Assembly: GCA_021792615.1 (NCBI GenBank)
Contig: JAJYUJ010000001.1
Location: 62,001-126,000, forward strand
Reading direction: 5' to 3'
Origin: a bacterium
Lineage (GTDB): Bacteria > JAMCPX01
DNA: 64,000 bases
Under the pieces are notes generated by a model. That model was not told the origin of the DNA. It did not search any database and saw nothing but the letters and a program-made list of their open reading frames with translations. Shown one piece after another: positions 1 through 64,000 of this stretch (positions within the stretch are counted from its first letter, which is position 1; each line of letters begins with the position of its first letter). A program made the translations under genes and the position numbers.

Positions 1-271
1 TCGAATCTGCTGACTCCCTGTGAATGTGTGCCATAGTAACGTTGTCGATGTTTCGCACGATGAGCTTGTACGAGAGTACCTTACCGTCCTTGCTGAGGAA
101 GAATACCGCTTTCCCCGTTGCCCGGGTATCTACTTTCTTTGGTACCACGGTTTTACCGGAAAGATAAGCTGTAAATCTTGTCGACCTGGCGCTTGCCGAA
201 AGGGCGAGGGCGAATGTTGCAACTACCAGAATAATCAACGAACCCGTTAGCCTTAATGCTTTGTGTTTCAT
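1..271 (-). CDS. CHRD-domain exported protein (3' part outside the window)
   Basis: Reading the minus strand from an ATG at 271 gives 90 codons that run off the left edge. The start has a strong ribosome binding site (AAGGAGG at about 279-285). The product begins with a basic n-region and a hydrophobic stretch (about residues 10-25) ending in A-S-A, a typical Sec signal peptide. The mature part has the hallmarks of a CHRD domain: an F-x-A-x-L-S-G-K opening, a V-V-P-x-x-x-D-T-x-A-T-G-x-A turn, and the M-A-H-I-H motif. CHRD domains are found in chordin and in many bacterial exported proteins; their bacterial function is not established. The family call is good; the C-terminus cannot be judged because it is cut. 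Confidence 0.75.
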   Translation of the reverse strand, partial: MKHKALRLTGSLIILVVATFALALSASARSTRFTAYLSGKTVVPKKVDTRATGKAVFFLSKDGKVLSYKLIVRNIDNVTMAHIHRESADS

Positions 272-438
272 ACTCTTACCTCCTTGCTTTTTCATGCTTC
301 ATAGCATAGCCGGCGTAATGTATTAAAACCCCGTATCCCAAAAAGGGATGCCGGTACACATCGGTAATGAAAATATACTATGCATCCAAAAGCATATTAT
401 CAACCGCCCGGGATCTCATGTAAAACGGGTTTGGGAGG

Positions 439-1584
439 TTACAGCCAGTACCGAATGAGGAAGAACATTTTCTCAAGGAGCTTTTCCGTGAACTTCCGGT
501 TTTTCCATTCGTTGTAATCGAGCTCTTTACAGTTTTTCAGGTCGTAATCAATCAGTGCTTTCATCCCTTTGCTGAAGCCCTCATGCATAACCGCAACATT
601 GACTTCGAGGTTATGCATGAGGCTTATCCTGTCTATATTGAATGAGCCCACCGTGCTCCAGATGTCATCGATAACAGCAGTCTTTGCGTGCAGCACCGTG
701 CCCTGCCAGAGAAATATCCGTGCCCCCCATTTCAAAAACCTGCGATACAACTTCCTGCTTGCATACTGTACTGCCGCGATGTCCGATTTTGCAGGGAGGA
801 TTAAGCAAACGCTCACCCCGCGCTTCAGTGCGTTTTTTAAAACCCTCTGGATGCCCCTGTCCGGCACAAAGTATGCGTTTTCTATAGAGATGTATTCCCT
901 TGAGTGTTTAATCGAATTTATATAATCCCGGCGAATGATCCGCCTGTTCTTCCGTTCCTTGCTTCCGAGGATCTTCAAAGCCATAGCGCCGCGCGGCTCT
1001 ATCTGCGGGAAAAAACTCCTTGTATCTATCGTCTCTCCGCCTTTGCTGAACCACGTGGAAAGAAAAAGCCTTTGCAGTTCCCTGACTGCCGGTCCTTCGA
1101 CCGCAATGTCCGTGTCCCTCCACGAAACTGCATTTCCGTAAGAATCCGTATACTCATCCGTTAGATTGATGCCTCCGATAAAACCGGTCCTGCCGTCGAC
1201 GATGAGCATCTTTCTGTGGTCCCGGTGAAACCAGCCCCAATGCTTTTTCAAAAACGGCGTGTAGGGGTTAAACTCCAGCAGCTTTACCCTGTTTTCCCTC
1301 AGGTAATCAAAAAAACCATCACCCGTTTCAAGGGAACCTATGGCGTCATAGATCATACATACCGTACACCCCTGCCTGCTCTTTTCCGCAAGGCGGTGTG
1401 CAAATTCCCAGCCTGTATTGTCGCTGGCTATCTTGTAGAATTCGAGGTTGATCGATTCTTGCGCACGTTCCATGGCTTCGAACATTGCGGTAAATGCGGC
1501 GGTACCGTCTTTCAAAATGCGGACACTGTTACCCGGAACGGCTTTCTCAAGAAATGTGTTTATCCACCGTTCCCGACTTCTCAA
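439..1584 (-). CDS. phospholipase D family protein, cardiolipin synthase-like
   Basis: The product has two HKD phosphodiesterase motifs, H-R-K-x4-D in the first half and H-A-K-x4-D in the second, each followed by the usual G-G/G-S-x-N turn. That is the two-motif architecture of bacterial cardiolipin synthases, which join two phosphatidylglycerol molecules or transfer phosphatidyl groups at the membrane. No N-terminal membrane segments are present, so it resembles the soluble ClsB/ClsC type more than ClsA. The frame is open upstream to 1770, but that part lies inside the glpC-like gene. A TTG at 1584 overlaps the glpC-like stop (TTGA) with GGGA upstream, so a coupled start there is preferred (381 residues). 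It is last in the glpA-glpB-glpC run, which makes sense for a glycerol-phosphate and phospholipid unit. The exact substrate is inferred. Confidence 0.8.
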   Translation of the reverse strand: MRSRERWINTFLEKAVPGNSVRILKDGTAAFTAMFEAMERAQESINLEFYKIASDNTGWEFAHRLAEKSRQGCTVCMIYDAIGSLETGDGFFDYLRENRVKLLEFNPYTPFLKKHWGWFHRDHRKMLIVDGRTGFIGGINLTDEYTDSYGNAVSWRDTDIAVEGPAVRELQRLFLSTWFSKGGETIDTRSFFPQIEPRGAMALKILGSKERKNRRIIRRDYINSIKHSREYISIENAYFVPDRGIQRVLKNALKRGVSVCLILPAKSDIAAVQYASRKLYRRFLKWGARIFLWQGTVLHAKTAVIDDIWSTVGSFNIDRISLMHNLEVNVAVMHEGFSKGMKALIDYDLKNCKELDYNEWKNRKFTEKLLEKMFFLIRYWL

Positions 1585-1979
1585 CGCGTCATGTCCCTGT
1601 ACAGAAGTATCAGTTCTTTCATCTGCAGCCCAGTCGGACAATGGACGAGACAGGTGTCGCACTCTGCACAGGCTTTGAGCAATGAATCCGAATGGAAAAG
1701 TTCGGGTAATAATCTTGAATAGCTGACATAAAGGTATACCGGAGGGACTTCGTGCTTTATCCCTTTGCACTCGGCTATGCAGATACCGCAGTCAATACAC
1801 CATGATAAAGATGGATAGGACGCTCTTGTCTCTCTGCTGACGGGAGCGAGTCCCTTGTACTGGTTCACGAACAGATCATAGCCTTTATACCCCATAAGCC
1901 AGTGCAAGGGCTTCTTGAGGATGTGTACCATCAATCTGTATGCGAGGTTTAAGAGTGCAAGAATGTCTTTTTTACCCAT
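1581..1979 (-). CDS. short GlpC-like 4Fe-4S protein
   Basis: This 132-residue protein contains two cysteine motifs, C-I-D-C-G-I-C-x3-C near residue 61 and C-A-E-C-D-T-C-x3-C-P near residue 108, the arrangement for two [4Fe-4S] clusters seen in GlpC and HdrC. Full GlpC of about 400 residues also has two CCG domains after the clusters; here they are absent and the protein stops about 20 residues after the second motif. It starts 3 bases after glpB and so should receive electrons from GlpAB and pass them toward the quinone pool. Whether the missing CCG part is supplied by another protein is unknown. An N-terminal segment with hydrophobic and basic residues might associate with the membrane. Confidence 0.8.
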   Translation of the reverse strand: MGKKDILALLNLAYRLMVHILKKPLHWLMGYKGYDLFVNQYKGLAPVSRETRASYPSLSWCIDCGICIAECKGIKHEVPPVYLYVSYSRLLPELFHSDSLLKACAECDTCLVHCPTGLQMKELILLYRDMTR

Positions 1980-1982
1980 AGA

Positions 1983-3317
1983 TTACCCTGCCGAAAATAT
2001 GCCTGCTTTTGCCCCGGTTATCATGGCAGTGCCCATACCCGTTTTGTCATAGATATAGTTATAACCGGACAATACGGAACCTGCGGCATAGAGATTTCTA
2101 TAAACGACCCTGTTATCCGCATCCACCGGCCTTAAGCTTTCATCCGTTTTTAACCCCAGGGAGAAAAGTATCTGTTCATCGAAAGGATCGTCGGTGAGAT
2201 AGTTCATGGGGAACGCATCCTGTACCGGCTGTGCCCCTATAAAAACGGGCAGTCCAAACACAGCCTCCTGCCAAACCTTGGTATTCACAATGCCCCCGGT
2301 TATAAACTTGCCCGTCGCGAGTACGAAGCTGCCGGCTGATAATGATGCTGAGCTTCCGTCTTTTCGTGATAGAGTTATTGCTTTTATCGTATCCGAAGGA
2401 TTGTTGCTGCTTACCTGTCCGTCTATGATGTTAATCCCGTGCCGGACAAGCAGCTTATCCAGTGCGTACTGGAGTCTGAGCCCGGGTGCGGATGACGGAG
2501 GCGATAGAAATTCCGAAACGCGTTCTCCAAAATAGTCGGTAAACATTTTTGCAACCCCACCGTAGTTTGAAATACCCATGATGGGGGGCAAAAAGGCATG
2601 ATCGTATTCCATGGCATCCAGTGCCTGTTTTATGATGGAAAGTATCTTGTTTGCCTGTTCGGGGTTATCCATCATAGCCGCAAGCGATATGAAATCATGC
2701 TCATTGCATTTGATCCCGTGTGCGTGCAGATTAAGGTTGGCATAGCTGATATTTTTAAATGATGCAAAGCCATACTTCGAGAGAATTTTTGATAAGAATT
2801 CTGCACGGGTCTTATTGTGGATGGCAGTTTTTTCGAAACCCAAAAAGAGCACGGACCGTCCCATCAGCTTTGCCAGGTTGCCTGACGTCATGGACGACTG
2901 ACAGAACGAAGTGACCTTGAACGTGCCGTGCTGGTTGGGGATGATCATGTTGTTTTCCCATGACCCCTCGTACCGTACACCTTCGCTTGCAAGCTCATTG
3001 AAGAACTGGTCTCCTATGGTTTTCATCATGCTTGTAAATTCGTTAAAACGGTCGCCGCTGAAAGTCATGGACAGCAGGGAATATGGATGGTATTGCTCGT
3101 TTTCGAGTATATTGCCAATGGCTTCCGTCAGGTTCACAAAGCCCTTGAACGGCCTGCCCCGTTTACCGGCCCTGCTTGCAATATCAAAAGCTCCCGAGGA
3201 CAGTGCGGTCGCACCGTACCCCTTCCTGATGACGGCAACCTTCTTTGTCTTTGCCGCGTTGATGGCGGCAAGTGTGCCTGCAATGCCGCTCCCGATAACA
3301 ATTACATCATAGTCCAT
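1983..3317 (-). CDS. glpB: anaerobic glycerol-3-phosphate dehydrogenase subunit B
   Basis: The protein (444 residues) starts with D-V-I-V-I-G-S-G-I-A-G-T, a Rossmann dinucleotide-binding motif, and follows the GlpB pattern throughout, including the C-terminal G-Y-N-Y-I-Y-D-K-T-G-M-G-T-A motif that closes the FAD site. GlpB is the FMN/FAD subunit that accepts electrons from GlpA and passes them to the GlpC iron-sulfur subunit. It lies 3 bases downstream of glpA and 3 bases upstream of the glpC-like gene, so the three are almost certainly co-transcribed and translationally coupled. Length is slightly above the E. coli protein. Fully intact as far as can be seen. Confidence 0.87.
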   Translation of the reverse strand: MDYDVIVIGSGIAGTLAAINAAKTKKVAVIRKGYGATALSSGAFDIASRAGKRGRPFKGFVNLTEAIGNILENEQYHPYSLLSMTFSGDRFNEFTSMMKTIGDQFFNELASEGVRYEGSWENNMIIPNQHGTFKVTSFCQSSMTSGNLAKLMGRSVLFLGFEKTAIHNKTRAEFLSKILSKYGFASFKNISYANLNLHAHGIKCNEHDFISLAAMMDNPEQANKILSIIKQALDAMEYDHAFLPPIMGISNYGGVAKMFTDYFGERVSEFLSPPSSAPGLRLQYALDKLLVRHGINIIDGQVSSNNPSDTIKAITLSRKDGSSASLSAGSFVLATGKFITGGIVNTKVWQEAVFGLPVFIGAQPVQDAFPMNYLTDDPFDEQILFSLGLKTDESLRPVDADNRVVYRNLYAAGSVLSGYNYIYDKTGMGTAMITGAKAGIFSAG

Positions 3318-3320
3318 GGT

Positions 3321-4970
3321 TTACTTCTCGATAATAACATTTAAGCTGTCCGACAGGATATGGGTCGACAGATTCAGCTCTTCTTCCGCAAGCTGCTTGC
3401 CGGTCAGTATCGGAGCCTTGCCTTTCCATCGTTCTTTTATAAACCCCTGTATCAATTTCTTTATTCCATCCGCATTAAGACCGAGTTCTTCGCCGAGGAT
3501 ATAAGCAGCACGCACCGTGCATCTCCTGCCCTGACAGGATCCTGTCCCGAGTCTTGTCCTGCGTCTGAGGTCCGGAATGGTTCTTGCCCATTCGTTGCGA
3601 ATGGCATGCCGGATTTCCGCCTCTATGACGGGCTCGCACTCACATACGATATTCCCGTTGGACGGTTCATCTTGCGTCAACTTCAGGATCTCCTCTGTCT
3701 TGGAACCATGCCGGTAGGCTATTCTTGAAACGACGTACGGATCAAGACCGTACTGCTTTGCAAGTTTTTTTACATCCGGTATAAAGTGCCCCCCCGGCAG
3801 GGGTTCTGTATGTGTTTTACAGGTGCTCTTACAGCCGAGTTTTTTGCAGATAACATCCGTTGCTTCTTCGGACATGAGCCTGTAGCTCGCGAGCTTGCCG
3901 CCGGCTATGGTCAGAAAGCCTTTAACGCCATCCTCGGCTTCATGGTCGACTATCCTGTGTTCCCGGTAGAGCGCATCCTCGTTCTTGCCCCACGCGTACA
4001 GCGTCGGCCGCACACCGATCATCACACGCATGATCCTGTATTCCCTGATGCGGGGGAAATAGTGCTCTGCTGCCTGAAGCAAGTATTCAATCTCATCGTG
4101 TGTTGCCCAGAGGTTGTTGAGATCGCCGTAATAATCATCGTCGGTCGTTCCAATGATAAACGTATTGTCATGCGGCATCATGAATACCTGTCTGCCGTCT
4201 ATGGCCTTTATCACAATGCCGATGTTTGACGCGCGACGGTCGAGGATAAGGTGTATGCCTTTGCCGGGGCGGATCTTTACCGTTGTGCCTGCAAGTCCTG
4301 CAACACCGGGCAGCCATGGCCCTGCGGCATTCATAACAATCCGCGCATGGATGTCCCTTGTCTCGCCCGAGAAGGTATCTTTGACCCTTACTCCCTTGAC
4401 CTCTTTACCTTCCGTCAGGAGCTGCTTTACCTCGGTATGATTATGTATGCCCGCTCCGTGCTCAGCCGCCGACAGGGCGTTTTCTGCGCACAGCCGGAAC
4501 GTATCGATGCCGAACTCATCAAATGAAATGGCTCCGATTGCGTCGTCGGTGATACCCGGCTCGAGTGCCTTCAGCTCTTCCTTAGTCAGTTTTGTATGGG
4601 GCTTGCTGTTTTTCAAAGGTGCGAATTTGTCATAAGCCTCGAAGAATGTTTCAAGCAGTTCGATATAAACCTTTGGCATAAAGTCCTGTTTGAGCACCGG
4701 TGTTACAAACGGTATTCTGAACAGCAAGTGGGGTGCAATCTTCTGGATATAGCCCGAATCAAGACTCGAAAGATGTGTCGTATGGATGTCGTTCAATAAG
4801 TATCGTGCACCGCCATGGATCATGCCGGTACAGGCGCCGGTCGCACCCGAAGACAGATCGTTTTTTTCGAAGAGCGCAACCTTCAAACCGCGCAGGGAAC
4901 AATCCCTTGCGATGCCGGTTCCGTTTATGCCTCCGCCGATAATGGCTACGTCATAGACGGTAGTGTCCAT
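3321..4970 (-). CDS. glpA: anaerobic glycerol-3-phosphate dehydrogenase subunit A
   Basis: GlpA oxidises sn-glycerol-3-phosphate to dihydroxyacetone phosphate using FAD. The N-terminus carries V-A-I-I-G-G-G-I-N-G-T-G-I-A-R-D, the family's FAD motif, and the middle has the G-M-I-H-G-G-A-R-Y substrate-site motif. Near residue 425 a BFD-like [2Fe-2S] domain is visible (C-E-C-E-P-V ... G-T-G-S-C-Q-G-R-R-C). The frame is open to 5126, but that part lies in mrp; ATG 4970 gives the family-typical N-terminus (549 residues), with GTG 4982 as an alternative. First of glpA-glpB-glpC. In sulfite respirers this complex can feed electrons from glycerol into the menaquinone pool. Confidence 0.9.
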   Translation of the reverse strand: MDTTVYDVAIIGGGINGTGIARDCSLRGLKVALFEKNDLSSGATGACTGMIHGGARYLLNDIHTTHLSSLDSGYIQKIAPHLLFRIPFVTPVLKQDFMPKVYIELLETFFEAYDKFAPLKNSKPHTKLTKEELKALEPGITDDAIGAISFDEFGIDTFRLCAENALSAAEHGAGIHNHTEVKQLLTEGKEVKGVRVKDTFSGETRDIHARIVMNAAGPWLPGVAGLAGTTVKIRPGKGIHLILDRRASNIGIVIKAIDGRQVFMMPHDNTFIIGTTDDDYYGDLNNLWATHDEIEYLLQAAEHYFPRIREYRIMRVMIGVRPTLYAWGKNEDALYREHRIVDHEAEDGVKGFLTIAGGKLASYRLMSEEATDVICKKLGCKSTCKTHTEPLPGGHFIPDVKKLAKQYGLDPYVVSRIAYRHGSKTEEILKLTQDEPSNGNIVCECEPVIEAEIRHAIRNEWARTIPDLRRRTRLGTGSCQGRRCTVRAAYILGEELGLNADGIKKLIQGFIKERWKGKAPILTGKQLAEEELNLSTHILSDSLNVIIEK

Positions 4971-4986
4971 TTCATTACTCACGGGA

Positions 4987-6066
4987 TTATTTTTCTCCGC
5001 TTGCGAGGTTTTGTACGCTGAGCTTTGCCGCCACCTTTGCTGCAATGTTCCGGAACTCTTTTGCCGTTTGAGAATTAGGATCTGCCGCCACGATGGGGTT
5101 TCCGCTATCACCGCCCTCCCGTACACGCGGCTCGAGGGGGATCCTGCCTATGAAATCGACGGAAAGTCTCTTTGCCGTTTCCTCCACACCGCCGGTTCCG
5201 AAGATGTTCGTCTGTTTACCGCAGTGAGGACATATAAAATAACTCATATTTTCGACCATACCGAGGATAGGTACCTCAACCTTGAGAAACATGTTCAATG
5301 CCTTTGTAGCGTCGAGGAGGGACACATCCTGCGGTGTCGAAACAATGACCGCCCCGTTGATAGGGGCTTTCTGCACAAGGGTCAACTGGATGTCACCCGT
5401 ACCGGGCGGCAGATCGACGATCATATAATCTATCTCTCCCCATTTCATCTGAGTAAGAAATTGTTCGATCATCTGGCTTATCAAAGGACCCCGCCAGATA
5501 ACCGGCGTTTCATCGGGGAGGATAAGACCTATTGAAATCGCCTTGATCCCGTGGGCCTCGACAGGCGCAAGTTCCTCTTTTTCCGCAATGGCCCGCTTCT
5601 GTTCGCTGGTTATGCCGAGCAGCATGGGAACATCCGGTCCATAAATATCCGCATCGATGAGGCCAACCTTCGCCCCCGTCTGCGCCAGGGCGATCGCCAG
5701 ATTAGCACTGACCGTAGATTTGCCGACGCCGCCTTTGCCGCTCCCGACTGCTATGATATTCTTGATGCCCTCGATGGGAACCGGTTTCTGCGGACCAGCG
5801 GATTTGGCTTTTGGAACAGCGGAATCCTGTTTTATATCGACGGATTTTACCCAGCTCAGGGCTGCAACCGCTTTTCTTACCGATTCGTTCAAACTACCTG
5901 CAAGCGGGCATGCCGGTGTAGTCAAAACAAACCGGAAACTTACCTTGCCGTTGTCTATTTTTAAGTCCTGGATCATGCCCAGGCTTACGACGTCTCTTTT
6001 GAGTTCCGGGTCCTCCACCGAGCTGAGTGCCTTGAGTACCTGCCGTTCAAGTTCAATATCCGACAC
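4987..6066 (-). CDS. mrp: Mrp/ApbC family iron-sulfur cluster carrier ATPase
   Basis: A 359-residue protein with an N-terminal MIP18/DUF59-type domain (about residues 5-80) followed by a ParA-like P-loop NTPase domain with the deviant Walker A G-S-G-K-G-G-V-G-K-S-T at 108-118. The C-P-H-C motif near residue 257 is the dimer-bridging cluster site of ApbC/Nbp35 proteins. These proteins bind [4Fe-4S] clusters and deliver them to apo-enzymes. The neighbouring glpABC products and the distant Dsr proteins are all Fe-S enzymes, so clients are plentiful. It stops 16 bases before glpA and starts 14 bases after the transglycosylase gene, suggesting one long minus-strand transcript. Confidence 0.9.
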   Translation of the reverse strand: MSDIELERQVLKALSSVEDPELKRDVVSLGMIQDLKIDNGKVSFRFVLTTPACPLAGSLNESVRKAVAALSWVKSVDIKQDSAVPKAKSAGPQKPVPIEGIKNIIAVGSGKGGVGKSTVSANLAIALAQTGAKVGLIDADIYGPDVPMLLGITSEQKRAIAEKEELAPVEAHGIKAISIGLILPDETPVIWRGPLISQMIEQFLTQMKWGEIDYMIVDLPPGTGDIQLTLVQKAPINGAVIVSTPQDVSLLDATKALNMFLKVEVPILGMVENMSYFICPHCGKQTNIFGTGGVEETAKRLSVDFIGRIPLEPRVREGGDSGNPIVAADPNSQTAKEFRNIAAKVAAKLSVQNLASGEK

Positions 6067-6080
6067 TTTCGTGCTCCTTT

Positions 6081-7550
6081 CTAATCTTCCCGTGCGAGGA
6101 TCTTCGGTATTTTCAAAATCATATTCGGTTTAATAAGCCTACCCCGCAGCCTGTTGTTGTACCTTATTTTTGAGATGGTAACGTCGAATTTCTGGGCTAT
6201 GTCCCATAAAGTGTCTCCCTGCTTTACCCTGTAGTAGATGTACCGGGAGCCTGCACGCGGCGTTGTGTATGAGGTGTTGATTATCCTCATTCTCTTTGCA
6301 GAGGCAATTGCTTCTTTATGGGCATACGGACTTACCGGTATTATAATATCATGCCCGGGCCGCAGTGTTCTTACGTTTTCCACATGGTTCATGACCCTTA
6401 ATTCGTGGAGCGGTACGCCGTACGCTCTTGCGATCCTATAAAGTGTATCTCCGTTCCTGATAACGTATCTCTTATAACTGAAGAGTTCTTTCCGGGGCAT
6501 TTTTGCAAGACCCGCAAGGAAAATGGCTTTTGTATTTGCGGGTATATTCAGTGTGTACGAAGGTACCGGCGGGGTTGCCCATCGCAGGAGCTCGGGATTT
6601 ATTTTTTTTATGGTCTCATAGTTCGTATCAGCCAGCCGTGCAGCCACATGGAGATCCATCTGGTGATGCAGCACGACGGTATCGTAATCGATCGGCTTAT
6701 CATAGGTTAAATCATTAAATCCATAAGCTGCCGGGTCTTTTGCTATCATTGCAGCGGCTATGAGTTTCGGTACATAATCCCTTGTTTCTTTTTTCAGATA
6801 CCGGTGGTCCGCAAGCTTCCAGAAATTATCCGTTTTCTGTTTTTGCATTGCCCACATGACCCGCAAGGGTCCGGCATTATAAGCCGCCTCGGCCAGATAC
6901 CACGAACCGAATGTATCGTACAGGTTTTTCAAATATCGCGCTGCAGCGAGTGTCGATTTTTGCGGATTTCTTCTTTCATCCACCCACCAGTTGACCTTTA
7001 AATGATACAGCTGCGCAGTGCCCCGCATAAACTGCCAAGGTCCGCATGCCCTGCTCCGTGATATTGCATGGGTATTGAACCCGCTTTCTATGAGAGCCAT
7101 GTAGACGAGGTCCTCGGGCAGGCCGTTCTCCCTCAGGATCTTTTTCATCTGCGGTATATACTGTTCGGACCTTTCAAGCCATTTTGCAAAAATGTCATGC
7201 TGCGTATAGGAAAAATAGTTTATAAAATATTGGACCTTCTCGTTCATAACCATCGGGATGTCGGTATCCGTTGTTATTTTTTCCAGATTTTCCGGAGCGG
7301 TGCTTTGGGCAAGCACGTCCGATATGTCCTGATCCGTGGTTGTTGTCACAGATGAAGAGGCACTGACCTTGGTACCCGCCGATGTCGTACACTGAACACC
7401 CGCAGTGTCCGGGCTTTCAGTTTCAGATCCGGCCGTTTGCCCCGTTATGGCCAATCCTGTTCTGTCGTTTGCAGCACCGGTTGAGGTTGCACATCCCTGA
7501 ATTAATCCACCGATCAATAAAATCGAAACAGCATAGTATAGTTTTTTCAT
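6081..7550 (-). CDS. mltD: membrane-bound lytic murein transglycosylase D-like lipoprotein
   Basis: The protein (489 residues) opens with a lipoprotein signal peptide whose lipobox L-I-Q-G-C puts the acylated cysteine at residue 20. After a low-complexity Ser/Thr linker comes an SLT catalytic domain with A-L-I-E-S-G-F (catalytic Glu near 155), G-P-W-Q-F-M and A-Y-N-A-G motifs. The C-terminus has two LysM peptidoglycan-binding modules, each with a G-D-T-L-x-x-I-A core (about 363-406 and 440-484). This is the MltD layout: an outer-membrane enzyme that cleaves glycan strands to 1,6-anhydromuropeptides. It is the first gene of the minus-strand run toward glpA and is divergent from polX. Confidence 0.88.
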   Translation of the reverse strand: MKKLYYAVSILLIGGLIQGCATSTGAANDRTGLAITGQTAGSETESPDTAGVQCTTSAGTKVSASSSVTTTTDQDISDVLAQSTAPENLEKITTDTDIPMVMNEKVQYFINYFSYTQHDIFAKWLERSEQYIPQMKKILRENGLPEDLVYMALIESGFNTHAISRSRACGPWQFMRGTAQLYHLKVNWWVDERRNPQKSTLAAARYLKNLYDTFGSWYLAEAAYNAGPLRVMWAMQKQKTDNFWKLADHRYLKKETRDYVPKLIAAAMIAKDPAAYGFNDLTYDKPIDYDTVVLHHQMDLHVAARLADTNYETIKKINPELLRWATPPVPSYTLNIPANTKAIFLAGLAKMPRKELFSYKRYVIRNGDTLYRIARAYGVPLHELRVMNHVENVRTLRPGHDIIIPVSPYAHKEAIASAKRMRIINTSYTTPRAGSRYIYYRVKQGDTLWDIAQKFDVTISKIRYNNRLRGRLIKPNMILKIPKILARED

Positions 7551-7618
7551 AACTCTGGATGTACAATAAGAACACGCACTCTGTCAAGGTAAGTGTGCAG
7601 CGCAATGCCACGGTGTTC

Positions 7619-7653
7619 TTGAAATTTCGTGCCCGATTATCTATTATTAAAGT
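7619..7653 (+). promoter_or_regulatory. polX promoter, apparently leaderless
   Basis: TTGAAA at 7619-7624, a 17-base spacer and TATTAT at 7642-7647 make a good sigma-70 type promoter. Only six bases separate the -10 box from the polX ATG at 7654, so the transcript should begin at or within a base or two of the start codon. No Shine-Dalgarno sequence is present in front of this ATG, which agrees with a leaderless mRNA. Prediction only. Confidence 0.5.
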
Positions 7654-9378
7654 ATGACAAATGAAGAATTGTCGCATATCTTCAACGGCATAGCGGATAT
7701 ACTCGAATTAAAAAACGAGAATCCCTTCAGAATACGGGCATACAGGAAAGCATCTCAGATCATGGAGGACCTTGCAGAGGATGTGACCGGGATGATCGGG
7801 ACGGGGAAGCTCAAGGATGTGCCGGGTATCGGAAAAGACCTTTACGCAAAGATAGAAGAATATGTCCGGACGGGCAAAATAACAGTTTTTGAGGAGCTCA
7901 AAAAAGAATTTCCGCAGGGTGTTCTCGACATACTCTATATACCCGGGGTCGGTCCGAAGACGGCAAAGCTCCTCTTTGAAACCCAGGGTATAGATTCCAT
8001 CGAAAAACTCGAGACCGCCGCAGGCTCAGGGAAATTAACAGGTATCAAGGGGATAAAGGACAAAACGATCGCAAATATCCAGAAGGGGATAGCGCTGAGA
8101 AAAAGCATCCAGGGCAGGTTCCCGCTGGGTACGGCATTGCCCATAGGAGAAATGATCGTAAACGAGTTGAAAAGGGTCAAAGGGGTGAGCACGATTGAAC
8201 TGGCGGGAAGTATACGGCGCAGGAAAGAAACCGTCGGTGATATAGATATCCTTATTATCTCGAATGAGCCGGAGCTTGTGATGGACAGGTTCGCTCAGAT
8301 AAAAGAAATAGAAAGGATGCTTTCCCGCGGCTCAACAAGGTCATCGGCCATCCTGAAGAACACGCACATCCAGGTTGATGTCCGGGTCGTAGAAAAAGAC
8401 AGCTTCGGTGCCGCACTTGCATACTTTACGGGCTCAAAGGCGCACAACATAAAGCTTCGGGAGATAGCAATAAAGAAAGGATATAAGCTGAACGAGTATG
8501 GCGTGTTCGACCTCAACAACGACAGAAAGGTTTCCGGTGCCACGGAAGAAGATGTCTATGATGTCCTCGGTTTGCAATTCGTGCCCCCCGAGATCAGGGA
8601 AGACCAGGGGGAGATCGAACTTGCACTCGAACACCGGCTGCCGGCATTGATACGCCAGCAGGACATCAGGGGGGATGTCCACATGCACACGGTGTACAGC
8701 GACGGCGACAGCACGGTTTCGCAGATGGCGGCATATGCACGGTCCCTGGGTTACGCGTATATTGCCATTACGGACCATTCGCAATCGCTCGGTATTGCTA
8801 GGGGACTTGACCCCATGAGACTGGAGTCGCAGATAAAAGAGATAGACGCATTCAATGCAACTGCAGCCGGCATCAAGGTGCTGAAGGGTATGGAGGTCGA
8901 TATACTCGGGGATGGGAGGCTTGACATGGACAGTGCCCTGCTTGACCGGCTGGATATCGTTATCGGTTCCGTGCATTCCGGGTTTAAACAGACCAGGGAG
9001 CAGATCACCGGACGCATGATAAAGGCAATGGAGACCGGGCTCGTTGATTGTATCGGTCATCCGTCGGGCAGACTTATCGGCGAAAGGGATGCCTACGAAC
9101 TCGATTGGGATGCGGTTTTCGACGCGGCTCGAACGTATCACGTTGCCATGGAGATAAATTCCTATCCTCTGAGATTAGACCTGACGGACACCATGATCAA
9201 GAAGGCGCATACAAAAGGTTTGAAGTTTATCATTACAACTGATAGCCATGATCCAAAGCAGATGCGGTATATGAGCTACGGCGTGTCGGTTGCGCGGAGA
9301 GGATGGCTTGAAAAAAAGGACGTCATGAACACAAAAAACTATACAGACCTTATGAAATGGCTGAAAGGAGACAGATGA
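7654..9378 (+). CDS. polX: DNA polymerase/3'-5' exonuclease PolX
   Basis: This 574-residue protein joins a family X polymerase to a PHP phosphoesterase domain. The first ~100 residues hold helix-hairpin-helix elements (D-V-P-G-I-G-K-D, I-P-G-V-G-P-K-T). The nucleotidyltransferase core has G-D-I-D-I-L-I and V-D-V-R-V-V carrying the metal-binding aspartates. From about residue 340 the PHP domain begins with G-D-V-H-M-H-T-V-Y-S-D-G and continues with I-T-D-H, G-S-V-H and T-D-S-H metal ligands. Such bacterial enzymes fill short gaps in base excision repair and trim 3' ends. The ATG overlaps its stop with the next gene (ATGA). Length fits the family. Confidence 0.93.
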   Translation: MTNEELSHIFNGIADILELKNENPFRIRAYRKASQIMEDLAEDVTGMIGTGKLKDVPGIGKDLYAKIEEYVRTGKITVFEELKKEFPQGVLDILYIPGVGPKTAKLLFETQGIDSIEKLETAAGSGKLTGIKGIKDKTIANIQKGIALRKSIQGRFPLGTALPIGEMIVNELKRVKGVSTIELAGSIRRRKETVGDIDILIISNEPELVMDRFAQIKEIERMLSRGSTRSSAILKNTHIQVDVRVVEKDSFGAALAYFTGSKAHNIKLREIAIKKGYKLNEYGVFDLNNDRKVSGATEEDVYDVLGLQFVPPEIREDQGEIELALEHRLPALIRQQDIRGDVHMHTVYSDGDSTVSQMAAYARSLGYAYIAITDHSQSLGIARGLDPMRLESQIKEIDAFNATAAGIKVLKGMEVDILGDGRLDMDSALLDRLDIVIGSVHSGFKQTREQITGRMIKAMETGLVDCIGHPSGRLIGERDAYELDWDAVFDAARTYHVAMEINSYPLRLDLTDTMIKKAHTKGLKFIITTDSHDPKQMRYMSYGVSVARRGWLEKKDVMNTKNYTDLMKWLKGDR

Positions 9379-9986
9379 CACAGGACAGGATTGTTCGTTT
9401 CGGAGATTTTGTTTTTAGACACAGGGATACGCTGCCGGTACCGTTTATCATTATAACCGTACTGGTGCTCGCATTCACAAAACCCACATTCAGTGCAGGT
9501 GATGCCCGTTTGTTTTTATTTATCATAGGTGTCATTGTCATATTCGGCGGGGAGGCCATTAGGATCTGGGCCGTGGGCTACTCGGGAGGCACCACACGTT
9601 CCAAAAAGCTTATAGCGGACAAGCTCGTTATGGAGGGTCCATATTCCCTAATCCGCAATCCGCTGTACGCAGGTAACTTTTTGATAGCGCTCGGGTTTTC
9701 CCTGCTGGCGAACGCCGCTGTCCTCGTGCCCCTCGTGATCATCTATTTCATTATAGAATATTATCCGATCGTCAGAAGGGAAGAATACTTTCTTCTCGAA
9801 AAATTCGGCGGCAGCTATAGCGAATACCTCAGGGAGGTTCCGCGTTTCTTCCCGAAAAGATTCAAGACAAAAAAGGCAGTGTACGATCCTTCCGCACTGA
9901 AGGGAGAACGGTGGACCGTTCTCGGGATTGCCTCGATGCTTGTCGTTATGATCGTCATCGACATCGTTCGGATCAAATTCTTGTAA
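9375..9986 (+). CDS. isoprenylcysteine carboxyl methyltransferase (ICMT/PEMT) family membrane protein
   Basis: A 203-residue integral membrane protein with several hydrophobic segments and the ICMT family signature near the middle (G-P-Y-S-L-I-R-N-P-L-Y-A-G-N), followed by an E-E-Y-F-L-L-E-K-F-G-x-x-Y-x-x-Y block and the R-F-F-P motif. These residues bind S-adenosylmethionine and the lipid acceptor in related enzymes. In bacteria the substrate is usually unknown; phospholipids or isoprenoid-linked thiols or carboxyls are possibilities. ATG 9375 is chosen because GGAG lies at 9367-9370 and it overlaps the polX stop by four bases; an in-frame ATG at 9357 has no such site. A last hydrophobic segment forms the C-terminus. 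Confidence 0.72.
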   Translation: MTQDRIVRFGDFVFRHRDTLPVPFIIITVLVLAFTKPTFSAGDARLFLFIIGVIVIFGGEAIRIWAVGYSGGTTRSKKLIADKLVMEGPYSLIRNPLYAGNFLIALGFSLLANAAVLVPLVIIYFIIEYYPIVRREEYFLLEKFGGSYSEYLREVPRFFPKRFKTKKAVYDPSALKGERWTVLGIASMLVVMIVIDIVRIKFL

Positions 9987-10071
9987 AAAACGTGTTGTTG
10001 TTTTTAATACCGTATAGTTTTGCCCCTGTTTGACTGTCTTAAATTTACTCCAGTCCATAAGGTGCAGTCCA

Positions 10072-10250
10072 GATTCCTCCCCCTCGACGGGGGAGGCGGG
10101 GCACCCAAGCAGGGCTTGGGTCGTGGGGGTGATTAAAAACAAAACCCACCTTCCCCTTACCCCTCCCGTCAAGGGAGGGGGATAAATGTAAAGAAATCCA
10201 GAGAAGGAAATCCAGAAGCCCCCTCTGTCCCCCTTGTCAGGGGAATAAGA
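10072..10250. repeat. cluster of G/C-run palindromes between convergent genes
   Basis: The 273 bases between two convergent genes are filled by short palindromes of the CCCCCT...AGGGGG type: one around 10077-10097, a perfect CCCAAGC/GCTTGGG hairpin near 10104-10120, one around 10159-10182 and one around 10219-10244. The same type of repeat occurs between btuF and btuC. In this position the stems could act as a bidirectional terminator. No gene is visible. Confidence 0.6.
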
Positions 10251-10259
10251 AAGAGGAGT

Positions 10260-11630
10260 TTATATTGCCTTGCCGGGGTTCATGATGTTGTTGGGATCGA
10301 TGAGCCTTTTGATATCCTGCATGAGCTTGTGCGATGCCGGTGAAAGCTCTTTGGTGATGTAGCTGAGCTTTGTAATGCCGACCCCGTGCTCTCCGGACAG
10401 CGTACCGTGCAGTTTTATGACAAGGTCGAACACCTGGTCAACAGCTATGAGCGCCCTCTTGTACTCACCCTCGTCCTTCATATCATACAGGATGTTGACA
10501 TGGATGTTGCCGTCGCCTGCATGTCCGAAGTTTGCGTATTGAAGGTTCAATGGAGCGCAAATCAGCTCAACACCGGAAACGAGCCCGGGAAGTTTTGATA
10601 AGGGTACGACAATATCTTCGTTCAGTTTGAAGGGCTTGATTTTTGCCAGCGCGGGAGATAGTGCCCTGCGTGCGGTCCAGAGGGCCTCTGCGTCAGGACC
10701 GTGTGCGGTTTCGATGGACAACGCTCTTTCTTTGCAAACAGAGGCTATCCGTTCGATAGCACTTTTCGTTGCCTCTTGTTCGCCGTCAACCTCGATGAGG
10801 AGTGCAGAGCCTGCCTTGCTGCCAAACACATCAGACCCAAGGTATGAAGAGACCGCATGCATCGATGCCTGGTCCATAAATTCAATAGCCGAGGGGAGTA
10901 TCCCGGTTCCGAGTATGTCCGTAACTATGGATGCGGATGCCCCGACATCCGGGTACGTGGCAAACAGGGTGGACCTCGATTGGGGTTTTGGAATCAGCTT
11001 GAGTACGGCCTTTGTTATTATGCCGAGGGTGCCCTCGGACCCTATAAAAAGGTCCTTCAGGTTATAACCGACAACACCCTTATGAGTGTATCTGCCGAGC
11101 CACAACACCTCTCCTGCCGGCACAACGACTTCCATGCCGAGCACATAGTTCGAGGTGGAGCCGTACTTTATCGCCTTCAGCCCTCCTGCGTTTTCAGCGA
11201 TGTTCCCGCCTATGCTTGAAAACTCGCTGCTTGCGGGGTCCGGAGGATAAAAAAGTCCCTGGGATTCCAGCATTTTTTTCAGCGTACCGGTAATGACCCC
11301 GGGCTCAACCTCCGCAGTGAGGTCGGGTTTATTGATGGACAGGATACGGTTCATTTTCTCGGTCGATACAACGATGCCGCCTTTTACCGGTACGGCTCCG
11401 CCGCTCAGGCCGGTGCCGGCCCCCCTCGGTACAACAGGTATGGCGAGCTTGTTTGCGAGCTTCAATACATCCGCCGTTTCCTGTGTGCTGAGCGGGAATA
11501 CAACGGCGTCGGGCTGGCGGCTTATCCTTGTGGCGTCATACCCATAGAGGATCAGGGATTCAGGGTCCGTAAAACACCTGTCCTTACATATCTTTTTTAA
11601 TGATGAAACGGCATCTTTGGTTAAGGGCAT
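10260..11630 (-). CDS. FAD-linked oxidase, GlcD / D-lactate dehydrogenase type
   Basis: The protein (456 residues from ATG 11630) is a two-domain FAD-binding PCMH/VAO oxidase. The flavin site motif P-R-G-A-G-T-G-L-S-G-G-A is near residue 75 and G-S-E-G-T-L-G-I-I-T near 200; the C-terminal part has the N-F-G-H-A-G-D-G-N-I-H and G-E-H-G-V-G motifs of the GlcD/D-LDH/D-2-hydroxyglutarate dehydrogenase group. These enzymes oxidise D-2-hydroxy acids such as D-lactate or glycolate and pass electrons to Fe-S or quinone partners. The frame extends to 11696 but that part lies within the upstream gene. It begins one base after the metallo-hydrolase stop, so the two are co-transcribed. The substrate is not determined by the sequence. 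Confidence 0.85.
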   Translation of the reverse strand: MPLTKDAVSSLKKICKDRCFTDPESLILYGYDATRISRQPDAVVFPLSTQETADVLKLANKLAIPVVPRGAGTGLSGGAVPVKGGIVVSTEKMNRILSINKPDLTAEVEPGVITGTLKKMLESQGLFYPPDPASSEFSSIGGNIAENAGGLKAIKYGSTSNYVLGMEVVVPAGEVLWLGRYTHKGVVGYNLKDLFIGSEGTLGIITKAVLKLIPKPQSRSTLFATYPDVGASASIVTDILGTGILPSAIEFMDQASMHAVSSYLGSDVFGSKAGSALLIEVDGEQEATKSAIERIASVCKERALSIETAHGPDAEALWTARRALSPALAKIKPFKLNEDIVVPLSKLPGLVSGVELICAPLNLQYANFGHAGDGNIHVNILYDMKDEGEYKRALIAVDQVFDLVIKLHGTLSGEHGVGITKLSYITKELSPASHKLMQDIKRLIDPNNIMNPGKAI

Positions 11631-11631
11631 A

Positions 11632-12651
11632 TCAAACCACTGCGTAATAGAGCAAGCCGTCCCTTTCAAAGGACTGCACCATGTCGTGCTGTTCAAGCAG
11701 GTCGAGATGTCCTATAACCTCTGAAGCCGCAAGATAAACATCCGTTTGATGGAGTTTTTTAAATAAACCACCGGTGATCTCATACGGTGTCATGGGCTTT
11801 TGCTTCAGTATGTTGTGGATGCGCATCATGCGTTTGTAATGAAAGGTAAGCAGATTTTTTATCAGCTCCTTGTGGTCATCAATCGTTTCATAATGTCCCG
11901 GATACACAGTTTTTATATTCATGTTGTAGAGGATGTCCATGGACGCAATATACTCGACAAGGCTTTTCCTCCTGCCTCCGTCTATATTGAGGTCGAGCAG
12001 GGGATTCGGCGACAGCCTTGAGAGCAGGGTGTCCCCGGAGAGCATCATCCCCTTTTCTTTGTCATAGAAACATACAGACCCGCTGGTATGCCCCGGGGTC
12101 TGGATGACCTCAAAGGCCCCTCCGTCGTAATCAACGTGCGATCCATGTTTGATAAAAGACACCTGGTCCAGCCTGTCTGCGAGGGTATCGAAAAAAGCGG
12201 ACGCATACCGCATCATATCGAGGATCTCCTGAGGTATGCCATAGCGCTTGAGATAGTTTCCGTAGAGTGCTTCATCATACTCATTGTTTATGTTGCTGAT
12301 CTCTTTCTGATGAATAAAAATCTTATTGTCCGCAATACCGTCTTTGATCAATTTCTGGGCAGCGCCGAAGTGATCGACATGGCCGTGGGTTATATAGATA
12401 GCATCGATATGCCGTATGTTGTTTGCCGCAAGAGCCGCGGTGAGCAAATTATAAGAGTCATCGGTACGAATCCCCGTATCGATCAGGATGAAGTTTTTTT
12501 TACCGACAATATACACGTTTATCTGCTGTACTTGCGGAAACGGAAGAGGGAGAACGATCCTCCGGACAAGCCCATTTTCCATGACCTTATTCTCCGGTGC
12601 TGCGTCATGGGGATATTTGTGTTCATGCTTATGTGGTGATGTGTCTGTCAT
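11632..12651 (-). CDS. metallo-beta-lactamase fold hydrolase
   Basis: A 339-residue protein with the T-H-G-H-V-D-H-F-G-A zinc motif (about residue 88), a T-P-G-H-T-S-G-S motif (about 192) and a late P-G-H that complete a binuclear metal site. The C-terminal ~90 residues resemble the helical or winged tail of LACTB2-like and glyoxalase II-like proteins. Such enzymes hydrolyse thioesters, lactones or phosphodiesters. It precedes the FAD oxidase by one base, and an acyl-CoA synthetase lies 124 bases upstream, so a thioester substrate is possible. The N-terminus is His/Lys-rich; a later start at the internal M-E-N-G would remove it. Confidence 0.78.
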   Translation of the reverse strand: MTDTSPHKHEHKYPHDAAPENKVMENGLVRRIVLPLPFPQVQQINVYIVGKKNFILIDTGIRTDDSYNLLTAALAANNIRHIDAIYITHGHVDHFGAAQKLIKDGIADNKIFIHQKEISNINNEYDEALYGNYLKRYGIPQEILDMMRYASAFFDTLADRLDQVSFIKHGSHVDYDGGAFEVIQTPGHTSGSVCFYDKEKGMMLSGDTLLSRLSPNPLLDLNIDGGRRKSLVEYIASMDILYNMNIKTVYPGHYETIDDHKELIKNLLTFHYKRMMRIHNILKQKPMTPYEITGGLFKKLHQTDVYLAASEVIGHLDLLEQHDMVQSFERDGLLYYAVV

Positions 12652-12734
12652 ATAAGTAAAAAATAATCATTGTTTTCTGTTTTTTACAGAAACAACCCGT
12701 CACCCTCATTGAAAAGGGTCCGTAATCCGGCACA

Positions 12735-12769
12735 CCGGTAAGGGGGAAGGACTGGTTCGCCCTTACCGG
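12735..12769 (-). terminator. strong hairpin behind the acyl-CoA synthetase gene
   Basis: A perfect 10-base-pair stem, CCGGTAAGGG with CCCTTACCGG, and a 15-base loop lies just 3' of the acyl-CoA synthetase stop. There is no U-rich tail on the minus strand, so it may be an attenuator or an mRNA-end stem rather than a classical intrinsic terminator. Confidence 0.45.
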
Positions 12770-12775
12770 CATTGT

Positions 12776-14569
12776 CTACTGTGCGTAGAGTTCCTCTATA
12801 AGGTCCTTGTATTTCTCCATGATAACCCTCCGCTTTACCTTAAGGGTAGGGGTAAGCTCTCCTGTCTCCTGCGTAAATTCGTTTGGCAGTATCCGAATCT
12901 TCTTGATGGTCTCGTACTTGGCAAGCGATGCGTTTACGCTGTCGATTGCGTTTTGAATGATTTCTACAATTCTCGGATGTTCGACGAGCTCTTTGCGGTT
13001 CTTGTAGACTATGTTGTTTTGTTTTGCATACGACTCGATGGCGTCGAACTTGGGTACAACAAGGGCGACGCAATAAGGTTTTTTATCGCCTATCATCGCG
13101 ACCTGCTCGATATACCTGTTCATTTTCAGCGAGTTTTCAATGGGCTGCGGCGCGATGTTCTTACCGCCGGCTGTGACGATGAGGTCCTTTTTTCTGTCCG
13201 TTATATGGAGATAACCTTCATTATCCAGAAATCCTATATCTCCGGTATGAAAGTAACCGTCTTTCTCTATGGCCTCCGCAGTTGCCTCGGGTTTTTTGAA
13301 ATAGCCTTTCATGATCATGGGCCCCCGCGCAAGGATTTCCCCGTCAGGTGCGATCTTTATTTCACAGTTTGGTATGGGTTTACCCGCTGTTCCGAATTTC
13401 ATCTTGCCGTAAGGGTTGACGGTCAGTATGGGAGATGTCTCTGTCAGACCGTAGCCTTCGATAATCGCGACATCCGCTGCAAAGAAAAATTCGCCGAGCT
13501 CTTTTGAAAGGGGTGCCCCGCCTGATACAAAAAACAAAAGCCTGCCGCCCAGTATGGCTTTTATTTTGCTGAATACGAGCTTCTTCGCAAGCGCATATTT
13601 GATACTCAGCCCGACAGGCAAAGCCTTACCCCCGAGCCTGTAGGGTATCGTTTGTTTGCCCGTGGCAACAGCCCAGTAGAATATCTTCTTTTTCGACGGA
13701 GAGCCTGCTTCAACGCCTTCTATGATCTTTGCGTACATCTTTTCGTAAACCCTCGGTACTGAAACCATTATCAGCGGCCGTACCTCTGCCATGTTGTCCA
13801 CAATCTTATCGATGCTTTCCGCATACGCTATGGTTGCACCATAGAACATCATTCCATAATAACCCGCAGTTCGTTCGAAAACATGGCTCAGTGGCAGAAA
13901 CGATAATGCCACGAACGTATCATTAAGCGGTACATACGTTGCAATATCTTCACAGTTCGAAAGTATATTCTTGTGAGTAATCATAGCTCCTTTCGGATCC
14001 CCTGTTGTCCCGGAGGTATAGATGATGGTGATGATGTCATCCGGTTGAATTGCCTGATGTCTGCTCTCAAGGATCTTTTTGTCTTTTTCTGGTTTCCCTA
14101 TCTTTTTCAGCTCGTCAAGCGTCATAACAAAACCGGGGGCTGGATTTGCATCCAGGGCATCGAGCATGATCACCTTTTTTAAATTTGGAACGTTGCCCCG
14201 AATCTTCATCACCTTGTCGAGCTGGAGCTTGCTCGATACGAAAATAAACTTGGCCTGAGCATCATTGATTATATATTCCACCTGCTGGGGTGTGTTGGTA
14301 GCATAGATAGGTACATTGACGCCGCCTGCACTGATGATGCCGAGGTCTGCATGTGCCCATTCCGGTCTGTTTTCCGATAACAGGCAGACATTATCCTTTT
14401 GCTGTATGCCAAGATCGACAAGTCCGAGGCCCACCTGTTCCACGATGGTCTTTACCTGGTTCCACGATATGTCGTTCCATTTGCCATCCTTTTTGTATTG
14501 CTGAAGCACCTTGTCTCCGTACTTTTGTGCCTGAGTAAAAAACATTTCCGGGATATTCTTATATTTCAT
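12776..14569 (-). CDS. long-chain acyl-CoA synthetase (AMP-forming)
   Basis: The 597-residue product is an ANL-superfamily adenylating enzyme. The P-loop Y-T-S-G-T-T-G-D-P-K-G-A is near residue 185, the A5-type motif G-Y-G-L-T-E-T-S-P near 375, and the A7/A8 region H-T-G-D-I-G and D-R-K-K-D-L follows, with the catalytic Lys near the C-terminus (L-T-P-T-L-K-V-K-R). Length and motif order match the FadD15/ACSL-like branch, which activates long-chain fatty acids to acyl-CoA. The start has AGGAGG four bases upstream. With the acyl-CoA dehydrogenase at 44.8 kb it suggests beta-oxidation or lipid recycling. Confidence 0.9.
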   Translation of the reverse strand: MKYKNIPEMFFTQAQKYGDKVLQQYKKDGKWNDISWNQVKTIVEQVGLGLVDLGIQQKDNVCLLSENRPEWAHADLGIISAGGVNVPIYATNTPQQVEYIINDAQAKFIFVSSKLQLDKVMKIRGNVPNLKKVIMLDALDANPAPGFVMTLDELKKIGKPEKDKKILESRHQAIQPDDIITIIYTSGTTGDPKGAMITHKNILSNCEDIATYVPLNDTFVALSFLPLSHVFERTAGYYGMMFYGATIAYAESIDKIVDNMAEVRPLIMVSVPRVYEKMYAKIIEGVEAGSPSKKKIFYWAVATGKQTIPYRLGGKALPVGLSIKYALAKKLVFSKIKAILGGRLLFFVSGGAPLSKELGEFFFAADVAIIEGYGLTETSPILTVNPYGKMKFGTAGKPIPNCEIKIAPDGEILARGPMIMKGYFKKPEATAEAIEKDGYFHTGDIGFLDNEGYLHITDRKKDLIVTAGGKNIAPQPIENSLKMNRYIEQVAMIGDKKPYCVALVVPKFDAIESYAKQNNIVYKNRKELVEHPRIVEIIQNAIDSVNASLAKYETIKKIRILPNEFTQETGELTPTLKVKRRVIMEKYKDLIEELYAQ

Positions 14570-15267
14570 GGCATACCTCCTGTCATATTGGCTTAACTAC
14601 AAAATGAAACGAAGTCAATAGCTCTGTCTGCCCGTTACCGGGGAGTCCAAAAGTGGACTGACTTTTGTTCGAATAATTCTTCATTTACGAAATAATTCCG
14701 TTTCTCAATCTTATCTCCGTTCCATTGAGAATAAGAGAAGAAATCACCGCCTGTAACAGAGGTTATGTACATCTATCTACACTGGTTTTGTGTCATTCCC
14801 ACGAAAGCGGGAATCCAGTTTCTCTCTCCTCCGTCATTTCCGAGACATTAACCCGAAAAATGCAATAAGGAGGTTTACTTATTCGCTCAATCCCGCGATC
14901 CACCTGATATCTATACATTTCCATAGAGAAACGAGATTTCAGTCCTCTGAATGTTTATATGCAATTACCCGGTATGGTTTCCTCATCGGATTTTCGAAGA
15001 ATACCTTTATCTGACGCGGGCTTATCGCTCATTGCATAAACCTCCTTATTTTACAATCGCATTATTCGGGTTAAGAATCTGGACGTCGTCCCTGCTCAAG
15101 CATATCTACGGAGAAGCCCACGGGCAGGAATGACAAGCTCGTTGAGATTGATATGTTTCTACCAATCAATTTCTTCCGCTAAACTAATTTGTATAGTTTA
15201 AATTAGTCCACTTTTCAACTTTAAATGACAGTTTTTGAAAATTATCTTGACAAAATCAGTTGATCGC
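14570..15267. other. long intergenic region without genes, containing a repeat element
   Basis: About 700 bases between the acyl-CoA synthetase and the cobalamin riboswitch. It contains the composite palindromic repeat at 14791-15135. The short open frames here run through that repeat and have no family features. The remaining AT-rich stretch just before the riboswitch (about 15180-15267) holds a TTGACA at 15247-15252, which could be a -35 box, although I see no clear -10 box at the right distance. Confidence 0.6.
14791..15135. repeat. composite palindromic repeat element, long form
   Basis: The left end is a 28-base palindromic unit that begins TGTCATTCCC and ends GGGAATCCAG; the right end closes with CAGGAATGACA. 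Inside lie two imperfect inverted arms, 14848-14897 and 15015-15074, sharing TTAACCCGAA and AATAAGGAGGTTTA in opposite orientation. The same end sequences bound three shorter elements in this window (17457, 39413, 44620). It looks like a non-coding MITE-like or nested repeat. The left unit follows the ATTCCC-N8-GGGAAT pattern known as dRS3 in Neisseria. Confidence 0.6.
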
Positions 15268-15442
15268 CATAAACCCTAATCACTTTTTAGTGTCAGGGAA
15301 TCCGGTGTGATGCCGGAGCGGCCCCGCCACTGTAAGGGTGTTTTTGAAACTACATGCCACTGTTCCGCTCGTGCGGGATGGGAAGGCGGTAGGGGCGTAC
15401 CACAGTACGCCAAGCAATGAACCCGAGCCAGGAAACCTGCTA
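15268..15442 (+). promoter_or_regulatory. cobalamin riboswitch
   Basis: The leader of the btuB-like gene carries the conserved blocks of the cobalamin aptamer: GGGAATCCGGTG, the GCCGG...CCCCGCCACTG core (15312-15332) and, near the end, the B12 box region GAGCCAGGAAACCTGC at 15425-15440. Adenosyl- or methylcobalamin binding normally represses uptake genes. Downstream, CCTC at 15459-15462 can pair with the GAGG Shine-Dalgarno at 15479-15482, so translational control is likely. The switch should regulate the whole btu operon. Confidence 0.93.
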
Positions 15443-15487
15443 AAAAGAATTTTATAGACCTCTCTTCGTGGGAGAGACGAGGCAAAT

Positions 15488-17389
15488 GTGAAAAGGTATT
15501 TTTGCAGGCCCGTCCTTAAGAGAGGAGGGCTTTTTCTATGTGCCTTTCTCTTTTTCGGACCAACATACGCAATGGGCGAGTCCTTAACGATGCAGGAGAT
15601 CGTTGTTACCGGCGAAAGGGTCCCGTCTCGATATGAACTTACACCTTCATCCATCTCCGTTATAACGTCCACAACCATGCAAAACAGCCCTACGCTGCCT
15701 GACGCACTTTCGCATGCGCCGGATGTGACCATACCTGCGTACGGCTGGATGGGAGCACTGTCCGGTATATCGATCCGCGGTGCGGACACGTCCCAGTCTG
15801 AGATCATGCTCGACGGCATACGGCTGAACAACGTCGAATTGTCCGGGTTTGACCTGTCCACCTTTCCCCTTTCCGGTATCTCTTCTATAGAGATCGCACG
15901 GGGCGGTATGTCCAGCCTGTACGGGGAATCGGCAATGGGCGGTATTGTCAATATTATGCCTGACGTGTTCCCCAAAAAAAACACCGTGGACCTAAAGGCC
16001 ATGGCAGGCAGTTTCGACAGCTACCATATCGATGCAACCGCAAAGGTGAAATCCGGCGGCTGGACTATGCTCATTTCTCCGGGATACGAATCATCGAAGG
16101 GCGATTATCCGTATATCGACGATAACGGCATTTCCCACATCCGGCAGAACAATGACTACAGGGGTATATGGGTGCTTGCCGGGCTGGGGTTCAGCAAAGA
16201 CAATAACAGGGCTTATTTCATAACGCACCTGTACGAAAGCAATAAGGGCGTACCCGGTGCGCTCGGCATGCCTTCGCCTCAGGCAAGGGAGTACGACAGT
16301 CATGGTCTGTATATCATGAGATACAGGTACGCCTCGGAGGCGGTGGCAGTGAAAGCCTCTTTGAGTCATGTGAATGAGGACTCAAGATATTTTGACAATG
16401 TTTATGTGCTGGAATCCAATCCATCCAAATCAAATGATACGGACAACGAGGCAGGTGCAACGCTTATACTGTATCGCATACCGTTCAACACCCTCAGTAT
16501 CAAGTTGGACGGTTTATCGCAGCAGGCCGTATCCTCTAATATCGGCAGTCATATCAGGGACACGGAAAGCATAGGCCTGGAGGACAGGGCAAAGCCGCTG
16601 GAATGGCTTGCAATAGTCGGCGACACCGCTTATCAGTCCATCTCCGATATCGGGGATGTCGCAACATACGGTATCGGCACGGCATTAAAGCCCGTATCAT
16701 GGATGGCTGTTAAGATGCGCGTATCAACGGCATTTCAAGCCCCTTCGCTCGATGACCTTTATTGGCCGAATGCTGCCGGTGCGCAGGGCAATCCGGCGCT
16801 AAAGCCTGAAACAAAAACCGGCTACGAACTCGGGCTGCTTGTTTCCCCGCTCACAAACACAACAATTGAGATAAACGGGTTTTATGACCGGTATCACAAT
16901 CTGATCCAGTGGTCACCATCCATAAACAATGTTTGGATGCCTCAGAATATCTCAGGGGCAATCATCAAAGGTATAGAGCTTTCTGTCAACGCAAGGCCTT
17001 CGCACCTTCTGGCTGTCTCAGGGAATATGAGTGCGCTGGACACGGTCAACCTTTCAAACAGTCCGCCCGGATCGTATGGTGAGGCGCTGACGTACAGGCC
17101 GGATATCATAGTCAATACATCCGCAAAAATAGGAGAGGACAACAGGTATCTGTCTTTCGGCATCGGCTATACGGGCGAGCGATACATCACCCCGTCGAAC
17201 AGTCAATCACTGCCCGGGTTCTACGATATCAACGCAATGCTGAGCTATAAGATAGGATACGTAAGGCCGTTTATAACATTTACCCAGTATTTTTCCGATT
17301 CATTCAATACACTGACGAGCTATCAGTATGTTCCGGGTTATCCATTGCCGGGAAGGTATGTATGGGCGGGCATTCAATGCAAGATTTAA
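15488..17389 (+). CDS. btuB: TonB-dependent corrinoid receptor, BtuB-like
   Basis: A 633-residue outer-membrane receptor. A signal peptide spans about residues 1-28, followed at 37-42 by the TonB box E-I-V-V-T-G. The plug domain includes I-S-I-R-G-A-D and the G-x-S-S-L-Y-G-E-S-A-M-G-G-I-V-N-I motif; the rest is a beta-barrel ending in an aromatic-rich strand. The start is GTG at 15488 with GAGG six bases upstream; an ATG two bases earlier is followed at once by a stop. The cobalamin riboswitch in its leader and btuFCD downstream make B12 or another corrinoid the ligand by context. Confidence 0.88.
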   Translation: MKRYFCRPVLKRGGLFLCAFLFFGPTYAMGESLTMQEIVVTGERVPSRYELTPSSISVITSTTMQNSPTLPDALSHAPDVTIPAYGWMGALSGISIRGADTSQSEIMLDGIRLNNVELSGFDLSTFPLSGISSIEIARGGMSSLYGESAMGGIVNIMPDVFPKKNTVDLKAMAGSFDSYHIDATAKVKSGGWTMLISPGYESSKGDYPYIDDNGISHIRQNNDYRGIWVLAGLGFSKDNNRAYFITHLYESNKGVPGALGMPSPQAREYDSHGLYIMRYRYASEAVAVKASLSHVNEDSRYFDNVYVLESNPSKSNDTDNEAGATLILYRIPFNTLSIKLDGLSQQAVSSNIGSHIRDTESIGLEDRAKPLEWLAIVGDTAYQSISDIGDVATYGIGTALKPVSWMAVKMRVSTAFQAPSLDDLYWPNAAGAQGNPALKPETKTGYELGLLVSPLTNTTIEINGFYDRYHNLIQWSPSINNVWMPQNISGAIIKGIELSVNARPSHLLAVSGNMSALDTVNLSNSPPGSYGEALTYRPDIIVNTSAKIGEDNRYLSFGIGYTGERYITPSNSQSLPGFYDINAMLSYKIGYVRPFITFTQYFSDSFNTLTSYQYVPGYPLPGRYVWAGIQCKI

Positions 17390-17456
17390 GATTTAAGATT
17401 CAAAACGCTGGGACAATTCACCGAATTATTCCAAACAAACAGATTCGTCTGTTGAT

Positions 17457-17585
17457 TGTCATTCCTGCGAAAGCAGGAATCCAGTTTTTCCGTACCATGT
17501 TATCCTCCCGTATTATGTTCGGGTTAAACTCTGGTGGAAACCGGGAAGAATAAAGATTGGATTCCGCATCAAGTGCGGAATGACA
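17457..17585. repeat. composite palindromic repeat element
   Basis: The element starts TGTCATTCCTGCG...GGAATCCAG and ends GGATTCCGCA...GCGGAATGACA, with about 75 bases between the two palindromic units. It has the same architecture as the elements at 14791, 39413 and 44620. It sits between the btuB-like gene and the propeller lipoprotein gene. A short open frame through it has no coding features. Confidence 0.65.
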
Positions 17586-17633
17586 AGATAAGAAAGTTTA
17601 TTGAAAAAAATATTAAAAATAAAAGGAGGAAGT

Positions 17634-18800
17634 ATGAAAGAAAAAGAGTCAAGTAAAGGGTTTAACAGATCAACAGAGGGATTGCTTCTACGCCAAAGGC
17701 GTCTCGCAATGACGATCCTGGGGGTGTTTGTAGTTGCAAGTGCAATGTTCACGGGTTGCGGGAAAACGAACTCCGGGAATGCCATGCTTCCCCATGCACC
17801 GTATGTAATAGCACTATCCCAGCCCGCAGGTAATTTACCCGGCTCGCTGTATGCGCTATCGCCGACAGCAGGTACCGTGCAAAAATTAAACCTGAATGTC
17901 GGGTTGATCCCCAATAGCATGCTGTTGGATGGCAATAATCTTTATGTCGTTAATGCCGGCGACGCGACGATCTCCGTAATCTCTATTACAGAAAGCACGT
18001 CCAATATCTATATGAAGAATAACGGTTATATCCCTTTACCTCCGGGTAGCGCACCTGAATACCTTACAGAGACAACGGTAAACGGCGTAAAGACCGGCTA
18101 TGTAACCTTAAACCAGATCAATCAGGTCGAGGTTATTAACATGGACAAAAACACTGTATTGAACGATATACCGCTATCTTCATATAGCACATGGGCTTCA
18201 AAGTTCCAGACGCACCCATGGGGCATTGCCGGGGTAAATAACGGGATCATGGTTGCAAACAATGGCATGAGCTATACAGACTTCACCTATGCTTCGCCTG
18301 GCATGATAAGCATTATAGATCCATCAACACAAGCCGTAACAAATAATATCACAACAACCGGCATTAATCTTCAGGCTGTCGAGCCGCTTACGCAATCAGG
18401 GTTCGTGGTAATATCAAACGGCAATTACAGCACCATAAGCGGATATGCAGAGCTCTATCATGATAATTTTACGGAACGGGCATCTATACCTTTAAGCGGA
18501 GGAGGTGCAGGCATTGCACTCAGCTCCACAGGTATGGGGTACGTAGCATCAAGCAGCATTGTCGGATACGATGAGATCGACACGAATGCCGGTACTTTTG
18601 TTTCAACGACCGATCTCACAAAACAGGTAAAAGGGTTGAACGGGTTTAACCTCACGAGTATCAAATTTGCTCCCGATGGCACGCTCTGGGCAACGGATTG
18701 GCAGGACAATATGGTCTTTGAGATTGATCCGCAGACAAATACCGTGATAAAGACTTTTTCATTGCCTGAGCATGCTCAGGATATGGTGTTTGTATATTGA
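17634..18800 (+). CDS. beta-propeller lipoprotein in the corrinoid uptake operon (BtuG-like by context)
   Basis: The product (388 residues) has a lipobox F-T-G-C after a hydrophobic stretch, then repeated blade-like segments such as N-S-M-L-L-D-G-N-N-L-Y-V-V-N and T-L-W-A-T-D, the pattern of YncE/YVTN or NHL beta-propellers. It lies between the btuB-like receptor and btuF behind a B12 riboswitch. Bacteroides BtuG is a surface lipoprotein with a seven-bladed propeller that binds B12 and docks on BtuB, so a similar capture role is a reasonable inference, not shown. ATG 17634 has a perfect AAGGAGG site, but gives an unusually long n-region that is partly encoded by a dispersed repeat (17679-17714); ATG 17709 would give a normal signal peptide. 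Confidence 0.72.
   Translation: MKEKESSKGFNRSTEGLLLRQRRLAMTILGVFVVASAMFTGCGKTNSGNAMLPHAPYVIALSQPAGNLPGSLYALSPTAGTVQKLNLNVGLIPNSMLLDGNNLYVVNAGDATISVISITESTSNIYMKNNGYIPLPPGSAPEYLTETTVNGVKTGYVTLNQINQVEVINMDKNTVLNDIPLSSYSTWASKFQTHPWGIAGVNNGIMVANNGMSYTDFTYASPGMISIIDPSTQAVTNNITTTGINLQAVEPLTQSGFVVISNGNYSTISGYAELYHDNFTERASIPLSGGGAGIALSSTGMGYVASSSIVGYDEIDTNAGTFVSTTDLTKQVKGLNGFNLTSIKFAPDGTLWATDWQDNMVFEIDPQTNTVIKTFSLPEHAQDMVFVY
17679..17714. repeat. dispersed repeat unit inside a coding sequence
   Basis: GATTGCTTC...TCTCGCAATGAC is one end-to-end copy of a common repeat type (GCAATGAC ends) and has a relative at 62316-62353 in the dsr operon. Here it supplies codons for the n-region of the lipoprotein signal peptide without breaking the frame. 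Confidence 0.5.
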
Positions 18801-18806
18801 GGGATT

Positions 18807-19745
18807 GTGTTACATAAAATTGTATTCAAAATACCAATACTGTGTGCCATGGTTATTGTAGGTGCAACCGGTGTACCCATCCAAAAGGTGGGCATGGTTG
18901 CCCAACACTTTGCCGGGACAAGCCCTGCCCCTGCAACCATTACTGTCCGTGATGACACAGGCAGAAAAGTCTCCATCCGGCTTCCGGTGCAACGGGTTGT
19001 AACGCTTGCTCCGTCAAATACAGATATTCTCGAGGCACTTGGAATGACATCAACCATCGTAGGTGCAAACAATACAGACGACAGTCCATTGCCGAAAGAT
19101 GTGAAAAGGGTTGGTTCTGTCAATCCGTCTATTGAAGAGATTGTGTCTTTGAACCCGGCGCTTGTCATGGGTATCTATGGAGAGGACATGGTATGCAACA
19201 GGCTTGAACGCTTGAACATCCCCTGTATAATCCTGTCGCCCGGCAACCTTGAAGGGGTAATGCATGATATAAGGCTTACCGGCCGGCTTTTTTCGGCAAA
19301 TGCCCGTGCATCCGCTATCGTAGATACCATGCAACAAACTATTGACCGGGTACAGGCAAGGTTGGCGCATTGTACGACAAAGCCCCTCGTGTACTTTGAG
19401 ATAGACGGTTCTGATCCCTCAAGGCCGTTTTCTGCCGGTAAAGGGAGTTTTATAGACAGTCTGATAACAATGTCCCATGCGGTCAATATCGCGCATACCA
19501 CGGGTACGCTATGGCCGCAGTTGTCTTCCGAATACATTCTCGCGAGCAATCCGGATGTTATTATTTTATCGGATAAGCTTGATATACATGCGTTGAAAAA
19601 ACGTCAGGGCTGGCCGGGGATAAAGGCTATCAAAAACAAAAGGGTCTATACTATTGATGTAAATCTGGTGTCAAGGCCGGGCCCGGACATCGTAAAGGCG
19701 TATGTTGAAATAGCAAGGGACATCCATCCGGAGGAGTTTAAATAG
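18807..19745 (+). CDS. btuF: corrinoid ABC transporter substrate-binding protein
   Basis: A 312-residue periplasmic binding protein of the BtuF/FhuD helical-backbone class. It has a hydrophobic N-terminal signal segment, then I-T-V-R-D-D-T-G-R-K-V and R-V-V-T-L-A-P-S-N-T-D-I-L-E-A-L-G, the typical opening of cluster A-II proteins, and N-P-D-V-I-I-L-S near residue 250. The start is GTG 18807 with GAGGG in front, six bases after the lipoprotein stop. It binds the corrinoid in the periplasm and delivers it to BtuC. Between it and btuC lie about 280 bases of repeats. Confidence 0.88.
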   Translation: MLHKIVFKIPILCAMVIVGATGVPIQKVGMVAQHFAGTSPAPATITVRDDTGRKVSIRLPVQRVVTLAPSNTDILEALGMTSTIVGANNTDDSPLPKDVKRVGSVNPSIEEIVSLNPALVMGIYGEDMVCNRLERLNIPCIILSPGNLEGVMHDIRLTGRLFSANARASAIVDTMQQTIDRVQARLAHCTTKPLVYFEIDGSDPSRPFSAGKGSFIDSLITMSHAVNIAHTTGTLWPQLSSEYILASNPDVIILSDKLDIHALKKRQGWPGIKAIKNKRVYTIDVNLVSRPGPDIVKAYVEIARDIHPEEFK

Positions 19746-19775
19746 ATGTTAAACCAATTTCTCATACGCTTCTGT

Positions 19776-19992
19776 GTTACCCCTCTTAGTTTAAGAGGGG
19801 GTAGGGGAGTTACAAAAAGGCATTCCAAGATCATAACCCCCTTCCGTCCCCCTTATCTTAAGGGGGAAATCAAAAACATTTGCGGTCCAAGCCTTGCCGG
19901 GGTATTTCTTTCCTTTACGAAAGACAAATTCCTGACCCATCATTTGGATTGGTGTCCCGCCCATTTTACTAAAGGGGTGAGAGGAGGGATTA
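19776..19992. repeat. G/C-run palindromes between btuF and btuC
   Basis: The spacer between btuF and btuC is 278 bases long in an otherwise tight operon and holds CCCTCTTAGTTTAAGAGGG (about 19780-19799), CCCCCTTATCTTAAGGGGG (19848-19866) and a weaker third copy around 19967-19979. They are of the same type as the cluster at 10072-10250. A plus-strand open frame across this region follows the repeats and is not considered a gene. Confidence 0.6.
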
Positions 19993-20023
19993 GTATGCGG
20001 CCTTTGAAAGGAACTTGTAACCA

Positions 20024-21040
20024 ATGAAACTGCATCAATTTATAGAACGGCATACATGGCTTCTGTGGCTTACCCTTGTGCTGTGCCTTCTCATGGTCTT
20101 TGTTCTGAATATCGCGATAGGGCCTGTCAATATACCATTATCGACTGTCCTCCATGCATTTCTGTCTTCATCGAAAAACATAGACAGTACGATCATCCTA
20201 TCCATCAGACTGCCGATAGCTCTATCGGGTATTATCGTGGGAGCGAGTCTCGGGGTCAGCGGTGCGATCTTCCAGGCGATTCTGCGCAATCCTCTTGCAG
20301 ATCCTTACATACTCGGCATATCCGCGGGGGCGGCACTGGGTGCGTCCATAGCGCAGGCACTTCTTCTCAGCAGCATTCCCGTATCTCTTTCGGCATTTGT
20401 CGGCGCTATCGCAGCCATGGCAATGGTTTACCTGCTGTCATTATCTTCGGGCAGCTCGACGCCGCTTTACCTTATACTTTCGGGAGTCGCCATCAGTGCG
20501 CTCCTCGGCTCAATCATGTCTTTTGTCATGCTGATGAGTAATGCAATGCAGATACGGATCTATTCTATCATGCTGTGGCTGATGGGCGGTATCAAGGAGA
20601 CAGGATGGCATGAGCTTATTTTTATCGGCGCAGCATTTAGTATCCTCATGGTGCTTGCGTTGTTGACAGCCCCGTACCTTGATATACTGCCGTTCGGAGA
20701 CGAAAAGGCGTCGAGTCTGGGCGTACACGTCGAAAGGGCAAGACTGCTGTCCATGACTATTGCAGCACTGCTTGCCGGCATCGCGGTTTACCTGAGCGGT
20801 CTTGTAGGATTTGTGGGGCTCGTTGTGCCGCATATTACACGTCTGGTCATAGGGCCATCCCATAAACGGCTTATAACGGTCAGCATTTTTGTCGGTGCTA
20901 TCTTTTTGCTGTTCTCCGATCTCATTGCAAGGACTGTGTTGCGGCCCATCGAGGTACCTGTCGGCATAATAACATCGCTCATCGGTGCGCCATTTTTTCT
21001 TTATTTGTTATTACGTGCGTATAAGGGGTATAAATTCTAA
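20024..21040 (+). CDS. btuC: corrinoid ABC transporter permease
   Basis: A 338-residue FecCD/BtuC-family permease with about ten membrane helices. Conserved pieces include the G-A-S-L-G-V-S-G-A-I-F-Q-A-I-L-R-N-P-L-A-D-P block near residue 75, G-I-S-A-G-A-A-L-G, and the L-V-G-F-V-G-L-V-V-P-H-I-T-R coupling helix region near 265. It forms the inner-membrane channel with BtuD. The stop codon overlaps the start of btuD by one base. A modest Shine-Dalgarno (AAAGGA) precedes the start. Confidence 0.92.
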   Translation: MKLHQFIERHTWLLWLTLVLCLLMVFVLNIAIGPVNIPLSTVLHAFLSSSKNIDSTIILSIRLPIALSGIIVGASLGVSGAIFQAILRNPLADPYILGISAGAALGASIAQALLLSSIPVSLSAFVGAIAAMAMVYLLSLSSGSSTPLYLILSGVAISALLGSIMSFVMLMSNAMQIRIYSIMLWLMGGIKETGWHELIFIGAAFSILMVLALLTAPYLDILPFGDEKASSLGVHVERARLLSMTIAALLAGIAVYLSGLVGFVGLVVPHITRLVIGPSHKRLITVSIFVGAIFLLFSDLIARTVLRPIEVPVGIITSLIGAPFFLYLLLRAYKGYKF

Positions 21041-21774
21041 TGTATCTATCCGTCGCGAACGTCTCATTTGCCCATAACAGCACATTCAGGATAGAGGGCC
21101 TAAGCCTTGCGGTTGATAAGGGAGAGATGCTTGGCATTATAGGACCAAACGGCTCCGGTAAAACGACACTGCTGAAACTCCTGTCCGGTATCTTTAAACC
21201 GCAGGCCGGGACTATAACGCTCGACGGGCACGATATGCATGCATTCAAACACAAGGAGCTCGCCTGCATAAGGGCCTATGTGCCGGAGAGCATCGATCTG
21301 CCGTTCGACTATACCGTCTCAGAGATCATCGCGATCGGCAGGCACCCATTCATCGGGACATTTTCAAGGCCAGGCAAAAACGATCGTAAAGCTATTGACA
21401 ACGCAATCGAACTGACGGACACGCATAAGCTCGTAAACAGAAAATTCTTTACGTTGTCCATGGGAGAGAAACAAAGGGTCATGCTCGCAATGGCGATTGC
21501 CCAGGAGCCGGAGGTTCTCTTGCTCGACGAACCCATTTCGCACCTTGATATCGGACATCAGCTTGCATTCATGCATACGCTCAAACAGCTTCATAGAAGC
21601 GGCACAACCATAATCTCGGCCATGCACGAGCTTCCCCTTGCAAGAGAGTTTTTTGAACGGCTGTGCCTTATGGATAACGGAAGGATCGTGAAGGCCGCAA
21701 CATCCGGTGACAGGGAGCTCCTCGACCATATAAAATCCGTGTTTGGCGTCACGGAAGAACGGTTCATAAAATAA
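21040..21774 (+). CDS. btuD: corrinoid ABC transporter ATP-binding protein
   Basis: A 244-residue ABC ATPase: Walker A G-P-N-G-S-G-K-T-T near residue 35, signature L-S-M-G-E-K-Q-R near 140, Walker B L-L-L-D-E-P-I-S near 160 and the switch His in A-M-H-E. The signature differs from the common L-S-G-G-E-x-Q by a Met, a variation seen in this family. It energises BtuC-mediated import. Its start overlaps the btuC stop by one base. Last gene under the cobalamin riboswitch. Confidence 0.9.
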   Translation: MYLSVANVSFAHNSTFRIEGLSLAVDKGEMLGIIGPNGSGKTTLLKLLSGIFKPQAGTITLDGHDMHAFKHKELACIRAYVPESIDLPFDYTVSEIIAIGRHPFIGTFSRPGKNDRKAIDNAIELTDTHKLVNRKFFTLSMGEKQRVMLAMAIAQEPEVLLLDEPISHLDIGHQLAFMHTLKQLHRSGTTIISAMHELPLAREFFERLCLMDNGRIVKAATSGDRELLDHIKSVFGVTEERFIK

Positions 21775-21876
21775 GCCTGCAAATTATTGATGTCGTGTAC
21801 TCTGTTGCTTTTCACAAACTCCCGTGCTTTCATGGTAATGTATTAAATTAAATCTAAAACCATATTTGATGCGATT

Positions 21877-22662
21877 ATGAAAAGAATTGTCGAACATTTT
21901 AAAGAACTTTACAAATACAGGGCGCTGATAAACGCGCTGGTGGTAAGAGGCCTGAAGGCAAGGTACAGGGGATCGGTACTTGGGTTTTTCTGGACATTCA
22001 TAAACCCGTTTTTATTGATGCTGGTTTATGTGTTTGTTTTCAAGGTCTTAATGAAAAACGGCATAAAGAATTATTCCGTATTCCTTTTTGCCGGGCTGCT
22101 GCCGTGGACATGGTTTTCTACAGCACTTACCGATGGCGTCAACTCCATTGTAGGCGGCTCGAATCTTATAACAAAGGTGCTTTTCCCGCCTCAGGTCTTA
22201 CCCACGGTTTCCGTGCTCGTGAACATGATGAACTACATTTTCAGTTTACCGCTTTTACTTTTATTTATGTTCATTTTAAAAATGGACCTCGGTATTTCCA
22301 TAATAGCCATTATCCCCGTCATAATTATCCAGTTGATATTAACGGAAGGACTTGTGCTTATAATCGCCGCTGTAAATGTTTATTTCCGGGATCTCCAGCA
22401 AATTGTGAGTAACTTCCTTTTGCTTGGATTTTTTGTAACGCCTATCATTTATCAACTGTCACAGGTCCCTTCCCGGTATTTAATTATTTTCTACATGAAC
22501 CCAATGACTTTATTGGTCCGATCTTATCAATGGATTTTTTATTACAATATCTTTCCCAACTGGCTGCATCTGTCTTATTTACTGATTGCCTCGGTTGTCA
22601 TACTTCTTATAGGCGCATACCTATTCGAAAAGCTTAAAGAGGCATTCCCGGAGTTTATATGA
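21877..22662 (+). CDS. wzm: polysaccharide ABC exporter permease, Wzm-like
   Basis: A 261-residue ABC-2 type permease with six predicted membrane helices. The R-G-L-K-A-R-Y-R-G-S-V-L-G-F-F-W-T-F-I-N-P motif after the N-terminal amphipathic helix is diagnostic for Wzm/KpsM/TagG exporters of lipid-linked polysaccharides. It overlaps the ATPase gene by four bases. With the glycosyltransferases that follow, it would flip an undecaprenyl-linked O-antigen, capsule or teichoic-like glycan across the inner membrane. Confidence 0.9.
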   Translation: MKRIVEHFKELYKYRALINALVVRGLKARYRGSVLGFFWTFINPFLLMLVYVFVFKVLMKNGIKNYSVFLFAGLLPWTWFSTALTDGVNSIVGGSNLITKVLFPPQVLPTVSVLVNMMNYIFSLPLLLLFMFILKMDLGISIIAIIPVIIIQLILTEGLVLIIAAVNVYFRDLQQIVSNFLLLGFFVTPIIYQLSQVPSRYLIIFYMNPMTLLVRSYQWIFYYNIFPNWLHLSYLLIASVVILLIGAYLFEKLKEAFPEFI

Positions 22663-23408
22663 ATGATGCGATCGTTTTGGAGCATGTAGAGAAACATTTT
22701 AAAAAATATGCGTTAAAAAAGAATTATTCGAGTTTCAAGGAGCGTCTTGCTCATTTTAATTGGTTCGAGAAAAATCCAAACAAAGAATACCTTGAGGTCC
22801 TTGAGGATATAAACCTATCCATAAGAAAGGGCTCGACATTCGGTTTGATAGGGAACAACGGGTCCGGCAAAAGCACAATCCTTAAACTTATAGCAGGGAT
22901 ATACAAGCCGGACAAGGGCAGGGTTATGGTGGACGGCAGGGTCTCGACACTGATAGAGGTCGGGGCTGGCTTCCATCCCGAGTTCACAGGCAGGGAAAAT
23001 ATCTTCATAAACGGCATTATACTCGGCCTCCCGAAAAAAGAGATAAAAAAGCGGTTCGATCAAATTGTTGCATTCGCCGAGCTCGAGGATTTCATCGATG
23101 CGCCTGTCAGAACGTACTCGACAGGCATGTACATGCGCCTTGGGTTCTCGGTGGCCGTAAATGTGGATCCCGATATACTTTTAATAGACGAGGTCCTGGC
23201 TGTCGGTGACGAGTCGTTCCAGAAAAAGTGTATCGACAAGATCACGGATTTCCGCAACAGGGGTAAAACCATGATCATAGTTACACACAGTATGGGGATG
23301 ATCAAACAACTGTGCGACGATGCAGTATGGATACACGGCAGGGGTATATCCAAAGGCAGCACGGTCGATGACACCATACATGCATACCAAACAAGTCAGA
23401 AGTCGTGA
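22659..23408 (+). CDS. wzt: polysaccharide ABC exporter ATPase, short Wzt-like
   Basis: A 249-residue ATPase with G-N-N-G-S-G-K-S-T (Walker A), Y-S-T-G-M-Y-M-R-L-G-F-S-V-A (the characteristic Wzt/KpsT/TagH signature) and L-L-I-D-E-V-L-A-V-G-D (Walker B). It ends shortly after the ATPase core and therefore lacks the C-terminal carbohydrate-binding domain that in some Wzt proteins reads the terminal modification of the glycan. Chain-length control would need another mechanism. It is translationally coupled to wzm. Confidence 0.9.
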   Translation: MNDAIVLEHVEKHFKKYALKKNYSSFKERLAHFNWFEKNPNKEYLEVLEDINLSIRKGSTFGLIGNNGSGKSTILKLIAGIYKPDKGRVMVDGRVSTLIEVGAGFHPEFTGRENIFINGIILGLPKKEIKKRFDQIVAFAELEDFIDAPVRTYSTGMYMRLGFSVAVNVDPDILLIDEVLAVGDESFQKKCIDKITDFRNRGKTMIIVTHSMGMIKQLCDDAVWIHGRGISKGSTVDDTIHAYQTSQKS

Positions 23409-23443
23409 TATCAATTAAGAAAAACAGGTAGATCTGAAAACTA

Positions 23444-23489
23444 TTGACAATACATTAGGTATGAATATATTTGCTACTATAAGTAGCAA
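23444..23489 (+). promoter_or_regulatory. promoter and operator of the toxin-antitoxin operon
   Basis: TTGACA (23444-23449), 16 bases, TATATT (23466-23471). Directly after the -10 box lies a perfect inverted repeat with 7-base arms, TTGCTAC at 23471-23477 and GTAGCAA at 23483-23489. It covers the expected transcription start, the usual place for an antitoxin autorepression site. GGAGG for the antitoxin follows at 23491-23495. Confidence 0.65.
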
Positions 23490-23502
23490 AGGAGGTAGTA
23501 CT

Positions 23503-23751
23503 GTGTTAACAAATAAAGTAGAGAAGATTTCGATTTCACTGCCTATAACTCTTATAAATTACATGGATAATATTAAAAAGAAAAATAAAATAGGAAGATC
23601 TGAATTGATCAGACGGGCTGTGGAGCTTTATATGGCTGAAAAAACGAAAGACGAGCTTAGAAAAATTGCATCAAGCATGAGAGGAGAATATAAGTCTAAC
23701 AAAAATTTGACAATACTCAAAGAAATAGAGTACGAGGATTTTGTAGAATGA
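23503..23751 (+). CDS. ribbon-helix-helix antitoxin
   Basis: From GTG 23503 (with AAAGGAGG upstream) the product is 82 residues. Residues 4-45 fit a ribbon-helix-helix DNA-binding fold: a beta strand K-I-S-I-S-L-P, then helices around M-D-N-I-K-K-K-N-K-I-G-R-S-E-L-I-R-R-A-V-E. The C-terminal part is charged and would wrap the toxin. It overlaps the toxin gene by four bases. An upstream in-frame ATG at 23461 lies inside the promoter and is not used. The palindrome in its promoter is the likely site of autoregulation. Confidence 0.82.
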   Translation: MLTNKVEKISISLPITLINYMDNIKKKNKIGRSELIRRAVELYMAEKTKDELRKIASSMRGEYKSNKNLTILKEIEYEDFVE

Positions 23752-24089
23752 AGCAAGGCGAAATATGGTTGATCAATCTAAATCCTACTATAGGGTCAGA
23801 AATAAAAAAGACCAGACCATGTGTTATCCTAAATAACGATGCTATAGGTGTTTTACCCTTAAAGGTAATAGCCCCTCTAACGGATTGTAAGGAAAATTAT
23901 GAGAAAGTTTTATGGTTTGTAAAACTTCAACCAAATAGGAATAACGGATTAAGTAAACTATCTGTAATTGACTTATTTCAGGTGAGGTCCGTGTCGGAAG
24001 AAAGATTTATAAGAAAGATTGGACAAATATATTCGGAGGAACTTGAAAAAGTCAAATATGCATTGAAATTGGTTTTTGATATTACATAA
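23748..24089 (+). CDS. MazF/PemK-type endoribonuclease toxin
   Basis: A 113-residue protein with the MazF opening K-Q-G-E-I-W-L-I-N-L-N-P-T-I-G-S-E-I-K-K, then R-P-C-V-I-L-N-N-D, the V-I-A-P-L-T core strand and D-L-F-Q-V-R-S near residue 80. These are the conserved elements of MazF/PemK mRNA interferases, including the Arg and Ser/Thr positions of the active site. It is coupled to the antitoxin by an ATGA overlap. Located at the border between the exporter genes and the AT-rich glycan genes. Confidence 0.88.
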   Translation: MKQGEIWLINLNPTIGSEIKKTRPCVILNNDAIGVLPLKVIAPLTDCKENYEKVLWFVKLQPNRNNGLSKLSVIDLFQVRSVSEERFIRKIGQIYSEELEKVKYALKLVFDIT

Positions 24090-24150
24090 TGTATTCCTGA
24101 TATATTGATATTTGTAGGGGAAGCAAAGAAGAAAAGGTAAAATGTGATGT

Positions 24151-24345
24151 ATGAACAATATTGTTTTTCTTTTTATAGACAGTGCACGGCACGATAGTTT
24201 TATGAAGGCTATGCTAAAAAATACCCAAAAACTTGGTAAAATAGAGAAACGATACAGCTATGCAAGCTGGACATCGCCTTTGCATTACATATACCTAATA
24301 GGTATCATGCTCCAGATATTCACTCAGGTTTCTAATTTAAAATGA
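24151..24345 (+). pseudogene. remnant of a sulfatase-like hydrolase gene
   Basis: The 64 codons read as the N-terminus of an alkaline-phosphatase-superfamily sulfatase-like protein: N-I-V-F-L-F-I-D-S-A-R-H-D-S-F resembles the metal-binding D-S-x-R-x-D-S start, and Y-S-Y-A-S-W-T-S-P resembles the nucleophile region. The reading frame then decays and stops, and the next gene begins 45 bases later, so more than 80 percent of a normal gene is missing. I infer a deletion remnant. A small membrane peptide is an unlikely alternative. Confidence 0.55.
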
Positions 24346-24389
24346 TCGCTGTCTTGTTTTTTAAGATGGAATATATTTAAGAGGCGCAA

Positions 24390-25979
24390 ATGGTAGAATC
24401 AAAAATACCCGAAATTAATGTTGATGAAATAATGGAAAAGATCCGGGAGGAAGTAAAGAGAAGAAAAGCCCAGCTAAATGAGGTAGATTATCAGTCTAAT
24501 ATATCACACGTAAACGATTCATCCCCAAATCCTATAGTAAAACAAACTAAATTATGGCAAACAATTAAAGCAATACAAGACAGGCTGCGTAAATACCCAT
24601 TTTATAGTTTTGCTTATAGGACAGCATTAAGATTTATCCGATTTATTCCTAAATATCAGGCATCTTTTACTATTGAAGATTTTCTTAAATATGACAATGA
24701 AGTTTTTATTAAAAATGCCTATAAAAGTATACTCCGAAGAGATACTGATGAGCAAGGTTTCAATTTCTATCTATCTATGTTAAAAAATGGCACGCTAAAC
24801 AAAATACAGGTACTTGCGAACTTAAGATATTCAAAAGAAGGAAAAGAGAAAAAAACCAATATCAAAGGTTTATATCTATCTTATTTAGCAACAAAACTCT
24901 ACAAAATACCGATAATGGGTTACGCTATTAGATGGATTACAGCAATCATAAAAATGCCCTTGATTATGCGTAATATTACCGCTTTTGAGAACTATACAAA
25001 TACCAGATTCAATCATTCCGATAGTGTTATGATAAAAGAGTTGAACAATCTTAGAAACACCATAGAAAAGAAGGCGGATGTGCAGGTAGTAGAGCAACTA
25101 AAGGATACAGTATCACGCAAGGCAGATACACAGGTAGTACAGCAGTTAAATCTGGTTGTGCAGGCTGATATAAATAATATTCTGCAACAAATACGCGATC
25201 AGAAATTGAATATTCTTGCGCAGCAGAAAAACCTTTCTTCTTTGATAGAACGGTTGAATCAGAAGACTTCTGAAAAGCTTACCGTTAACGAGGCAAAAAG
25301 CTTTCGTGAAGAACAGTCCCACCAGTTTGATGCCATGTATGTATCATTTGAAGATAGGTTCAGAGGTACACAAGCTGATATCAAAGAGAGGCAAAGGGTT
25401 TATTTGCCCTACATTCACGAAGCTTTGAAAAATACGGATAATGCTCAGGTATTAGATGTTGGATGCGGTAGGGGTGAATGGCTTAAGTTGTTGAAAGAAC
25501 AGAATATTCATGCCAAAGGTATTGATATAAACAGGATTATGGCATCTCAGGCACAAGAGCTTGGTTTAGATGTGGAAGAAGCGGATGTTATTGACTATCT
25601 CAAGCGTCAAAAGGAGAATTTCCTGTCCGTTATTACAGGTTTTCATATTGTCGAGCACCTTCCCTTTGAGATTCTGGTTAAACTTTTTGACGAATCTTTA
25701 AGGGTATTAAAAACAGGTGGAATGGCAATTTTTGAGACGCCAAACCCGGAAAATCTCATAGTCGGTGCTTATACCTTTTATTACGATCCAACCCATCTTC
25801 ACCCAATCCCCCCCGATACCTTGAAGTTTGTTGCAGAGGCAAGGGGATTCACCAATGTAAAGATTTTAAGACTTCATAGGAGAAGTGACCAAACCTCCGC
25901 TGCGAGCGATCCGCTTCACGAGATCATGGAGCGTATAAATATGGAACAGGATTATGCGCTTATCGGATACAAGGGATGA
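24390..25979 (+). CDS. DUF4214-coiled coil-methyltransferase protein of the glycan locus
   Basis: The protein (529 residues) has a charged N-terminus, a DUF4214-like helical domain near residues 100-160 (F-I-K-N-A-Y-K-S-I-L-R-R-D-x-D-E-Q-G-F-N-F-Y), a coiled-coil stretch near 215-320 with a tandem motif (K-K-A-D-V-Q-V-V-E-Q-L / R-K-A-D-T-Q-V-V-Q-Q-L), and a class I SAM methyltransferase domain from about 350 with V-L-D-V-G-C-G-R-G-E-W. The architecture recalls WbdD-like proteins, where a methyltransferase caps an O-antigen and a coiled coil measures length; that parallel is inference. ATGA overlap with the next gene. Confidence 0.75.
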   Translation: MVESKIPEINVDEIMEKIREEVKRRKAQLNEVDYQSNISHVNDSSPNPIVKQTKLWQTIKAIQDRLRKYPFYSFAYRTALRFIRFIPKYQASFTIEDFLKYDNEVFIKNAYKSILRRDTDEQGFNFYLSMLKNGTLNKIQVLANLRYSKEGKEKKTNIKGLYLSYLATKLYKIPIMGYAIRWITAIIKMPLIMRNITAFENYTNTRFNHSDSVMIKELNNLRNTIEKKADVQVVEQLKDTVSRKADTQVVQQLNLVVQADINNILQQIRDQKLNILAQQKNLSSLIERLNQKTSEKLTVNEAKSFREEQSHQFDAMYVSFEDRFRGTQADIKERQRVYLPYIHEALKNTDNAQVLDVGCGRGEWLKLLKEQNIHAKGIDINRIMASQAQELGLDVEEADVIDYLKRQKENFLSVITGFHIVEHLPFEILVKLFDESLRVLKTGGMAIFETPNPENLIVGAYTFYYDPTHLHPIPPDTLKFVAEARGFTNVKILRLHRRSDQTSAASDPLHEIMERINMEQDYALIGYKG

Positions 25980-27013
25980 AAATAGCTGTAATCGCTGCTG
26001 CTTCCAGGACCGGAGAAAAAGGCGGCGCTGAACGTTTTTATGAAGGCTTGGTTAAGGCGTTAAATTCAACCGGGATTAATACGGACATAATCAGCTTGGT
26101 AAGCGATGAATCAAGTTTTGATACAATTAAGGAGACTCTCCTTAATTTCTACGACTTAAATTTATCAGCTTACGACGGAGTAATCTCTACAAAAGCACCT
26201 TCATATTTTGTCAAACATAAGAATCATGTTTGTTATTTAGTGCATACAATGAGAATTTTTTATGATATTTTTGAAAAAGATTTTCCATATCCAACCACTG
26301 AATTATTAGAGCAAAGAAAATTTATAACTACATTGGATACTGCCGTGTTATCATATCCACATGTAAAAAAAATATATACTATCGGGACTACTGTTTCAAA
26401 CAGATTACTGCAGTATAATAACATAAGAAGCGAAGTACTTTATCCAGCATTATCTTATGATAGCTTTAAAACAGGAGAATACAAAAACTATCTTTTTATG
26501 CCCGGTCGATTACATAGATGGAAACGAGACGATTTAATTATTAAAGCAATGAAACATGTTCAGCGTCCCATAATGCTAAAAATAGCGGGTACCGGTGAGG
26601 ATGAAGAAAGGCTTCACGAGATAGCAAATAAAGATAAAAGAATAGAATTTTTAGGAAGGGTAAGCGACGAAGAGTTAACAAATTTGTATGCTGATACCTT
26701 AGGAGTACCGTTTGTACCATTAAACGAGGATTACGGCTATATAACCCTTGAGGCCTTTAAGAGTAAAAAACCGGTTATAACTTGTGCAGACTCCGGAGAA
26801 CCAACATTTTTTGTAAAAGACAATTTTAATGGTTTTGTTTGTAACCCCGATCCTAAGGAGATAGCCAAAAAAATTGAATTCTTATATGATAATCGGGATA
26901 AAGCCAAAGAAATGGGAGAACAAGGATACCACTCGATCGCGCATATTACCTGGGGCAATGTTGCGAAGATCTTATTAGATGCATTAGGAATGAAGGGGAT
27001 AAATGAGTTATGA
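25976..27013 (+). CDS. GT4 family glycosyltransferase
   Basis: A 345-residue GT-B fold enzyme. The N-terminal half has a G-E-K-G-G-A-E-R-F-Y-E-G-L sugar/acceptor loop; the C-terminal half has M-P-G-R-L-H-R-W-K-R-D, I-A-G-T-G-E-D-E-E-R, and the nucleotide-sugar motif P-L-N-E-D-Y-G-Y-I-T-L-E-A-F, i.e. the E-x7-E type of GT4 (also called glycosyl transferases group 1). These are retaining enzymes acting at the cytoplasmic face of the membrane. Coupled on both sides by four-base overlaps. Base composition is clearly more AT-rich than the btu genes. Confidence 0.85.
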   Translation: MKIAVIAAASRTGEKGGAERFYEGLVKALNSTGINTDIISLVSDESSFDTIKETLLNFYDLNLSAYDGVISTKAPSYFVKHKNHVCYLVHTMRIFYDIFEKDFPYPTTELLEQRKFITTLDTAVLSYPHVKKIYTIGTTVSNRLLQYNNIRSEVLYPALSYDSFKTGEYKNYLFMPGRLHRWKRDDLIIKAMKHVQRPIMLKIAGTGEDEERLHEIANKDKRIEFLGRVSDEELTNLYADTLGVPFVPLNEDYGYITLEAFKSKKPVITCADSGEPTFFVKDNFNGFVCNPDPKEIAKKIEFLYDNRDKAKEMGEQGYHSIAHITWGNVAKILLDALGMKGINEL

Positions 27014-29880
27014 ATGAACGTTATAACGTTACTGTGCTTGATATGCAGCCGATAGATCCTCCGACTGGCGGAGGGAGGATAAGATTGCTTGGGTTGTATC
27101 ATAATCTTGGCGATAACCTTTCAACCACTTATGTCGGTACATACGATTGGGAGGGGGAAAAATATAGGGATCATTATCTGAGCCAGACATTCAGAGAAAT
27201 AAATGTTCCCTTAAGCAATGCACATTTTGATGAAGTTAAAAAACTGCAAGATAGGATCGCCGGTAAAACGATAATTGATATTACCTTTCCTAAATTCGCC
27301 CATCTGTCGCAAGAATACATAACGGCAGCAAAAGAATGGTCAGCGAAAAGTGATATAGTTATATTTTCACATCCGTGGATTTATCCCCTTATCAAAGATA
27401 GGCTCGACAAAGACAAGCAGGTTATAGTCTATGATTCTCAAAATGTTGAAGGATATTTGAGATATAACTTGTTGGGTGCAGGAGGGATAGAGACTAATAT
27501 AGTAAAAGATGTGGTAGCAGTAGAATATGAATTGTGTCATTTCGCAGATATTGTTCTTACTTGTTCACATGAAGACAGGGTATTATTTAACCGGCTCTAC
27601 GATGTACCTTTTAAAAAGATGAAGGTAATACCGAACGGGGTATTTACTGATAAAATTAAACCCGTGGATAGTAAACAAAAAGAGAGTATAAAACAAAAAC
27701 TCGGGCTTCGGCAACGAATGGCCGTAATTTTTATCGGCAGTAACTATCCACCAAATTTAGAGGCCGCAAATTATATTTTGACTGATTTGGCCCCGAATCT
27801 TCCGGATGTATCTTTTCTTATTGCAGGCGGGGTTGGGGAAGCAGTAAAAAGTAATCAGCAAAATGTTGTAATCACCGGGAGATTAACGGAGGAAGAAAAG
27901 ATCAAATACCTCTCTGCCGCTGACATGGCAATTAATCCCATGTTCAGCGGCTCAGGAACGAACATCAAGATGTTTGATTTTATGGCAGCAGGGCTGCCTA
28001 TTGTTTCTACGCCAGCAGGAGCAAGAGGTATAGAAGATACAACTTTTTATTCTATAAAGCTCTGCAATTCGGATAAGTTTGCTGCAAACATTTCATTAAT
28101 TTTGAATGATGCGAAGCTAATAAAACTTATGTCACAAGCTTCAAGACAATTAGTAGAAGAGAAATATTCCTTTGAAAGGATCTCAAAAGCTTTAGGGACA
28201 ATGCTGTATAGATATAGGAGCAAACCAATAACCCCAAAGCCTTTTTTCTCCATAATAGTACCATCTTATAATAGGCATGACCTCCTTGATAAATTAATGG
28301 ATGCTCTATCCTTGCAGGATTATAAGGATTTCGAAGTCATTGTCGTAGATCAGAGTGATACTGTATGGGTTAATAAATATCATACTCTTGATCTCCTTTA
28401 TATTCATACGGATACAAAGGGGGCTGTGAAAGCAAGAAATACGGCTTCGTTATATGCGAGAGGTAGATTTTTAGCTTTTACCGATGACGATTGTATTCCG
28501 GAAAAAAACTGGTTAAAGGAGGCATACCGCCTATTCAATAACAATGACATTATAGGAATAGAAGGATTGGTTAAATCCGACAAATTGAACGACCCTGTTT
28601 ATAGGCCTGTAACGAATGAGGGTTTTGGGGGTATTGGCTTTATGACTGCCAACCTGTTTTTGAAAACTGAAATATTCAATAGAATAAACGGATTTGATGA
28701 ACGATTTGATCATCCGCATTTCAGAGAGGATACGGATCTTGGGTGGAGGGCGGTAAAATTCGGTAAAATACCTTTTAGCGATAAGGTACAGGTGTTTCAT
28801 CCACCGCATCTTCGTGCGATAGAAAGAGAGTCACAGAAGGAACGGAATAAATTTTTTGAAAAGGATGCTCTTTTACTCAAAAAACATCCAATCAATTATC
28901 TGAAATTATTTCTATCAGAAAACCACTGGAAAAATACGGATGGTTTTTGGGAAAACTTATTAAAAGGAGCACAGAAGTACAATGTAGATATCTCTCAATA
29001 TGAAATATATAATTACTACCGGGATTACATGCATCAAGAGGATCCCGTCGTCAAAATGTTTCAGGGGATTACCTATGAAAATAAAAACTATTTTCCTCAA
29101 TCAACGCTTACTGTAACATCCCGTTCAAGAACTGAGGCGATAAAACTTCTGAATAAAGTAAAAAATAAAATATCCGATCAGCCTGATGATGTTAAAAGCT
29201 ATTTTGAAACCTCAATTGAGCGTTATACTTTTACCCTCCAATTAGTTCTGGGACATACGGAGAAAGAGATAAAAAAGGTATTAGAATTAGGCTGTTCCCC
29301 CGGACATCTTGGGATGGCTTTAGATGCAATGGGCTTAGATGTTTTTGGTATTGACCTGAACAAAGAGTATCTTTACAAGTATCCTGAATCTTTTGTTGAA
29401 AAGCTGCACATAAAACAGTGTAATTTTGAGAATGATGTAATCCCTTACCATGACAATGAATTTGATTGTGTCATTTTTACAGAAGTACTTGAGCACATTG
29501 CAATTAAACATCCCGTTAAGATATTAGAGGAAATAAAGAGATTATTGTCTCCCGGCGGGATTCTCATCTTATCTACACCGAATGTATCATCCATCGGTAA
29601 TGTTTTTGCATTGATGCGCGGCGATAATGTATTCTGGGATCCAAAGATATTTTATGGGAGTACGGATAGGCATAACCGAGAATATACTCCGAAAGAAGTA
29701 TTTTCACTGTTACAGGATGCCGGCTTTCAGAATATAAAAATAGGATATATAAATACCCCATCAAACTGGAACACTAAATCAGCCGGTCTAACGATGCAGT
29801 TTCTTGCACAAATTGATAATAAACAGGCAAACGAGCCGTTTTTTAAGAATACAATATTTATAAAGGCAGAGAAACGTTAA
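27010..29880 (+). CDS. three-domain GT4 / GT2 / methyltransferase fusion protein
   Basis: The 956-residue product carries three enzymatic domains. Residues ~1-400 are a GT-B glycosyltransferase (V-I-F-I-G-S-N-Y-P-P-N, then S-G-S-G-T-N-I-K-M-F-D-F-M-A-A-G-L-P). Residues ~413-640 are a GT-A (GT2) domain with F-S-I-I-V-P-S-Y-N-R and the D-D-D metal motif in F-T-D-D-D-C. Residues ~750-956 are a class I SAM methyltransferase (V-L-E-L-G-C-S-P-G-H-L-G; V-L-E-H). The fusion predicts that two sugars are added and one methylated in a fixed sequence. No frame break is visible, so it is a real fusion in this sequence. It overlaps the previous gene by four bases. Confidence 0.85.
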   Translation: MNERYNVTVLDMQPIDPPTGGGRIRLLGLYHNLGDNLSTTYVGTYDWEGEKYRDHYLSQTFREINVPLSNAHFDEVKKLQDRIAGKTIIDITFPKFAHLSQEYITAAKEWSAKSDIVIFSHPWIYPLIKDRLDKDKQVIVYDSQNVEGYLRYNLLGAGGIETNIVKDVVAVEYELCHFADIVLTCSHEDRVLFNRLYDVPFKKMKVIPNGVFTDKIKPVDSKQKESIKQKLGLRQRMAVIFIGSNYPPNLEAANYILTDLAPNLPDVSFLIAGGVGEAVKSNQQNVVITGRLTEEEKIKYLSAADMAINPMFSGSGTNIKMFDFMAAGLPIVSTPAGARGIEDTTFYSIKLCNSDKFAANISLILNDAKLIKLMSQASRQLVEEKYSFERISKALGTMLYRYRSKPITPKPFFSIIVPSYNRHDLLDKLMDALSLQDYKDFEVIVVDQSDTVWVNKYHTLDLLYIHTDTKGAVKARNTASLYARGRFLAFTDDDCIPEKNWLKEAYRLFNNNDIIGIEGLVKSDKLNDPVYRPVTNEGFGGIGFMTANLFLKTEIFNRINGFDERFDHPHFREDTDLGWRAVKFGKIPFSDKVQVFHPPHLRAIERESQKERNKFFEKDALLLKKHPINYLKLFLSENHWKNTDGFWENLLKGAQKYNVDISQYEIYNYYRDYMHQEDPVVKMFQGITYENKNYFPQSTLTVTSRSRTEAIKLLNKVKNKISDQPDDVKSYFETSIERYTFTLQLVLGHTEKEIKKVLELGCSPGHLGMALDAMGLDVFGIDLNKEYLYKYPESFVEKLHIKQCNFENDVIPYHDNEFDCVIFTEVLEHIAIKHPVKILEEIKRLLSPGGILILSTPNVSSIGNVFALMRGDNVFWDPKIFYGSTDRHNREYTPKEVFSLLQDAGFQNIKIGYINTPSNWNTKSAGLTMQFLAQIDNKQANEPFFKNTIFIKAEKR

Positions 29881-29929
29881 ACTAGATGCATACACCCATC
29901 TTAAAACGTCGCATTCAACTCCCAAAAGA

Positions 29930-31126
29930 ATGAAAAAACTCATTGTTCTTTCACCCTATTTCCCCTATCCCCTCGATGAAGGCGGACACATAAGGACGTT
30001 CAACATAATACAGGCACTGAGTAAAGAGTTTGAAATCCATCTTTTTTCTTTTCTTGTTGAACAGCGAGCCATAGAAACATCAGAGCTTATGAACTACTGC
30101 AAAGATTACTCTACCATAAACGTCCCCACACATAAAAAAGATATACTGCACAGGTTGATGCGGAACGGCAGGAGAATTCTTTTATTAAAAAACCCTTCTG
30201 CAGACACCTTCTTTTTTAAAGAAGCAAAACGAGGTTTATCAGATTACATAAACACAATTAAGCCCGACATAGCTATTATCGAACATTCATGGCTTGCAGG
30301 CTATGCTGCAATGTTAAAGGCAGCAGGCATAAAAATTATTCTTGATGCCCATAATGTGGAGTCAGACCTCTGGAAACAATTTTATCAGAATAGTGCTATG
30401 AAGGAAAAGATCCCATACTATTTCTTCTGGAAGTCTATGGTCTTGAACGAAAAAAGATTTATGAAGCGTTTTGATTTGATTGTCTCTACGTCTAAAAAAG
30501 AAGATGAAAAAATAAAAAAAATAGCGCCTCAGGTACCGAGAGAAGTCGTACCGAACGGTATAGATCTGGACAGGTCTGTAGTGGATGTACCGGAAGAGCA
30601 GAACTCTATCGGTTTTATCGGGCTTATGCGTTATCCCCCCAATGTGCAGGCTGTCCTTTATTTTTTAAAAACAATCTTTCCTCTTGTGAAACAAGCTATT
30701 CCTGACGTGAAGTTTTTTATTGCAGGAAAAGATCCTTCAGGGGAAATCTTGAAATTATCGGACAATAAAAATGTCTTTGTAAAAGGATATGTCCCTGACG
30801 CAACAACATTCATGTCAAAATGCGCTATAATGATAACCCCGCTGCTTCAGGGCAGCGGGACACGGACAAAAATTCTTGAAGCCATGTCACTCAAAAAGCC
30901 CGTAGTCTCAACTTCTCAAGGAGCTGAAGGCCTTATGGTTGAAAACGGCAAGGACATACGTATAGAAGATAATCCCGAAGTCTTTGCAAAAGCGGTTATC
31001 TCTCTCCTGAAAAATAAAGAACTCAGGAAATCCATTGGCGGAGAGGCGTACAAGACTGTAGTGTCGCACTATTCGTGGGCATCAATAGGAAACAAGTTAA
31101 TCTCTGTTATAAAAGACGTTGTGTGA
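29930..31126 (+). CDS. GT4 family glycosyltransferase
   Basis: The 398-residue protein begins V-L-S-P-Y-F-P-Y-P-L-D-E-G-G-H-I-R-T, a group 1 glycosyltransferase N-terminus. It has D-A-H-N-V-E-S-D near residue 140, V-P-N-G-I-D near 205, and G-S-G-T-R-T-K-I-L-E-A-M-S-L-K-K-P near 310. The order and spacing match retaining GT-B enzymes. It is related to the N-terminal domain of the preceding fusion protein. The stop lies two bases before the membrane protein gene. Confidence 0.85.
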   Translation: MKKLIVLSPYFPYPLDEGGHIRTFNIIQALSKEFEIHLFSFLVEQRAIETSELMNYCKDYSTINVPTHKKDILHRLMRNGRRILLLKNPSADTFFFKEAKRGLSDYINTIKPDIAIIEHSWLAGYAAMLKAAGIKIILDAHNVESDLWKQFYQNSAMKEKIPYYFFWKSMVLNEKRFMKRFDLIVSTSKKEDEKIKKIAPQVPREVVPNGIDLDRSVVDVPEEQNSIGFIGLMRYPPNVQAVLYFLKTIFPLVKQAIPDVKFFIAGKDPSGEILKLSDNKNVFVKGYVPDATTFMSKCAIMITPLLQGSGTRTKILEAMSLKKPVVSTSQGAEGLMVENGKDIRIEDNPEVFAKAVISLLKNKELRKSIGGEAYKTVVSHYSWASIGNKLISVIKDVV

Positions 31127-31128
31127 TA

Positions 31129-33225
31129 ATGGGTACCGTTCATAAATCTATAATTCATAAACTTATTGTATTTTCAATATACATTATTCTCTCTGTCATC
31201 ATAACCTATCCTGCAATACTGAATATAAGAACCGCATATATAGGGAACGGATCAGATCCGGAGCTGTTCATGTGGTTTATTAAATGGGTCCAGTATGCTA
31301 TTGGGCATTTCCAGGATCCATTGATCAGCAGGCATATATTATTCCCCGACGGCGTTAACCTCATGTGGAATTCGTCGATAATACTACCAGCGTTAATCCT
31401 TTCGCCTTTGACAAAGTTCTTTGGTGCAATATTCTCATACAATATTATAGTTATAGGAGCACTATGCCTTTCTGCATTTACAGCGTATATAGCCACATTA
31501 CGCTTTGTTAATTCTCATAGTGCATCTTTTTTCTCAGGACTTATTTATGGATTTTCCCCATACATGATAGCGCAATCTATGGGACACCCGCACGTTACTT
31601 TGGCATTTATCCCACCATTATTGGTTTGGTTAGGATACGATATCCTGGTTTCTCGCAAGATCGGAATGTGGAAGTCAGGAACCATTCTGGGCGTATTACT
31701 TTTTTGTCAGCTCCTTTTGGGAGAAGAGATGCTGGCTTCAGAAATAATCATTAGCATGGTTGCTGTTGCGGTGATCTGCATAGTGGACAGACAAGATTTA
31801 AAACAACATTTCGTTTCTGTTTTAAAAGTTATCCTGATAGGTATACCTCTGTTTCTTGTGCTTTCGCTGCCCTTTTTATACATGCAATTTGCCGGATCGG
31901 CGAGACCTATAGGCTTATTGCAACCGCAGAACGTGTTTGTTACCGACCTGTTAAACTTTATCATCCCCGGTCCTTTTCAGTTGATGAAAACCGTGATAAC
32001 ATCAAATATTGTTTCAAAATTCACCGGTAATGCAAGCGAATGGGACGGCTATATAAGTATACCTTTTTTACTAATCATTTTTTATACAATTAAAAGATGG
32101 TACGAAGATAAAAACGTAAAGTTCTTAGCCTACATGATACTTGTTTCAGCACTATTATCCTTGGGACCATACCTCCATGTTAATGGTCATATAACAAAGA
32201 TCCCTCTGCCATGGATTTTGTTTGAATCATTACCCTTATTAGAACATCTTCTGCCCGGCCGGATTGCGTTGTACGTGATTTTATTCTCAGGCATTACAAT
32301 TGCCATATTTATTTCAAAAGTGAGCAAGCAGGAGAAAATACTGAAATTTACAGCGTATGCGGTTTTTACTGTTGGACTTTTTTGCATCATACCTGTATTC
32401 CTTGTATCACCCTATCCAGTGCAGAAACCATCCATACCTGCTTTTTTTAAGAACTCATCTATACAGCATTATATACCTGAGAATAGCAACGTTTTTGTTG
32501 TTCCTGTGTCCCGGGGGGCCGAAGGGACAGCCATGCTGTGGCAAATATACAGTGATATGTGGTTTAAAATGCCTGAAGGGTTTGCAATAAACCGGTATGG
32601 ATTCGGCCCCATGCCTTCTTTATTTATCAAAACAGTAGATTCCATCCAGAAAAACGGCGTTTCCCCTCAAATGGATCATGGCTCCAAAGCAGAAATTTAC
32701 GGTTACTTGAAATACTACGATATACGCTATATTATTGTCGGGCCGACAAAGAATATACAGAACATCGTATCGTTCTTTACTTCTATTCTAGGTAAAGGGC
32801 CTTCAATGGCGAATGGTGTATATTTGTGGATGATAGACCCCTCTGCTTTAAAACAAGGATATTTTATAAGCGGAGATAAATACAGTACCTATTACAAAGA
32901 CATGGACTGGATTGGCAGGCAAATAGAAATAACCACATACAATACTATCGTTACCATAGAAATCAGCGGCAAATGGAGGCACAATGGAATCCCTATGAAT
33001 ATTAACGTATGTAGCAAGGATTTTTTATCTGGGGAAAAGATATTCGGACGAAGCTACACGATGACTGATGCTACCAACATATCATTGGAACTTCATAGGA
33101 ACACATGGACTCAAATAACTGCTAATCGTACATGGGTCCCGGATAAGTATATACATAACGGAGATCGCAGGAAATTATCTGTTTTATTTGAGGTGAAAAG
33201 TATACAAGATGAAAACAGAAAATAA
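31129..33225 (+). CDS. multi-spanning membrane protein, probable GT-C type glycosyltransferase
   Basis: From ATG 31129 the protein has 698 residues: about ten to eleven hydrophobic helices in the first ~430 residues and a large soluble domain behind. The first periplasmic loop has G-S-D-P-E-L-F-M-W-F-I-K-W and F-P-D-G-V-N, features of GT-C enzymes, which use lipid-linked sugars at the outer face of the inner membrane and often have an acidic residue in that loop. It is not one of the well-named families as far as I can tell. The frame is open to 31075, but that part lies in the previous gene. A coding-like stretch continues in the same frame after the stop. Confidence 0.65.
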   Translation: MGTVHKSIIHKLIVFSIYIILSVIITYPAILNIRTAYIGNGSDPELFMWFIKWVQYAIGHFQDPLISRHILFPDGVNLMWNSSIILPALILSPLTKFFGAIFSYNIIVIGALCLSAFTAYIATLRFVNSHSASFFSGLIYGFSPYMIAQSMGHPHVTLAFIPPLLVWLGYDILVSRKIGMWKSGTILGVLLFCQLLLGEEMLASEIIISMVAVAVICIVDRQDLKQHFVSVLKVILIGIPLFLVLSLPFLYMQFAGSARPIGLLQPQNVFVTDLLNFIIPGPFQLMKTVITSNIVSKFTGNASEWDGYISIPFLLIIFYTIKRWYEDKNVKFLAYMILVSALLSLGPYLHVNGHITKIPLPWILFESLPLLEHLLPGRIALYVILFSGITIAIFISKVSKQEKILKFTAYAVFTVGLFCIIPVFLVSPYPVQKPSIPAFFKNSSIQHYIPENSNVFVVPVSRGAEGTAMLWQIYSDMWFKMPEGFAINRYGFGPMPSLFIKTVDSIQKNGVSPQMDHGSKAEIYGYLKYYDIRYIIVGPTKNIQNIVSFFTSILGKGPSMANGVYLWMIDPSALKQGYFISGDKYSTYYKDMDWIGRQIEITTYNTIVTIEISGKWRHNGIPMNINVCSKDFLSGEKIFGRSYTMTDATNISLELHRNTWTQITANRTWVPDKYIHNGDRRKLSVLFEVKSIQDENRK

Positions 33226-33533
33226 CATATTAATGCTTACCTCGAATTAGAGTTTCCCGACTATTCTTCACCTGATTTAAATATCATCGGCATCTCACCT
33301 TCGGATCTTCGCGACGCTGACATTCTGTGAACTTTATGAGAAAGAAATTATGCACTATTCGTCAGATTAAAAATTGCCTGCCAGTAACAGGAGGTGTGTC
33401 TTTATATTCAAGAGAACGAGATGAGAAATAGTTGTTTTATATTTTCTATATCCGCTTTTCATTCTGGAACACACCCGGTTAAATCAGGTCTGCCTTCCTT
33501 TATAACCCCGTCAGTAGAGAGAGCTGATTATTA
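33226..33533. other. gene-free stretch between glycan locus and efflux operon
   Basis: Just over 300 bases with no convincing gene. The first 105 bases continue the previous reading frame past its TAA for 34 codons before a TGA and look protein-like (see findings). Further on there is a short inverted pair, GGTGTGT near 33394 and ACACACC near 33463. Nothing else is recognised. Confidence 0.5.
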
Positions 33534-33558
33534 ACCCGGAAAAATGTATGTTCCGGGT
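33534..33558 (-). terminator. hairpin at the end of the efflux operon
   Basis: ACCCGGAA and TTCCGGGT form a perfect 8-base-pair stem with a 9-base loop, touching the stop codon of the last permease gene. The T run is in the loop and only TTAATAA follows the stem, so it is a weak or partial terminator at best. Confidence 0.45.
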
Positions 33559-34700
33559 CAGCCGATCCGCTTGTTAAATCTGCTCACGCTGAGGAGGAAC
33601 AGGACAATGCCGAAGGCCGCAAGTGCGAGCGTATCAGGCCAGAGGATGGACATGCCCGAACCCTTCATGAATATGGAGCGTACGATTACGATGAAATAGC
33701 GCAAGGGAATGAGGAGTGTAAAATACTGTACTGCCACGGGCATATTGTCTATGGGAGACATAACGCCGGAGAGCAGTATGATCGGCATAATGAGCAGCAT
33801 GGAAATCATCATGGCCTGTTGTTGGGTCTTGGAAACGGTCGAGATCAGGAGTCCGAGTCCGAGCGTCGTCAGCATGAAGAGTGCGGACAGCGCAAATAAA
33901 AGTATAAAACTGCCGTGGAGAGGTATCTGAAACCAAAACACCGCAACCATGGTAACGAGCGTTATGTCGACCAGGCTTATGATTGCAAAAGGCAATAGCT
34001 TTCCCGCTATAAGTTCTATAGGCTTTATGGGGGTAACGATGAGCTGTTCGATGGTACCGCGTTCCTTTTCTTTTACGATTGCCATGGAGGTAAGTACCGT
34101 GCTTATTATCATGAGTACGAGTGCAAATACCCCGGGGACCATAAAGTCCCTGCTCTTGAGTGTGGGATTGTACCAGACCCTTGGTTGTATATTCAGAGGG
34201 GTAAAAGGTTGCAGTCCGTTTTTTGACATCTGTTCTGCAGATAGTTCGAGTGCCCTGTTGGTTACGATCCTTTCAAGGTACGACCTTACCATGGTCGCAT
34301 AGATGGCATTCGAGCCGTCGATGATGGTCTGTATGTGCCCTTTTTTCCCTCCATCGATGTCCCTCTCGAGCCCATCGGGTATAACAATACCGACCATGGC
34401 ATTACCGTTGTCCAGGCTCTTTCTCACATCGCTGATAGAAGGTACCCTGCCCTGAATTACAAAGTAGCCCGAAGCCGTAATATCATTGAGTATGGCCCTG
34501 CTCTGCATGCTCTGGTCCATGTCGCAAACAACAACAGGCACGGATTTCACGTCCAGCGTCGCTGCGTACCCGAACAAAGTGAGCTGTATTATGGGCGCCA
34601 TGAACGCAATGAACAGCATACGCCTGTCTCGCCGCAGCTGGATGAATTCCTTGCGCGCTATGGCCTTAACCCGCAGTAAAAATATTTTCCACTTATTCAT
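33558..34700 (-). CDS. ABC-2 type efflux permease, YbhR/YbhS-like
   Basis: A 380-residue permease with one N-terminal membrane helix, a ~150-residue periplasmic domain, and five helices in the C-terminal half including the V-K-E-K-E-R-G-T-I-E-Q-L-I-V-T-P coupling motif near residue 215. This is the YhhJ/YbhR layout. Its neighbour upstream is a paralogue, so the pair likely forms a heterodimeric channel. One base separates the two genes. It is last in the TetR-HlyD-ATPase-ATPase-permease-permease operon, which has the gene order of E. coli cecR-ybhGFSR. Confidence 0.87.
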   Translation of the reverse strand: MNKWKIFLLRVKAIARKEFIQLRRDRRMLFIAFMAPIIQLTLFGYAATLDVKSVPVVVCDMDQSMQSRAILNDITASGYFVIQGRVPSISDVRKSLDNGNAMVGIVIPDGLERDIDGGKKGHIQTIIDGSNAIYATMVRSYLERIVTNRALELSAEQMSKNGLQPFTPLNIQPRVWYNPTLKSRDFMVPGVFALVLMIISTVLTSMAIVKEKERGTIEQLIVTPIKPIELIAGKLLPFAIISLVDITLVTMVAVFWFQIPLHGSFILLFALSALFMLTTLGLGLLISTVSKTQQQAMMISMLLIMPIILLSGVMSPIDNMPVAVQYFTLLIPLRYFIVIVRSIFMKGSGMSILWPDTLALAAFGIVLFLLSVSRFNKRIG

Positions 34701-34701
34701 A

Positions 34702-35847
34702 TCAGTCCAGACTCTTCTTTGTTTTTATGATGCAGAGCGTCAGGACGATAACCGAGATCAGGATCATGATCAATATCTGGGGCATAAGAACGACCACACC
34801 CGAGTTTTTCAGAAAGATGCCCCTCAGAACGACGAGGAAATACTTTGCAGGAACAACATACGAGAATACCCTTAATGCAAGCGGCATACTATTGATGGGG
34901 TATATGAATCCGGAGAGCAGCAGCGAGGGCAGCATGGTCCCGACAAAGGACATCTGCATTGCAACCTGCTGCGATTTGGTGACGGCAGAAAACAGGAAAC
35001 CTATGCCCATGGCACTCACCAGGAATAGAAACGTGGTAAAGGTGAGGAGCAGGAGGCTCCCTTTCAGCGGCACATGAAAGACCAGTACCGCGATAAGGGT
35101 AACGAGAGTGACCTGCACAAATCCTATGAGGATATACGGCACGAGCTTGCCTATGATAAGCTCATACACCTTGACCGGCGAGACGATGAGCTGCTCCATG
35201 GTGCCCCGTTCATACTCTCGGGCTACGCTCTGCGATGTCATGAGAACGCCGAGGATCATGAGTATGGTCGCTATGAGTCCGGGTACTATAAAGTTTTCCG
35301 TCCGCAGCGTTTGATTGTACCATATCCTGAGCCGCTGGGACAAGAGCGGGAAATTTTTTAAAAGACTTGCGCCCCCCTGTTCATTGAGCATACGCTGCGT
35401 AATATCGAGAGAGTATCCCTGTGCAGCGGCTATGAAATAGCCGAGAGCAACACCGCCCACATTTGCGTCGGTCCCGTCGATGAGGAGCTGAACGCCGGCC
35501 GTCTTGTTTGCATTGATGTCCTCTGCAAAGCGGGGCGGAATAATAACGCCTATCTTGATATCCCCTTTCTCGAGCAGGGTGTTGATCTCCGTCCTGCTGT
35601 TTGCATTGTCTGCAACGAGGAAATACGAGGACGCCGTTACAGCACGTATGAGCTGCCTGCTCTCCTGCGTGTGCGATTGATCGAAGATGCCCATGGGAAT
35701 GTGCTTGATATCAAAGCTCACTGCATAGCCAAACAACAGGAGCTGGATAATGGGAATCAGTATGACAACGGCAAGGCTTATGGGATCCCTGATGATCTGG
35801 ATAAATTCCTTTTTTATTACCGGTTTGAGCAGGTTATTTTTTATCAT
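34702..35847 (-). CDS. ABC-2 type efflux permease, YbhS/YbhR-like
   Basis: A 381-residue paralogue of the following permease with the same layout: N-terminal helix, long periplasmic domain, and V-A-R-E-Y-E-R-G-T-M-E-Q-L-I-V-S-P followed by five helices. It starts 14 bases inside the end of the second ATPase gene, so translation is coupled. The N-terminus K-P-V-I-K-K-E-F-I-Q-I-I-R-D-P is typical of this permease family. Probable role: drug, solvent or lipid export with the HlyD-type adaptor. Confidence 0.87.
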   Translation of the reverse strand: MIKNNLLKPVIKKEFIQIIRDPISLAVVILIPIIQLLLFGYAVSFDIKHIPMGIFDQSHTQESRQLIRAVTASSYFLVADNANSRTEINTLLEKGDIKIGVIIPPRFAEDINANKTAGVQLLIDGTDANVGGVALGYFIAAAQGYSLDITQRMLNEQGGASLLKNFPLLSQRLRIWYNQTLRTENFIVPGLIATILMILGVLMTSQSVAREYERGTMEQLIVSPVKVYELIIGKLVPYILIGFVQVTLVTLIAVLVFHVPLKGSLLLLTFTTFLFLVSAMGIGFLFSAVTKSQQVAMQMSFVGTMLPSLLLSGFIYPINSMPLALRVFSYVVPAKYFLVVLRGIFLKNSGVVVLMPQILIMILISVIVLTLCIIKTKKSLD

Positions 35848-36790
35848 GGCTGTCTTCCTGTTTTATCAGACTTATGAATATGTCCTCGAGGGATGGGGGG
35901 ATCGTATTAATCCTGCTGACCGTTATTCCGTTCTGCTTCATAAGCTGTTCTATGTTTTTCATAACCTGATCTGTTGCGCCTGCGGGTGAAGCGGTAACTG
36001 CATGTATGAGCCTGCCGAAAAAGGACACCTCATCCATGGTTTCCATGGGTTTTATAAGCCTCAGTGCTTCCGAAGGGGCATCCGTATCAAGCTCTATGAT
36101 GGTGCCTTTCATCTGTGTCCGTTTTATCTCCAGCGGTGTTCCCGATGCAACCATTTTACCGTTATAAATAAAGCCGAGCCGTGTGCAGTTTTCCGCCTCA
36201 TCCATGTAATGGGTTGTCACAAACATGGTCATACCATTTTGTGCAAGATCGTAAATAAGGTCCCAGAACATCCTGCGAGAATCAGGGTCAACACCTGCCG
36301 TCGGCTCATCGAGGAACAGGATCCTTGGCTCGTGGATAACCGAACATCCGAGTGCAAGCCTCTGCTTCCATCCGACCGAGAGTGTTGATGTTATGACGTG
36401 CTCCTTGCCTTCGAGTCCCGTTAGTTTGATAATCTCCTTTTTCCTTACCCGTAAGCTGCTGTTATCCATGCCGTATATGTTCCCAAAAAAATCTATGTTT
36501 TCCGAAACCGTGAGGTCGCTGTACAGGGAGAACTTCTGGGACATATAGCCTATGGAACTTTTAACGTCATCCGGCTGAGTGGCGATATCGAATCCCGCAA
36601 CCTTCGCAGAGCCAGAGCTCGGCATGAGCAGGCCGCAGAGCATCTTCACGGTCGTCGTTTTTCCTGCACCGTTCGGACCGAGAAAGCCGAACACCTCGCC
36701 CTTTTTTACGCTCAGGGTTATATTATCGACCGCGACAAAATCACCGAATAAGCGTCTCAAATTTACCGCTTCAACGGGAAACCCGGTCAT
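35834..36790 (-). CDS. ABC efflux ATPase, second nucleotide-binding subunit
   Basis: The 318-residue protein corresponds to the C-terminal half of YbhF-type ATPases. Walker A is G-P-N-G-A-G-K-T-T, Walker B L-F-L-D-E-P-T-A-G-V-D-P, and the switch His is present in T-T-H-Y-M-D-E-A-E. The signature is atypical, L-S-V-G-W-K-Q-R instead of L-S-G-G-x-x-Q, as is common for this half. Together with the preceding gene it makes an asymmetric pair in which each site has one non-canonical element. Four-base overlap with the upstream ATPase gene. Confidence 0.88.
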   Translation of the reverse strand: MTGFPVEAVNLRRLFGDFVAVDNITLSVKKGEVFGFLGPNGAGKTTTVKMLCGLLMPSSGSAKVAGFDIATQPDDVKSSIGYMSQKFSLYSDLTVSENIDFFGNIYGMDNSSLRVRKKEIIKLTGLEGKEHVITSTLSVGWKQRLALGCSVIHEPRILFLDEPTAGVDPDSRRMFWDLIYDLAQNGMTMFVTTHYMDEAENCTRLGFIYNGKMVASGTPLEIKRTQMKGTIIELDTDAPSEALRLIKPMETMDEVSFFGRLIHAVTASPAGATDQVMKNIEQLMKQNGITVSRINTIPPSLEDIFISLIKQEDSHDKK

Positions 36791-37713
36791 GCGCGTTCCT
36801 TTTCAATGATAGATACAAAAACGTCCTCGAGCGTCGGCGGGGTAAAGCCTGTTTGATCAACGGTTAAGCCACCGTTGTTGAGGACATCCCGGACACCGGT
36901 AATGTATCCCGGGTCCGGTTTATCAACATACACATGAATCCTGTCACCAAGTATATGTACATGGGTGTATAAGCCGGTTGTAGTCAATACCTGTTTTGCT
37001 CGGAGTGGTTCCTTTAAGACAACCTCGAGCATGGTACCCTTAATCAGGGTTTTCATGTGCCGGGGGGTGTCAACGACAGGAAGGGTGCCGTTCATCATCA
37101 GCGCAATGGTTGTACACCGGTCGGCCTCATCCATGTAGGGTGTTGAAAGCAGAATGGTCATACCCTGATGCAGAAACGAGTCGAGTATCTGCCAGAACTC
37201 GCGGCGTGATACGGGGTCAACGCCTGTCGTCGGTTCGTCAAGGATAAGCAATTGTGGCTGATGGATAAGCGTGCATGCAAGCCCGAGTTTTTGTTTCATA
37301 CCGCCGGAGAGTTTACCTGCGAGCCTTTTTGTGAACGGCTCCAGGTTGGTAAACTTCAGCAGATAATCTTTTTGCTGGAGGTATCGTTGTTTTTCAACAG
37401 ACCTGAGGGCTGCAAAAAACTCAAGATTCTCATCAACGGTCAGCTCTTCGTATAGGCTGAATCTCTGGGGCATATATCCTATCATCATGCCAGTCTCTGT
37501 CTTACGGTTTATAGCATCCGTGTCAAATATTTTGATCGAACCGCTATCGGGTGTCATGACGCCGGTAAGGAGTCTCATGAGTGTTGTTTTTCCTGCACCG
37601 TCAGGGCCAATAAGTCCAAACAGGTCTCCTTTATTTATGCGCAGATCGACGCCGCGTACCGCCTCCGTTGTATCAAAAGATTTTATGAGTCCGGAGGTTT
37701 CAACAGCAAACAT
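36787..37713 (-). CDS. ABC efflux ATPase, first nucleotide-binding subunit with altered switch loop
   Basis: A 308-residue ATPase corresponding to the N-terminal half of YbhF. Walker A G-P-D-G-A-G-K-T-T, signature L-S-G-G-M-K-Q-K and Walker B L-L-I-L-D-E-P-T-T-G-V-D-P are intact. The switch (H-loop) position reads L-L-S-T-P-Y-M-D-E-A-D, i.e. Pro where the catalytic His would be. So this subunit probably binds but poorly hydrolyses ATP at its own site. It starts at the hlyD-like stop (one-base overlap). Confidence 0.88.
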   Translation of the reverse strand: MFAVETSGLIKSFDTTEAVRGVDLRINKGDLFGLIGPDGAGKTTLMRLLTGVMTPDSGSIKIFDTDAINRKTETGMMIGYMPQRFSLYEELTVDENLEFFAALRSVEKQRYLQQKDYLLKFTNLEPFTKRLAGKLSGGMKQKLGLACTLIHQPQLLILDEPTTGVDPVSRREFWQILDSFLHQGMTILLSTPYMDEADRCTTIALMMNGTLPVVDTPRHMKTLIKGTMLEVVLKEPLRAKQVLTTTGLYTHVHILGDRIHVYVDKPDPGYITGVRDVLNNGGLTVDQTGFTPPTLEDVFVSIIEKERA

Positions 37714-38579
37714 TACTTTGTCTCAAAAACAGCATCAGCAGGCATACCCGGCTTAAGGAGCATCTGCTTGTTATCGATATAAACCTTTACGGCGAACACG
37801 AGGGAAGTCCTGTCTTCCTTTGTTTGGACATCATGGGGTGTAAATTCCGCCTTGTTCGCTATCTGCCCGACAGTCCCGTCAAACGTTTTATCGGGGAAGC
37901 TGTCGACCTTGATATGAACATGCTGTCCAAGCCGCACCCTGCCGAGGTCCATATCGCTGACATATATCTTTATCCATGGTCTGTTGAGATTACCAAGTGT
38001 GAATATGGTCGATCCCGGCATGATAACGTCGCCGCGTTCATAGTTCTTCGTTAAAACAACGCCGGTGATGGGTGACGCGATCATACTCTCATCATATTGT
38101 ATCTGTGCAAGTGCCAAAGCGCTCTGCGCCTCCTGTTCCATCGCAATTGCGGCATTCAATTGTGCTTTGGTCGCATCCGTTTGCGATCGTATAAGATCGA
38201 GCTGCTGCTGTGATGCCCCGCCTTTTTTGTAGAGTGCCTCAACCCTTTTCAGGTCCGAAGTCAAATAACTCAGTTGGGCCCGGGCCGATGCAATCTGTGC
38301 ACCTGCTGCTTCAAGACCTGCCTTTGCCCTGTTCTTCCCGGCTGTCAGTTCCTGAGTCGTCAATCTTACGATAACTTCGCCACCGGTTACCGGATCACCC
38401 TCATCGACGCCAAGCCACCCGATCCTGCCCGGGATCTTCGAAGCGACATCATATTCCGTGACCTCTATGGTCCCGCTGCCGGTTACAAGATTTGCATTTT
38501 TATTCGAACAAGAAACGGCGAGAAAAATAAATATGCCCGCGATTACCGAATATACTTTTGGTATGCTTCTAAATGGCAT
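37713..38579 (-). CDS. HlyD-family periplasmic adaptor lipoprotein, YbhG-like
   Basis: The 288-residue protein has a hydrophobic N-terminus ending in a lipobox-like L-A-V-S-C, a first biotinyl-lipoyl half (P-G-R-I-G-W-L-G-V-D-E-G-D-P-V), a long alpha-helical hairpin (about residues 75-165, rich in Ala, Gln and Lys) and the second lipoyl half (S-P-I-T-G-V-V-L-T). This is the layout of membrane fusion proteins that bridge the inner-membrane ABC transporter with the outer membrane. Its start lies 11 bases inside the tetR gene, so expression is coupled to the regulator. Confidence 0.86.
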   Translation of the reverse strand: MPFRSIPKVYSVIAGIFIFLAVSCSNKNANLVTGSGTIEVTEYDVASKIPGRIGWLGVDEGDPVTGGEVIVRLTTQELTAGKNRAKAGLEAAGAQIASARAQLSYLTSDLKRVEALYKKGGASQQQLDLIRSQTDATKAQLNAAIAMEQEAQSALALAQIQYDESMIASPITGVVLTKNYERGDVIMPGSTIFTLGNLNRPWIKIYVSDMDLGRVRLGQHVHIKVDSFPDKTFDGTVGQIANKAEFTPHDVQTKEDRTSLVFAVKVYIDNKQMLLKPGMPADAVFETK

Positions 38580-39210
38580 GTAGCTCTCCTTTGCCTGTTT
38601 TTGGATTTTTGTATTTTGTACTATAATGCCTTCTTGCTTTATCCGTCAAAACGCCGTTAAAAAAGATATTGATTATGCCCCGGAATGCATCTTCGGTCGA
38701 AAAGGATTGGGTAGTTAAAACCTCTGGAGTCAGAATTCCCTCTACGGCAGAAGCAAGTACGAGCATTACAAGATCTTTTTGAATATCATTTCTTACAACG
38801 CCGAGCTTTATACCTTCATCAAGCATGTTTTTGAAAATAGGAAAAATTTCCTGCTTGCGATAAAGTTCCAATCTTTTCCACAGATCCGGCCTGTGCCTTA
38901 TGAGATCTTGCTGAGCTGTCTTGTTCATTCTTGATAGAAACTGACTAATGAACTCACAAAGCTTGTAAAGCCGTTCAAGATAATTAACGTGTTCGCTCAT
39001 GATAGCGAGAAGGTTATTTTTTACGGAGCTTATGTTCCACTTGAACACAGCATCTGCGAGTGCGTCCTTACTGATAAAATACCGGTAAAGCGTTTTTTTA
39101 CTTATGCCGAGTTCATCGCACAGCTCATCCATGGTAACCTTGGAGAAGCCCTGCCGGGGAAACAGTTCTGCCGCTTTCTCTATAATCCTTTGTCCTATAT
39201 CGTTTGCCAT
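38569..39210 (-). CDS. TetR family regulator of the ABC efflux operon
   Basis: A 213-residue TetR-type repressor: helix-turn-helix at about 25-47 (V-T-M-D-E-L-C-D-E-L-G-I-S-K-K-T-L-Y-R-Y-F) followed by an all-helical ligand domain. It heads the operon, like cecR in the E. coli ybhGFSR locus, and probably represses it until a substrate binds. Its promoter lies so close that the mRNA may be leaderless, and no Shine-Dalgarno is seen before the ATG. Confidence 0.86.
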   Translation of the reverse strand: MANDIGQRIIEKAAELFPRQGFSKVTMDELCDELGISKKTLYRYFISKDALADAVFKWNISSVKNNLLAIMSEHVNYLERLYKLCEFISQFLSRMNKTAQQDLIRHRPDLWKRLELYRKQEIFPIFKNMLDEGIKLGVVRNDIQKDLVMLVLASAVEGILTPEVLTTQSFSTEDAFRGIINIFFNGVLTDKARRHYSTKYKNPKTGKGELHAI

Positions 39211-39218
39211 ACGAAATA

Positions 39219-39258
39219 AGTATAAGCAGGCAAGGAAAATAAGTCAACTATTATAGTT
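39219..39258 (-). promoter_or_regulatory. promoter and putative operator of the ABC efflux operon
   Basis: On the minus strand TTGACT (39242-39247), 17 bases, TATACT (39219-39224). Eight bases separate the -10 box from the ATG at 39210. The inverted repeat AACTA-N3-TAGTT at 39246-39258 overlaps the edge of the -35 box and is a candidate TetR site. Confidence 0.6.
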
Positions 39259-39554
39259 TATTTAGTTTCCTGTGGCAAAATCTTAGAGAGAATACAAGGG
39301 GATGAATAAATCTTCCTTTTCTTGCGAGAAGTGTAAATCTTACTTTTCGATCTTTTAGTATAATGAAAAAGCCCGCGGGGTTGGTATGTATATCCGGCTA
39401 CACCGTTGATACGTCATTCCCACGAAAGAGGGAATCCAGTGTTTTGCGGTTTTCTTTGGATTCCGTGTCAAGCACGGAATGACATTTTGTGAGCATTCCT
39501 CGGAAACCACTGCCTTTGGCCGTAGTAATTTACTGAATAAATAAGCAAACTTTC
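39259..39554. other. gene-free region between tetR and ispG
   Basis: Just under 300 bases with no gene visible. It contains the composite palindromic element at 39413-39484; the rest shows no recognisable signal. Confidence 0.5.
39413..39484. repeat. composite palindromic repeat element, short form
   Basis: GTCATTCCCACGAAAGAGGGAATCCAG at the left and GGATTCCGTG...CACGGAATGACA at the right, with about 17 bases between. Same architecture as the elements at 14791, 17457 and 44620, so this is the minimal form. Confidence 0.68.
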
Positions 39555-40628
39555 CTATTGACCCTTTTGTCTCAGCAGCTCGTGTACCTCTGATAGGAGG
39601 ACCTTTTCGTACTCCGTTTCTTTTACCTTACCTGCTACCTTTCCATGCCTAAATAAGATTCCACTGCCTTTTCCGCACGCAATCCCGACATCCGCCTCTT
39701 TTGCCTCACCGGGACCGTTCACGACACAACCCATAACCGCAACCGTAAGCGGGTCCTTTACATTGATCAGTTTTTTTTCAAGAGAATTGACCAGCCCGAT
39801 CACATCATATTCAGCCCGCGCGCAGGTCGGGCATGAAATAATCTCAACGCCATGATGGGCGAGACCGAGCGCTCTGAGAATTTCGTATCCTGCCTTTACC
39901 TCAATCACGGGATCATCGGTAAGCGAAACCCGTATCGTATCACCGATACCTTCGGAAAGAAGAATGCCCATGCCTACGGCCGATTTTATGCTGCCCGACA
40001 ACACGGTGCCGGCCTCGGTTACACCGAGATGCAGGGGATAATCAACGCGTTTTGATAATTGCCGGTATGCCTCTATCATCACGAGGACATTGCTCGATTT
40101 TACGGACACTTTTATATTGCCGAAATTGAATGCCTCAAGCTCGCGTATGTTTCTCATGGCAGTTTCAACAATGGCCTCTGCCGTCGGATGAAAATCATAT
40201 TGTTCAAGAATGTCCTGAGGCAAAGAACCCGCATTGACCCCGACCCTTATCGGTATCCCTGCGTCCGCGGCTGCTCGAACGACCTCATGGATGCGGTCCT
40301 TGCTGCCGATATTCCCCGGATTGATCCTCAGACCGTCGATACCGCTTTTGATTGATGCAAGGGCAAGCCTGTAGTCGAAATGGATGTCTGCTATCAGCGG
40401 CACCTGCACTGCCTTTTTAATGGCCTTCAGGGCAAGTGCGGAATCCTTGTCCGGAATGGCAAGCCGTACAACCTTGGCCCCGGCGTCTGCAAGCTCATTC
40501 ACCTGCTTTATGGTAGCAACCACATCCTTTGTATGGGTATTGGTCATGCTCTGGACAACGACAGGGTTGCCCCCGCCTATCTTCACATTACCAATGTTTA
40601 TGACCTTTGTTTTGCGTCTCTTCATCAT
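39555..40628 (-). CDS. ispG: 4-hydroxy-3-methylbut-2-enyl diphosphate synthase (flavodoxin)
   Basis: The 357-residue protein is IspG/GcpE, which converts methylerythritol cyclodiphosphate to HMBPP in the MEP isoprenoid pathway using a [4Fe-4S] cluster. Seen: the V-V-V-Q-S-M-T-N-T start motif, A-D-I-H-F-D-Y near residue 80, R-I-N-P-G-N-I-G near 100, and the cluster cysteines in S-C-P-T-C-A-R (near 270) and G-C-V-V-N-G-P-G-E-A (near 305). Length is that of the short bacterial form without the TIM-barrel insert of plants. Alone on its transcript, apparently. Confidence 0.95.
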   Translation of the reverse strand: MMKRRKTKVINIGNVKIGGGNPVVVQSMTNTHTKDVVATIKQVNELADAGAKVVRLAIPDKDSALALKAIKKAVQVPLIADIHFDYRLALASIKSGIDGLRINPGNIGSKDRIHEVVRAAADAGIPIRVGVNAGSLPQDILEQYDFHPTAEAIVETAMRNIRELEAFNFGNIKVSVKSSNVLVMIEAYRQLSKRVDYPLHLGVTEAGTVLSGSIKSAVGMGILLSEGIGDTIRVSLTDDPVIEVKAGYEILRALGLAHHGVEIISCPTCARAEYDVIGLVNSLEKKLINVKDPLTVAVMGCVVNGPGEAKEADVGIACGKGSGILFRHGKVAGKVKETEYEKVLLSEVHELLRQKGQ

Positions 40629-40788
40629 ACTGTCATATAGTAATCACGATTATTATAAGGCTGTATATCAATTCCTTCCCTTATACCCTATACTCCCCTG
40701 CAGTGCTCCAACCGTAGCCTTAATATTTAACATGTCAATTTAAACATAAAGGGCTTCTTTGAAACAGTACATTTCAGGCTCCGGCAAG

Positions 40789-40818
40789 TTGACAAATTCG
40801 ATGTTCCTATACTATAGA
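40789..40818 (+). promoter_or_regulatory. promoter of the first GT2 gene, possibly leaderless
   Basis: TTGACA at 40789-40794 with a TATAGA at 40813-40818 (18-base spacer); TACTAT at 40810-40815 is an alternative. The ATG at 40826 is seven bases further, and no Shine-Dalgarno precedes it. Confidence 0.42.
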
Positions 40819-40825
40819 TTCGTCA

Positions 40826-41797
40826 ATGTACAAACAAGAAAGGCCACTGCTCTCTATTATTATAGTGAATTATAATGTGAAAGAAGAGATCATTAATTGT
40901 ATTCAATCTATAAAAGACAATATCAATTTTAATAATACGCCTTATGAAATAATAGTTGCAGACAATGGTTCGGCGGATGGAAGCACCAAAGCCATACAGG
41001 AGAGGTTCCCCTGGGTTATTGTTATAGAGAATAACTCAAATCTTGGCTTTGGCAAAGCTAATAATATTGGTGCAAAACAAGCAAAAGGAAAGGTGTTCTT
41101 CTTTCTGAATCCCGACACAAGGGTTCTGGGAGGGATTGAAGAAATGGCCATGTTTTTGTTAAATCATCAGGAAACTGGGATATGCGGGCCGCTCATTTTT
41201 GACAGAGAGAACAAAGAAGTAACCTATTTCGAGATGTCCGTATATCTCAATTTATTTTTGCAAATAACCGATCTTATGTTCACACCTCTTGCCAGACTAT
41301 ATTTTACCTATAAAAGATTTAAATTCAAGAAGAAGGTAAACAACAGTAAGCCTTTCACAATCAACCTTATACATGGAAGTGCCATGATGTTTAACAAAAC
41401 GGCCTTTGATGCTGTTGGTGGTTTTGACGAGGATTTGTTTATGTATGGAGAGGAAGCTGACATAGGCATAAAAATGAAAAAACAAAACTATCGTATAACG
41501 ATCTTCCCACAGGCAAGGATCGTACATTATGAGGGAAGTTCCACAAAACAATCAGTAAATACAAAAAAAGATAGCATGTGTACCGTAGCAATGAAAACGG
41601 TGCTCAAACGGCATTTTCCCCGTACATGGTATATCCGCTATCATCTAGAAATGCTGAGTCAATTAAGGCAGATTGCGATCTCTTCCATGAATGCGTATAG
41701 CTCTTATTTTAATAAGAAAAAATATCTTAACTATCGCGGGATGGTCCTTCGGCATCTTGCACAATACAGATTATTAAAAACAATACTGCATTCGTAA
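40826..41797 (+). CDS. GT2 family glycosyltransferase, rhamnosyltransferase-like
   Basis: A 323-residue GT-A enzyme: L-S-I-I-I-V-N-Y-N-V-K at the N-terminus, V-A-D-N-G-S-A-D-G-S near 50, F-F-L-N-P-D-T near 95 (acidic metal motif) and F-D-E-D-L-F-M-Y-G-E-E-A-D near 215. These are typical of WbbL-type rhamnosyltransferases. It is a clear paralogue of the gene at 42950. The acceptor is unknown; it could serve the surface glycan of the 22-33 kb locus. Confidence 0.85.
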   Translation: MYKQERPLLSIIIVNYNVKEEIINCIQSIKDNINFNNTPYEIIVADNGSADGSTKAIQERFPWVIVIENNSNLGFGKANNIGAKQAKGKVFFFLNPDTRVLGGIEEMAMFLLNHQETGICGPLIFDRENKEVTYFEMSVYLNLFLQITDLMFTPLARLYFTYKRFKFKKKVNNSKPFTINLIHGSAMMFNKTAFDAVGGFDEDLFMYGEEADIGIKMKKQNYRITIFPQARIVHYEGSSTKQSVNTKKDSMCTVAMKTVLKRHFPRTWYIRYHLEMLSQLRQIAISSMNAYSSYFNKKKYLNYRGMVLRHLAQYRLLKTILHS

Positions 41798-41810
41798 AAG
41801 TGTGCAATCT

Positions 41811-42737
41811 TTATTTTTTATACCGCATATACAGCCTTTTACCGATAAGCAGTTTAAACATATTTTCGAGTGCTATGGATGAGAGAACAGAGTAAGGATT
41901 GTGGTTGATAGCGCTCGAAAGATAAATCCCTGCATTTTTAAAATCACCGATAGATATAAACGCCCTTGAAAGCCTCAATGCCCTTTCAGAAATAATTTTG
42001 TTGCCGAGTTTGATACCGTATTCCTGCGCAGACGCCGTTATGCTGTTCCATGCTGCCTCTGTGGCATTGACCCATTGGACCTTATTTCTCGAATAACTGC
42101 CGGCATGTACGGATATCTGTACCGTTGTTTTATCGATAAAACCAATGCCGCCTTTCATAGCGCATCGTGTGAAAAGTTCCCAGTCTTCACGGGGGGGCAG
42201 CTTCACGTTGAACCCGTGCGTCTCTTCTAAAAGAGATGTCCTTATAATACACGTCGACGGATACCCGATCAATGCACGGAGCATAAGCTTTAGATATGCA
42301 TCACCCGTACCTGTCATTATCCCTTTGATGCCGGTGTTTTTTTTCTGTGTTTGCTCGTCAATGGTTTCCCAGTTTGAAAAGGCAATGCCGATATCTTTAT
42401 GCCCGTTTATAAACGTATACAGTGAACCGAGATGATCCTGCAACCAGCAATCATCGTCATCAAGGAAGGAAATGAGTCCTGCTTTTGCGAACTTTATACC
42501 GGTGTTTCTGCAGGCGGATCGTCCCTGGTTCTTTTCATTGCGGATGTACCGTATGACCCCTTTTTCTATTTCTGCTTCAAACCCGTTTTGCACCCGCTCA
42601 TTGGTATTATCTGCTGACGCATCATCGACAACAATGATCTCGAAGTCTTTAAAGTTCTGCGAAAGTACGCTATTTAATGCCTTTTCAAGCATTTCAAAAC
42701 GGTTGTAGGTCGGTATGACAACGCTTATCTCAGACAT
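41811..42737 (-). CDS. GT2 family glycosyltransferase
   Basis: From ATG 42737 the product has 308 residues: I-S-V-V-I-P-T-Y-N-R-F at the start, V-D-D-A-S-A-D near 40 and F-L-D-D-D-D-C-W (metal motif) near 88. It is a GT-A inverting-type glycosyltransferase of a different subgroup from its two neighbours, which point the other way. The frame is open seven residues upstream, but M-S-E-I-S-V-V is the usual start. Placed convergent to the first GT2 gene and divergent from the second. Confidence 0.82.
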   Translation of the reverse strand: MSEISVVIPTYNRFEMLEKALNSVLSQNFKDFEIIVVDDASADNTNERVQNGFEAEIEKGVIRYIRNEKNQGRSACRNTGIKFAKAGLISFLDDDDCWLQDHLGSLYTFINGHKDIGIAFSNWETIDEQTQKKNTGIKGIMTGTGDAYLKLMLRALIGYPSTCIIRTSLLEETHGFNVKLPPREDWELFTRCAMKGGIGFIDKTTVQISVHAGSYSRNKVQWVNATEAAWNSITASAQEYGIKLGNKIISERALRLSRAFISIGDFKNAGIYLSSAINHNPYSVLSSIALENMFKLLIGKRLYMRYKK

Positions 42738-42949
42738 AATATTTACCCTGAACTTCAATCATTTTAATCAATTACCCCAGCAGGGGAATATGGTCAAGCA
42801 GGGGCCAAGCAACTGAGTCCGATGCAATATTAAAGATTCGGGATTTAATATGTAAAACTCAGACAGAAAATAATAAACTGGGAGCATTCTTTACAATCCG
42901 CCGATACTCATGTAGAACCTCTAACATACATAAACCGGGGAATAGAGAC

Positions 42950-43909
42950 ATGCCAAATCCGCAGCTTTCCATTATAATTGTTAATTACAATACCAAGGAT
43001 GATTGTATAAAGTGCATACAATCCATCTATGACAGGATATTGACCATATCATACGAGGTGCTCGTGTGTGACAATGGTTCATCAGACGGAAGTATAGAAG
43101 CAATAAACCGTGAGTTCCCCTGGGTGCACACCATAGACAACAAACAGAACCTCGGGTTTGGCAGCGCCAATAATATAGGGGCCGCACATGCAAAAGCGGA
43201 CATCCTGTTCTTTCTGAATCCGGATACGGTTATCGATCACGGTATAGAGCAAATGTGCAGTTACATGATTGAGCAAAAGGATATAGGGTTGATTGGACCT
43301 GTTGTCCTGGATCAGAACAACAGCAGGAATTTGTTTTACCCGCCCGTGTATAGCAATATATTCCTTCAGTTAACAGATCTTGTGCTTACCCCGGTAGCGC
43401 GTCTTGGCACGACATGGAAGAAATTGGTTTATAACAGAAACATCGGTCGAAATAAAATATTTGATACCAAATACATCATTGGATGTGCAATGATGTTTAA
43501 AAGAAGTGCCTTCGATGCCGTTGGTGGTTTTGACCGGGATATATTCATGTATGGCGAAGAATTTGATGTGGGGAGGCGATTAAGAAAAAATGGCTACAGA
43601 ATACAAATAGTGCCTCATGCCGCTATCATCCATTTTGGCGGGCACTCAACAAATCAAATTCCTTCCGATCGTATTCTGGCAATAGGTACGCAATCATTTA
43701 AAAGACTGCTTAAAAAACATTTTCCACATACATGGCATTGTAGATACACTATTGAAGCACTAACGCATATTCGACAGGCGCTCAGTGCTTGTTCAAAGAT
43801 AATTATTAATTTTATTGTTAGGAAAGACAATGCCATGAATTATCAGCATTTACGCAGTCATATAAATCAGTTTAAGATCATGCGGAGGATAGTAAAGGAA
43901 AAAGATTAA
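42950..43909 (+). CDS. GT2 family glycosyltransferase, rhamnosyltransferase-like
   Basis: The 319-residue protein matches the gene product at 40826 along its whole length: L-S-I-I-I-V-N-Y-N-T-K, V-C-D-N-G-S-S-D-G-S, F-F-L-N-P-D-T and F-D-R-D-I-F-M-Y-G-E-E-F-D. The two arose by duplication and probably act on related sugars in the same or a variant chain. GGGGA lies nine bases before the start. The stop is 10 bases from the convergent ubiE/menG stop. Confidence 0.85.
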   Translation: MPNPQLSIIIVNYNTKDDCIKCIQSIYDRILTISYEVLVCDNGSSDGSIEAINREFPWVHTIDNKQNLGFGSANNIGAAHAKADILFFLNPDTVIDHGIEQMCSYMIEQKDIGLIGPVVLDQNNSRNLFYPPVYSNIFLQLTDLVLTPVARLGTTWKKLVYNRNIGRNKIFDTKYIIGCAMMFKRSAFDAVGGFDRDIFMYGEEFDVGRRLRKNGYRIQIVPHAAIIHFGGHSTNQIPSDRILAIGTQSFKRLLKKHFPHTWHCRYTIEALTHIRQALSACSKIIINFIVRKDNAMNYQHLRSHINQFKIMRRIVKEKD

Positions 43910-43919
43910 GTGCGAGTAT

Positions 43920-44594
43920 CTATTTTTCTCCGGTATAGATCGTTGCAATGCCGCGGGTTAGGTTCGTCGTTTTGATATTTTTAAACCCTGCGGATGCCAG
44001 CATCCTGCTAAATGTCCCGGGATCCGGGAATGCTTCGACCGAACTCTTGAGGTAGGTGTATGCTTTTGTTCTTGAGATGAGATTGCCGAGCAGGGGAAGT
44101 ATCTTTTCAAAATAGACCTTGTATACCCTGCCGAAAAGACCGCGCGGCATGGAAAATTCGAGTATTGCTACCCGGCCGTGCGGTCTCACCACCCTGTAGA
44201 ATTCTTTTAAGCCGTTTTCCCGCGGATAGATATTGCGTATGCCGAACGCACAACTGACAAGATCAAAGGTGCTGTCCCGGAAGGGCAGGGACAGACCCGA
44301 AGCATTGATCAGCGGTAACGCTGCATTCTTGAGTCCGGCTTTTTTCAGCATTTCCCTGCTTATGTCCACGCCATAGACAGAGAAGGAATTGTTTGCGTGT
44401 TTATAGGCAAGCGCCATGTCACCGGTGCCCGTGGATACATCGAGGATCGTTTTTACCTGCGGGGACATGCTCAGGCGTACAACCCTGCGTCTCCACCGCA
44501 CGTCGGTATATCCGGACAGGATATGATTTAACAGATCGTACCGCCCGGATATGACATCAAACAAGCCGGCTATTTCGTGTTCCGTAGGTTCCAT
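43920..44594 (-). CDS. ubiE: demethylmenaquinone methyltransferase / UbiE family
   Basis: This 224-residue class I methyltransferase has the UbiE/MenG start F-D-V-I-S-G-R-Y-D-L-L-N-H (residues 12-24), the SAM site I-L-D-V-S-T-G-T-G-D-M-A-L (near 50), and the family motif R-V-V-R-P-H-G-R near 135. In an anaerobe with menaquinone it would perform the last step, C-methylation of demethylmenaquinone. That quinone is the expected electron donor for the DsrMK complex at the right end of the window. A related 2-methoxy-benzoquinone activity is less likely here. Confidence 0.86.
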   Translation of the reverse strand: MEPTEHEIAGLFDVISGRYDLLNHILSGYTDVRWRRRVVRLSMSPQVKTILDVSTGTGDMALAYKHANNSFSVYGVDISREMLKKAGLKNAALPLINASGLSLPFRDSTFDLVSCAFGIRNIYPRENGLKEFYRVVRPHGRVAILEFSMPRGLFGRVYKVYFEKILPLLGNLISRTKAYTYLKSSVEAFPDPGTFSRMLASAGFKNIKTTNLTRGIATIYTGEK

Positions 44595-44619
44595 GTTTCA
44601 AATTTCTCAAGTTCTTATG

Positions 44620-44723
44620 GTCATTTCGCGCTTGACACGGAATTCAGTACTGATTTGTACATCAAAATTCATTTGAAGAATCAGATTCGCTCCCTCTGGA
44701 TTCCCGCTTTCGCGGGAATGACA
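44620..44723. repeat. composite palindromic repeat element
   Basis: The left unit (GTCATTTCGCG...ACGGAATTCAG) is decayed; the right unit CTGGATTCCCGC...GCGGGAATGACA is perfect. About 48 bases lie between. Same family as the elements at 14791, 17457 and 39413. Confidence 0.62.
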
Positions 44724-44766
44724 GGAAAATGAGATTCTTATTCATTAACCGCATCTTTATCGCTTT

Positions 44767-45915
44767 TCAGTACAGCCCCATCCGTTTTGCTATAATTTCC
44801 TTCATGATTTCCGTTGTACCTGCTCCGATGGTAAACATCCTCGCATCGCGGTAAGCCCTTGCTACCGGGTATTCTTCCATGTAGCCGTATCCGCCGAACA
44901 CCTGGATTGCGTCATACGTAACCTTGTTTGCCACCTCGCAGGAATTGAGTTTTGCCATAGAGATCTCCTTGGTCGCGTCCTCTCCCTGATCGAGCAGCCA
45001 GGCACCATGGTAAGCGAGCTGACGTGCAGCCTCGAGCTGTGTTGCCATATCAACGAGTTTATGGGCTATGGCCTGGTGCTGCGATATGGGTTTGCCGAAG
45101 GTCATCCTTTCCTTTGCATAGTTGACAGCGTCCTCGAGTGCAACCTGTGCGAGCGCTATGACACCGACTGACCCCATAATCCTCTCTGTCTGGAACCCTT
45201 CCATAATATAGTAAAACCCCTTGTTGATCTCCCCTACGATCATATTCTCCGGCACAAAGCAATCGTCGAAAAACAACTCCGCCGTGTGTGATGTGTGGTG
45301 TCCGAGCTTCTTCAGTTTCCTGCCCACGGTAAAGCCCTTTGTTTTAGTATCCAGCAAGAACAGGGTGATACCCTTATGACCCTTGGCCGAGTCCGTTTTT
45401 GCTGCAACGATAATATAATCCGCCCAGGTACCGTTTGTGATGAAGATCTTTGACCCGTTGAGTACATAGCCGCCGTCCGCCTTTTTTGCGGTGCTTCGTA
45501 TCCCTGCAACGTCCGAACCAGCGTTCGGCTCTGTGTAGCCTATCGCAAAAACAGCATCGCCTTTTATCATCTTCGTCAGGTATTTCGTCTTTTGCTCTTC
45601 CGTGCCGTGTTTGAACAGTACCGGCGTAGCCATATCTGTATCCACCATCACGTCGAGGCACAACCCCGGCATCCTGGATCTGTAGAGTTCTTCATAAAAC
45701 ACAATATCGTAGAAAATATCGAGTCCCATGCCTCCATATTTTTCAGGGTAGCGGATACCGAGAAAATTCATATCAGCCAGCGTTTTGAACAATGTCTTTG
45801 GATAATCCTCTGCCTCTTCCCATTCGTTTGCATGGGGCACAAGGTTTTTGATGACAAAATCCCGTACACTCTTTCTGAACATATCGTGTTCTTCGGTGAA
45901 AAAATGTTGTTTCAT
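44767..45915 (-). CDS. acyl-CoA dehydrogenase
   Basis: The 382-residue product is a standard flavin acyl-CoA dehydrogenase: Y-T-E-P-N-A-G-S-D-V-A-G near 127 (flavin/substrate loop), F-I-T-N-G-T-W-A-D near 160, and the C-terminal Q-V-F-G-G-Y-G-Y-M-E-E-Y-P-V-A-R-A-Y-R-D block with the catalytic Glu in G-T-T-E-I near 370. It oxidises an acyl-CoA to the enoyl-CoA and reduces an electron transfer flavoprotein. Chain length cannot be told. A strong GGAGG precedes the start. With the acyl-CoA synthetase at 12.8 kb it suggests fatty acid use. Confidence 0.9.
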   Translation of the reverse strand: MKQHFFTEEHDMFRKSVRDFVIKNLVPHANEWEEAEDYPKTLFKTLADMNFLGIRYPEKYGGMGLDIFYDIVFYEELYRSRMPGLCLDVMVDTDMATPVLFKHGTEEQKTKYLTKMIKGDAVFAIGYTEPNAGSDVAGIRSTAKKADGGYVLNGSKIFITNGTWADYIIVAAKTDSAKGHKGITLFLLDTKTKGFTVGRKLKKLGHHTSHTAELFFDDCFVPENMIVGEINKGFYYIMEGFQTERIMGSVGVIALAQVALEDAVNYAKERMTFGKPISQHQAIAHKLVDMATQLEAARQLAYHGAWLLDQGEDATKEISMAKLNSCEVANKVTYDAIQVFGGYGYMEEYPVARAYRDARMFTIGAGTTEIMKEIIAKRMGLY

Positions 45916-46091
45916 ACATCCTCCAATAGCTATATTTTATTTTTTATATAAACTCTGTTTGTCAGCAAAATGCAATAAAATGTCTTGAGTAAGAAGAGCG
46001 GAATCCCGGGAAATGTGCAAATAGTTTTCCGTTCGTCTGAAAATAAGGCGGCAGCCAAGCAACAGGCTGTTTACGAATCCAGCCGGGCAGG

Positions 46092-46143
46092 TTGACAAAA
46101 ATCTCATATGAACGATATGTTCTAATTATGAATAATAGTTCAT
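46092..46143 (+). promoter_or_regulatory. promoter and TetR operator of the regulator gene
   Basis: TTGACA (46092-46097), 18 bases, TATGTT (46116-46121), then a perfect inverted repeat ATGAA-N6-TTCAT at 46128-46143. The same repeat, in the same sequence setting, stands in front of the EmrA-like gene. Confidence 0.62.
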
Positions 46144-46173
46144 TCGTGAGATAAATTATACAGGAGAAGAAAA

Positions 46174-46788
46174 ATAGCCAATTTAAGCCGGAAGGAAAGA
46201 GACAGGCAGCTGCGCAGAGCCGATATTTTTAATGCGGCGGAGCATCTGTTTGCCTTGAAAGGATATCATAAGACAACGATAAAGGATATCGCACAAGAAG
46301 CGCAGTATGCGGTCGGCACGGTATATTTGCATTTTAAAGACAAGGATACCCTTTATTTTGCCTTATTTAAGGAGAAGATGAAAGGTTTGTTGTCCAAAAT
46401 TAATGAAGAAAAGCCAGGACAGCCCCGGGATGCGAGAAGTAAGCTGAGGCTTTTTGTAGAGGAAAGCTCTGCCTTTTTTATGGAGAATCAGGATTTCCTC
46501 AGGATATTCAGCTCGGAAGAAGACAGGCTGCTGGTAGAAAAAAAACTCTTAAAGAGTTCTACCGGCCGGCAGCTCCGGGAGTATATTACTCTGCTCATTA
46601 TACAGGCGCAGGAAGAAAGCGTCATCAGCAGGGCGCTTGACCCCGGACAGGTAAGAGAGGTGTTTATTGCTATCATAAAAGCACTTGTTCTGGAGCAGCT
46701 TGCGGAAAAGGAAAGGGGTAATAAGAGTTTTGAAGGCATGTCCGGCATTATATTGAGATACTTTCTTAACGGCGCTGCGAGCGAATGA
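46174..46788 (+). CDS. TetR family regulator of the EmrAB-like pump, apparent ATA start
   Basis: The coding frame is open from 46150. A TetR-like N-terminus (A-N-L-S-R-K-E-R-D-R-Q-L-R-R-A-D-I-F-N-A) precedes the helix-turn-helix T-I-K-D-I-A-Q-E-A-Q-Y-A-V-G-T-V-Y-L-H-F, so the protein must start well before TTG 46255. No ATG, GTG or TTG exists in that interval. ATA at 46174 lies seven bases after AGGAG (46162-46166) and gives a normal 204-residue TetR protein; CTG 46210 is the only other near-cognate codon. Either a rare AUA start is used or an ATG has mutated. It should repress itself and the pump genes downstream. Confidence 0.78.
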   Translation: MANLSRKERDRQLRRADIFNAAEHLFALKGYHKTTIKDIAQEAQYAVGTVYLHFKDKDTLYFALFKEKMKGLLSKINEEKPGQPRDARSKLRLFVEESSAFFMENQDFLRIFSSEEDRLLVEKKLLKSSTGRQLREYITLLIIQAQEESVISRALDPGQVREVFIAIIKALVLEQLAEKERGNKSFEGMSGIILRYFLNGAASE

Positions 46789-46833
46789 CCTTTATCTCCA
46801 CAACTCTTACCGGGATCGCTTGCCCAAAATACC

Positions 46834-46888
46834 TTGACAAAACCTATTGAACATGAATTTTATGTCCTGATTATGAACAGTAATTCAT
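46834..46888 (+). promoter_or_regulatory. promoter and TetR operator of the EmrAB-like pump
   Basis: TTGACA at 46834-46839, an AT-rich -10 region (TTTTAT at 46858-46863 with an 18-base spacer), then ATGAA-N6-TTCAT at 46873-46888. From TATGT on, the sequence closely matches the regulator's own promoter, so one TetR protein should bind both. Confidence 0.6.
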
Positions 46889-46950
46889 ATAATGACGATA
46901 CGTTCAAATCACGCCGTACCGGTTTATAAAAGCCAGAGAAGGGAGATAAC

Positions 46951-47811
46951 ATGAATATGTCAGGCGATAAAAAGAAAAAACTGACGATTTTTGCCGTTGC
47001 CGCTGTGTTGGCCGCGGTCGCCGGAATTTGGTACCTTATGAGCAGCTTTAACGCGGTTAGCACCGACGACGCTAATATTGCAGGAAGGGTCTATACGATC
47101 GCAACGAAGATTCCCGGAACAGTCAAAACGGTAAATGTCAGGGATAATCAGAAGGTCAAGAAAAACGAACTCCTCCTCGAAATCGATCCGGCAGATTATG
47201 AATTGCAGGTTAACGAGGCGCAGGCGAATCTGGACATACGGAAGAGTTTATTGGACCAGGCCTTGCGCAATAAAGACCGCGCAGAATCCCTCTCGAAGAG
47301 ACAGGCGATTTCACAGGCGAGATACGAGGATATTCTTACTGCATATAAAGTGGCACAGGCACAGGTTGAAGCTGCTGGAGCGCAGCTCAAAATAGCGCGC
47401 CTTAACCTCGGATACACGAAGATATATGCTCCTGCCGACGGCTTTATAGCCGAAAAATCCGTTGAGGTAGGCAATCAGGTAATGCCGGGGCAGGCGCTTA
47501 TGGCCGTTGTTTCAAGCGACATGTGGATAGTTGCCAATTACAAAGAAACAGAACTTAAAAATGTACAGCCGGGACAGAAAGTCAAAATACAGATCGATGC
47601 ATATCCCGGCAAGACTTTTAAAGGCCGGGTGAACAGCATTCAGCGTGGTACCGGTGCGGCATTCAGCATGTTTCCCCCTGAAAACGCTACCGGCAGTTTC
47701 GTGAAGATAGTCCAGCGTATACCGGTAAAAATAGTTTTTGATGGACAACCTGAAAAAAAATACAATTTTAGTATAGGAATGTCCGCGAGTACCGAAATAA
47801 AGATCAAGTGA
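46951..47811 (+). CDS. emrA: EmrA-like membrane fusion protein
   Basis: A 286-residue adaptor of an MFS pump. One membrane helix (about residues 12-30), the V-S-T-D-D-A-N-I-A-G-R-V EmrA signature after it, a lipoyl half, a helical hairpin (about 85-145), and the second half G-Y-T-K-I-Y-A-P-A-D-G-F-I near 155. It links the inner-membrane exporter to an outer-membrane channel. The hairpin is shorter than that of E. coli EmrA. AAGGGAG lies before the start. The stop codon and the EmrB start codon share one base. Confidence 0.87.
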   Translation: MNMSGDKKKKLTIFAVAAVLAAVAGIWYLMSSFNAVSTDDANIAGRVYTIATKIPGTVKTVNVRDNQKVKKNELLLEIDPADYELQVNEAQANLDIRKSLLDQALRNKDRAESLSKRQAISQARYEDILTAYKVAQAQVEAAGAQLKIARLNLGYTKIYAPADGFIAEKSVEVGNQVMPGQALMAVVSSDMWIVANYKETELKNVQPGQKVKIQIDAYPGKTFKGRVNSIQRGTGAAFSMFPPENATGSFVKIVQRIPVKIVFDGQPEKKYNFSIGMSASTEIKIK

Positions 47812-49346
47812 TGGAAAAAGCAGACACCGAAAATTATACTGAAGAATGGCGGCCGGGCAGTAACCCGTGGCTGATTGCCGTCGCAATCATGCTGGCCACA
47901 ACCCTGGAGGTTCTGGACACTTCCGTCGCGAATGTTGCGGTACCGCATATAGCGGGAACCCTTTCCGCAACCCCCCAGGAAGGCACATGGGTTTTAACCA
48001 GCTATATTGTTTCCAATGCGATCGTTCTGCCTGCTTCTGCGTGGTTCGGCAGTCTCTGGGGACGTAAACGGGTGCTTCTTATAAGCATAGCTTTGTTTAC
48101 CCTGTCTTCCATGTTGTGCGGTGTAGCGGCAAGTCTCGGACAATTGGTTGTCTTCCGGGTACTCCAGGGCATTGGAGGGGGTTCTCTTCAACCATTCTCT
48201 CAGGCGATATTGATGGAAAGTTTTCCCAAGGAAAAGCGTACAACGGCCATGGCTGTATTCGGTATAGGGGTCATTGCAGCACCGATCATAGGACCCATTC
48301 TCGGAGGCTGGATTACGGACAACTTTTCCTGGCGGTGGATATTTTTTATTAATCTGCCTTTTGGGATAGCTGCATTCCTGATGATCAAAATGTTCGTGGA
48401 AGACCCTCCCTATATCCGGAAGATCGGGAGAGGCATCGATTACTACGGATTCGCATTGATGGCCATCGGCCTCGGTGCGCTTCAGGTCATTCTGGATAAA
48501 GGTCAGCAGGTGGATTGGTTTCAGGCGGCGTGGTTGCGCTGGACCGCTATAGGGGTTTTTGTTTCACTATTTGCGTTTGTTTTCTGGGAATTCCGAACGA
48601 AGCATCCCGTGGTTGATCTGTACGTTCTGAAAGACAGAAATCTTGTCGGCGGTATGATTGTTGCTTTTATGATTGGCGCTATTATGTACGGGACAATGGC
48701 ACTGTTGCCGCTTTTTTATCAAACCATGATGCACTATACAGCCCTTTTAAGCGGCTTTATATTACTGCCGCTCGTGACGGGGGCATTATTGGGAACTATC
48801 GTGGTGGCAGTCAGTAATAAATACCTTGATAATAGAGTTATGATGCTATTTGGTTTACTCTTAATCGGGTCTGCAAGCTTTATGCTTGGGAATATCAACT
48901 TACAGATTGGCATGAATTCAATGGTAATCCCGCTCTTTGTTCTCGGTGTCGGAACAATAACTGTTTTTATACCGCTGTCAATTACCGCATTAGGGACATT
49001 GGCTGCCAGGGACATGGGGAACGGATCCGGTCTTTTTAATTTGGCGAGAAATATCGGCGGAAGCTTTGGCATTGCAATTACAACGACAATGCTTGCCCGA
49101 ATGGCGCAGTTACATCAGACCGTTCTCGTTGGCCAATTGACGCCGTTTAATCCTTTGTATCAGCGGGCAATAAGGGCATATCCCTCCAGAGCAAATGGCC
49201 TGCTATATGGGGAATTATTACGCCAGTCCGCTCTTCTTGCGTATGTCGATTGTTTCCGCTGGTACAGTGTACTTGCTTTTCTTTGTATAACCATGATTTT
49301 CCTGTTCCGGAAGGTGGAAAGCACGGGACCCATGATGGTCCATTAA
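47811..49346 (+). CDS. emrB: EmrB-like DHA2 family drug exporter
   Basis: This 511-residue major facilitator has 14 predicted helices and the DHA2 motifs: L-D-T-S-V-A-N-V-A-V-P-H-I-A-G in helix 1, W-G-R-K-R near 80 (motif A), and F-R-V-L-Q-G-I-G-G-G (helix 4). It exports hydrophobic compounds by proton exchange together with EmrA. ATG 47811 is preferred; GTG 47808 is in frame and also possible. No outer-membrane TolC gene is adjacent. Confidence 0.9.
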   Translation: MEKADTENYTEEWRPGSNPWLIAVAIMLATTLEVLDTSVANVAVPHIAGTLSATPQEGTWVLTSYIVSNAIVLPASAWFGSLWGRKRVLLISIALFTLSSMLCGVAASLGQLVVFRVLQGIGGGSLQPFSQAILMESFPKEKRTTAMAVFGIGVIAAPIIGPILGGWITDNFSWRWIFFINLPFGIAAFLMIKMFVEDPPYIRKIGRGIDYYGFALMAIGLGALQVILDKGQQVDWFQAAWLRWTAIGVFVSLFAFVFWEFRTKHPVVDLYVLKDRNLVGGMIVAFMIGAIMYGTMALLPLFYQTMMHYTALLSGFILLPLVTGALLGTIVVAVSNKYLDNRVMMLFGLLLIGSASFMLGNINLQIGMNSMVIPLFVLGVGTITVFIPLSITALGTLAARDMGNGSGLFNLARNIGGSFGIAITTTMLARMAQLHQTVLVGQLTPFNPLYQRAIRAYPSRANGLLYGELLRQSALLAYVDCFRWYSVLAFLCITMIFLFRKVESTGPMMVH

Positions 49347-49601
49347 GTTACCGGGGATCGGGGAGCTGCAGGTCTTGTTTTATTCATGGAGATCATAAAG
49401 GGTGGATTTATTCCCGTAATTAACGCGCCTCCGATCCATAGCAAAATTCCTCGCAGTCTGATATGTTCGTTTTTATGAAGAGCCAACACGTTGAGGAAAT
49501 ATCAGAGCGGGTTGAAAGGTCTGGGAAGACGGGGAACCCTTCTGACAGACGTGCATTCCAAATCCCGGTTCTATCCGGCTCCCGTTTTATTCTTGGATGA
49601 T

Positions 49602-50495
49602 ATGCAGGAAAATGATTTTGACAGTATCAGTATGACTGCCCGGTTCGTCGCTTACTGGAGACAGTATACGGACATACCCTTTTCAAAGGACGTTGCCGGA
49701 CATATTCACGCCGGAGAGGTCATAGAGACCTTTCTCGGGGAGAATCACATAGCCCCGTCGGAGATAAGCTGGTATGCGCCGCTTTTCGAAGTCCGCTATA
49801 AAAGTATTGTAGAGGCCATCCGCAGAAAAGGTATCCGGCAGGTCATTGAACTGGCGAGCGGCCTGTCTTTGCGCGGGCTTGCCATGACCCGCGACCCTGC
49901 CGTTACCTATATCGAAACAGACCTTGAAAGTCTGACAAAGGAAAAGGCCGCACTTGTTTCTGTACTGAGACAAAAATATGCCCTTGCTGATTACGGCAAT
50001 TTCCATCTGTCTTCGGCGAATGCGCTTGACAGGGAGCAGGTCCTTTCTGCAGCCGGACGTTTTCACAAAGACCATCCCATAGCCGTCGTCAGTGAGGGGC
50101 TGTTCCCGTATCTTACGCACCAGGAGATGGATACGGTCGTACGGAATATCAGAGACATGCTGCAGATGTTCGGCGGTGTCTGGATCACGCCGGATTTTTT
50201 ATTCAAGACAGACAGTACCAGAGCGCTTGCCAGCCGCCGCAGGGTAGGAAAGGCGATTGCCAAGCTTACCGGACGCCGTCTTCATGCGACCCTGTTCGAA
50301 GACGATGGACAACTGCAAGCATATTTTGATGCATCGGGACTGCGTGTGGAAGTGCTGAACCAGGTCGACTTGGCACAGCACGTGGTTTCGCCTGGAGTTT
50401 TGAAACTGCCTGTCAGCATCATTGAAAACGCAAAACCTATGCTCCACCTTTGGATCTTGACCCCGAAAGCTATTGGGGATGCTGTTTCTTCTTAA
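49602..50495 (+). CDS. leucine carboxyl methyltransferase-like SAM methyltransferase
   Basis: The product resembles the LCMT/Ppm1 group: Q-V-I-E-L-A-S-G-L-S-L-R-G near residue 85 (SAM site), Y-I-E-T-D-L-E-S-L near 105, and V-S-E-G-L-F-P-Y-L-T near 165. Such bacterial enzymes O-methylate carboxyl groups of small molecules or polyketides; the substrate here is unknown. The frame is open to 49491 (TTG). ATG 49602 is chosen because the domain starts nearby, but the Shine-Dalgarno is weak and the start is uncertain. Confidence 0.7.
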   Translation: MQENDFDSISMTARFVAYWRQYTDIPFSKDVAGHIHAGEVIETFLGENHIAPSEISWYAPLFEVRYKSIVEAIRRKGIRQVIELASGLSLRGLAMTRDPAVTYIETDLESLTKEKAALVSVLRQKYALADYGNFHLSSANALDREQVLSAAGRFHKDHPIAVVSEGLFPYLTHQEMDTVVRNIRDMLQMFGGVWITPDFLFKTDSTRALASRRRVGKAIAKLTGRRLHATLFEDDGQLQAYFDASGLRVEVLNQVDLAQHVVSPGVLKLPVSIIENAKPMLHLWILTPKAIGDAVSS

Positions 50496-50559
50496 CATTC
50501 CTGCTGCTGGAAACCTCCCGATCGAACCTTGCCATCATAATGCATCATATAAATTCAGT

Positions 50560-51276
50560 TTACACCCGCATGGCCAGGGTCGTTACGTAGACTTGTTTTA
50601 TGCCTGCACGGAGGAGCGCTTTGGTGCATGCATTTACCGTGGCACCTGTTGTAATGACATCGTCTATAAGTAACACCTTTTTCCCTTTGAGTATTTTACG
50701 GTCGGTAACTTTGTAAGCGTCTTTCACATTCTCCCGTCTTTTTTCAGCGCTGAGCCGGGACTGGGGCGGCGTTTCTTTTATCTTTTCAAGTATCTGTGGA
50801 AACACCGGTATTGATAACTTCCGGGAGAGCGCTTCGGCGAGGAGCTGTGTCTGATTGTATGACCGGTGTTTGAGCCTGTGTGTTGATAAAGGCACCGGCA
50901 GAATAGCGGTGATATTCTTTGCTCCAAAATGTGCTTCGTAGAGCTTGAAAAGCTCTTTCGAAAAGAATGACGAAAGATTGACCCGATCCCCGAACTTGAA
51001 CCGGTGAATAAGTTTTACGATTGCCCCGTTATACTCGAAAACCGCCCTGGACAGGGTGAACTTGTTCTTGCCCTTGATGCAGTCGTAACAGAGGTGCGAT
51101 ATGCCGCTGTGCGTTGTAAACGGCTGGCCGCACTTTGTGCAATAAGGCTGCTGAATGTATCGTATACTATTGCTGCAGTCCGTGCAAACCGCGGATGTCG
51201 TTGCCCTGCCGCAGACAATGCAGCCGTTCCGGAAAAATATGCCGGATACCAGTTTGAATCTCGATATAATTTCCAT
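50560..51276 (-). CDS. comF: ComF family phosphoribosyltransferase-like protein
   Basis: A 238-residue ComF protein. The first ~65 residues form a zinc ribbon (C-I-V-C-G-R ... C-T-D-C and C-T-K-C-G ... C-Y-D-C). The C-terminal phosphoribosyltransferase domain has V-L-L-I-D-D-V-I-T-T-G-A-T (PRPP loop). ComF proteins take part in DNA uptake or recombination in some bacteria; biochemical role is uncertain. It begins seven bases after tlyA. Confidence 0.88.
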   Translation of the reverse strand: MEIISRFKLVSGIFFRNGCIVCGRATTSAVCTDCSNSIRYIQQPYCTKCGQPFTTHSGISHLCYDCIKGKNKFTLSRAVFEYNGAIVKLIHRFKFGDRVNLSSFFSKELFKLYEAHFGAKNITAILPVPLSTHRLKHRSYNQTQLLAEALSRKLSIPVFPQILEKIKETPPQSRLSAEKRRENVKDAYKVTDRKILKGKKVLLIDDVITTGATVNACTKALLRAGIKQVYVTTLAMRV

Positions 51277-51283
51277 TTTTCGA

Positions 51284-52015
51284 TCAGGGCTTTTGCAGGT
51301 AGAGGAAGAATTCCTGATTGCCTTTTGTCCCCTTTATATCCGAGGGGACAACCGTTATAACATGAAATCCGATTTTTTTTGCTGCCTCTTCTATCTTAGA
51401 AACAGCCTTGGCCTGTTTTTCGGCGGACCTTACAATACCGCCTCTTTCAACATCCCTTTGTTCAAGTTCGAATTGCGGTTTTATCAATGCAAGTGCATGA
51501 CCCGGGCTATTAAGGCAAAGGAATACGTTAGGCAGTATAAGTTCGAGCGAGATAAAGGACACATCGATAGTTGCGATATCTATTGTAGTCATGACATCCT
51601 TTGGTTCGAAATGCCTGAAGTTGATCCCTTCCATGAGAACAACCCTTTTATCCTGCCTGAGTTTGTAATCGAGCAATCCGTACCCCACATCAATCGCGAA
51701 TACCTTTTCAGCCCCGTGCTGGAGCAGGCAATCCGTAAATCCTCCTGTGGAGGATCCGACATCCAATGCCACCTTTAATTTTACATCGATCCCGAGCGCT
51801 CTGAGAGCTCCAGCGAGCTTGAGGCCGCCCCTGCTGACATAGCTGACAGAGGGAAGGTCAAGGGACAGTTCATCCGTTTGTAGGACCTGGTGCCCGGGTT
51901 TGTCAACCCGGATGCCCTTTACCTGTACCTTGCCCTCCATAATATATGCTGCTGCAAGGCTGAGGTTTTCGGCAAGCCCTTTTTCGACAAGCATTTGATC
52001 GAGCCTTTTCTTCAT
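51284..52015 (-). CDS. tlyA: TlyA family rRNA 2'-O-methyltransferase
   Basis: The 243-residue protein has an N-terminal S4 RNA-binding domain (R-L-D-Q-M-L-V-E-K-G-L-A ... G-K-V-Q-V-K-G) and an FtsJ-like methyltransferase domain with A-L-D-V-G-S-S-T-G-G-F-T-D-C-L near 82. This fits TlyA, which methylates 16S and/or 23S rRNA and is linked with capreomycin sensitivity in other bacteria. Starts three bases after the glycerate kinase stop. Confidence 0.92.
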   Translation of the reverse strand: MKKRLDQMLVEKGLAENLSLAAAYIMEGKVQVKGIRVDKPGHQVLQTDELSLDLPSVSYVSRGGLKLAGALRALGIDVKLKVALDVGSSTGGFTDCLLQHGAEKVFAIDVGYGLLDYKLRQDKRVVLMEGINFRHFEPKDVMTTIDIATIDVSFISLELILPNVFLCLNSPGHALALIKPQFELEQRDVERGGIVRSAEKQAKAVSKIEEAAKKIGFHVITVVPSDIKGTKGNQEFFLYLQKP

Positions 52016-52018
52016 TGC

Positions 52019-53323
52019 TCAGGTCAGGAGGATTAACTGAATGTCCATGACATTCGTGCCCGTAGCACCCGTTTTCAGGAGTGCACCTGCTTTATCAAGC
52101 ACGGTATATGAGTCATTATTCAAAAGATATGTATTTGGATCCATACCTATTTTAGCTATACGGTTCGTGGTCGTGTTGTCAATAATTGCACCTGCTGCAT
52201 CCGTAGGCCCGTCTGTCCCGTCCGTACCGGCAGAGAGGAGGGTTATCTTCTGTTTCCCTGCGATATCCATGGCAAAAGCCAAAGCAAGTTCCTGGCTCCT
52301 GCCTCCTTTACCGCTCCCCGTAACCGTAACCGTTGTTTCCCCGCTGCTTATGAGGCAAACCTTCTTTCGGTTTCCCGTCTTCCGGCGTGCCATTTCATTC
52401 GCTATTGATGCGAGCACATGTCCCGCTTCCCTTGCTTCGCCATGCAGGCTTGTGGTCAGGATCACAGGGGTTATGCCCAATTTTAATGCCTGGATCTTGC
52501 ATGCGTCAACCGCTTTCCTGTTGTCTGCAATGATGATGTTTTGTACCTTCGACCGTACGGCGCGGTTGTCCGTAACATTCTTTTTCCGCTCAAGCCTTTT
52601 GATGACTGCTTGCGGAACTTTATCTCTTCCGTGGTAGCGATCGATAATTTCCAAAGCCTGCTGAGGAGTTGATGTGTCCTGAACGGTGGGTCCGGAACCT
52701 ATGATTTCAAGTTTATTCCCTATAACATCAGAAATGATCAAGGTTACTATTTCTGCGGGATAAAACATGCCGGCAAGTCTGCCTCCCTTTACCAGAGAGA
52801 GTTGTTTCCGTACGGTATTCAACTCATCAATACCGGCCCCGGACTTTAAAAGCAGTGAGGTTGTCTTTATCTTGTCACCGAGAGAAATACCATCCGGTGC
52901 AACGAGCAAAGACGATGCCCCGCCGGAAAGGAGCATAATGACGAGTGTGTGCCTGTCAACATCGCGAGCAAGCGACATCACACGTTGTGTTGCCCGGATA
53001 CCCTCTCTATCCGGCAGGGGATGGGATGCCTCTATGACCGCTATATGATTCAGGAGCCCTCCATAACCGTACTTTGTTATGACAACACCATCGTTGATGC
53101 GCCTGCCGAGGATTTCATCGAGTGCCCTTGCCATATCAAAGGATGCCTTGCCTGCGCCGAGAACGACAATCCTGTTGAAAGAGCTCAGCCGGTATTTCTT
53201 TCCTGCAATTCCGAGAGTATTATGGGTAAGTTTTACAACAGATCTTACCGCATCATAGCCCCGTACGGCATTGACTCCTGCGGCAAATATCTTTTTTACT
53301 ATTCTTGAATTATCCGGATTCAT
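52019..53323 (-). CDS. glycerate 2-kinase (MOFRL/DUF4147 family)
   Basis: A 434-residue protein with the GckA family layout: V-V-L-G-A-G-K-A-S near 52, H-P-L-P-D near 115, L-L-S-G-G-A-S-S-L (near 155), and the C-terminal MOFRL domain with S-S-G-E-T-T-V-T-V-T-G-x-G-x-G-G-R-S-Q-E and A-G-T-D-G-T-D-G-P. This class phosphorylates D-glycerate to 2-phosphoglycerate. It lies 42 bases behind two GntR-type regulators, which suggests that a sugar acid or glycerate is the signal for this operon. Confidence 0.9.
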   Translation of the reverse strand: MNPDNSRIVKKIFAAGVNAVRGYDAVRSVVKLTHNTLGIAGKKYRLSSFNRIVVLGAGKASFDMARALDEILGRRINDGVVITKYGYGGLLNHIAVIEASHPLPDREGIRATQRVMSLARDVDRHTLVIMLLSGGASSLLVAPDGISLGDKIKTTSLLLKSGAGIDELNTVRKQLSLVKGGRLAGMFYPAEIVTLIISDVIGNKLEIIGSGPTVQDTSTPQQALEIIDRYHGRDKVPQAVIKRLERKKNVTDNRAVRSKVQNIIIADNRKAVDACKIQALKLGITPVILTTSLHGEAREAGHVLASIANEMARRKTGNRKKVCLISSGETTVTVTGSGKGGRSQELALAFAMDIAGKQKITLLSAGTDGTDGPTDAAGAIIDNTTTNRIAKIGMDPNTYLLNNDSYTVLDKAGALLKTGATGTNVMDIQLILLT

Positions 53324-53365
53324 TTACAATAATAGTTGTAGTACCCTGCAGGGATGGTCCCCGGG

Positions 53366-54085
53366 TTATACGAACGGATTCGCCTTGATCTCTTCCATGG
53401 TCCAGCTGAATATCTCAATAGCAATACGCTTTGCGGCCTCGCCGTCACCGCTTACAACCGCTTCGTACATCCTTTTGTGATTGCCATAAACAAGCTCCTG
53501 ATGGGCTGTCGATTTATAGATTTCCTTTCTTACTTCCTGGAGATGGGTTGAATCCATTTCTATAAGGGTATACAGCAGGTGAACGAAGACATCGTTCTGT
53601 GTCGCCCTTGCCATGGTAAGATGAAACTCATTGTCAGCCTTATACCACCTGTCAATGTCGCCGGATTCGGTATTTCTTTTCATGGCTTCGAGACATTGTG
53701 CGAGTTCTTTTATGTTTTGCGGCGTAGCCCGCTTGGCCGCGATATAAACAATCTGCGCATCGAGAGACTTTCTTACCTCGAACAGTTCATAGGCCCTGTG
53801 TGCGCTGCTATTTAAAAAGGCGCTCAGCGGTCCCTGGATCTCGCTGGAAGCAAGAGGCTTTACGAATATGCCCTTTCTCCGTATGATGTCTATCAGTCCC
53901 ATTGCATCCAATATGTTCAGTGCTTCCCTGAGCGTTGCCCGGCTGACATTGAATTTGTTTGCAAGCTCCCGTTCGACCGGTAGTTGTTCTCCCGGCTTTA
54001 ATAAGCCCGAATAGATGAGATCCCGGATCTGAGCGACTATCTCGCTGGATACCTTGAGAGGATGAATGGGTTTATACAGTGTCAT
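53366..54085 (-). CDS. FadR-subfamily GntR regulator
   Basis: The 239-residue protein has a winged helix-turn-helix (P-V-E-R-E-L-A-N-K-F-N-V-S-R-A-T-L-R-E-A near residue 45) and an FCD ligand domain with D-N-E-F-H-L-T-M-A-R-A-T-Q-N-D, where the Asp and His are metal/ligand positions of the family. FCD regulators usually sense small organic acids. It overlaps its paralogue by four bases and precedes the glycerate kinase. A GntR-type palindrome occurs at the ROK and dsrA promoters, and this protein is one of two candidates to bind it. Confidence 0.87.
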   Translation of the reverse strand: MTLYKPIHPLKVSSEIVAQIRDLIYSGLLKPGEQLPVERELANKFNVSRATLREALNILDAMGLIDIIRRKGIFVKPLASSEIQGPLSAFLNSSAHRAYELFEVRKSLDAQIVYIAAKRATPQNIKELAQCLEAMKRNTESGDIDRWYKADNEFHLTMARATQNDVFVHLLYTLIEMDSTHLQEVRKEIYKSTAHQELVYGNHKRMYEAVVSGDGEAAKRIAIEIFSWTMEEIKANPFV

Positions 54086-54798
54086 TTTGTTGTCGTAACT
54101 TCCCTTATCGCATTCCGTTTCATCAGTTGAAAGTATTTTTCTATTACCGGTTTTATTCTGCCGGGTTCTTTCGTTGTTAGTATAGTTGAGAATTCTTCCA
54201 TGATGGCTATGTATGCCTTTTGATCGGTATTGTTTGCGATGATGTCATCCCTTACAGCCAGTATAACCTCCATAAACAGCCCCTTCATGTTCGTAATGGT
54301 TCGATAAAAGAAAATATTGCCGGATAATTGTATGAGAAGCAGGAAAAGTTCAAGCTCGAACCACGTACCTTTCATCCCATTCGCAATACAGGATTTTATC
54401 CTTTCAACGGTGGTCTTTATGCTCTTTATATCATCTTCCGTTATTCTTGCCACAATAAGGGGGATTGAAGCGATCAGCATGAGTTCCATGAATTCGATAA
54501 GTTCTTTTGTTCTGTTGCTGTAAGGATTACTATTGATACTTGGTTGATAGGTGTTGTTTCTTCCGGTGTTTGGGCCGCAGACAAAGATTCCATCCCTATG
54601 CCGTACCTCGAGAATGCCCATGGTTTTAAGTATGCTTATTGCTTCCCTGACGGAAGAACGGCTTATTCCGAACTCAATCGCCAGCTTTCGTTCGGGAGGA
54701 AGTTTTGAACCTGCAGGCAGCTTACCTTCGACAAATTGTGTTTTGATATGGTCTACGATATTGCTGGTTACTTTTTCAGACTTAACAGCTTTTATCAT
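54082..54798 (-). CDS. FadR-subfamily GntR regulator with altered ligand domain
   Basis: A 238-residue GntR protein with a clear helix-turn-helix (P-P-E-R-K-L-A-I-E-F-G-I-S-R-S-S-V-R-E-A). The C-terminal part has the length of an FCD domain, but the usual D-x-x-F-H motif is replaced (W-F-E-L-E-L-F-L-L-L), so the metal site is probably missing. It is 27 bases behind the ROK gene. The two regulators may act as a heterodimer or respond to different effectors. Confidence 0.83.
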   Translation of the reverse strand: MIKAVKSEKVTSNIVDHIKTQFVEGKLPAGSKLPPERKLAIEFGISRSSVREAISILKTMGILEVRHRDGIFVCGPNTGRNNTYQPSINSNPYSNRTKELIEFMELMLIASIPLIVARITEDDIKSIKTTVERIKSCIANGMKGTWFELELFLLLIQLSGNIFFYRTITNMKGLFMEVILAVRDDIIANNTDQKAYIAIMEEFSTILTTKEPGRIKPVIEKYFQLMKRNAIREVTTTK

Positions 54799-54825
54799 AA
54801 GAAAATATAATTACCACGGATCATC

Positions 54826-55800
54826 TCAAATAGCAAAAATATCGTCATACAACCTGAGATCGTATGCCTTTGTGTAGCTATCCTTTGCAAGGTGCAAAAG
54901 ACCTATAAGACCCGCATCGTCCCCGAGTGTACTTCTTTTATAGACGATCCCGTTGAGCGGGAGCGAATACGCGCGGGCTTTCAGCGTTGATTCGACCGCA
55001 GGCAGGAAGAATTTTAATGCCTTGCTTACCTCCCCTGCAAAGATAATTGCTTCAGGACTTATTACATTTATGATCGTTGTCAGGGCAATGCCGAGATAAT
55101 TTCCCATTCTGTAGAATGCATCGAGAGCGGCACTGTCGGATTTTTGCGCAAGTTTGTACATCTCTTCTATGGTGATTTTGCTCGGCGAACGGATTTTTTT
55201 GTATTTATTAAAATATCTGATTATGGCATCGGAAGATGCATAAGACTCCAAACATCCCCTGTTGGAACACAGACATTTCCTTCCATGAGGTTCAATGATA
55301 ATGTGTCCGAGCTCCGAGGTGGAGCCGTCTTTGTTCCTGACAAGCCAGCCATTTACATATATTCCTGCACTTATCTTTTGCCCCAGCATGATAAGGATAA
55401 AATTTTTATAATTGGACGTGTAGCCGAGCTTATATTCGGCGAATGCCCGTACATTCGCTTCTGTTTCAACGATTACAAATTTCTTTAACTTTTTTGTAAG
55501 GCCTTCTTTTATGTTCATCCCGTTTAAAAGCGGTATGGCGGATGAACAGCCTATGCCTCCTTTCTTATAGTTGATTGTTGCCGGTACGCTGACAGCAATG
55601 GCATTAACATCGTCGGATTGTACGTCGGCCTTATTGAGCAGGGTGTAAAACCCAGTTTCCAGCAATTCCAGTAATTGGGAAGGAGACATGTCTTTCGGCA
55701 TGGTAATTTTATGAGTGTCCCGCTGTTTGATGTCTTCATCAGCAATGCGGAATCTTACCTGTTTTTCAGTTATTTCTATTCCGGTAAAATAAATAGCCAT
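54826..55800 (-). CDS. ROK family protein, probable pseudokinase/sensor
   Basis: The 324-residue protein contains the ROK zinc signature G-H ... C-L-C-S-N-R-G-C-L-E-S-Y near residue 170-195 and the late G-N-Y-L-G-I-A-L-T-T-I-I-N motif. Two kinase elements are changed: the N-terminal D-I-G-G-T-K phosphate loop reads G-I-E-I-T-E-K, and the catalytic Asp of N-D-A-N is Glu (T-E-A-N, residue 114). It has no DNA-binding domain, unlike NagC-type ROK repressors. It heads the operon with the two GntR regulators, so a sugar-sensing role is more likely than kinase activity. Inference. Confidence 0.75.
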   Translation of the reverse strand: MAIYFTGIEITEKQVRFRIADEDIKQRDTHKITMPKDMSPSQLLELLETGFYTLLNKADVQSDDVNAIAVSVPATINYKKGGIGCSSAIPLLNGMNIKEGLTKKLKKFVIVETEANVRAFAEYKLGYTSNYKNFILIMLGQKISAGIYVNGWLVRNKDGSTSELGHIIIEPHGRKCLCSNRGCLESYASSDAIIRYFNKYKKIRSPSKITIEEMYKLAQKSDSAALDAFYRMGNYLGIALTTIINVISPEAIIFAGEVSKALKFFLPAVESTLKARAYSLPLNGIVYKRSTLGDDAGLIGLLHLAKDSYTKAYDLRLYDDIFAI

Positions 55801-55835
55801 GTATACAATATATTATATAATATATTGATTATCAA
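55799..55835 (-). promoter_or_regulatory. promoter and GntR-type operator of the ROK operon
   Basis: On the minus strand TTGATA (55830-55835), 17 bases, TATATT (55807-55812), then GTATAC and the ROK start codon at 55800. The near-palindrome TTGTATACAT (55799-55808) overlaps the -10 box and the start codon. With six bases between -10 and ATG the mRNA should be leaderless. Confidence 0.65.
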
Positions 55836-55927
55836 CAGAAATCTTTAATAGTACAAACAAAACAGCCGGTTACCTGTTTTGTTCCAGAAAAGGAGAGGAG
55901 ATTATTGAATAAAAAAATAGATTTTAC

Positions 55928-55964
55928 TTGACATGGAATTCGATATTCTGTATATTGTATACAA
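55928..55964 (+). promoter_or_regulatory. dsr operon promoter with GntR-type operator
   Basis: TTGACA (55928-55933), a 17-base spacer and TATATT (55951-55956) form a near-consensus promoter. The perfect palindrome TTGTATACAA (55955-55964) overlaps the -10 box and the start site. It equals the core of the gluconate operator bound by Bacillus GntR. A matching site lies in the divergent ROK promoter. dsrA starts 42 bases downstream with AAAGGAGG. Confidence 0.7.
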
Positions 55965-56005
55965 GATTGAGATTAAAAGGTTGTGATATAAAGAAAGGAG
56001 GAATA

Positions 56006-57211
56006 ATGGCAAACGAAACAAAGAAAACAAGCACACCATTGCTTGATGAACTGGAAAAGGGCAAATGGCCAAGCTTTGTTAAGGAAATCAAGAAGATGGC
56101 TGATAAAAACCCAAGGGCGAAGGATTTATTGGGGCAGCTTGAACAATCGTATAAGGACAAAGTTACCCATTGGAAACATGGAGGCCTCGTTGGAGTAAGG
56201 GGATACGGAGGCGGAGTAATCGGCAGATATTCCGATTCACCGGATAAATTCCCGAATGTTGCACATTTTCATACCATACGTATCAATCAGCCGTCGGGGT
56301 GGTTTTACACAAGCAAGGCGTTACGCGAAATATGTGATGTGTGGGAACAGCACGGTTCCGGGCTTACCAATATGCACGGTTCAACCGGTGACCTTGTGTT
56401 ACTGGGAACATCAACCGATAACCTTGAACCTATATTTACAAAACTAACAAACAAAGGGTGGGACCTTGGAGGTTCGGGCTCGGTTTTAAGAACACCAAGC
56501 TGCTGTGCTGGTCCGGCACGCTGCGAATTTGCATGTTACGATACCCTTAATTTGACCTACGATCTTACGCAGGCCTATCAGGATGTGCTTCACAGACCCC
56601 AGTTCCCGTATAAATGGAAGTTCAAGATGTCCGGCTGCCCCAACGATTGTGTGGCAAGTGTTGCGAGGGCAGATATGTCCATTATCGGAATATGGAAGGA
56701 CGATATACAGGTAGACCAGGAAGCGGTGCGTGCCTATGCAAAAAGCGGCGTCGATGTACAATCGGAAATCTGCGATCTTTGTCCTACGAAATGCATGTCA
56801 TGGGATGGCAAGGACCTTAAAATAGTAAACAAATGGTGTAACAAATGCATGCACTGTATCAATGCTATGCCCAAGGCATTAAGACCCGGCAAGGAAAGGG
56901 GTGCTGCAATACTGATAGGTGCTAAGGCCCCCATTCTCCAGGGTGCGCAGATGTCCTCAGTTCTTGTTCCATTTATGAAGATGGAACCTCCTTATAAAGA
57001 GCTGAAAGACCTCGTGGAAAAGATATGGGACTTTTGGGGAGAGTATGGAAAGAACAGGGAAAGAATTGGAGAATTGATACAGCGGGTCGGCATGGGACAA
57101 TTCCTCGAGGCATTAGAGATTGAACCAAAGCCGCAGATGGTAGCAAATCCAAGAACAAATCCATTCATCTTCTACGAAGAGTACTTCGAAGAAGAAGGTG
57201 AACAAAAATAG
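56006..57211 (+). CDS. dsrA: dissimilatory sulfite reductase subunit alpha
   Basis: DsrA (401 residues from ATG 56006) pairs with DsrB to reduce sulfite at a siroheme-[4Fe-4S] site. Visible are C-A-G-P-A-R-C (C-x5-C) and G-C-P-N-D-C (C-x3-C), the ligands of the coupled cluster, and an inserted ferredoxin domain with C-D-L-C-P-T-K-C and C-N-K-C-M-H-C. The sequence H-R-P-x-F-P-Y-K-W-K-F-K is a DsrA hallmark. The frame is open to 55928, but AAAGGAGG in front of ATG 56006 fixes the start. The cysteine set is complete, so the enzyme should be active. First gene of the dsr operon. Confidence 0.96.
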
Positions 57212-57229
57212 TATAAGGAGGAAAATATT

Positions 57230-58312
57230 ATGGAATCAGTTCAGGCAGAACAAAGAAGAACGGATATCGGTCCGCCGAAGTATGACCAGTTCTTACATCC
57301 GGTTATCAAAAAAAATTATGGAAAGTGGAAATATCACGAGATCGTAAAGCCGGGCGTCCTCGTTCATGTATCAGATACCGGAGACAAGATTTACACCGTT
57401 CGTATGGGATCCCCGAGATTGATCAATGTAGATACCATAAGAATGGTTTGCGATCTGGCGGATAAATATTGTGAAGGATATCTTAGGTTCACGAGCAGAC
57501 ACAATGTTGAGTTTCTGTTGGCGGATCAAAGCAAGATCGATCCTCTTATCAATGAGATTGAGGCAAATGGTTACCCTGTTGGCGGTACGGGCAAGAGTAT
57601 TACCAATATAGTCCATACACAGGGCTGGGTACATTGCCATACACCGGCAACCGATGCATCGGGTATCGTGAAGGCGGTCATGGATGAGTTGTACGATTAT
57701 TTCAAGACCATGAAACTGCCCGCAAAGCTCAGGATAGCACTTGCATGCTGCTTGAACATGTGCGGTGCCGTTCACTGCTCTGATATAGCCATACTCGGTG
57801 TTCACAGAAGGCCGCCAAAAATACTGCCGAACCTGAACAAAATCTGCGAAATTCCGACGACCGTTGCCGCATGTCCAACGGGTGCCATTGCACCGGCGGT
57901 CGTTGACGGTGTTCAGACCGTCGAAGTCAACGAGGAAAAATGTATGTTTTGCGGAAACTGCTACACCATGTGCCCTGCAATGCCCTTAGCGAATTCATTG
58001 AATGACGGTGTTTCCATATGGGTCGGAGGCAAGGTTTCCAACGCACGGCATGCACCTATGTTTTCAAAGCTGGCAATACCCTATTTACCGAACAACCCGC
58101 CAAGATGGCCCGAGGTGGTAAATGCGGTAAAAAATATCGTTGAGGTGTACGCAAAAGATGCAAAGAAATATGAAAGAGTTGGAGAGTGGATTGAGAGAAT
58201 CGGGTGGCCAAGGTTCTTTAGTATGACGGGCATAGAATTTACCAAGTACCACATAGATGACTATAGATTCGCTGCTACAACCTTCAATACGTCAACCCAT
58301 TTTACGCTATAA
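57230..58312 (+). CDS. dsrB: dissimilatory sulfite reductase subunit beta
   Basis: The 360-residue DsrB carries [13 protein letters not shown] and [15 protein letters not shown], the siroheme and cluster ligands, and a ferredoxin domain with [15 protein letters not shown]. It forms the alpha2-beta2 core with DsrA and hands the sulfur intermediate to DsrC. It follows dsrA by 18 bases with AAGGAGG before its start. Length and motifs are as in known sulfate reducers. Confidence 0.96.
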
Positions 58313-58324
58313 GGGGGTGATTAT

Positions 58325-58591
58325 ATGGCAGATTTAAGCGGTGTACCCATGGATGAACTCCAGAACGAAATATTCAAGATGGTTCAGGAAGACATGGGCA
58401 AAAAACAGTTGAAAGCAAAAGATATAACAAATGCGATGATCCAGAAATTTGGCGAGGAAAAATGCTCAAAAGAGAGCTGTAAGGAAGCCATCAGAACACT
58501 GATAGATTCCGGTAAACTTGTATACGGATATTTCGGTGGCAGTAGTTCGATTCAGGTTCCCCATAAGGAGGGAGCAGAGCCTGACAAGTAA
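58325..58591 (+). CDS. dsrD: DsrD, activator of dissimilatory sulfite reductase
   Basis: An 88-residue protein of winged-helix type, rich in Lys/Glu, directly behind dsrB. Residues such as L-Q-N-E-I-F-K-M and the L-V-Y-G-Y-F-G-G-S-S near the end fit DsrD. Published work shows that DsrD stimulates DsrAB activity; its presence is widely used as a marker for the reductive direction. Its start has GGGGGTG seven bases upstream. Coupled closely to dsrB (12 bases). Confidence 0.9.
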   Translation: MADLSGVPMDELQNEIFKMVQEDMGKKQLKAKDITNAMIQKFGEEKCSKESCKEAIRTLIDSGKLVYGYFGGSSSIQVPHKEGAEPDK

Positions 58592-58623
58592 ACAGTATAT
58601 GCTGGAGAAAAGAGGATATCATT

Positions 58624-60285
58624 ATGCCGGAACTCAAGGTTGTTAAAAAGAAAAAAGGTTTAAGGCTTGGAGGTGGAGATACATCTGAAGCGATAGGTGG
58701 GTCTTCGCTTCGTCCGCGATACATGCCGAAGGATCCCCCCTGCGCGATATCATGCCCCATAGGCACAAAGATCAGGGAATACATGACCATGATAAAGGAC
58801 GGCGAGAGCTTAGAAAGGGTATGGGAACATGTTACGGATTATAATCCTTTGCCTGGTGTAACGGGCAGGGTGTGTCCTCACCCCTGTGAAGGAGGTTGTA
58901 ACAGGGAACAGGTAGACGGTTCCGTAGGCGTGAATGATATCGAACGGTTTATCGGGACGTACGGCATAGAACATAAACTGCAGCATAAAAAAATATCAGA
59001 TCAAAACTTTTCGGAAAAGATCGCGGTGATAGGTGCAGGTCCCGCAGGTATATCCTGCGCTTATCACCTAGCGAGGCGGGGATATCCGGTGACTGTGTTT
59101 GAGGCAAAAGAGAAAACAGGCGGGATGCTGCGGTATGGTATACCACGGTATAGATTGCCGGATGAGGTCATAGACGCAGAGTACAATTCAATCATTAAAG
59201 ACCTCGGTATTACGTTGAAGTCCGGAGTGAAGGTTGGCAAGGATATCTCATACGATGATCTTAAAAAAGAGTTTAAGGTTATCTATGTTGCCATTGGGGC
59301 TCAAAAGGGCAGTAAACTGAATATCCCCGGTGAAGATGCACTCAATGTGCTGACCGGCGTGGATTTTCTTGAACAGATAAGCTCCGGTAAGAAAGTCGAT
59401 ATCGGAAACAAGGTATGCGTGATTGGTGGTGGGGATACCGCTATAGATGCCGCGAGGGTTTCTAAGAGGCTTGGCGCGGATGTCACGATCCTGTACCGGA
59501 GGACGATCAACGAAATGCCTGCTATCAAGACAGAGATACAGGAGGCTGAAGAGGAAGGTATTCATTTAGAATTTCTTACCGCACCGGTTGCGGTTGTCAA
59601 AAACGGAGACAAGGCTACCGGTATTCAATGTATCAAAATGGAACTCGGCGCTCCGGACGCAAGCGGCAGGGCCAGGCCCGTACCTATAAAAGGTTCTGAG
59701 TTTATCACGGAATCTACGGCAATCATCGCAGCTGTCAGTCAGATAGTTGACTTTAGCGGCCTCGAAAGATTCAAAAATGAAAGAGGATGGATAAACGTAA
59801 ACGACCACTATGAAACGACGGAGAAAGACGTGTATGCCGGCGGAGATGTTACACAAGAGCTCGATATCGCAGCAACAGCAATAGGACTCGGCAGAAAAGC
59901 GGCGCTTGCCATCGATAACTACCTCAGAGGCAGGGAAGAGCCGAAAGAAATTCCGCTGCCGGTAATTTCCTACAAACAAATGAACCTCGGTTACTATGAA
60001 AGACTGCCGAAGGTAAAAAAACAGCTTATCCCGGCTGCCGAAAGAATCAATAACTTCAAAGAAATAAGCTATACCATTACGGAAGAGCAGTTGCGTGCCG
60101 AGGCAAAACGGTGCATGAGCTGCGGCCAGTGCTTCTCCTGCGAAAGATGCTGGATGTTCTGCCAGTATAGTGCTGTCGTAAAACCGGCGGTCAAAACCGA
60201 TCCGTATAAGTTCAAACTCGAATTCTGCATAGGATGCAAAAAATGTGCGGAACAATGTCCCTGCGGATACATTGATATGGTTTAA
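58624..60285 (+). CDS. dsrL: DsrL-like NAD(P)H-dependent flavoprotein
   Basis: The 553-residue protein has a GltD-like layout: an N-terminal cysteine motif (C-P-H-P-C-E-G-G-C-N), FAD site I-G-A-G-P-A-G-I-S-C-A near 138, NAD(P) site V-I-G-G-G-D-T-A-I-D near 270, and a C-terminal ferredoxin part with C-M-S-C-G-Q-C-F-S-C and C-I-G-C-K-K-C-A-E-Q-C (two [4Fe-4S]). That extension marks DsrL, which exchanges electrons between NAD(P)H and DsrAB. It is shorter than the ~650-residue protein of purple sulfur bacteria and would fit the DsrL-2 type reported from sulfur reducers and disproportionators. A glutamate-synthase small-subunit homologue of other function is the main alternative, but the operon speaks for DsrL. 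Confidence 0.85.
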   Translation: MPELKVVKKKKGLRLGGGDTSEAIGGSSLRPRYMPKDPPCAISCPIGTKIREYMTMIKDGESLERVWEHVTDYNPLPGVTGRVCPHPCEGGCNREQVDGSVGVNDIERFIGTYGIEHKLQHKKISDQNFSEKIAVIGAGPAGISCAYHLARRGYPVTVFEAKEKTGGMLRYGIPRYRLPDEVIDAEYNSIIKDLGITLKSGVKVGKDISYDDLKKEFKVIYVAIGAQKGSKLNIPGEDALNVLTGVDFLEQISSGKKVDIGNKVCVIGGGDTAIDAARVSKRLGADVTILYRRTINEMPAIKTEIQEAEEEGIHLEFLTAPVAVVKNGDKATGIQCIKMELGAPDASGRARPVPIKGSEFITESTAIIAAVSQIVDFSGLERFKNERGWINVNDHYETTEKDVYAGGDVTQELDIAATAIGLGRKAALAIDNYLRGREEPKEIPLPVISYKQMNLGYYERLPKVKKQLIPAAERINNFKEISYTITEEQLRAEAKRCMSCGQCFSCERCWMFCQYSAVVKPAVKTDPYKFKLEFCIGCKKCAEQCPCGYIDMV

Positions 60286-60289
60286 TGCC

Positions 60290-61885
60290 ATGCTTTGGAA
60301 TATACCGAGAATCATTATATCCGGATTGGCCGGCGGCTGTGGCAAGACCTTTGTCAGCGTCGGAGTTGCCTCAGCCTTGAAGATGCGCGGCATGGACGTT
60401 TTTCCTTTTAAGAAGGGCCCGGATTATATCGACTCGGCATGGCTTACTTCTGCAGTCGAAAGGCCCTGTTACAATCTGGATACATTCCTTATGGGCGAGG
60501 ATGGCGTAAAACGCTCTTTTGAACAGCACACAGGTATAGATACGATATGCAATTATTGTGCTGATGTGTCGTGTGCAAAGTGCGGCCGGTTGAAAGAGTT
60601 TTTAAAAAACAAGATAGCAATAATTGAAGGCAATAGAGGAATTTTTGATGGAATGGATGAAAGCGGAACGTACAGCACCGCGGAACTTGCAAAATTATTA
60701 AAAACACCGGTTATTCTTGTTCTGGACAGTACCAAATCAACGCGTACGCTTGCGGCAGAGGTGCTCGGGTGTCAGAAGATGGACGGTGATGTCCGGATAG
60801 CAGGTGTGATACTGAACCGGATTGCTGGCAAGCGGCATGAAGAGATAGCACGTGCATCAATAGAAAAGATCTGTGGTGTACCGGTACTGGGAGCGATACC
60901 AAAACTCGAATCTGCCAGATTCCCGGAAAGGCATCTTGGCTTGGTCACGCCGGCAGAATACCCCGAAATTAAACAGGCGATAAAGTACGCAGCAGAGGCG
61001 GCAGTTTCCTGTCTAGATGTCGAGAGGCTCCTCTCTCTTGCCGCATCAGGCAAACCCTTGCCTATGATAAAAAATAATATGCATAAGGCGGTGAGCCACG
61101 CAGTACAAAAGACAAAGATAGGTATCATAAAAGATGAGGCTTTTTCTTTTTATTATCCGGACAATATAGAAGCACTGAAAGCTGCAGACTCTGAAATCAT
61201 AGAAATAAATTCCCTCGAAGATGCTGCGCTGCCTGATATAGATGCCCTGTACATTGGCGGAGGTTTTCCCGAAACGAATGCCGGACGCCTTGCAGCAAAC
61301 GAGAGTTTCCGTGCATCGGTTAAAGAAGCTATAGAATCAGGTCTACCCGTATACGCGGAATGCGGCGGAGCCATGTATATGGGTAAATCGATCCAGTATA
61401 AGGATAAGACCTATCCTATGACCGGTGTTTTACCGGTAGAGTATTGTTTCGATAAGCGTCCCCAGGGACATGGTTATACCGTCGTTGAGGTGGAATCCGA
61501 AAATCCGTATTTTGAACTTCACAGCATCATTCACGGCCATGAGTTTCATTATTCAAGAGCTGTAAACTTAGAATCCTGCGACGTAAGATTTATTTTCAAG
61601 GTTCACAAGGGATATGGATTTAATAAGACGCAAGACGGGATCTGTTACAAGAACCTGCTTGCCGTGTACTCGCATATACATGCGGCAGGAACAGCACCGT
61701 GGGCTCAAAACTTCGTACGCGCTGCGAAGGCATATTCTGCAGGCAGGAGCGAAGGCAGTATTCGTAAAAGTAAAGACGGAATCATAACTTTCGGTCATCA
61801 CGGTAAAACAGCATCGTGCTCGCCAAATAGATATTCAAGATTTAACGATAATAATATTGAACAGAATTGTAAATTTAACATTTAA
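60290..61885 (+). CDS. dsrN: DsrN, siroheme amidase (CbiA-like)
   Basis: The 531-residue protein has the cobyrinate a,c-diamide synthase layout: P-loop S-G-L-A-G-G-C-G-K-T (11-20), I-I-E-G-N-R-G-I-F-D-G-M near 112 and a class I glutamine amidotransferase domain with Y-A-E-C-G-G (Cys ~358) and H-G-H-E-F-H. DsrN amidates siroheme to the sirohydrochlorin amide used by DsrAB. Cys 87, 90, 95 and 98 form an extra four-cysteine insert between the helices before the Walker B-like motif. ATG 60290 follows the dsrL stop by four bases; the earlier in-frame ATG lies inside dsrL. Confidence 0.88.
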   Translation: MLWNIPRIIISGLAGGCGKTFVSVGVASALKMRGMDVFPFKKGPDYIDSAWLTSAVERPCYNLDTFLMGEDGVKRSFEQHTGIDTICNYCADVSCAKCGRLKEFLKNKIAIIEGNRGIFDGMDESGTYSTAELAKLLKTPVILVLDSTKSTRTLAAEVLGCQKMDGDVRIAGVILNRIAGKRHEEIARASIEKICGVPVLGAIPKLESARFPERHLGLVTPAEYPEIKQAIKYAAEAAVSCLDVERLLSLAASGKPLPMIKNNMHKAVSHAVQKTKIGIIKDEAFSFYYPDNIEALKAADSEIIEINSLEDAALPDIDALYIGGGFPETNAGRLAANESFRASVKEAIESGLPVYAECGGAMYMGKSIQYKDKTYPMTGVLPVEYCFDKRPQGHGYTVVEVESENPYFELHSIIHGHEFHYSRAVNLESCDVRFIFKVHKGYGFNKTQDGICYKNLLAVYSHIHAAGTAPWAQNFVRAAKAYSAGRSEGSIRKSKDGIITFGHHGKTASCSPNRYSRFNDNNIEQNCKFNI

Positions 61886-61899
61886 AAAAGGAGGATAAT

Positions 61900-62217
61900 A
61901 TGGCAAAGGTAAATCTTGGTGGTGTTGAAATAGAGGTCGATGAAGACGGGTTCATCGTGGATCCTAATGTATGGAACGAAAAAGTGGCACAGGCACTTGC
62001 TTCGACAGAGGATGTCCCGAATATGAGTGAAGAGCATTGGAAGGTTGTTAAGTATCTGAGGGATTACTATCAGAAATATAACATAGCTCCGATGATCAGG
62101 AAGATGTGTAAGGATACACAGGTGGATCTCAAACACATGTACGAATTATTTCCAACCGGTCCTGCCAAAGGTGCATGTAAGATTGCCGGACTTCCAAAAC
62201 CCACGGGCTGTGTATAA
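61900..62217 (+). CDS. dsrC: DsrC sulfur carrier protein
   Basis: DsrC (105 residues) carries the flexible C-terminal arm with both conserved cysteines, Cys 93 and the penultimate Cys 104 (C-K-I-A-G-L-P-K-P-T-G-C-V). The two form a trisulfide with sulfite-derived sulfur from DsrAB, which the DsrMKJOP complex re-reduces. The start has AAAGGAGG. Here dsrC is inside the dsr operon, whereas it is separate in many sulfate reducers. Complete and apparently functional. Confidence 0.96.
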   Translation: MAKVNLGGVEIEVDEDGFIVDPNVWNEKVAQALASTEDVPNMSEEHWKVVKYLRDYYQKYNIAPMIRKMCKDTQVDLKHMYELFPTGPAKGACKIAGLPKPTGCV

Positions 62218-62315
62218 TTAAAAAATAAACAACCCATAACGATAGTAATAATTGATATGGTGCCCGTTGAAATTGAGGTGCATTGTGTGCCCGAAATTAA
62301 GAGCGAATACTCTCC

Positions 62316-62353
62316 TGTCATTGCAGGTTCAGCGACTAAGTCTCGCAATGACA
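62316..62353. repeat. dispersed repeat unit in the dsrC-rsbRD spacer
   Basis: TGTCATTGC and GCAATGACA are perfect 9-base terminal inverted repeats around 20 bases of unpaired sequence. A related unit lies inside the propeller lipoprotein gene (17679-17714). It may affect mRNA stability between dsrC and the genes behind. Confidence 0.6.
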
Positions 62354-62408
62354 GAGGTCTCCCGGCGGGCGATACAATATATGTTTGTCAATAGGAATGG
62401 GGGATTAT

Positions 62409-62969
62409 ATGGGACTGATTGATATCTTATCCGGAAAAAAGGAAATCATAGAAAAAAAATGGTTTGATATGATTGCCGCTTCTTATCCTGTCAATGCCTC
62501 ATCTTTTCTGAAAAATCAGAAAGAGCAGTTTGCAAACCCCGTCGGGAATACAATAGGAGAAGCGGTCCATACGGTAATCGATGTATTGATTCATGAGGGC
62601 ACGAATGAAAAAGCGAATACCTGTCTGGATAAGCTGGTCAAAGTAAGAGCGGTCCAGGATTTTGCGCCTTCCATGGCCGTCGATTTTCTTTATATGCTGA
62701 AACAACTGCTGAAGGATGAACTGAAGAATGAATTTCATACCGGAGGCGTCTATGAAGAGTTTCTTCTCATCGAATCCAGAATCGATACTATGGCTCTTTT
62801 CTCGTTTGAAAGTTATCTGAAATACAAAGAAAAAATTTACGAGTTAAAAGTAAATGAATTCAAAAATATGGCATTCAGATTGCTGGAAAGGGCGAACCTT
62901 ACGTTTGAGTTTAAAGATGAGGGGCCTGCCTTCGAAAAAAGCGTTTTAGAAAGAGATACGGTGAAGTGA
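62409..62969 (+). CDS. RsbRD_N-like protein upstream of dsrM
   Basis: A 186-residue soluble, helical protein that resembles the RsbRD N-terminal (RsbT co-antagonist) domain: it starts L-I-D-I-L-S-G-K-K-E-I-I-E-K-K-W-F-D-M-I and has F-A-P-S-M-A-V-D-F-L-Y-M-L-K-Q-L near residue 85. There is no C-terminal STAS domain. Proteins of this type are often seen next to dsrM; their role is unknown, possibly sensing or assembly. ATG 62409 has GGGGGA in front; an ATG four codons earlier is possible. It is 12 bases before dsrM. Confidence 0.75.
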   Translation: MGLIDILSGKKEIIEKKWFDMIAASYPVNASSFLKNQKEQFANPVGNTIGEAVHTVIDVLIHEGTNEKANTCLDKLVKVRAVQDFAPSMAVDFLYMLKQLLKDELKNEFHTGGVYEEFLLIESRIDTMALFSFESYLKYKEKIYELKVNEFKNMAFRLLERANLTFEFKDEGPAFEKSVLERDTVK

Positions 62970-62980
62970 GGTAATGATAC

Positions 62981-63973
62981 ATGAAACTATTGCTGGCATT
63001 TGTTATCGTGCTCGTGCTGAGTGCGGTTCCTTATATAGGAATTAAATACGCCGGGATGTCCTACGAGTTCGGCGTCATTGTACCCTATGCGGCTGTTGCA
63101 GTTTTTATTCTTGGGTTTGTTTACCGTATAGTAAAATGGGCAAAATCGCCGGTTCCGTTTCGCATACCGACAACCTGCGGTCAGGAAAAATCACTGCCGT
63201 GGATAAAGCAGAACAAGCTCGATAATCCTTCGGGTACATCCGGTGTAGTGGGGAGGATGGCGCTTGAAGTGCTTTTTTTCCGCTCCTTATTCAGGAACAC
63301 CAAAACTGAGCTGAAGGACGGCCCGAAGCTTGCGTACGGCTCAAGCGGGTGGCTCTGGCTTGCGGCCATCGCTTTTCACTGGTCATTCCTTATTATACTC
63401 ATTCGGCATTTCAGGTTATTTTCTCAGCCCGTTCCTTACTTAATAAATCTGCTTGAAAATGTGGACGGGTTCTTACAGATAGGGATTCCGACTTTGTATA
63501 TAACAGATATTCTTTTGCTTGCGGCTGTGCTCTATTTATTTATAAGAAGGATTGCCATACCGCAGGTAAGGTACATATCCCTTGTGTCGGATTACTTCCC
63601 TCTTTTATTAATATTCGGCATAGGCCTGACCGGTGTTTTGATGCGATATTTTTACCGGGTGAATGTTATCGGCGTTAAAGAACTTGTCATGGGATTGATT
63701 GCACTCAAGCCGGCAGTCCCTGCCGATATCGGCAGTTTATTCTTTATACATCTCTTTTTGATCTCCACGCTGTTTGCATATTTCCCTTTCAGTAAGCTTA
63801 TGCACATGGGCGGCGTTTTCCTTAGTCCGACCAGAAATCTTGCAAACAACAACAGGATGGTCAGGCATATCAATCCATGGAACTATCCGGTTCATGTTCA
63901 CACATACGCCGAATATGAGGATGAATTCAGGGATAAGATGAAGTCCGTTGGTTTACCGGTTGAAAAGGAGTAG
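62981..63973 (+). CDS. dsrM: DsrM, cytochrome b-type subunit of the Dsr membrane complex
   Basis: The 330-residue protein has a NarI-like heme b membrane domain with five to six helices; histidines on helices around residues 130-145 (A-F-H-W-S-F, I-R-H-F) and 250-275 (F-I-H-L-F-L) are candidate heme ligands. DsrM oxidises menaquinol and passes electrons to DsrK for reduction of the DsrC trisulfide. The C-terminus is soluble and charged. The start is preceded by GAGGTAATG. Complete within the window. Confidence 0.92.
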   Translation: MKLLLAFVIVLVLSAVPYIGIKYAGMSYEFGVIVPYAAVAVFILGFVYRIVKWAKSPVPFRIPTTCGQEKSLPWIKQNKLDNPSGTSGVVGRMALEVLFFRSLFRNTKTELKDGPKLAYGSSGWLWLAAIAFHWSFLIILIRHFRLFSQPVPYLINLLENVDGFLQIGIPTLYITDILLLAAVLYLFIRRIAIPQVRYISLVSDYFPLLLIFGIGLTGVLMRYFYRVNVIGVKELVMGLIALKPAVPADIGSLFFIHLFLISTLFAYFPFSKLMHMGGVFLSPTRNLANNNRMVRHINPWNYPVHVHTYAEYEDEFRDKMKSVGLPVEKE

Positions 63974-63975
63974 CG

Positions 63976-64000
63976 ATGACAGATGAACTGAAACAAGACG
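63976..64000 (+). CDS. dsrK: DsrK, start only (cut by the window edge)
   Basis: An ATG at 63976, behind GGAG at 63967-63970 and two bases after the dsrM stop, opens a frame of eight visible codons (M-T-D-E-L-K-Q-D). The residues do not identify the protein. The call rests on the universal dsrM-dsrK order; DsrK is the HdrD-like 4Fe-4S subunit that reduces DsrC. Needs the neighbouring sequence to confirm. Confidence 0.6.

Follow-up and report, generated by a model that had tools for sequence, protein, structure and literature searches.

The palindrome TTGTATACAA (often GTATATTGTATACAA) is quite probably the operator through which P0009, a GntR protein, controls a regulon joining carbon oxidation to sulfate respiration. 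The window, the whole 64,000-nucleotide stretch of DNA that was analysed, holds two of the sites, one at dsrA and one at a ROK-family sugar-kinase-like gene (Table). Judged by genome comparison, both belong to a regulon that extends through the phylum, which is uncultured and comprises a single family. Because a common operator lies at the sulfite-reductase operon, at the first operon of sulfate reduction and at genes of the citric acid cycle, one regulator probably controls both processes. That regulator is probably encoded elsewhere in the genome and previously undescribed.

The dsrA promoter consists, in order, of TTGACA, 17 nucleotides, TATATT, TTGTATACAA, a ribosome binding site and the ATG at 56006. 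An earlier note on this DNA had described these boxes, together with TTGATA-N17-TATATT and TTGTATACAT before the ROK gene, each palindrome overlapping its -10 box, and the reading holds. As it also claimed, TATATTGTATACA is common to the two promoters at equal offset; both sites are kept in relatives. At 55800 the A of the ROK start codon falls inside the palindrome, 7 nt past the -10 box, which makes a leaderless ROK mRNA probable. Start codons about 7–15 nt past the predicted -10 box were seen for ROK, P0009 (L172 1687-1705) and tauE (L007 1492-1510), which suggests that all three transcripts are leaderless or near-leaderless and that the operator sits at their start codons. Between the dsrA and ROK promoters lies a perfect 10-nt inverted repeat, AACAAAACAG-N8-CTGTTTTGTT (55856-55865 and 55874-55883). 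It is kept in G003 (L046 1473-1500) and is not obvious in G001, G002 or G008. This repeat could be an operator for P0001 or P0002, whose genes are present in some genomes only. The operon itself contains dsrA and dsrB, both matching their equivalog families, as well as dsrC and dsrM. An 88-aa ORF at 58325-58591 occupies the position of dsrD; its match to DsrD is weak (Pfam E 0.12), so this ORF does not prove the direction of the Dsr pathway.

Table. Features of the dsrA and ROK promoters and their operons, in coordinates of the window
Feature	Position	Strand	Remark
-35 box TTGACA of dsrA	55928..55933	+	within invariant block ATTTTACTTGACA (55921-55933)
-10 box TATATT of dsrA	55951..55956	+	17 nt after the -35 box
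dsrA operator palindrome TTGTATACAA	55955..55964	+	core of 21-nt block ATATTCTGTATATTGTATACA (55943-55963), unchanged across 7 genomes
ROK operator TTGTATACAT	55799..55808	-	overlaps the ROK start codon
-10 box TATATT of ROK	55807..55812	-	17 nt after the -35 box
-35 box TTGATA of ROK	55830..55835	-	
dsrA, dissimilatory sulfite reductase alpha	56006..57211	+	TIGR02064
dsrB	57230..58312	+	TIGR02066
ROK-family sugar-kinase-like gene (P0003)	54826..55800	-	regulon target
GntR gene of the ROK operon (P0001)	54082..54798	-	GntR domain; FCD below Pfam cut-off; unlikely to be the regulator
GntR gene of the ROK operon (P0002)	53366..54085	-	FCD, LldR/PdhR-like; not the likely regulator
glycerate 2-kinase-like gene of the ROK operon	52019..53323	-	MOFRL/DUF4147

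dsrA was found in 7 genomes of the window's family, and all 7 keep the 21-nt block. The phylogenetic footprint, a check set beforehand, thus did not find the palindrome absent upstream of dsrA in relatives. Ribosome binding site aside, the aligned promoters share two invariant blocks, ATTTTACTTGACA and ATATTCTGTATATTGTATACA, and the spacer between them is mostly variable. The -10 box makes up 6/21 bases of the second block, so part of the conservation at dsrA is due to it. In L050 and L051 this block extends to a perfect dyad, TATTCTGTATA-TTG-TATACAGAATA. The longer dyad was dropped as a general operator, since acn, lpd and atoB retain TTGTATACAA alone. In the ROK promoter TATATTGTATACATG is kept in G000 to G003 and TATATTGTATGCATG in G008, where the operator is degraded (TTGTATGCAT). 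A paralogous ROK gene (G000:C56), which served as a control, has no operator site. Outside the family the core is absent from the 400 bp upstream of dsrA at about 70 further dsrA loci, so the operator at dsr is lineage-specific.

Exact TTGTATACAA occurs 11 times in the window's own genome against about 6 expected from order-3/4 Markov models, a mild enrichment that is weak evidence alone. 8/11 sites lie upstream of genes and 3/11 in coding sequence. In the 8 relatives together 62 sites were counted, as opposed to 9 with the reversed control. The pattern TATTGTATACA gave 16 strand-hits in the window's own genome and none when reversed, with about 3 expected from Markov models. On the genome-wide frequency check, then, the palindrome with its conserved flank stands above chance. 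Several TATTGTATACA matches are intragenic, such as the one where an enoyl-reductase-like gene common to several genomes begins (MYTIDL), and were set aside. The case for the operator rests on position and orthology, the count of the exact 10-mer being modest.

The eight genes behind exact TTGTATACAA are dsrA and those for citrate synthase, aconitase, thiolase, lipoamide dehydrogenase, TauE, a PPDK/PEP-synthase-like protein and an MFS protein. Searching the same genome with TATTGTATACA adds sat and P0009. The operator precedes gltA (citrate synthase) in 9/9 genomes and nuoA in G007. Recurrent targets in the relatives are thiolase, acn, lpd, tauE, the PEP-synthase-like gene, a multihaem cytochrome gene and a dsrMK-like pair. 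The sat operon comprises sat-aprBA-qmo (qmoC was identified). Its promoter carries the operator in 5/5 dsr-positive genomes in which sat was found and in 0/2 dsr-negative genomes. The sequence TTTACTTGACACAAAATAAATATATTGTATATTGTATACAT varies little among G000, G002, G003 and G008, and G001 has the site too. The two dsr-negative genomes, G006 and G007, possess sat with no operator at it; before gltA, acn and P0009 both retain the operator. Neither has a clear dsrA match (G007 has one weak match), a soft absence because most relatives are incomplete MAGs. The lack of the operator at sat in genomes without dsrAB provides a natural control.

Several of these promoters have further features. Of the sat loci of G006 and G007 (L266, L267), that of G006 shows an apparent remnant of the -35 region. 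A second DsrM-like/DsrK-like pair, whose -35 box is closely preceded by the operator, is found in G003 and G004 (L197 854-2281, L202 1581-3008). In the thiolase promoter (L008, L131, L180, L184, L195, L217) a conserved palindrome like TGAATAATCATTCA lies just downstream of the operator. It reads TGAACAATCATTCA in L180 and is likely the operator of a second regulator. Sites of the TATTGTATACAGTATACAA type occur near response-regulator genes (L299 near 1501, L301 near 1501, and similarly L296 of G004); the one in L299 stands just before genes for a small membrane protein and a TauE-like protein.

The gene for P0009, an FCD-type GntR protein of 224 aa, lies outside the window (G000:C67:76204-76875). 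In P0009 the N-terminal GntR winged helix-turn-helix (PF00392) scores 64 bits against a cut-off of 27, and the C-terminal FCD domain (PF07729) 89.1 bits against 24.3. The protein is present in 8/9 genomes, and G005 has a second copy, 69% identical (L255, G005:C121:1780-2451). Three GntR-family proteins are encoded in G000. The only one found in the incomplete assemblies of G001 and G002, and in G006, is the P0009 orthologue, and none was found in the 84%-complete assembly of G008, though the operators are kept there. In every genome where the P0009 promoter is present it carries an autoregulatory site, TGTATATTGTATACAT or a close variant, or TTGTATACAA itself in G007.

The FadR-subfamily consensus is TKGT/ACMA with 2–3 nt between GT and AC (PMC4494728). 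The operator, TTGT-AT-ACAA, is of this type, with a spacing of 2 nt, and by motif and protein family P0009 is its predicted reader. Within the FadR subfamily, Arg28 and Ser40 correlate with TGGT/ACCA, and Pro40 with its avoidance (PMC4494728). By alignment P0001 has Arg28/Ser40, P0002 Arg28/Thr40 and P0009 Ala28/Pro40, so P0009 fits TTGT/ACAA to the extent that an amino-acid/base code of this kind, a correlation, can indicate. The mapping of positions 28 and 40 is our own, anchored in part on what we take to be the contact residues of E. coli FadR.

Relatives of P0009 (E <= 1e-25) occur in 45/386 genomes. At 22 loci outside the family, the 150 bp upstream of the regulator's own gene contain exact TTGTATACAA in 4/22 and a version with at most one mismatch in 9/22. 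The corresponding means in 300 dinucleotide-preserving shuffles were 0.01 and 0.3, with maxima of 1 and 3. At the loci with at most one mismatch, the recognition helix of all nine regulators contains SRTP, and position 28, as we read the alignment, is never Arg. Family f44 also has the exact palindrome before citrate synthase (L340, L348) and nuoA (L346, L350), and G315 has it before monomeric isocitrate dehydrogenase (L338). Total site counts in the genomes outside the phylum are near control, so the regulon there looks small. The best explanation is that P0009 is an old regulator of the TCA cycle and complex I which in this phylum would also govern sulfate respiration.

The position of the palindrome differs among promoters. 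The -10 box begins 4 nt before it and overlaps it at dsrA, sat, gltA, ROK and the cytochrome gene, and lies inside it at P0009, tauE and acn. At thiolase (atoB) the palindrome overlaps the -35 box. Overlap with the -10 or -35 box suggests repression. At the PEP-synthase-like gene, the dsrMK-like pair and lpd the palindrome lies 6–7 bp upstream of the -35 box (farther at lpd of G007), an arrangement that would suit activation.

A fixed offset from the -10 box in five promoters, with the -10 box inside the site in three others, is also what one would see if TATATTGTATACA were a feature of a promoter class, that is, a -10 box followed by a favoured sequence or start region, and no repressor operator at all. 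The presence of the same sequence upstream of or across the -35 box, at lpd, the PEP-synthase-like gene, the dsrMK-like pair and atoB, leaves this reading a very slim chance, as does its recurrence in promoters of P0009 homologues from other families. It is also improbable that a regulator of some non-GntR family reads the palindrome. The assignment to GntR is made from sequence, and G008 has sites with no GntR protein found in its 84%-complete assembly, but the autoregulatory sites of P0009 are conserved within the phylum and recurrent across families, and the motif agrees with the FadR-subfamily consensus.

The earlier note had proposed that both sites are bound by a GntR protein of the ROK operon, which would couple dsr to a sugar-acid or glycerate signal. 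A FadR/GntR-type operator common to dsr and the ROK operon is supported by our results. P0001 and P0002 are encoded beside one of the sites, and control of the operon in which they lie is common among GntR regulators, yet there are relatives that retain both operators and lack both genes. P0001 and P0002 occur in G000 and G004, and G003 has a fragment of P0001; neither is present in G002 or G008, two genomes that still have the ROK and dsrA sites. In G002 the ROK gene is followed directly by the glycerate kinase gene with no GntR gene between them, and in G008 by unrelated genes. Both operators are kept in G001 and G002, where the P0009 orthologue is the sole GntR protein found. Arg28 in P0001 and P0002, and Ser40 in P0001, point to TGGT/ACCA. 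Most regulon targets are TCA or sulfur genes and not sugar-acid genes. A TCA-linked signal is more likely than the one proposed, and control by P0001 or P0002 is very unlikely.

For P0009 as the regulator, we infer the sign of regulation and the ligand as follows. Where the operator overlaps the -10 box, bound P0009 should exclude RNA polymerase, and it would block transcription in this way at dsrA, sat, gltA, ROK and the cytochrome gene. P0009 would also repress its own gene. A TCA-linked ligand, possibly a tricarboxylate, would free it from the operator. Where the operator sits upstream of the -35 box, at the PEP-synthase-like gene, the dsrMK-like pair and lpd, P0009 may act as an activator. 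The carbon-oxidation arm would include citrate synthase, aconitase, thiolase, lipoamide dehydrogenase and, in one genome, complex I. The sulfate-respiration arm would include sat-aprBA-qmo, dsrAB with the downstream dsr genes, the dsrMK-like pair, TauE and the multihaem cytochrome. The ROK operon would be a further target and not the source of the regulator. The fullest form of the model, which we hold tentatively, is that a P0009 family reading TTGTATACAA across phyla has here been extended to sat-apr-qmo and dsr, acts as both repressor and activator, senses a tricarboxylate and forms one switch for electron supply and electron acceptor.

Control of dsrAB in sulfate reducers is little described, and the cited regulators of the pathway, HcpR and Rex, concern sat and apr. 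In the present case a single operator and a single candidate protein would tie sat-apr-qmo, dsrAB and the TCA cycle together across a phylum. The work also proposes a function and an operator for a GntR lineage present in several other bacterial families. The papers searched describe no GntR regulator of dsr, as the earlier note had supposed, and none of gltA or other TCA genes with this operator motif.

HcpR, a CRP/FNR protein of Desulfovibrio, is predicted to repress sat and apsAB through sites that cover the -10 box, and dsrAB was reported absent from its regulon (PMC545781). Its predicted sites at sat thus resemble ours in position. HcpR belongs to another protein family and has the motif TTGTGAnnnnnnTCACAA, which was not found at dsrA or sat; what covers the -10 box at dsrA, sat and gltA is TTGTATACAA/T. 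Rex represses sat in Desulfovibrio vulgaris, according to the passage of PMC11451228 that cites Christensen et al. 2014. It is NADH-regulated and likewise of another family, not GntR.

The nearest PDB relative of P0009 is the distant 7xp0/7xp1 (phmmer, E 1.1e-23), which we take to be PmiR of Pseudomonas aeruginosa, a GntR/FCD protein. Both proteins have the GntR-FCD architecture. In the alignment P0009 differs at the usual FCD metal site, where one Asp is replaced by His and one His by Asn. Given this distant similarity, and with no NCBIfam equivalog at cut-off, P0009 is not a PmiR-type equivalog. PmiR senses 2-methylisocitrate, a metabolite near the TCA cycle, according to the title of a cited paper. 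P0009 would extend to sulfate respiration, over which we know of no control by PmiR. As the earlier note pointed out, TTGTATACAA is also the core of the gluconate operator of Bacillus subtilis GntR, which shares with P0009 the FadR subfamily and the 2-nt GT-AC spacing. The Bacillus protein serves gluconate use at a local operon, whereas P0009 would govern a multi-operon regulon of the TCA cycle and sulfate respiration.
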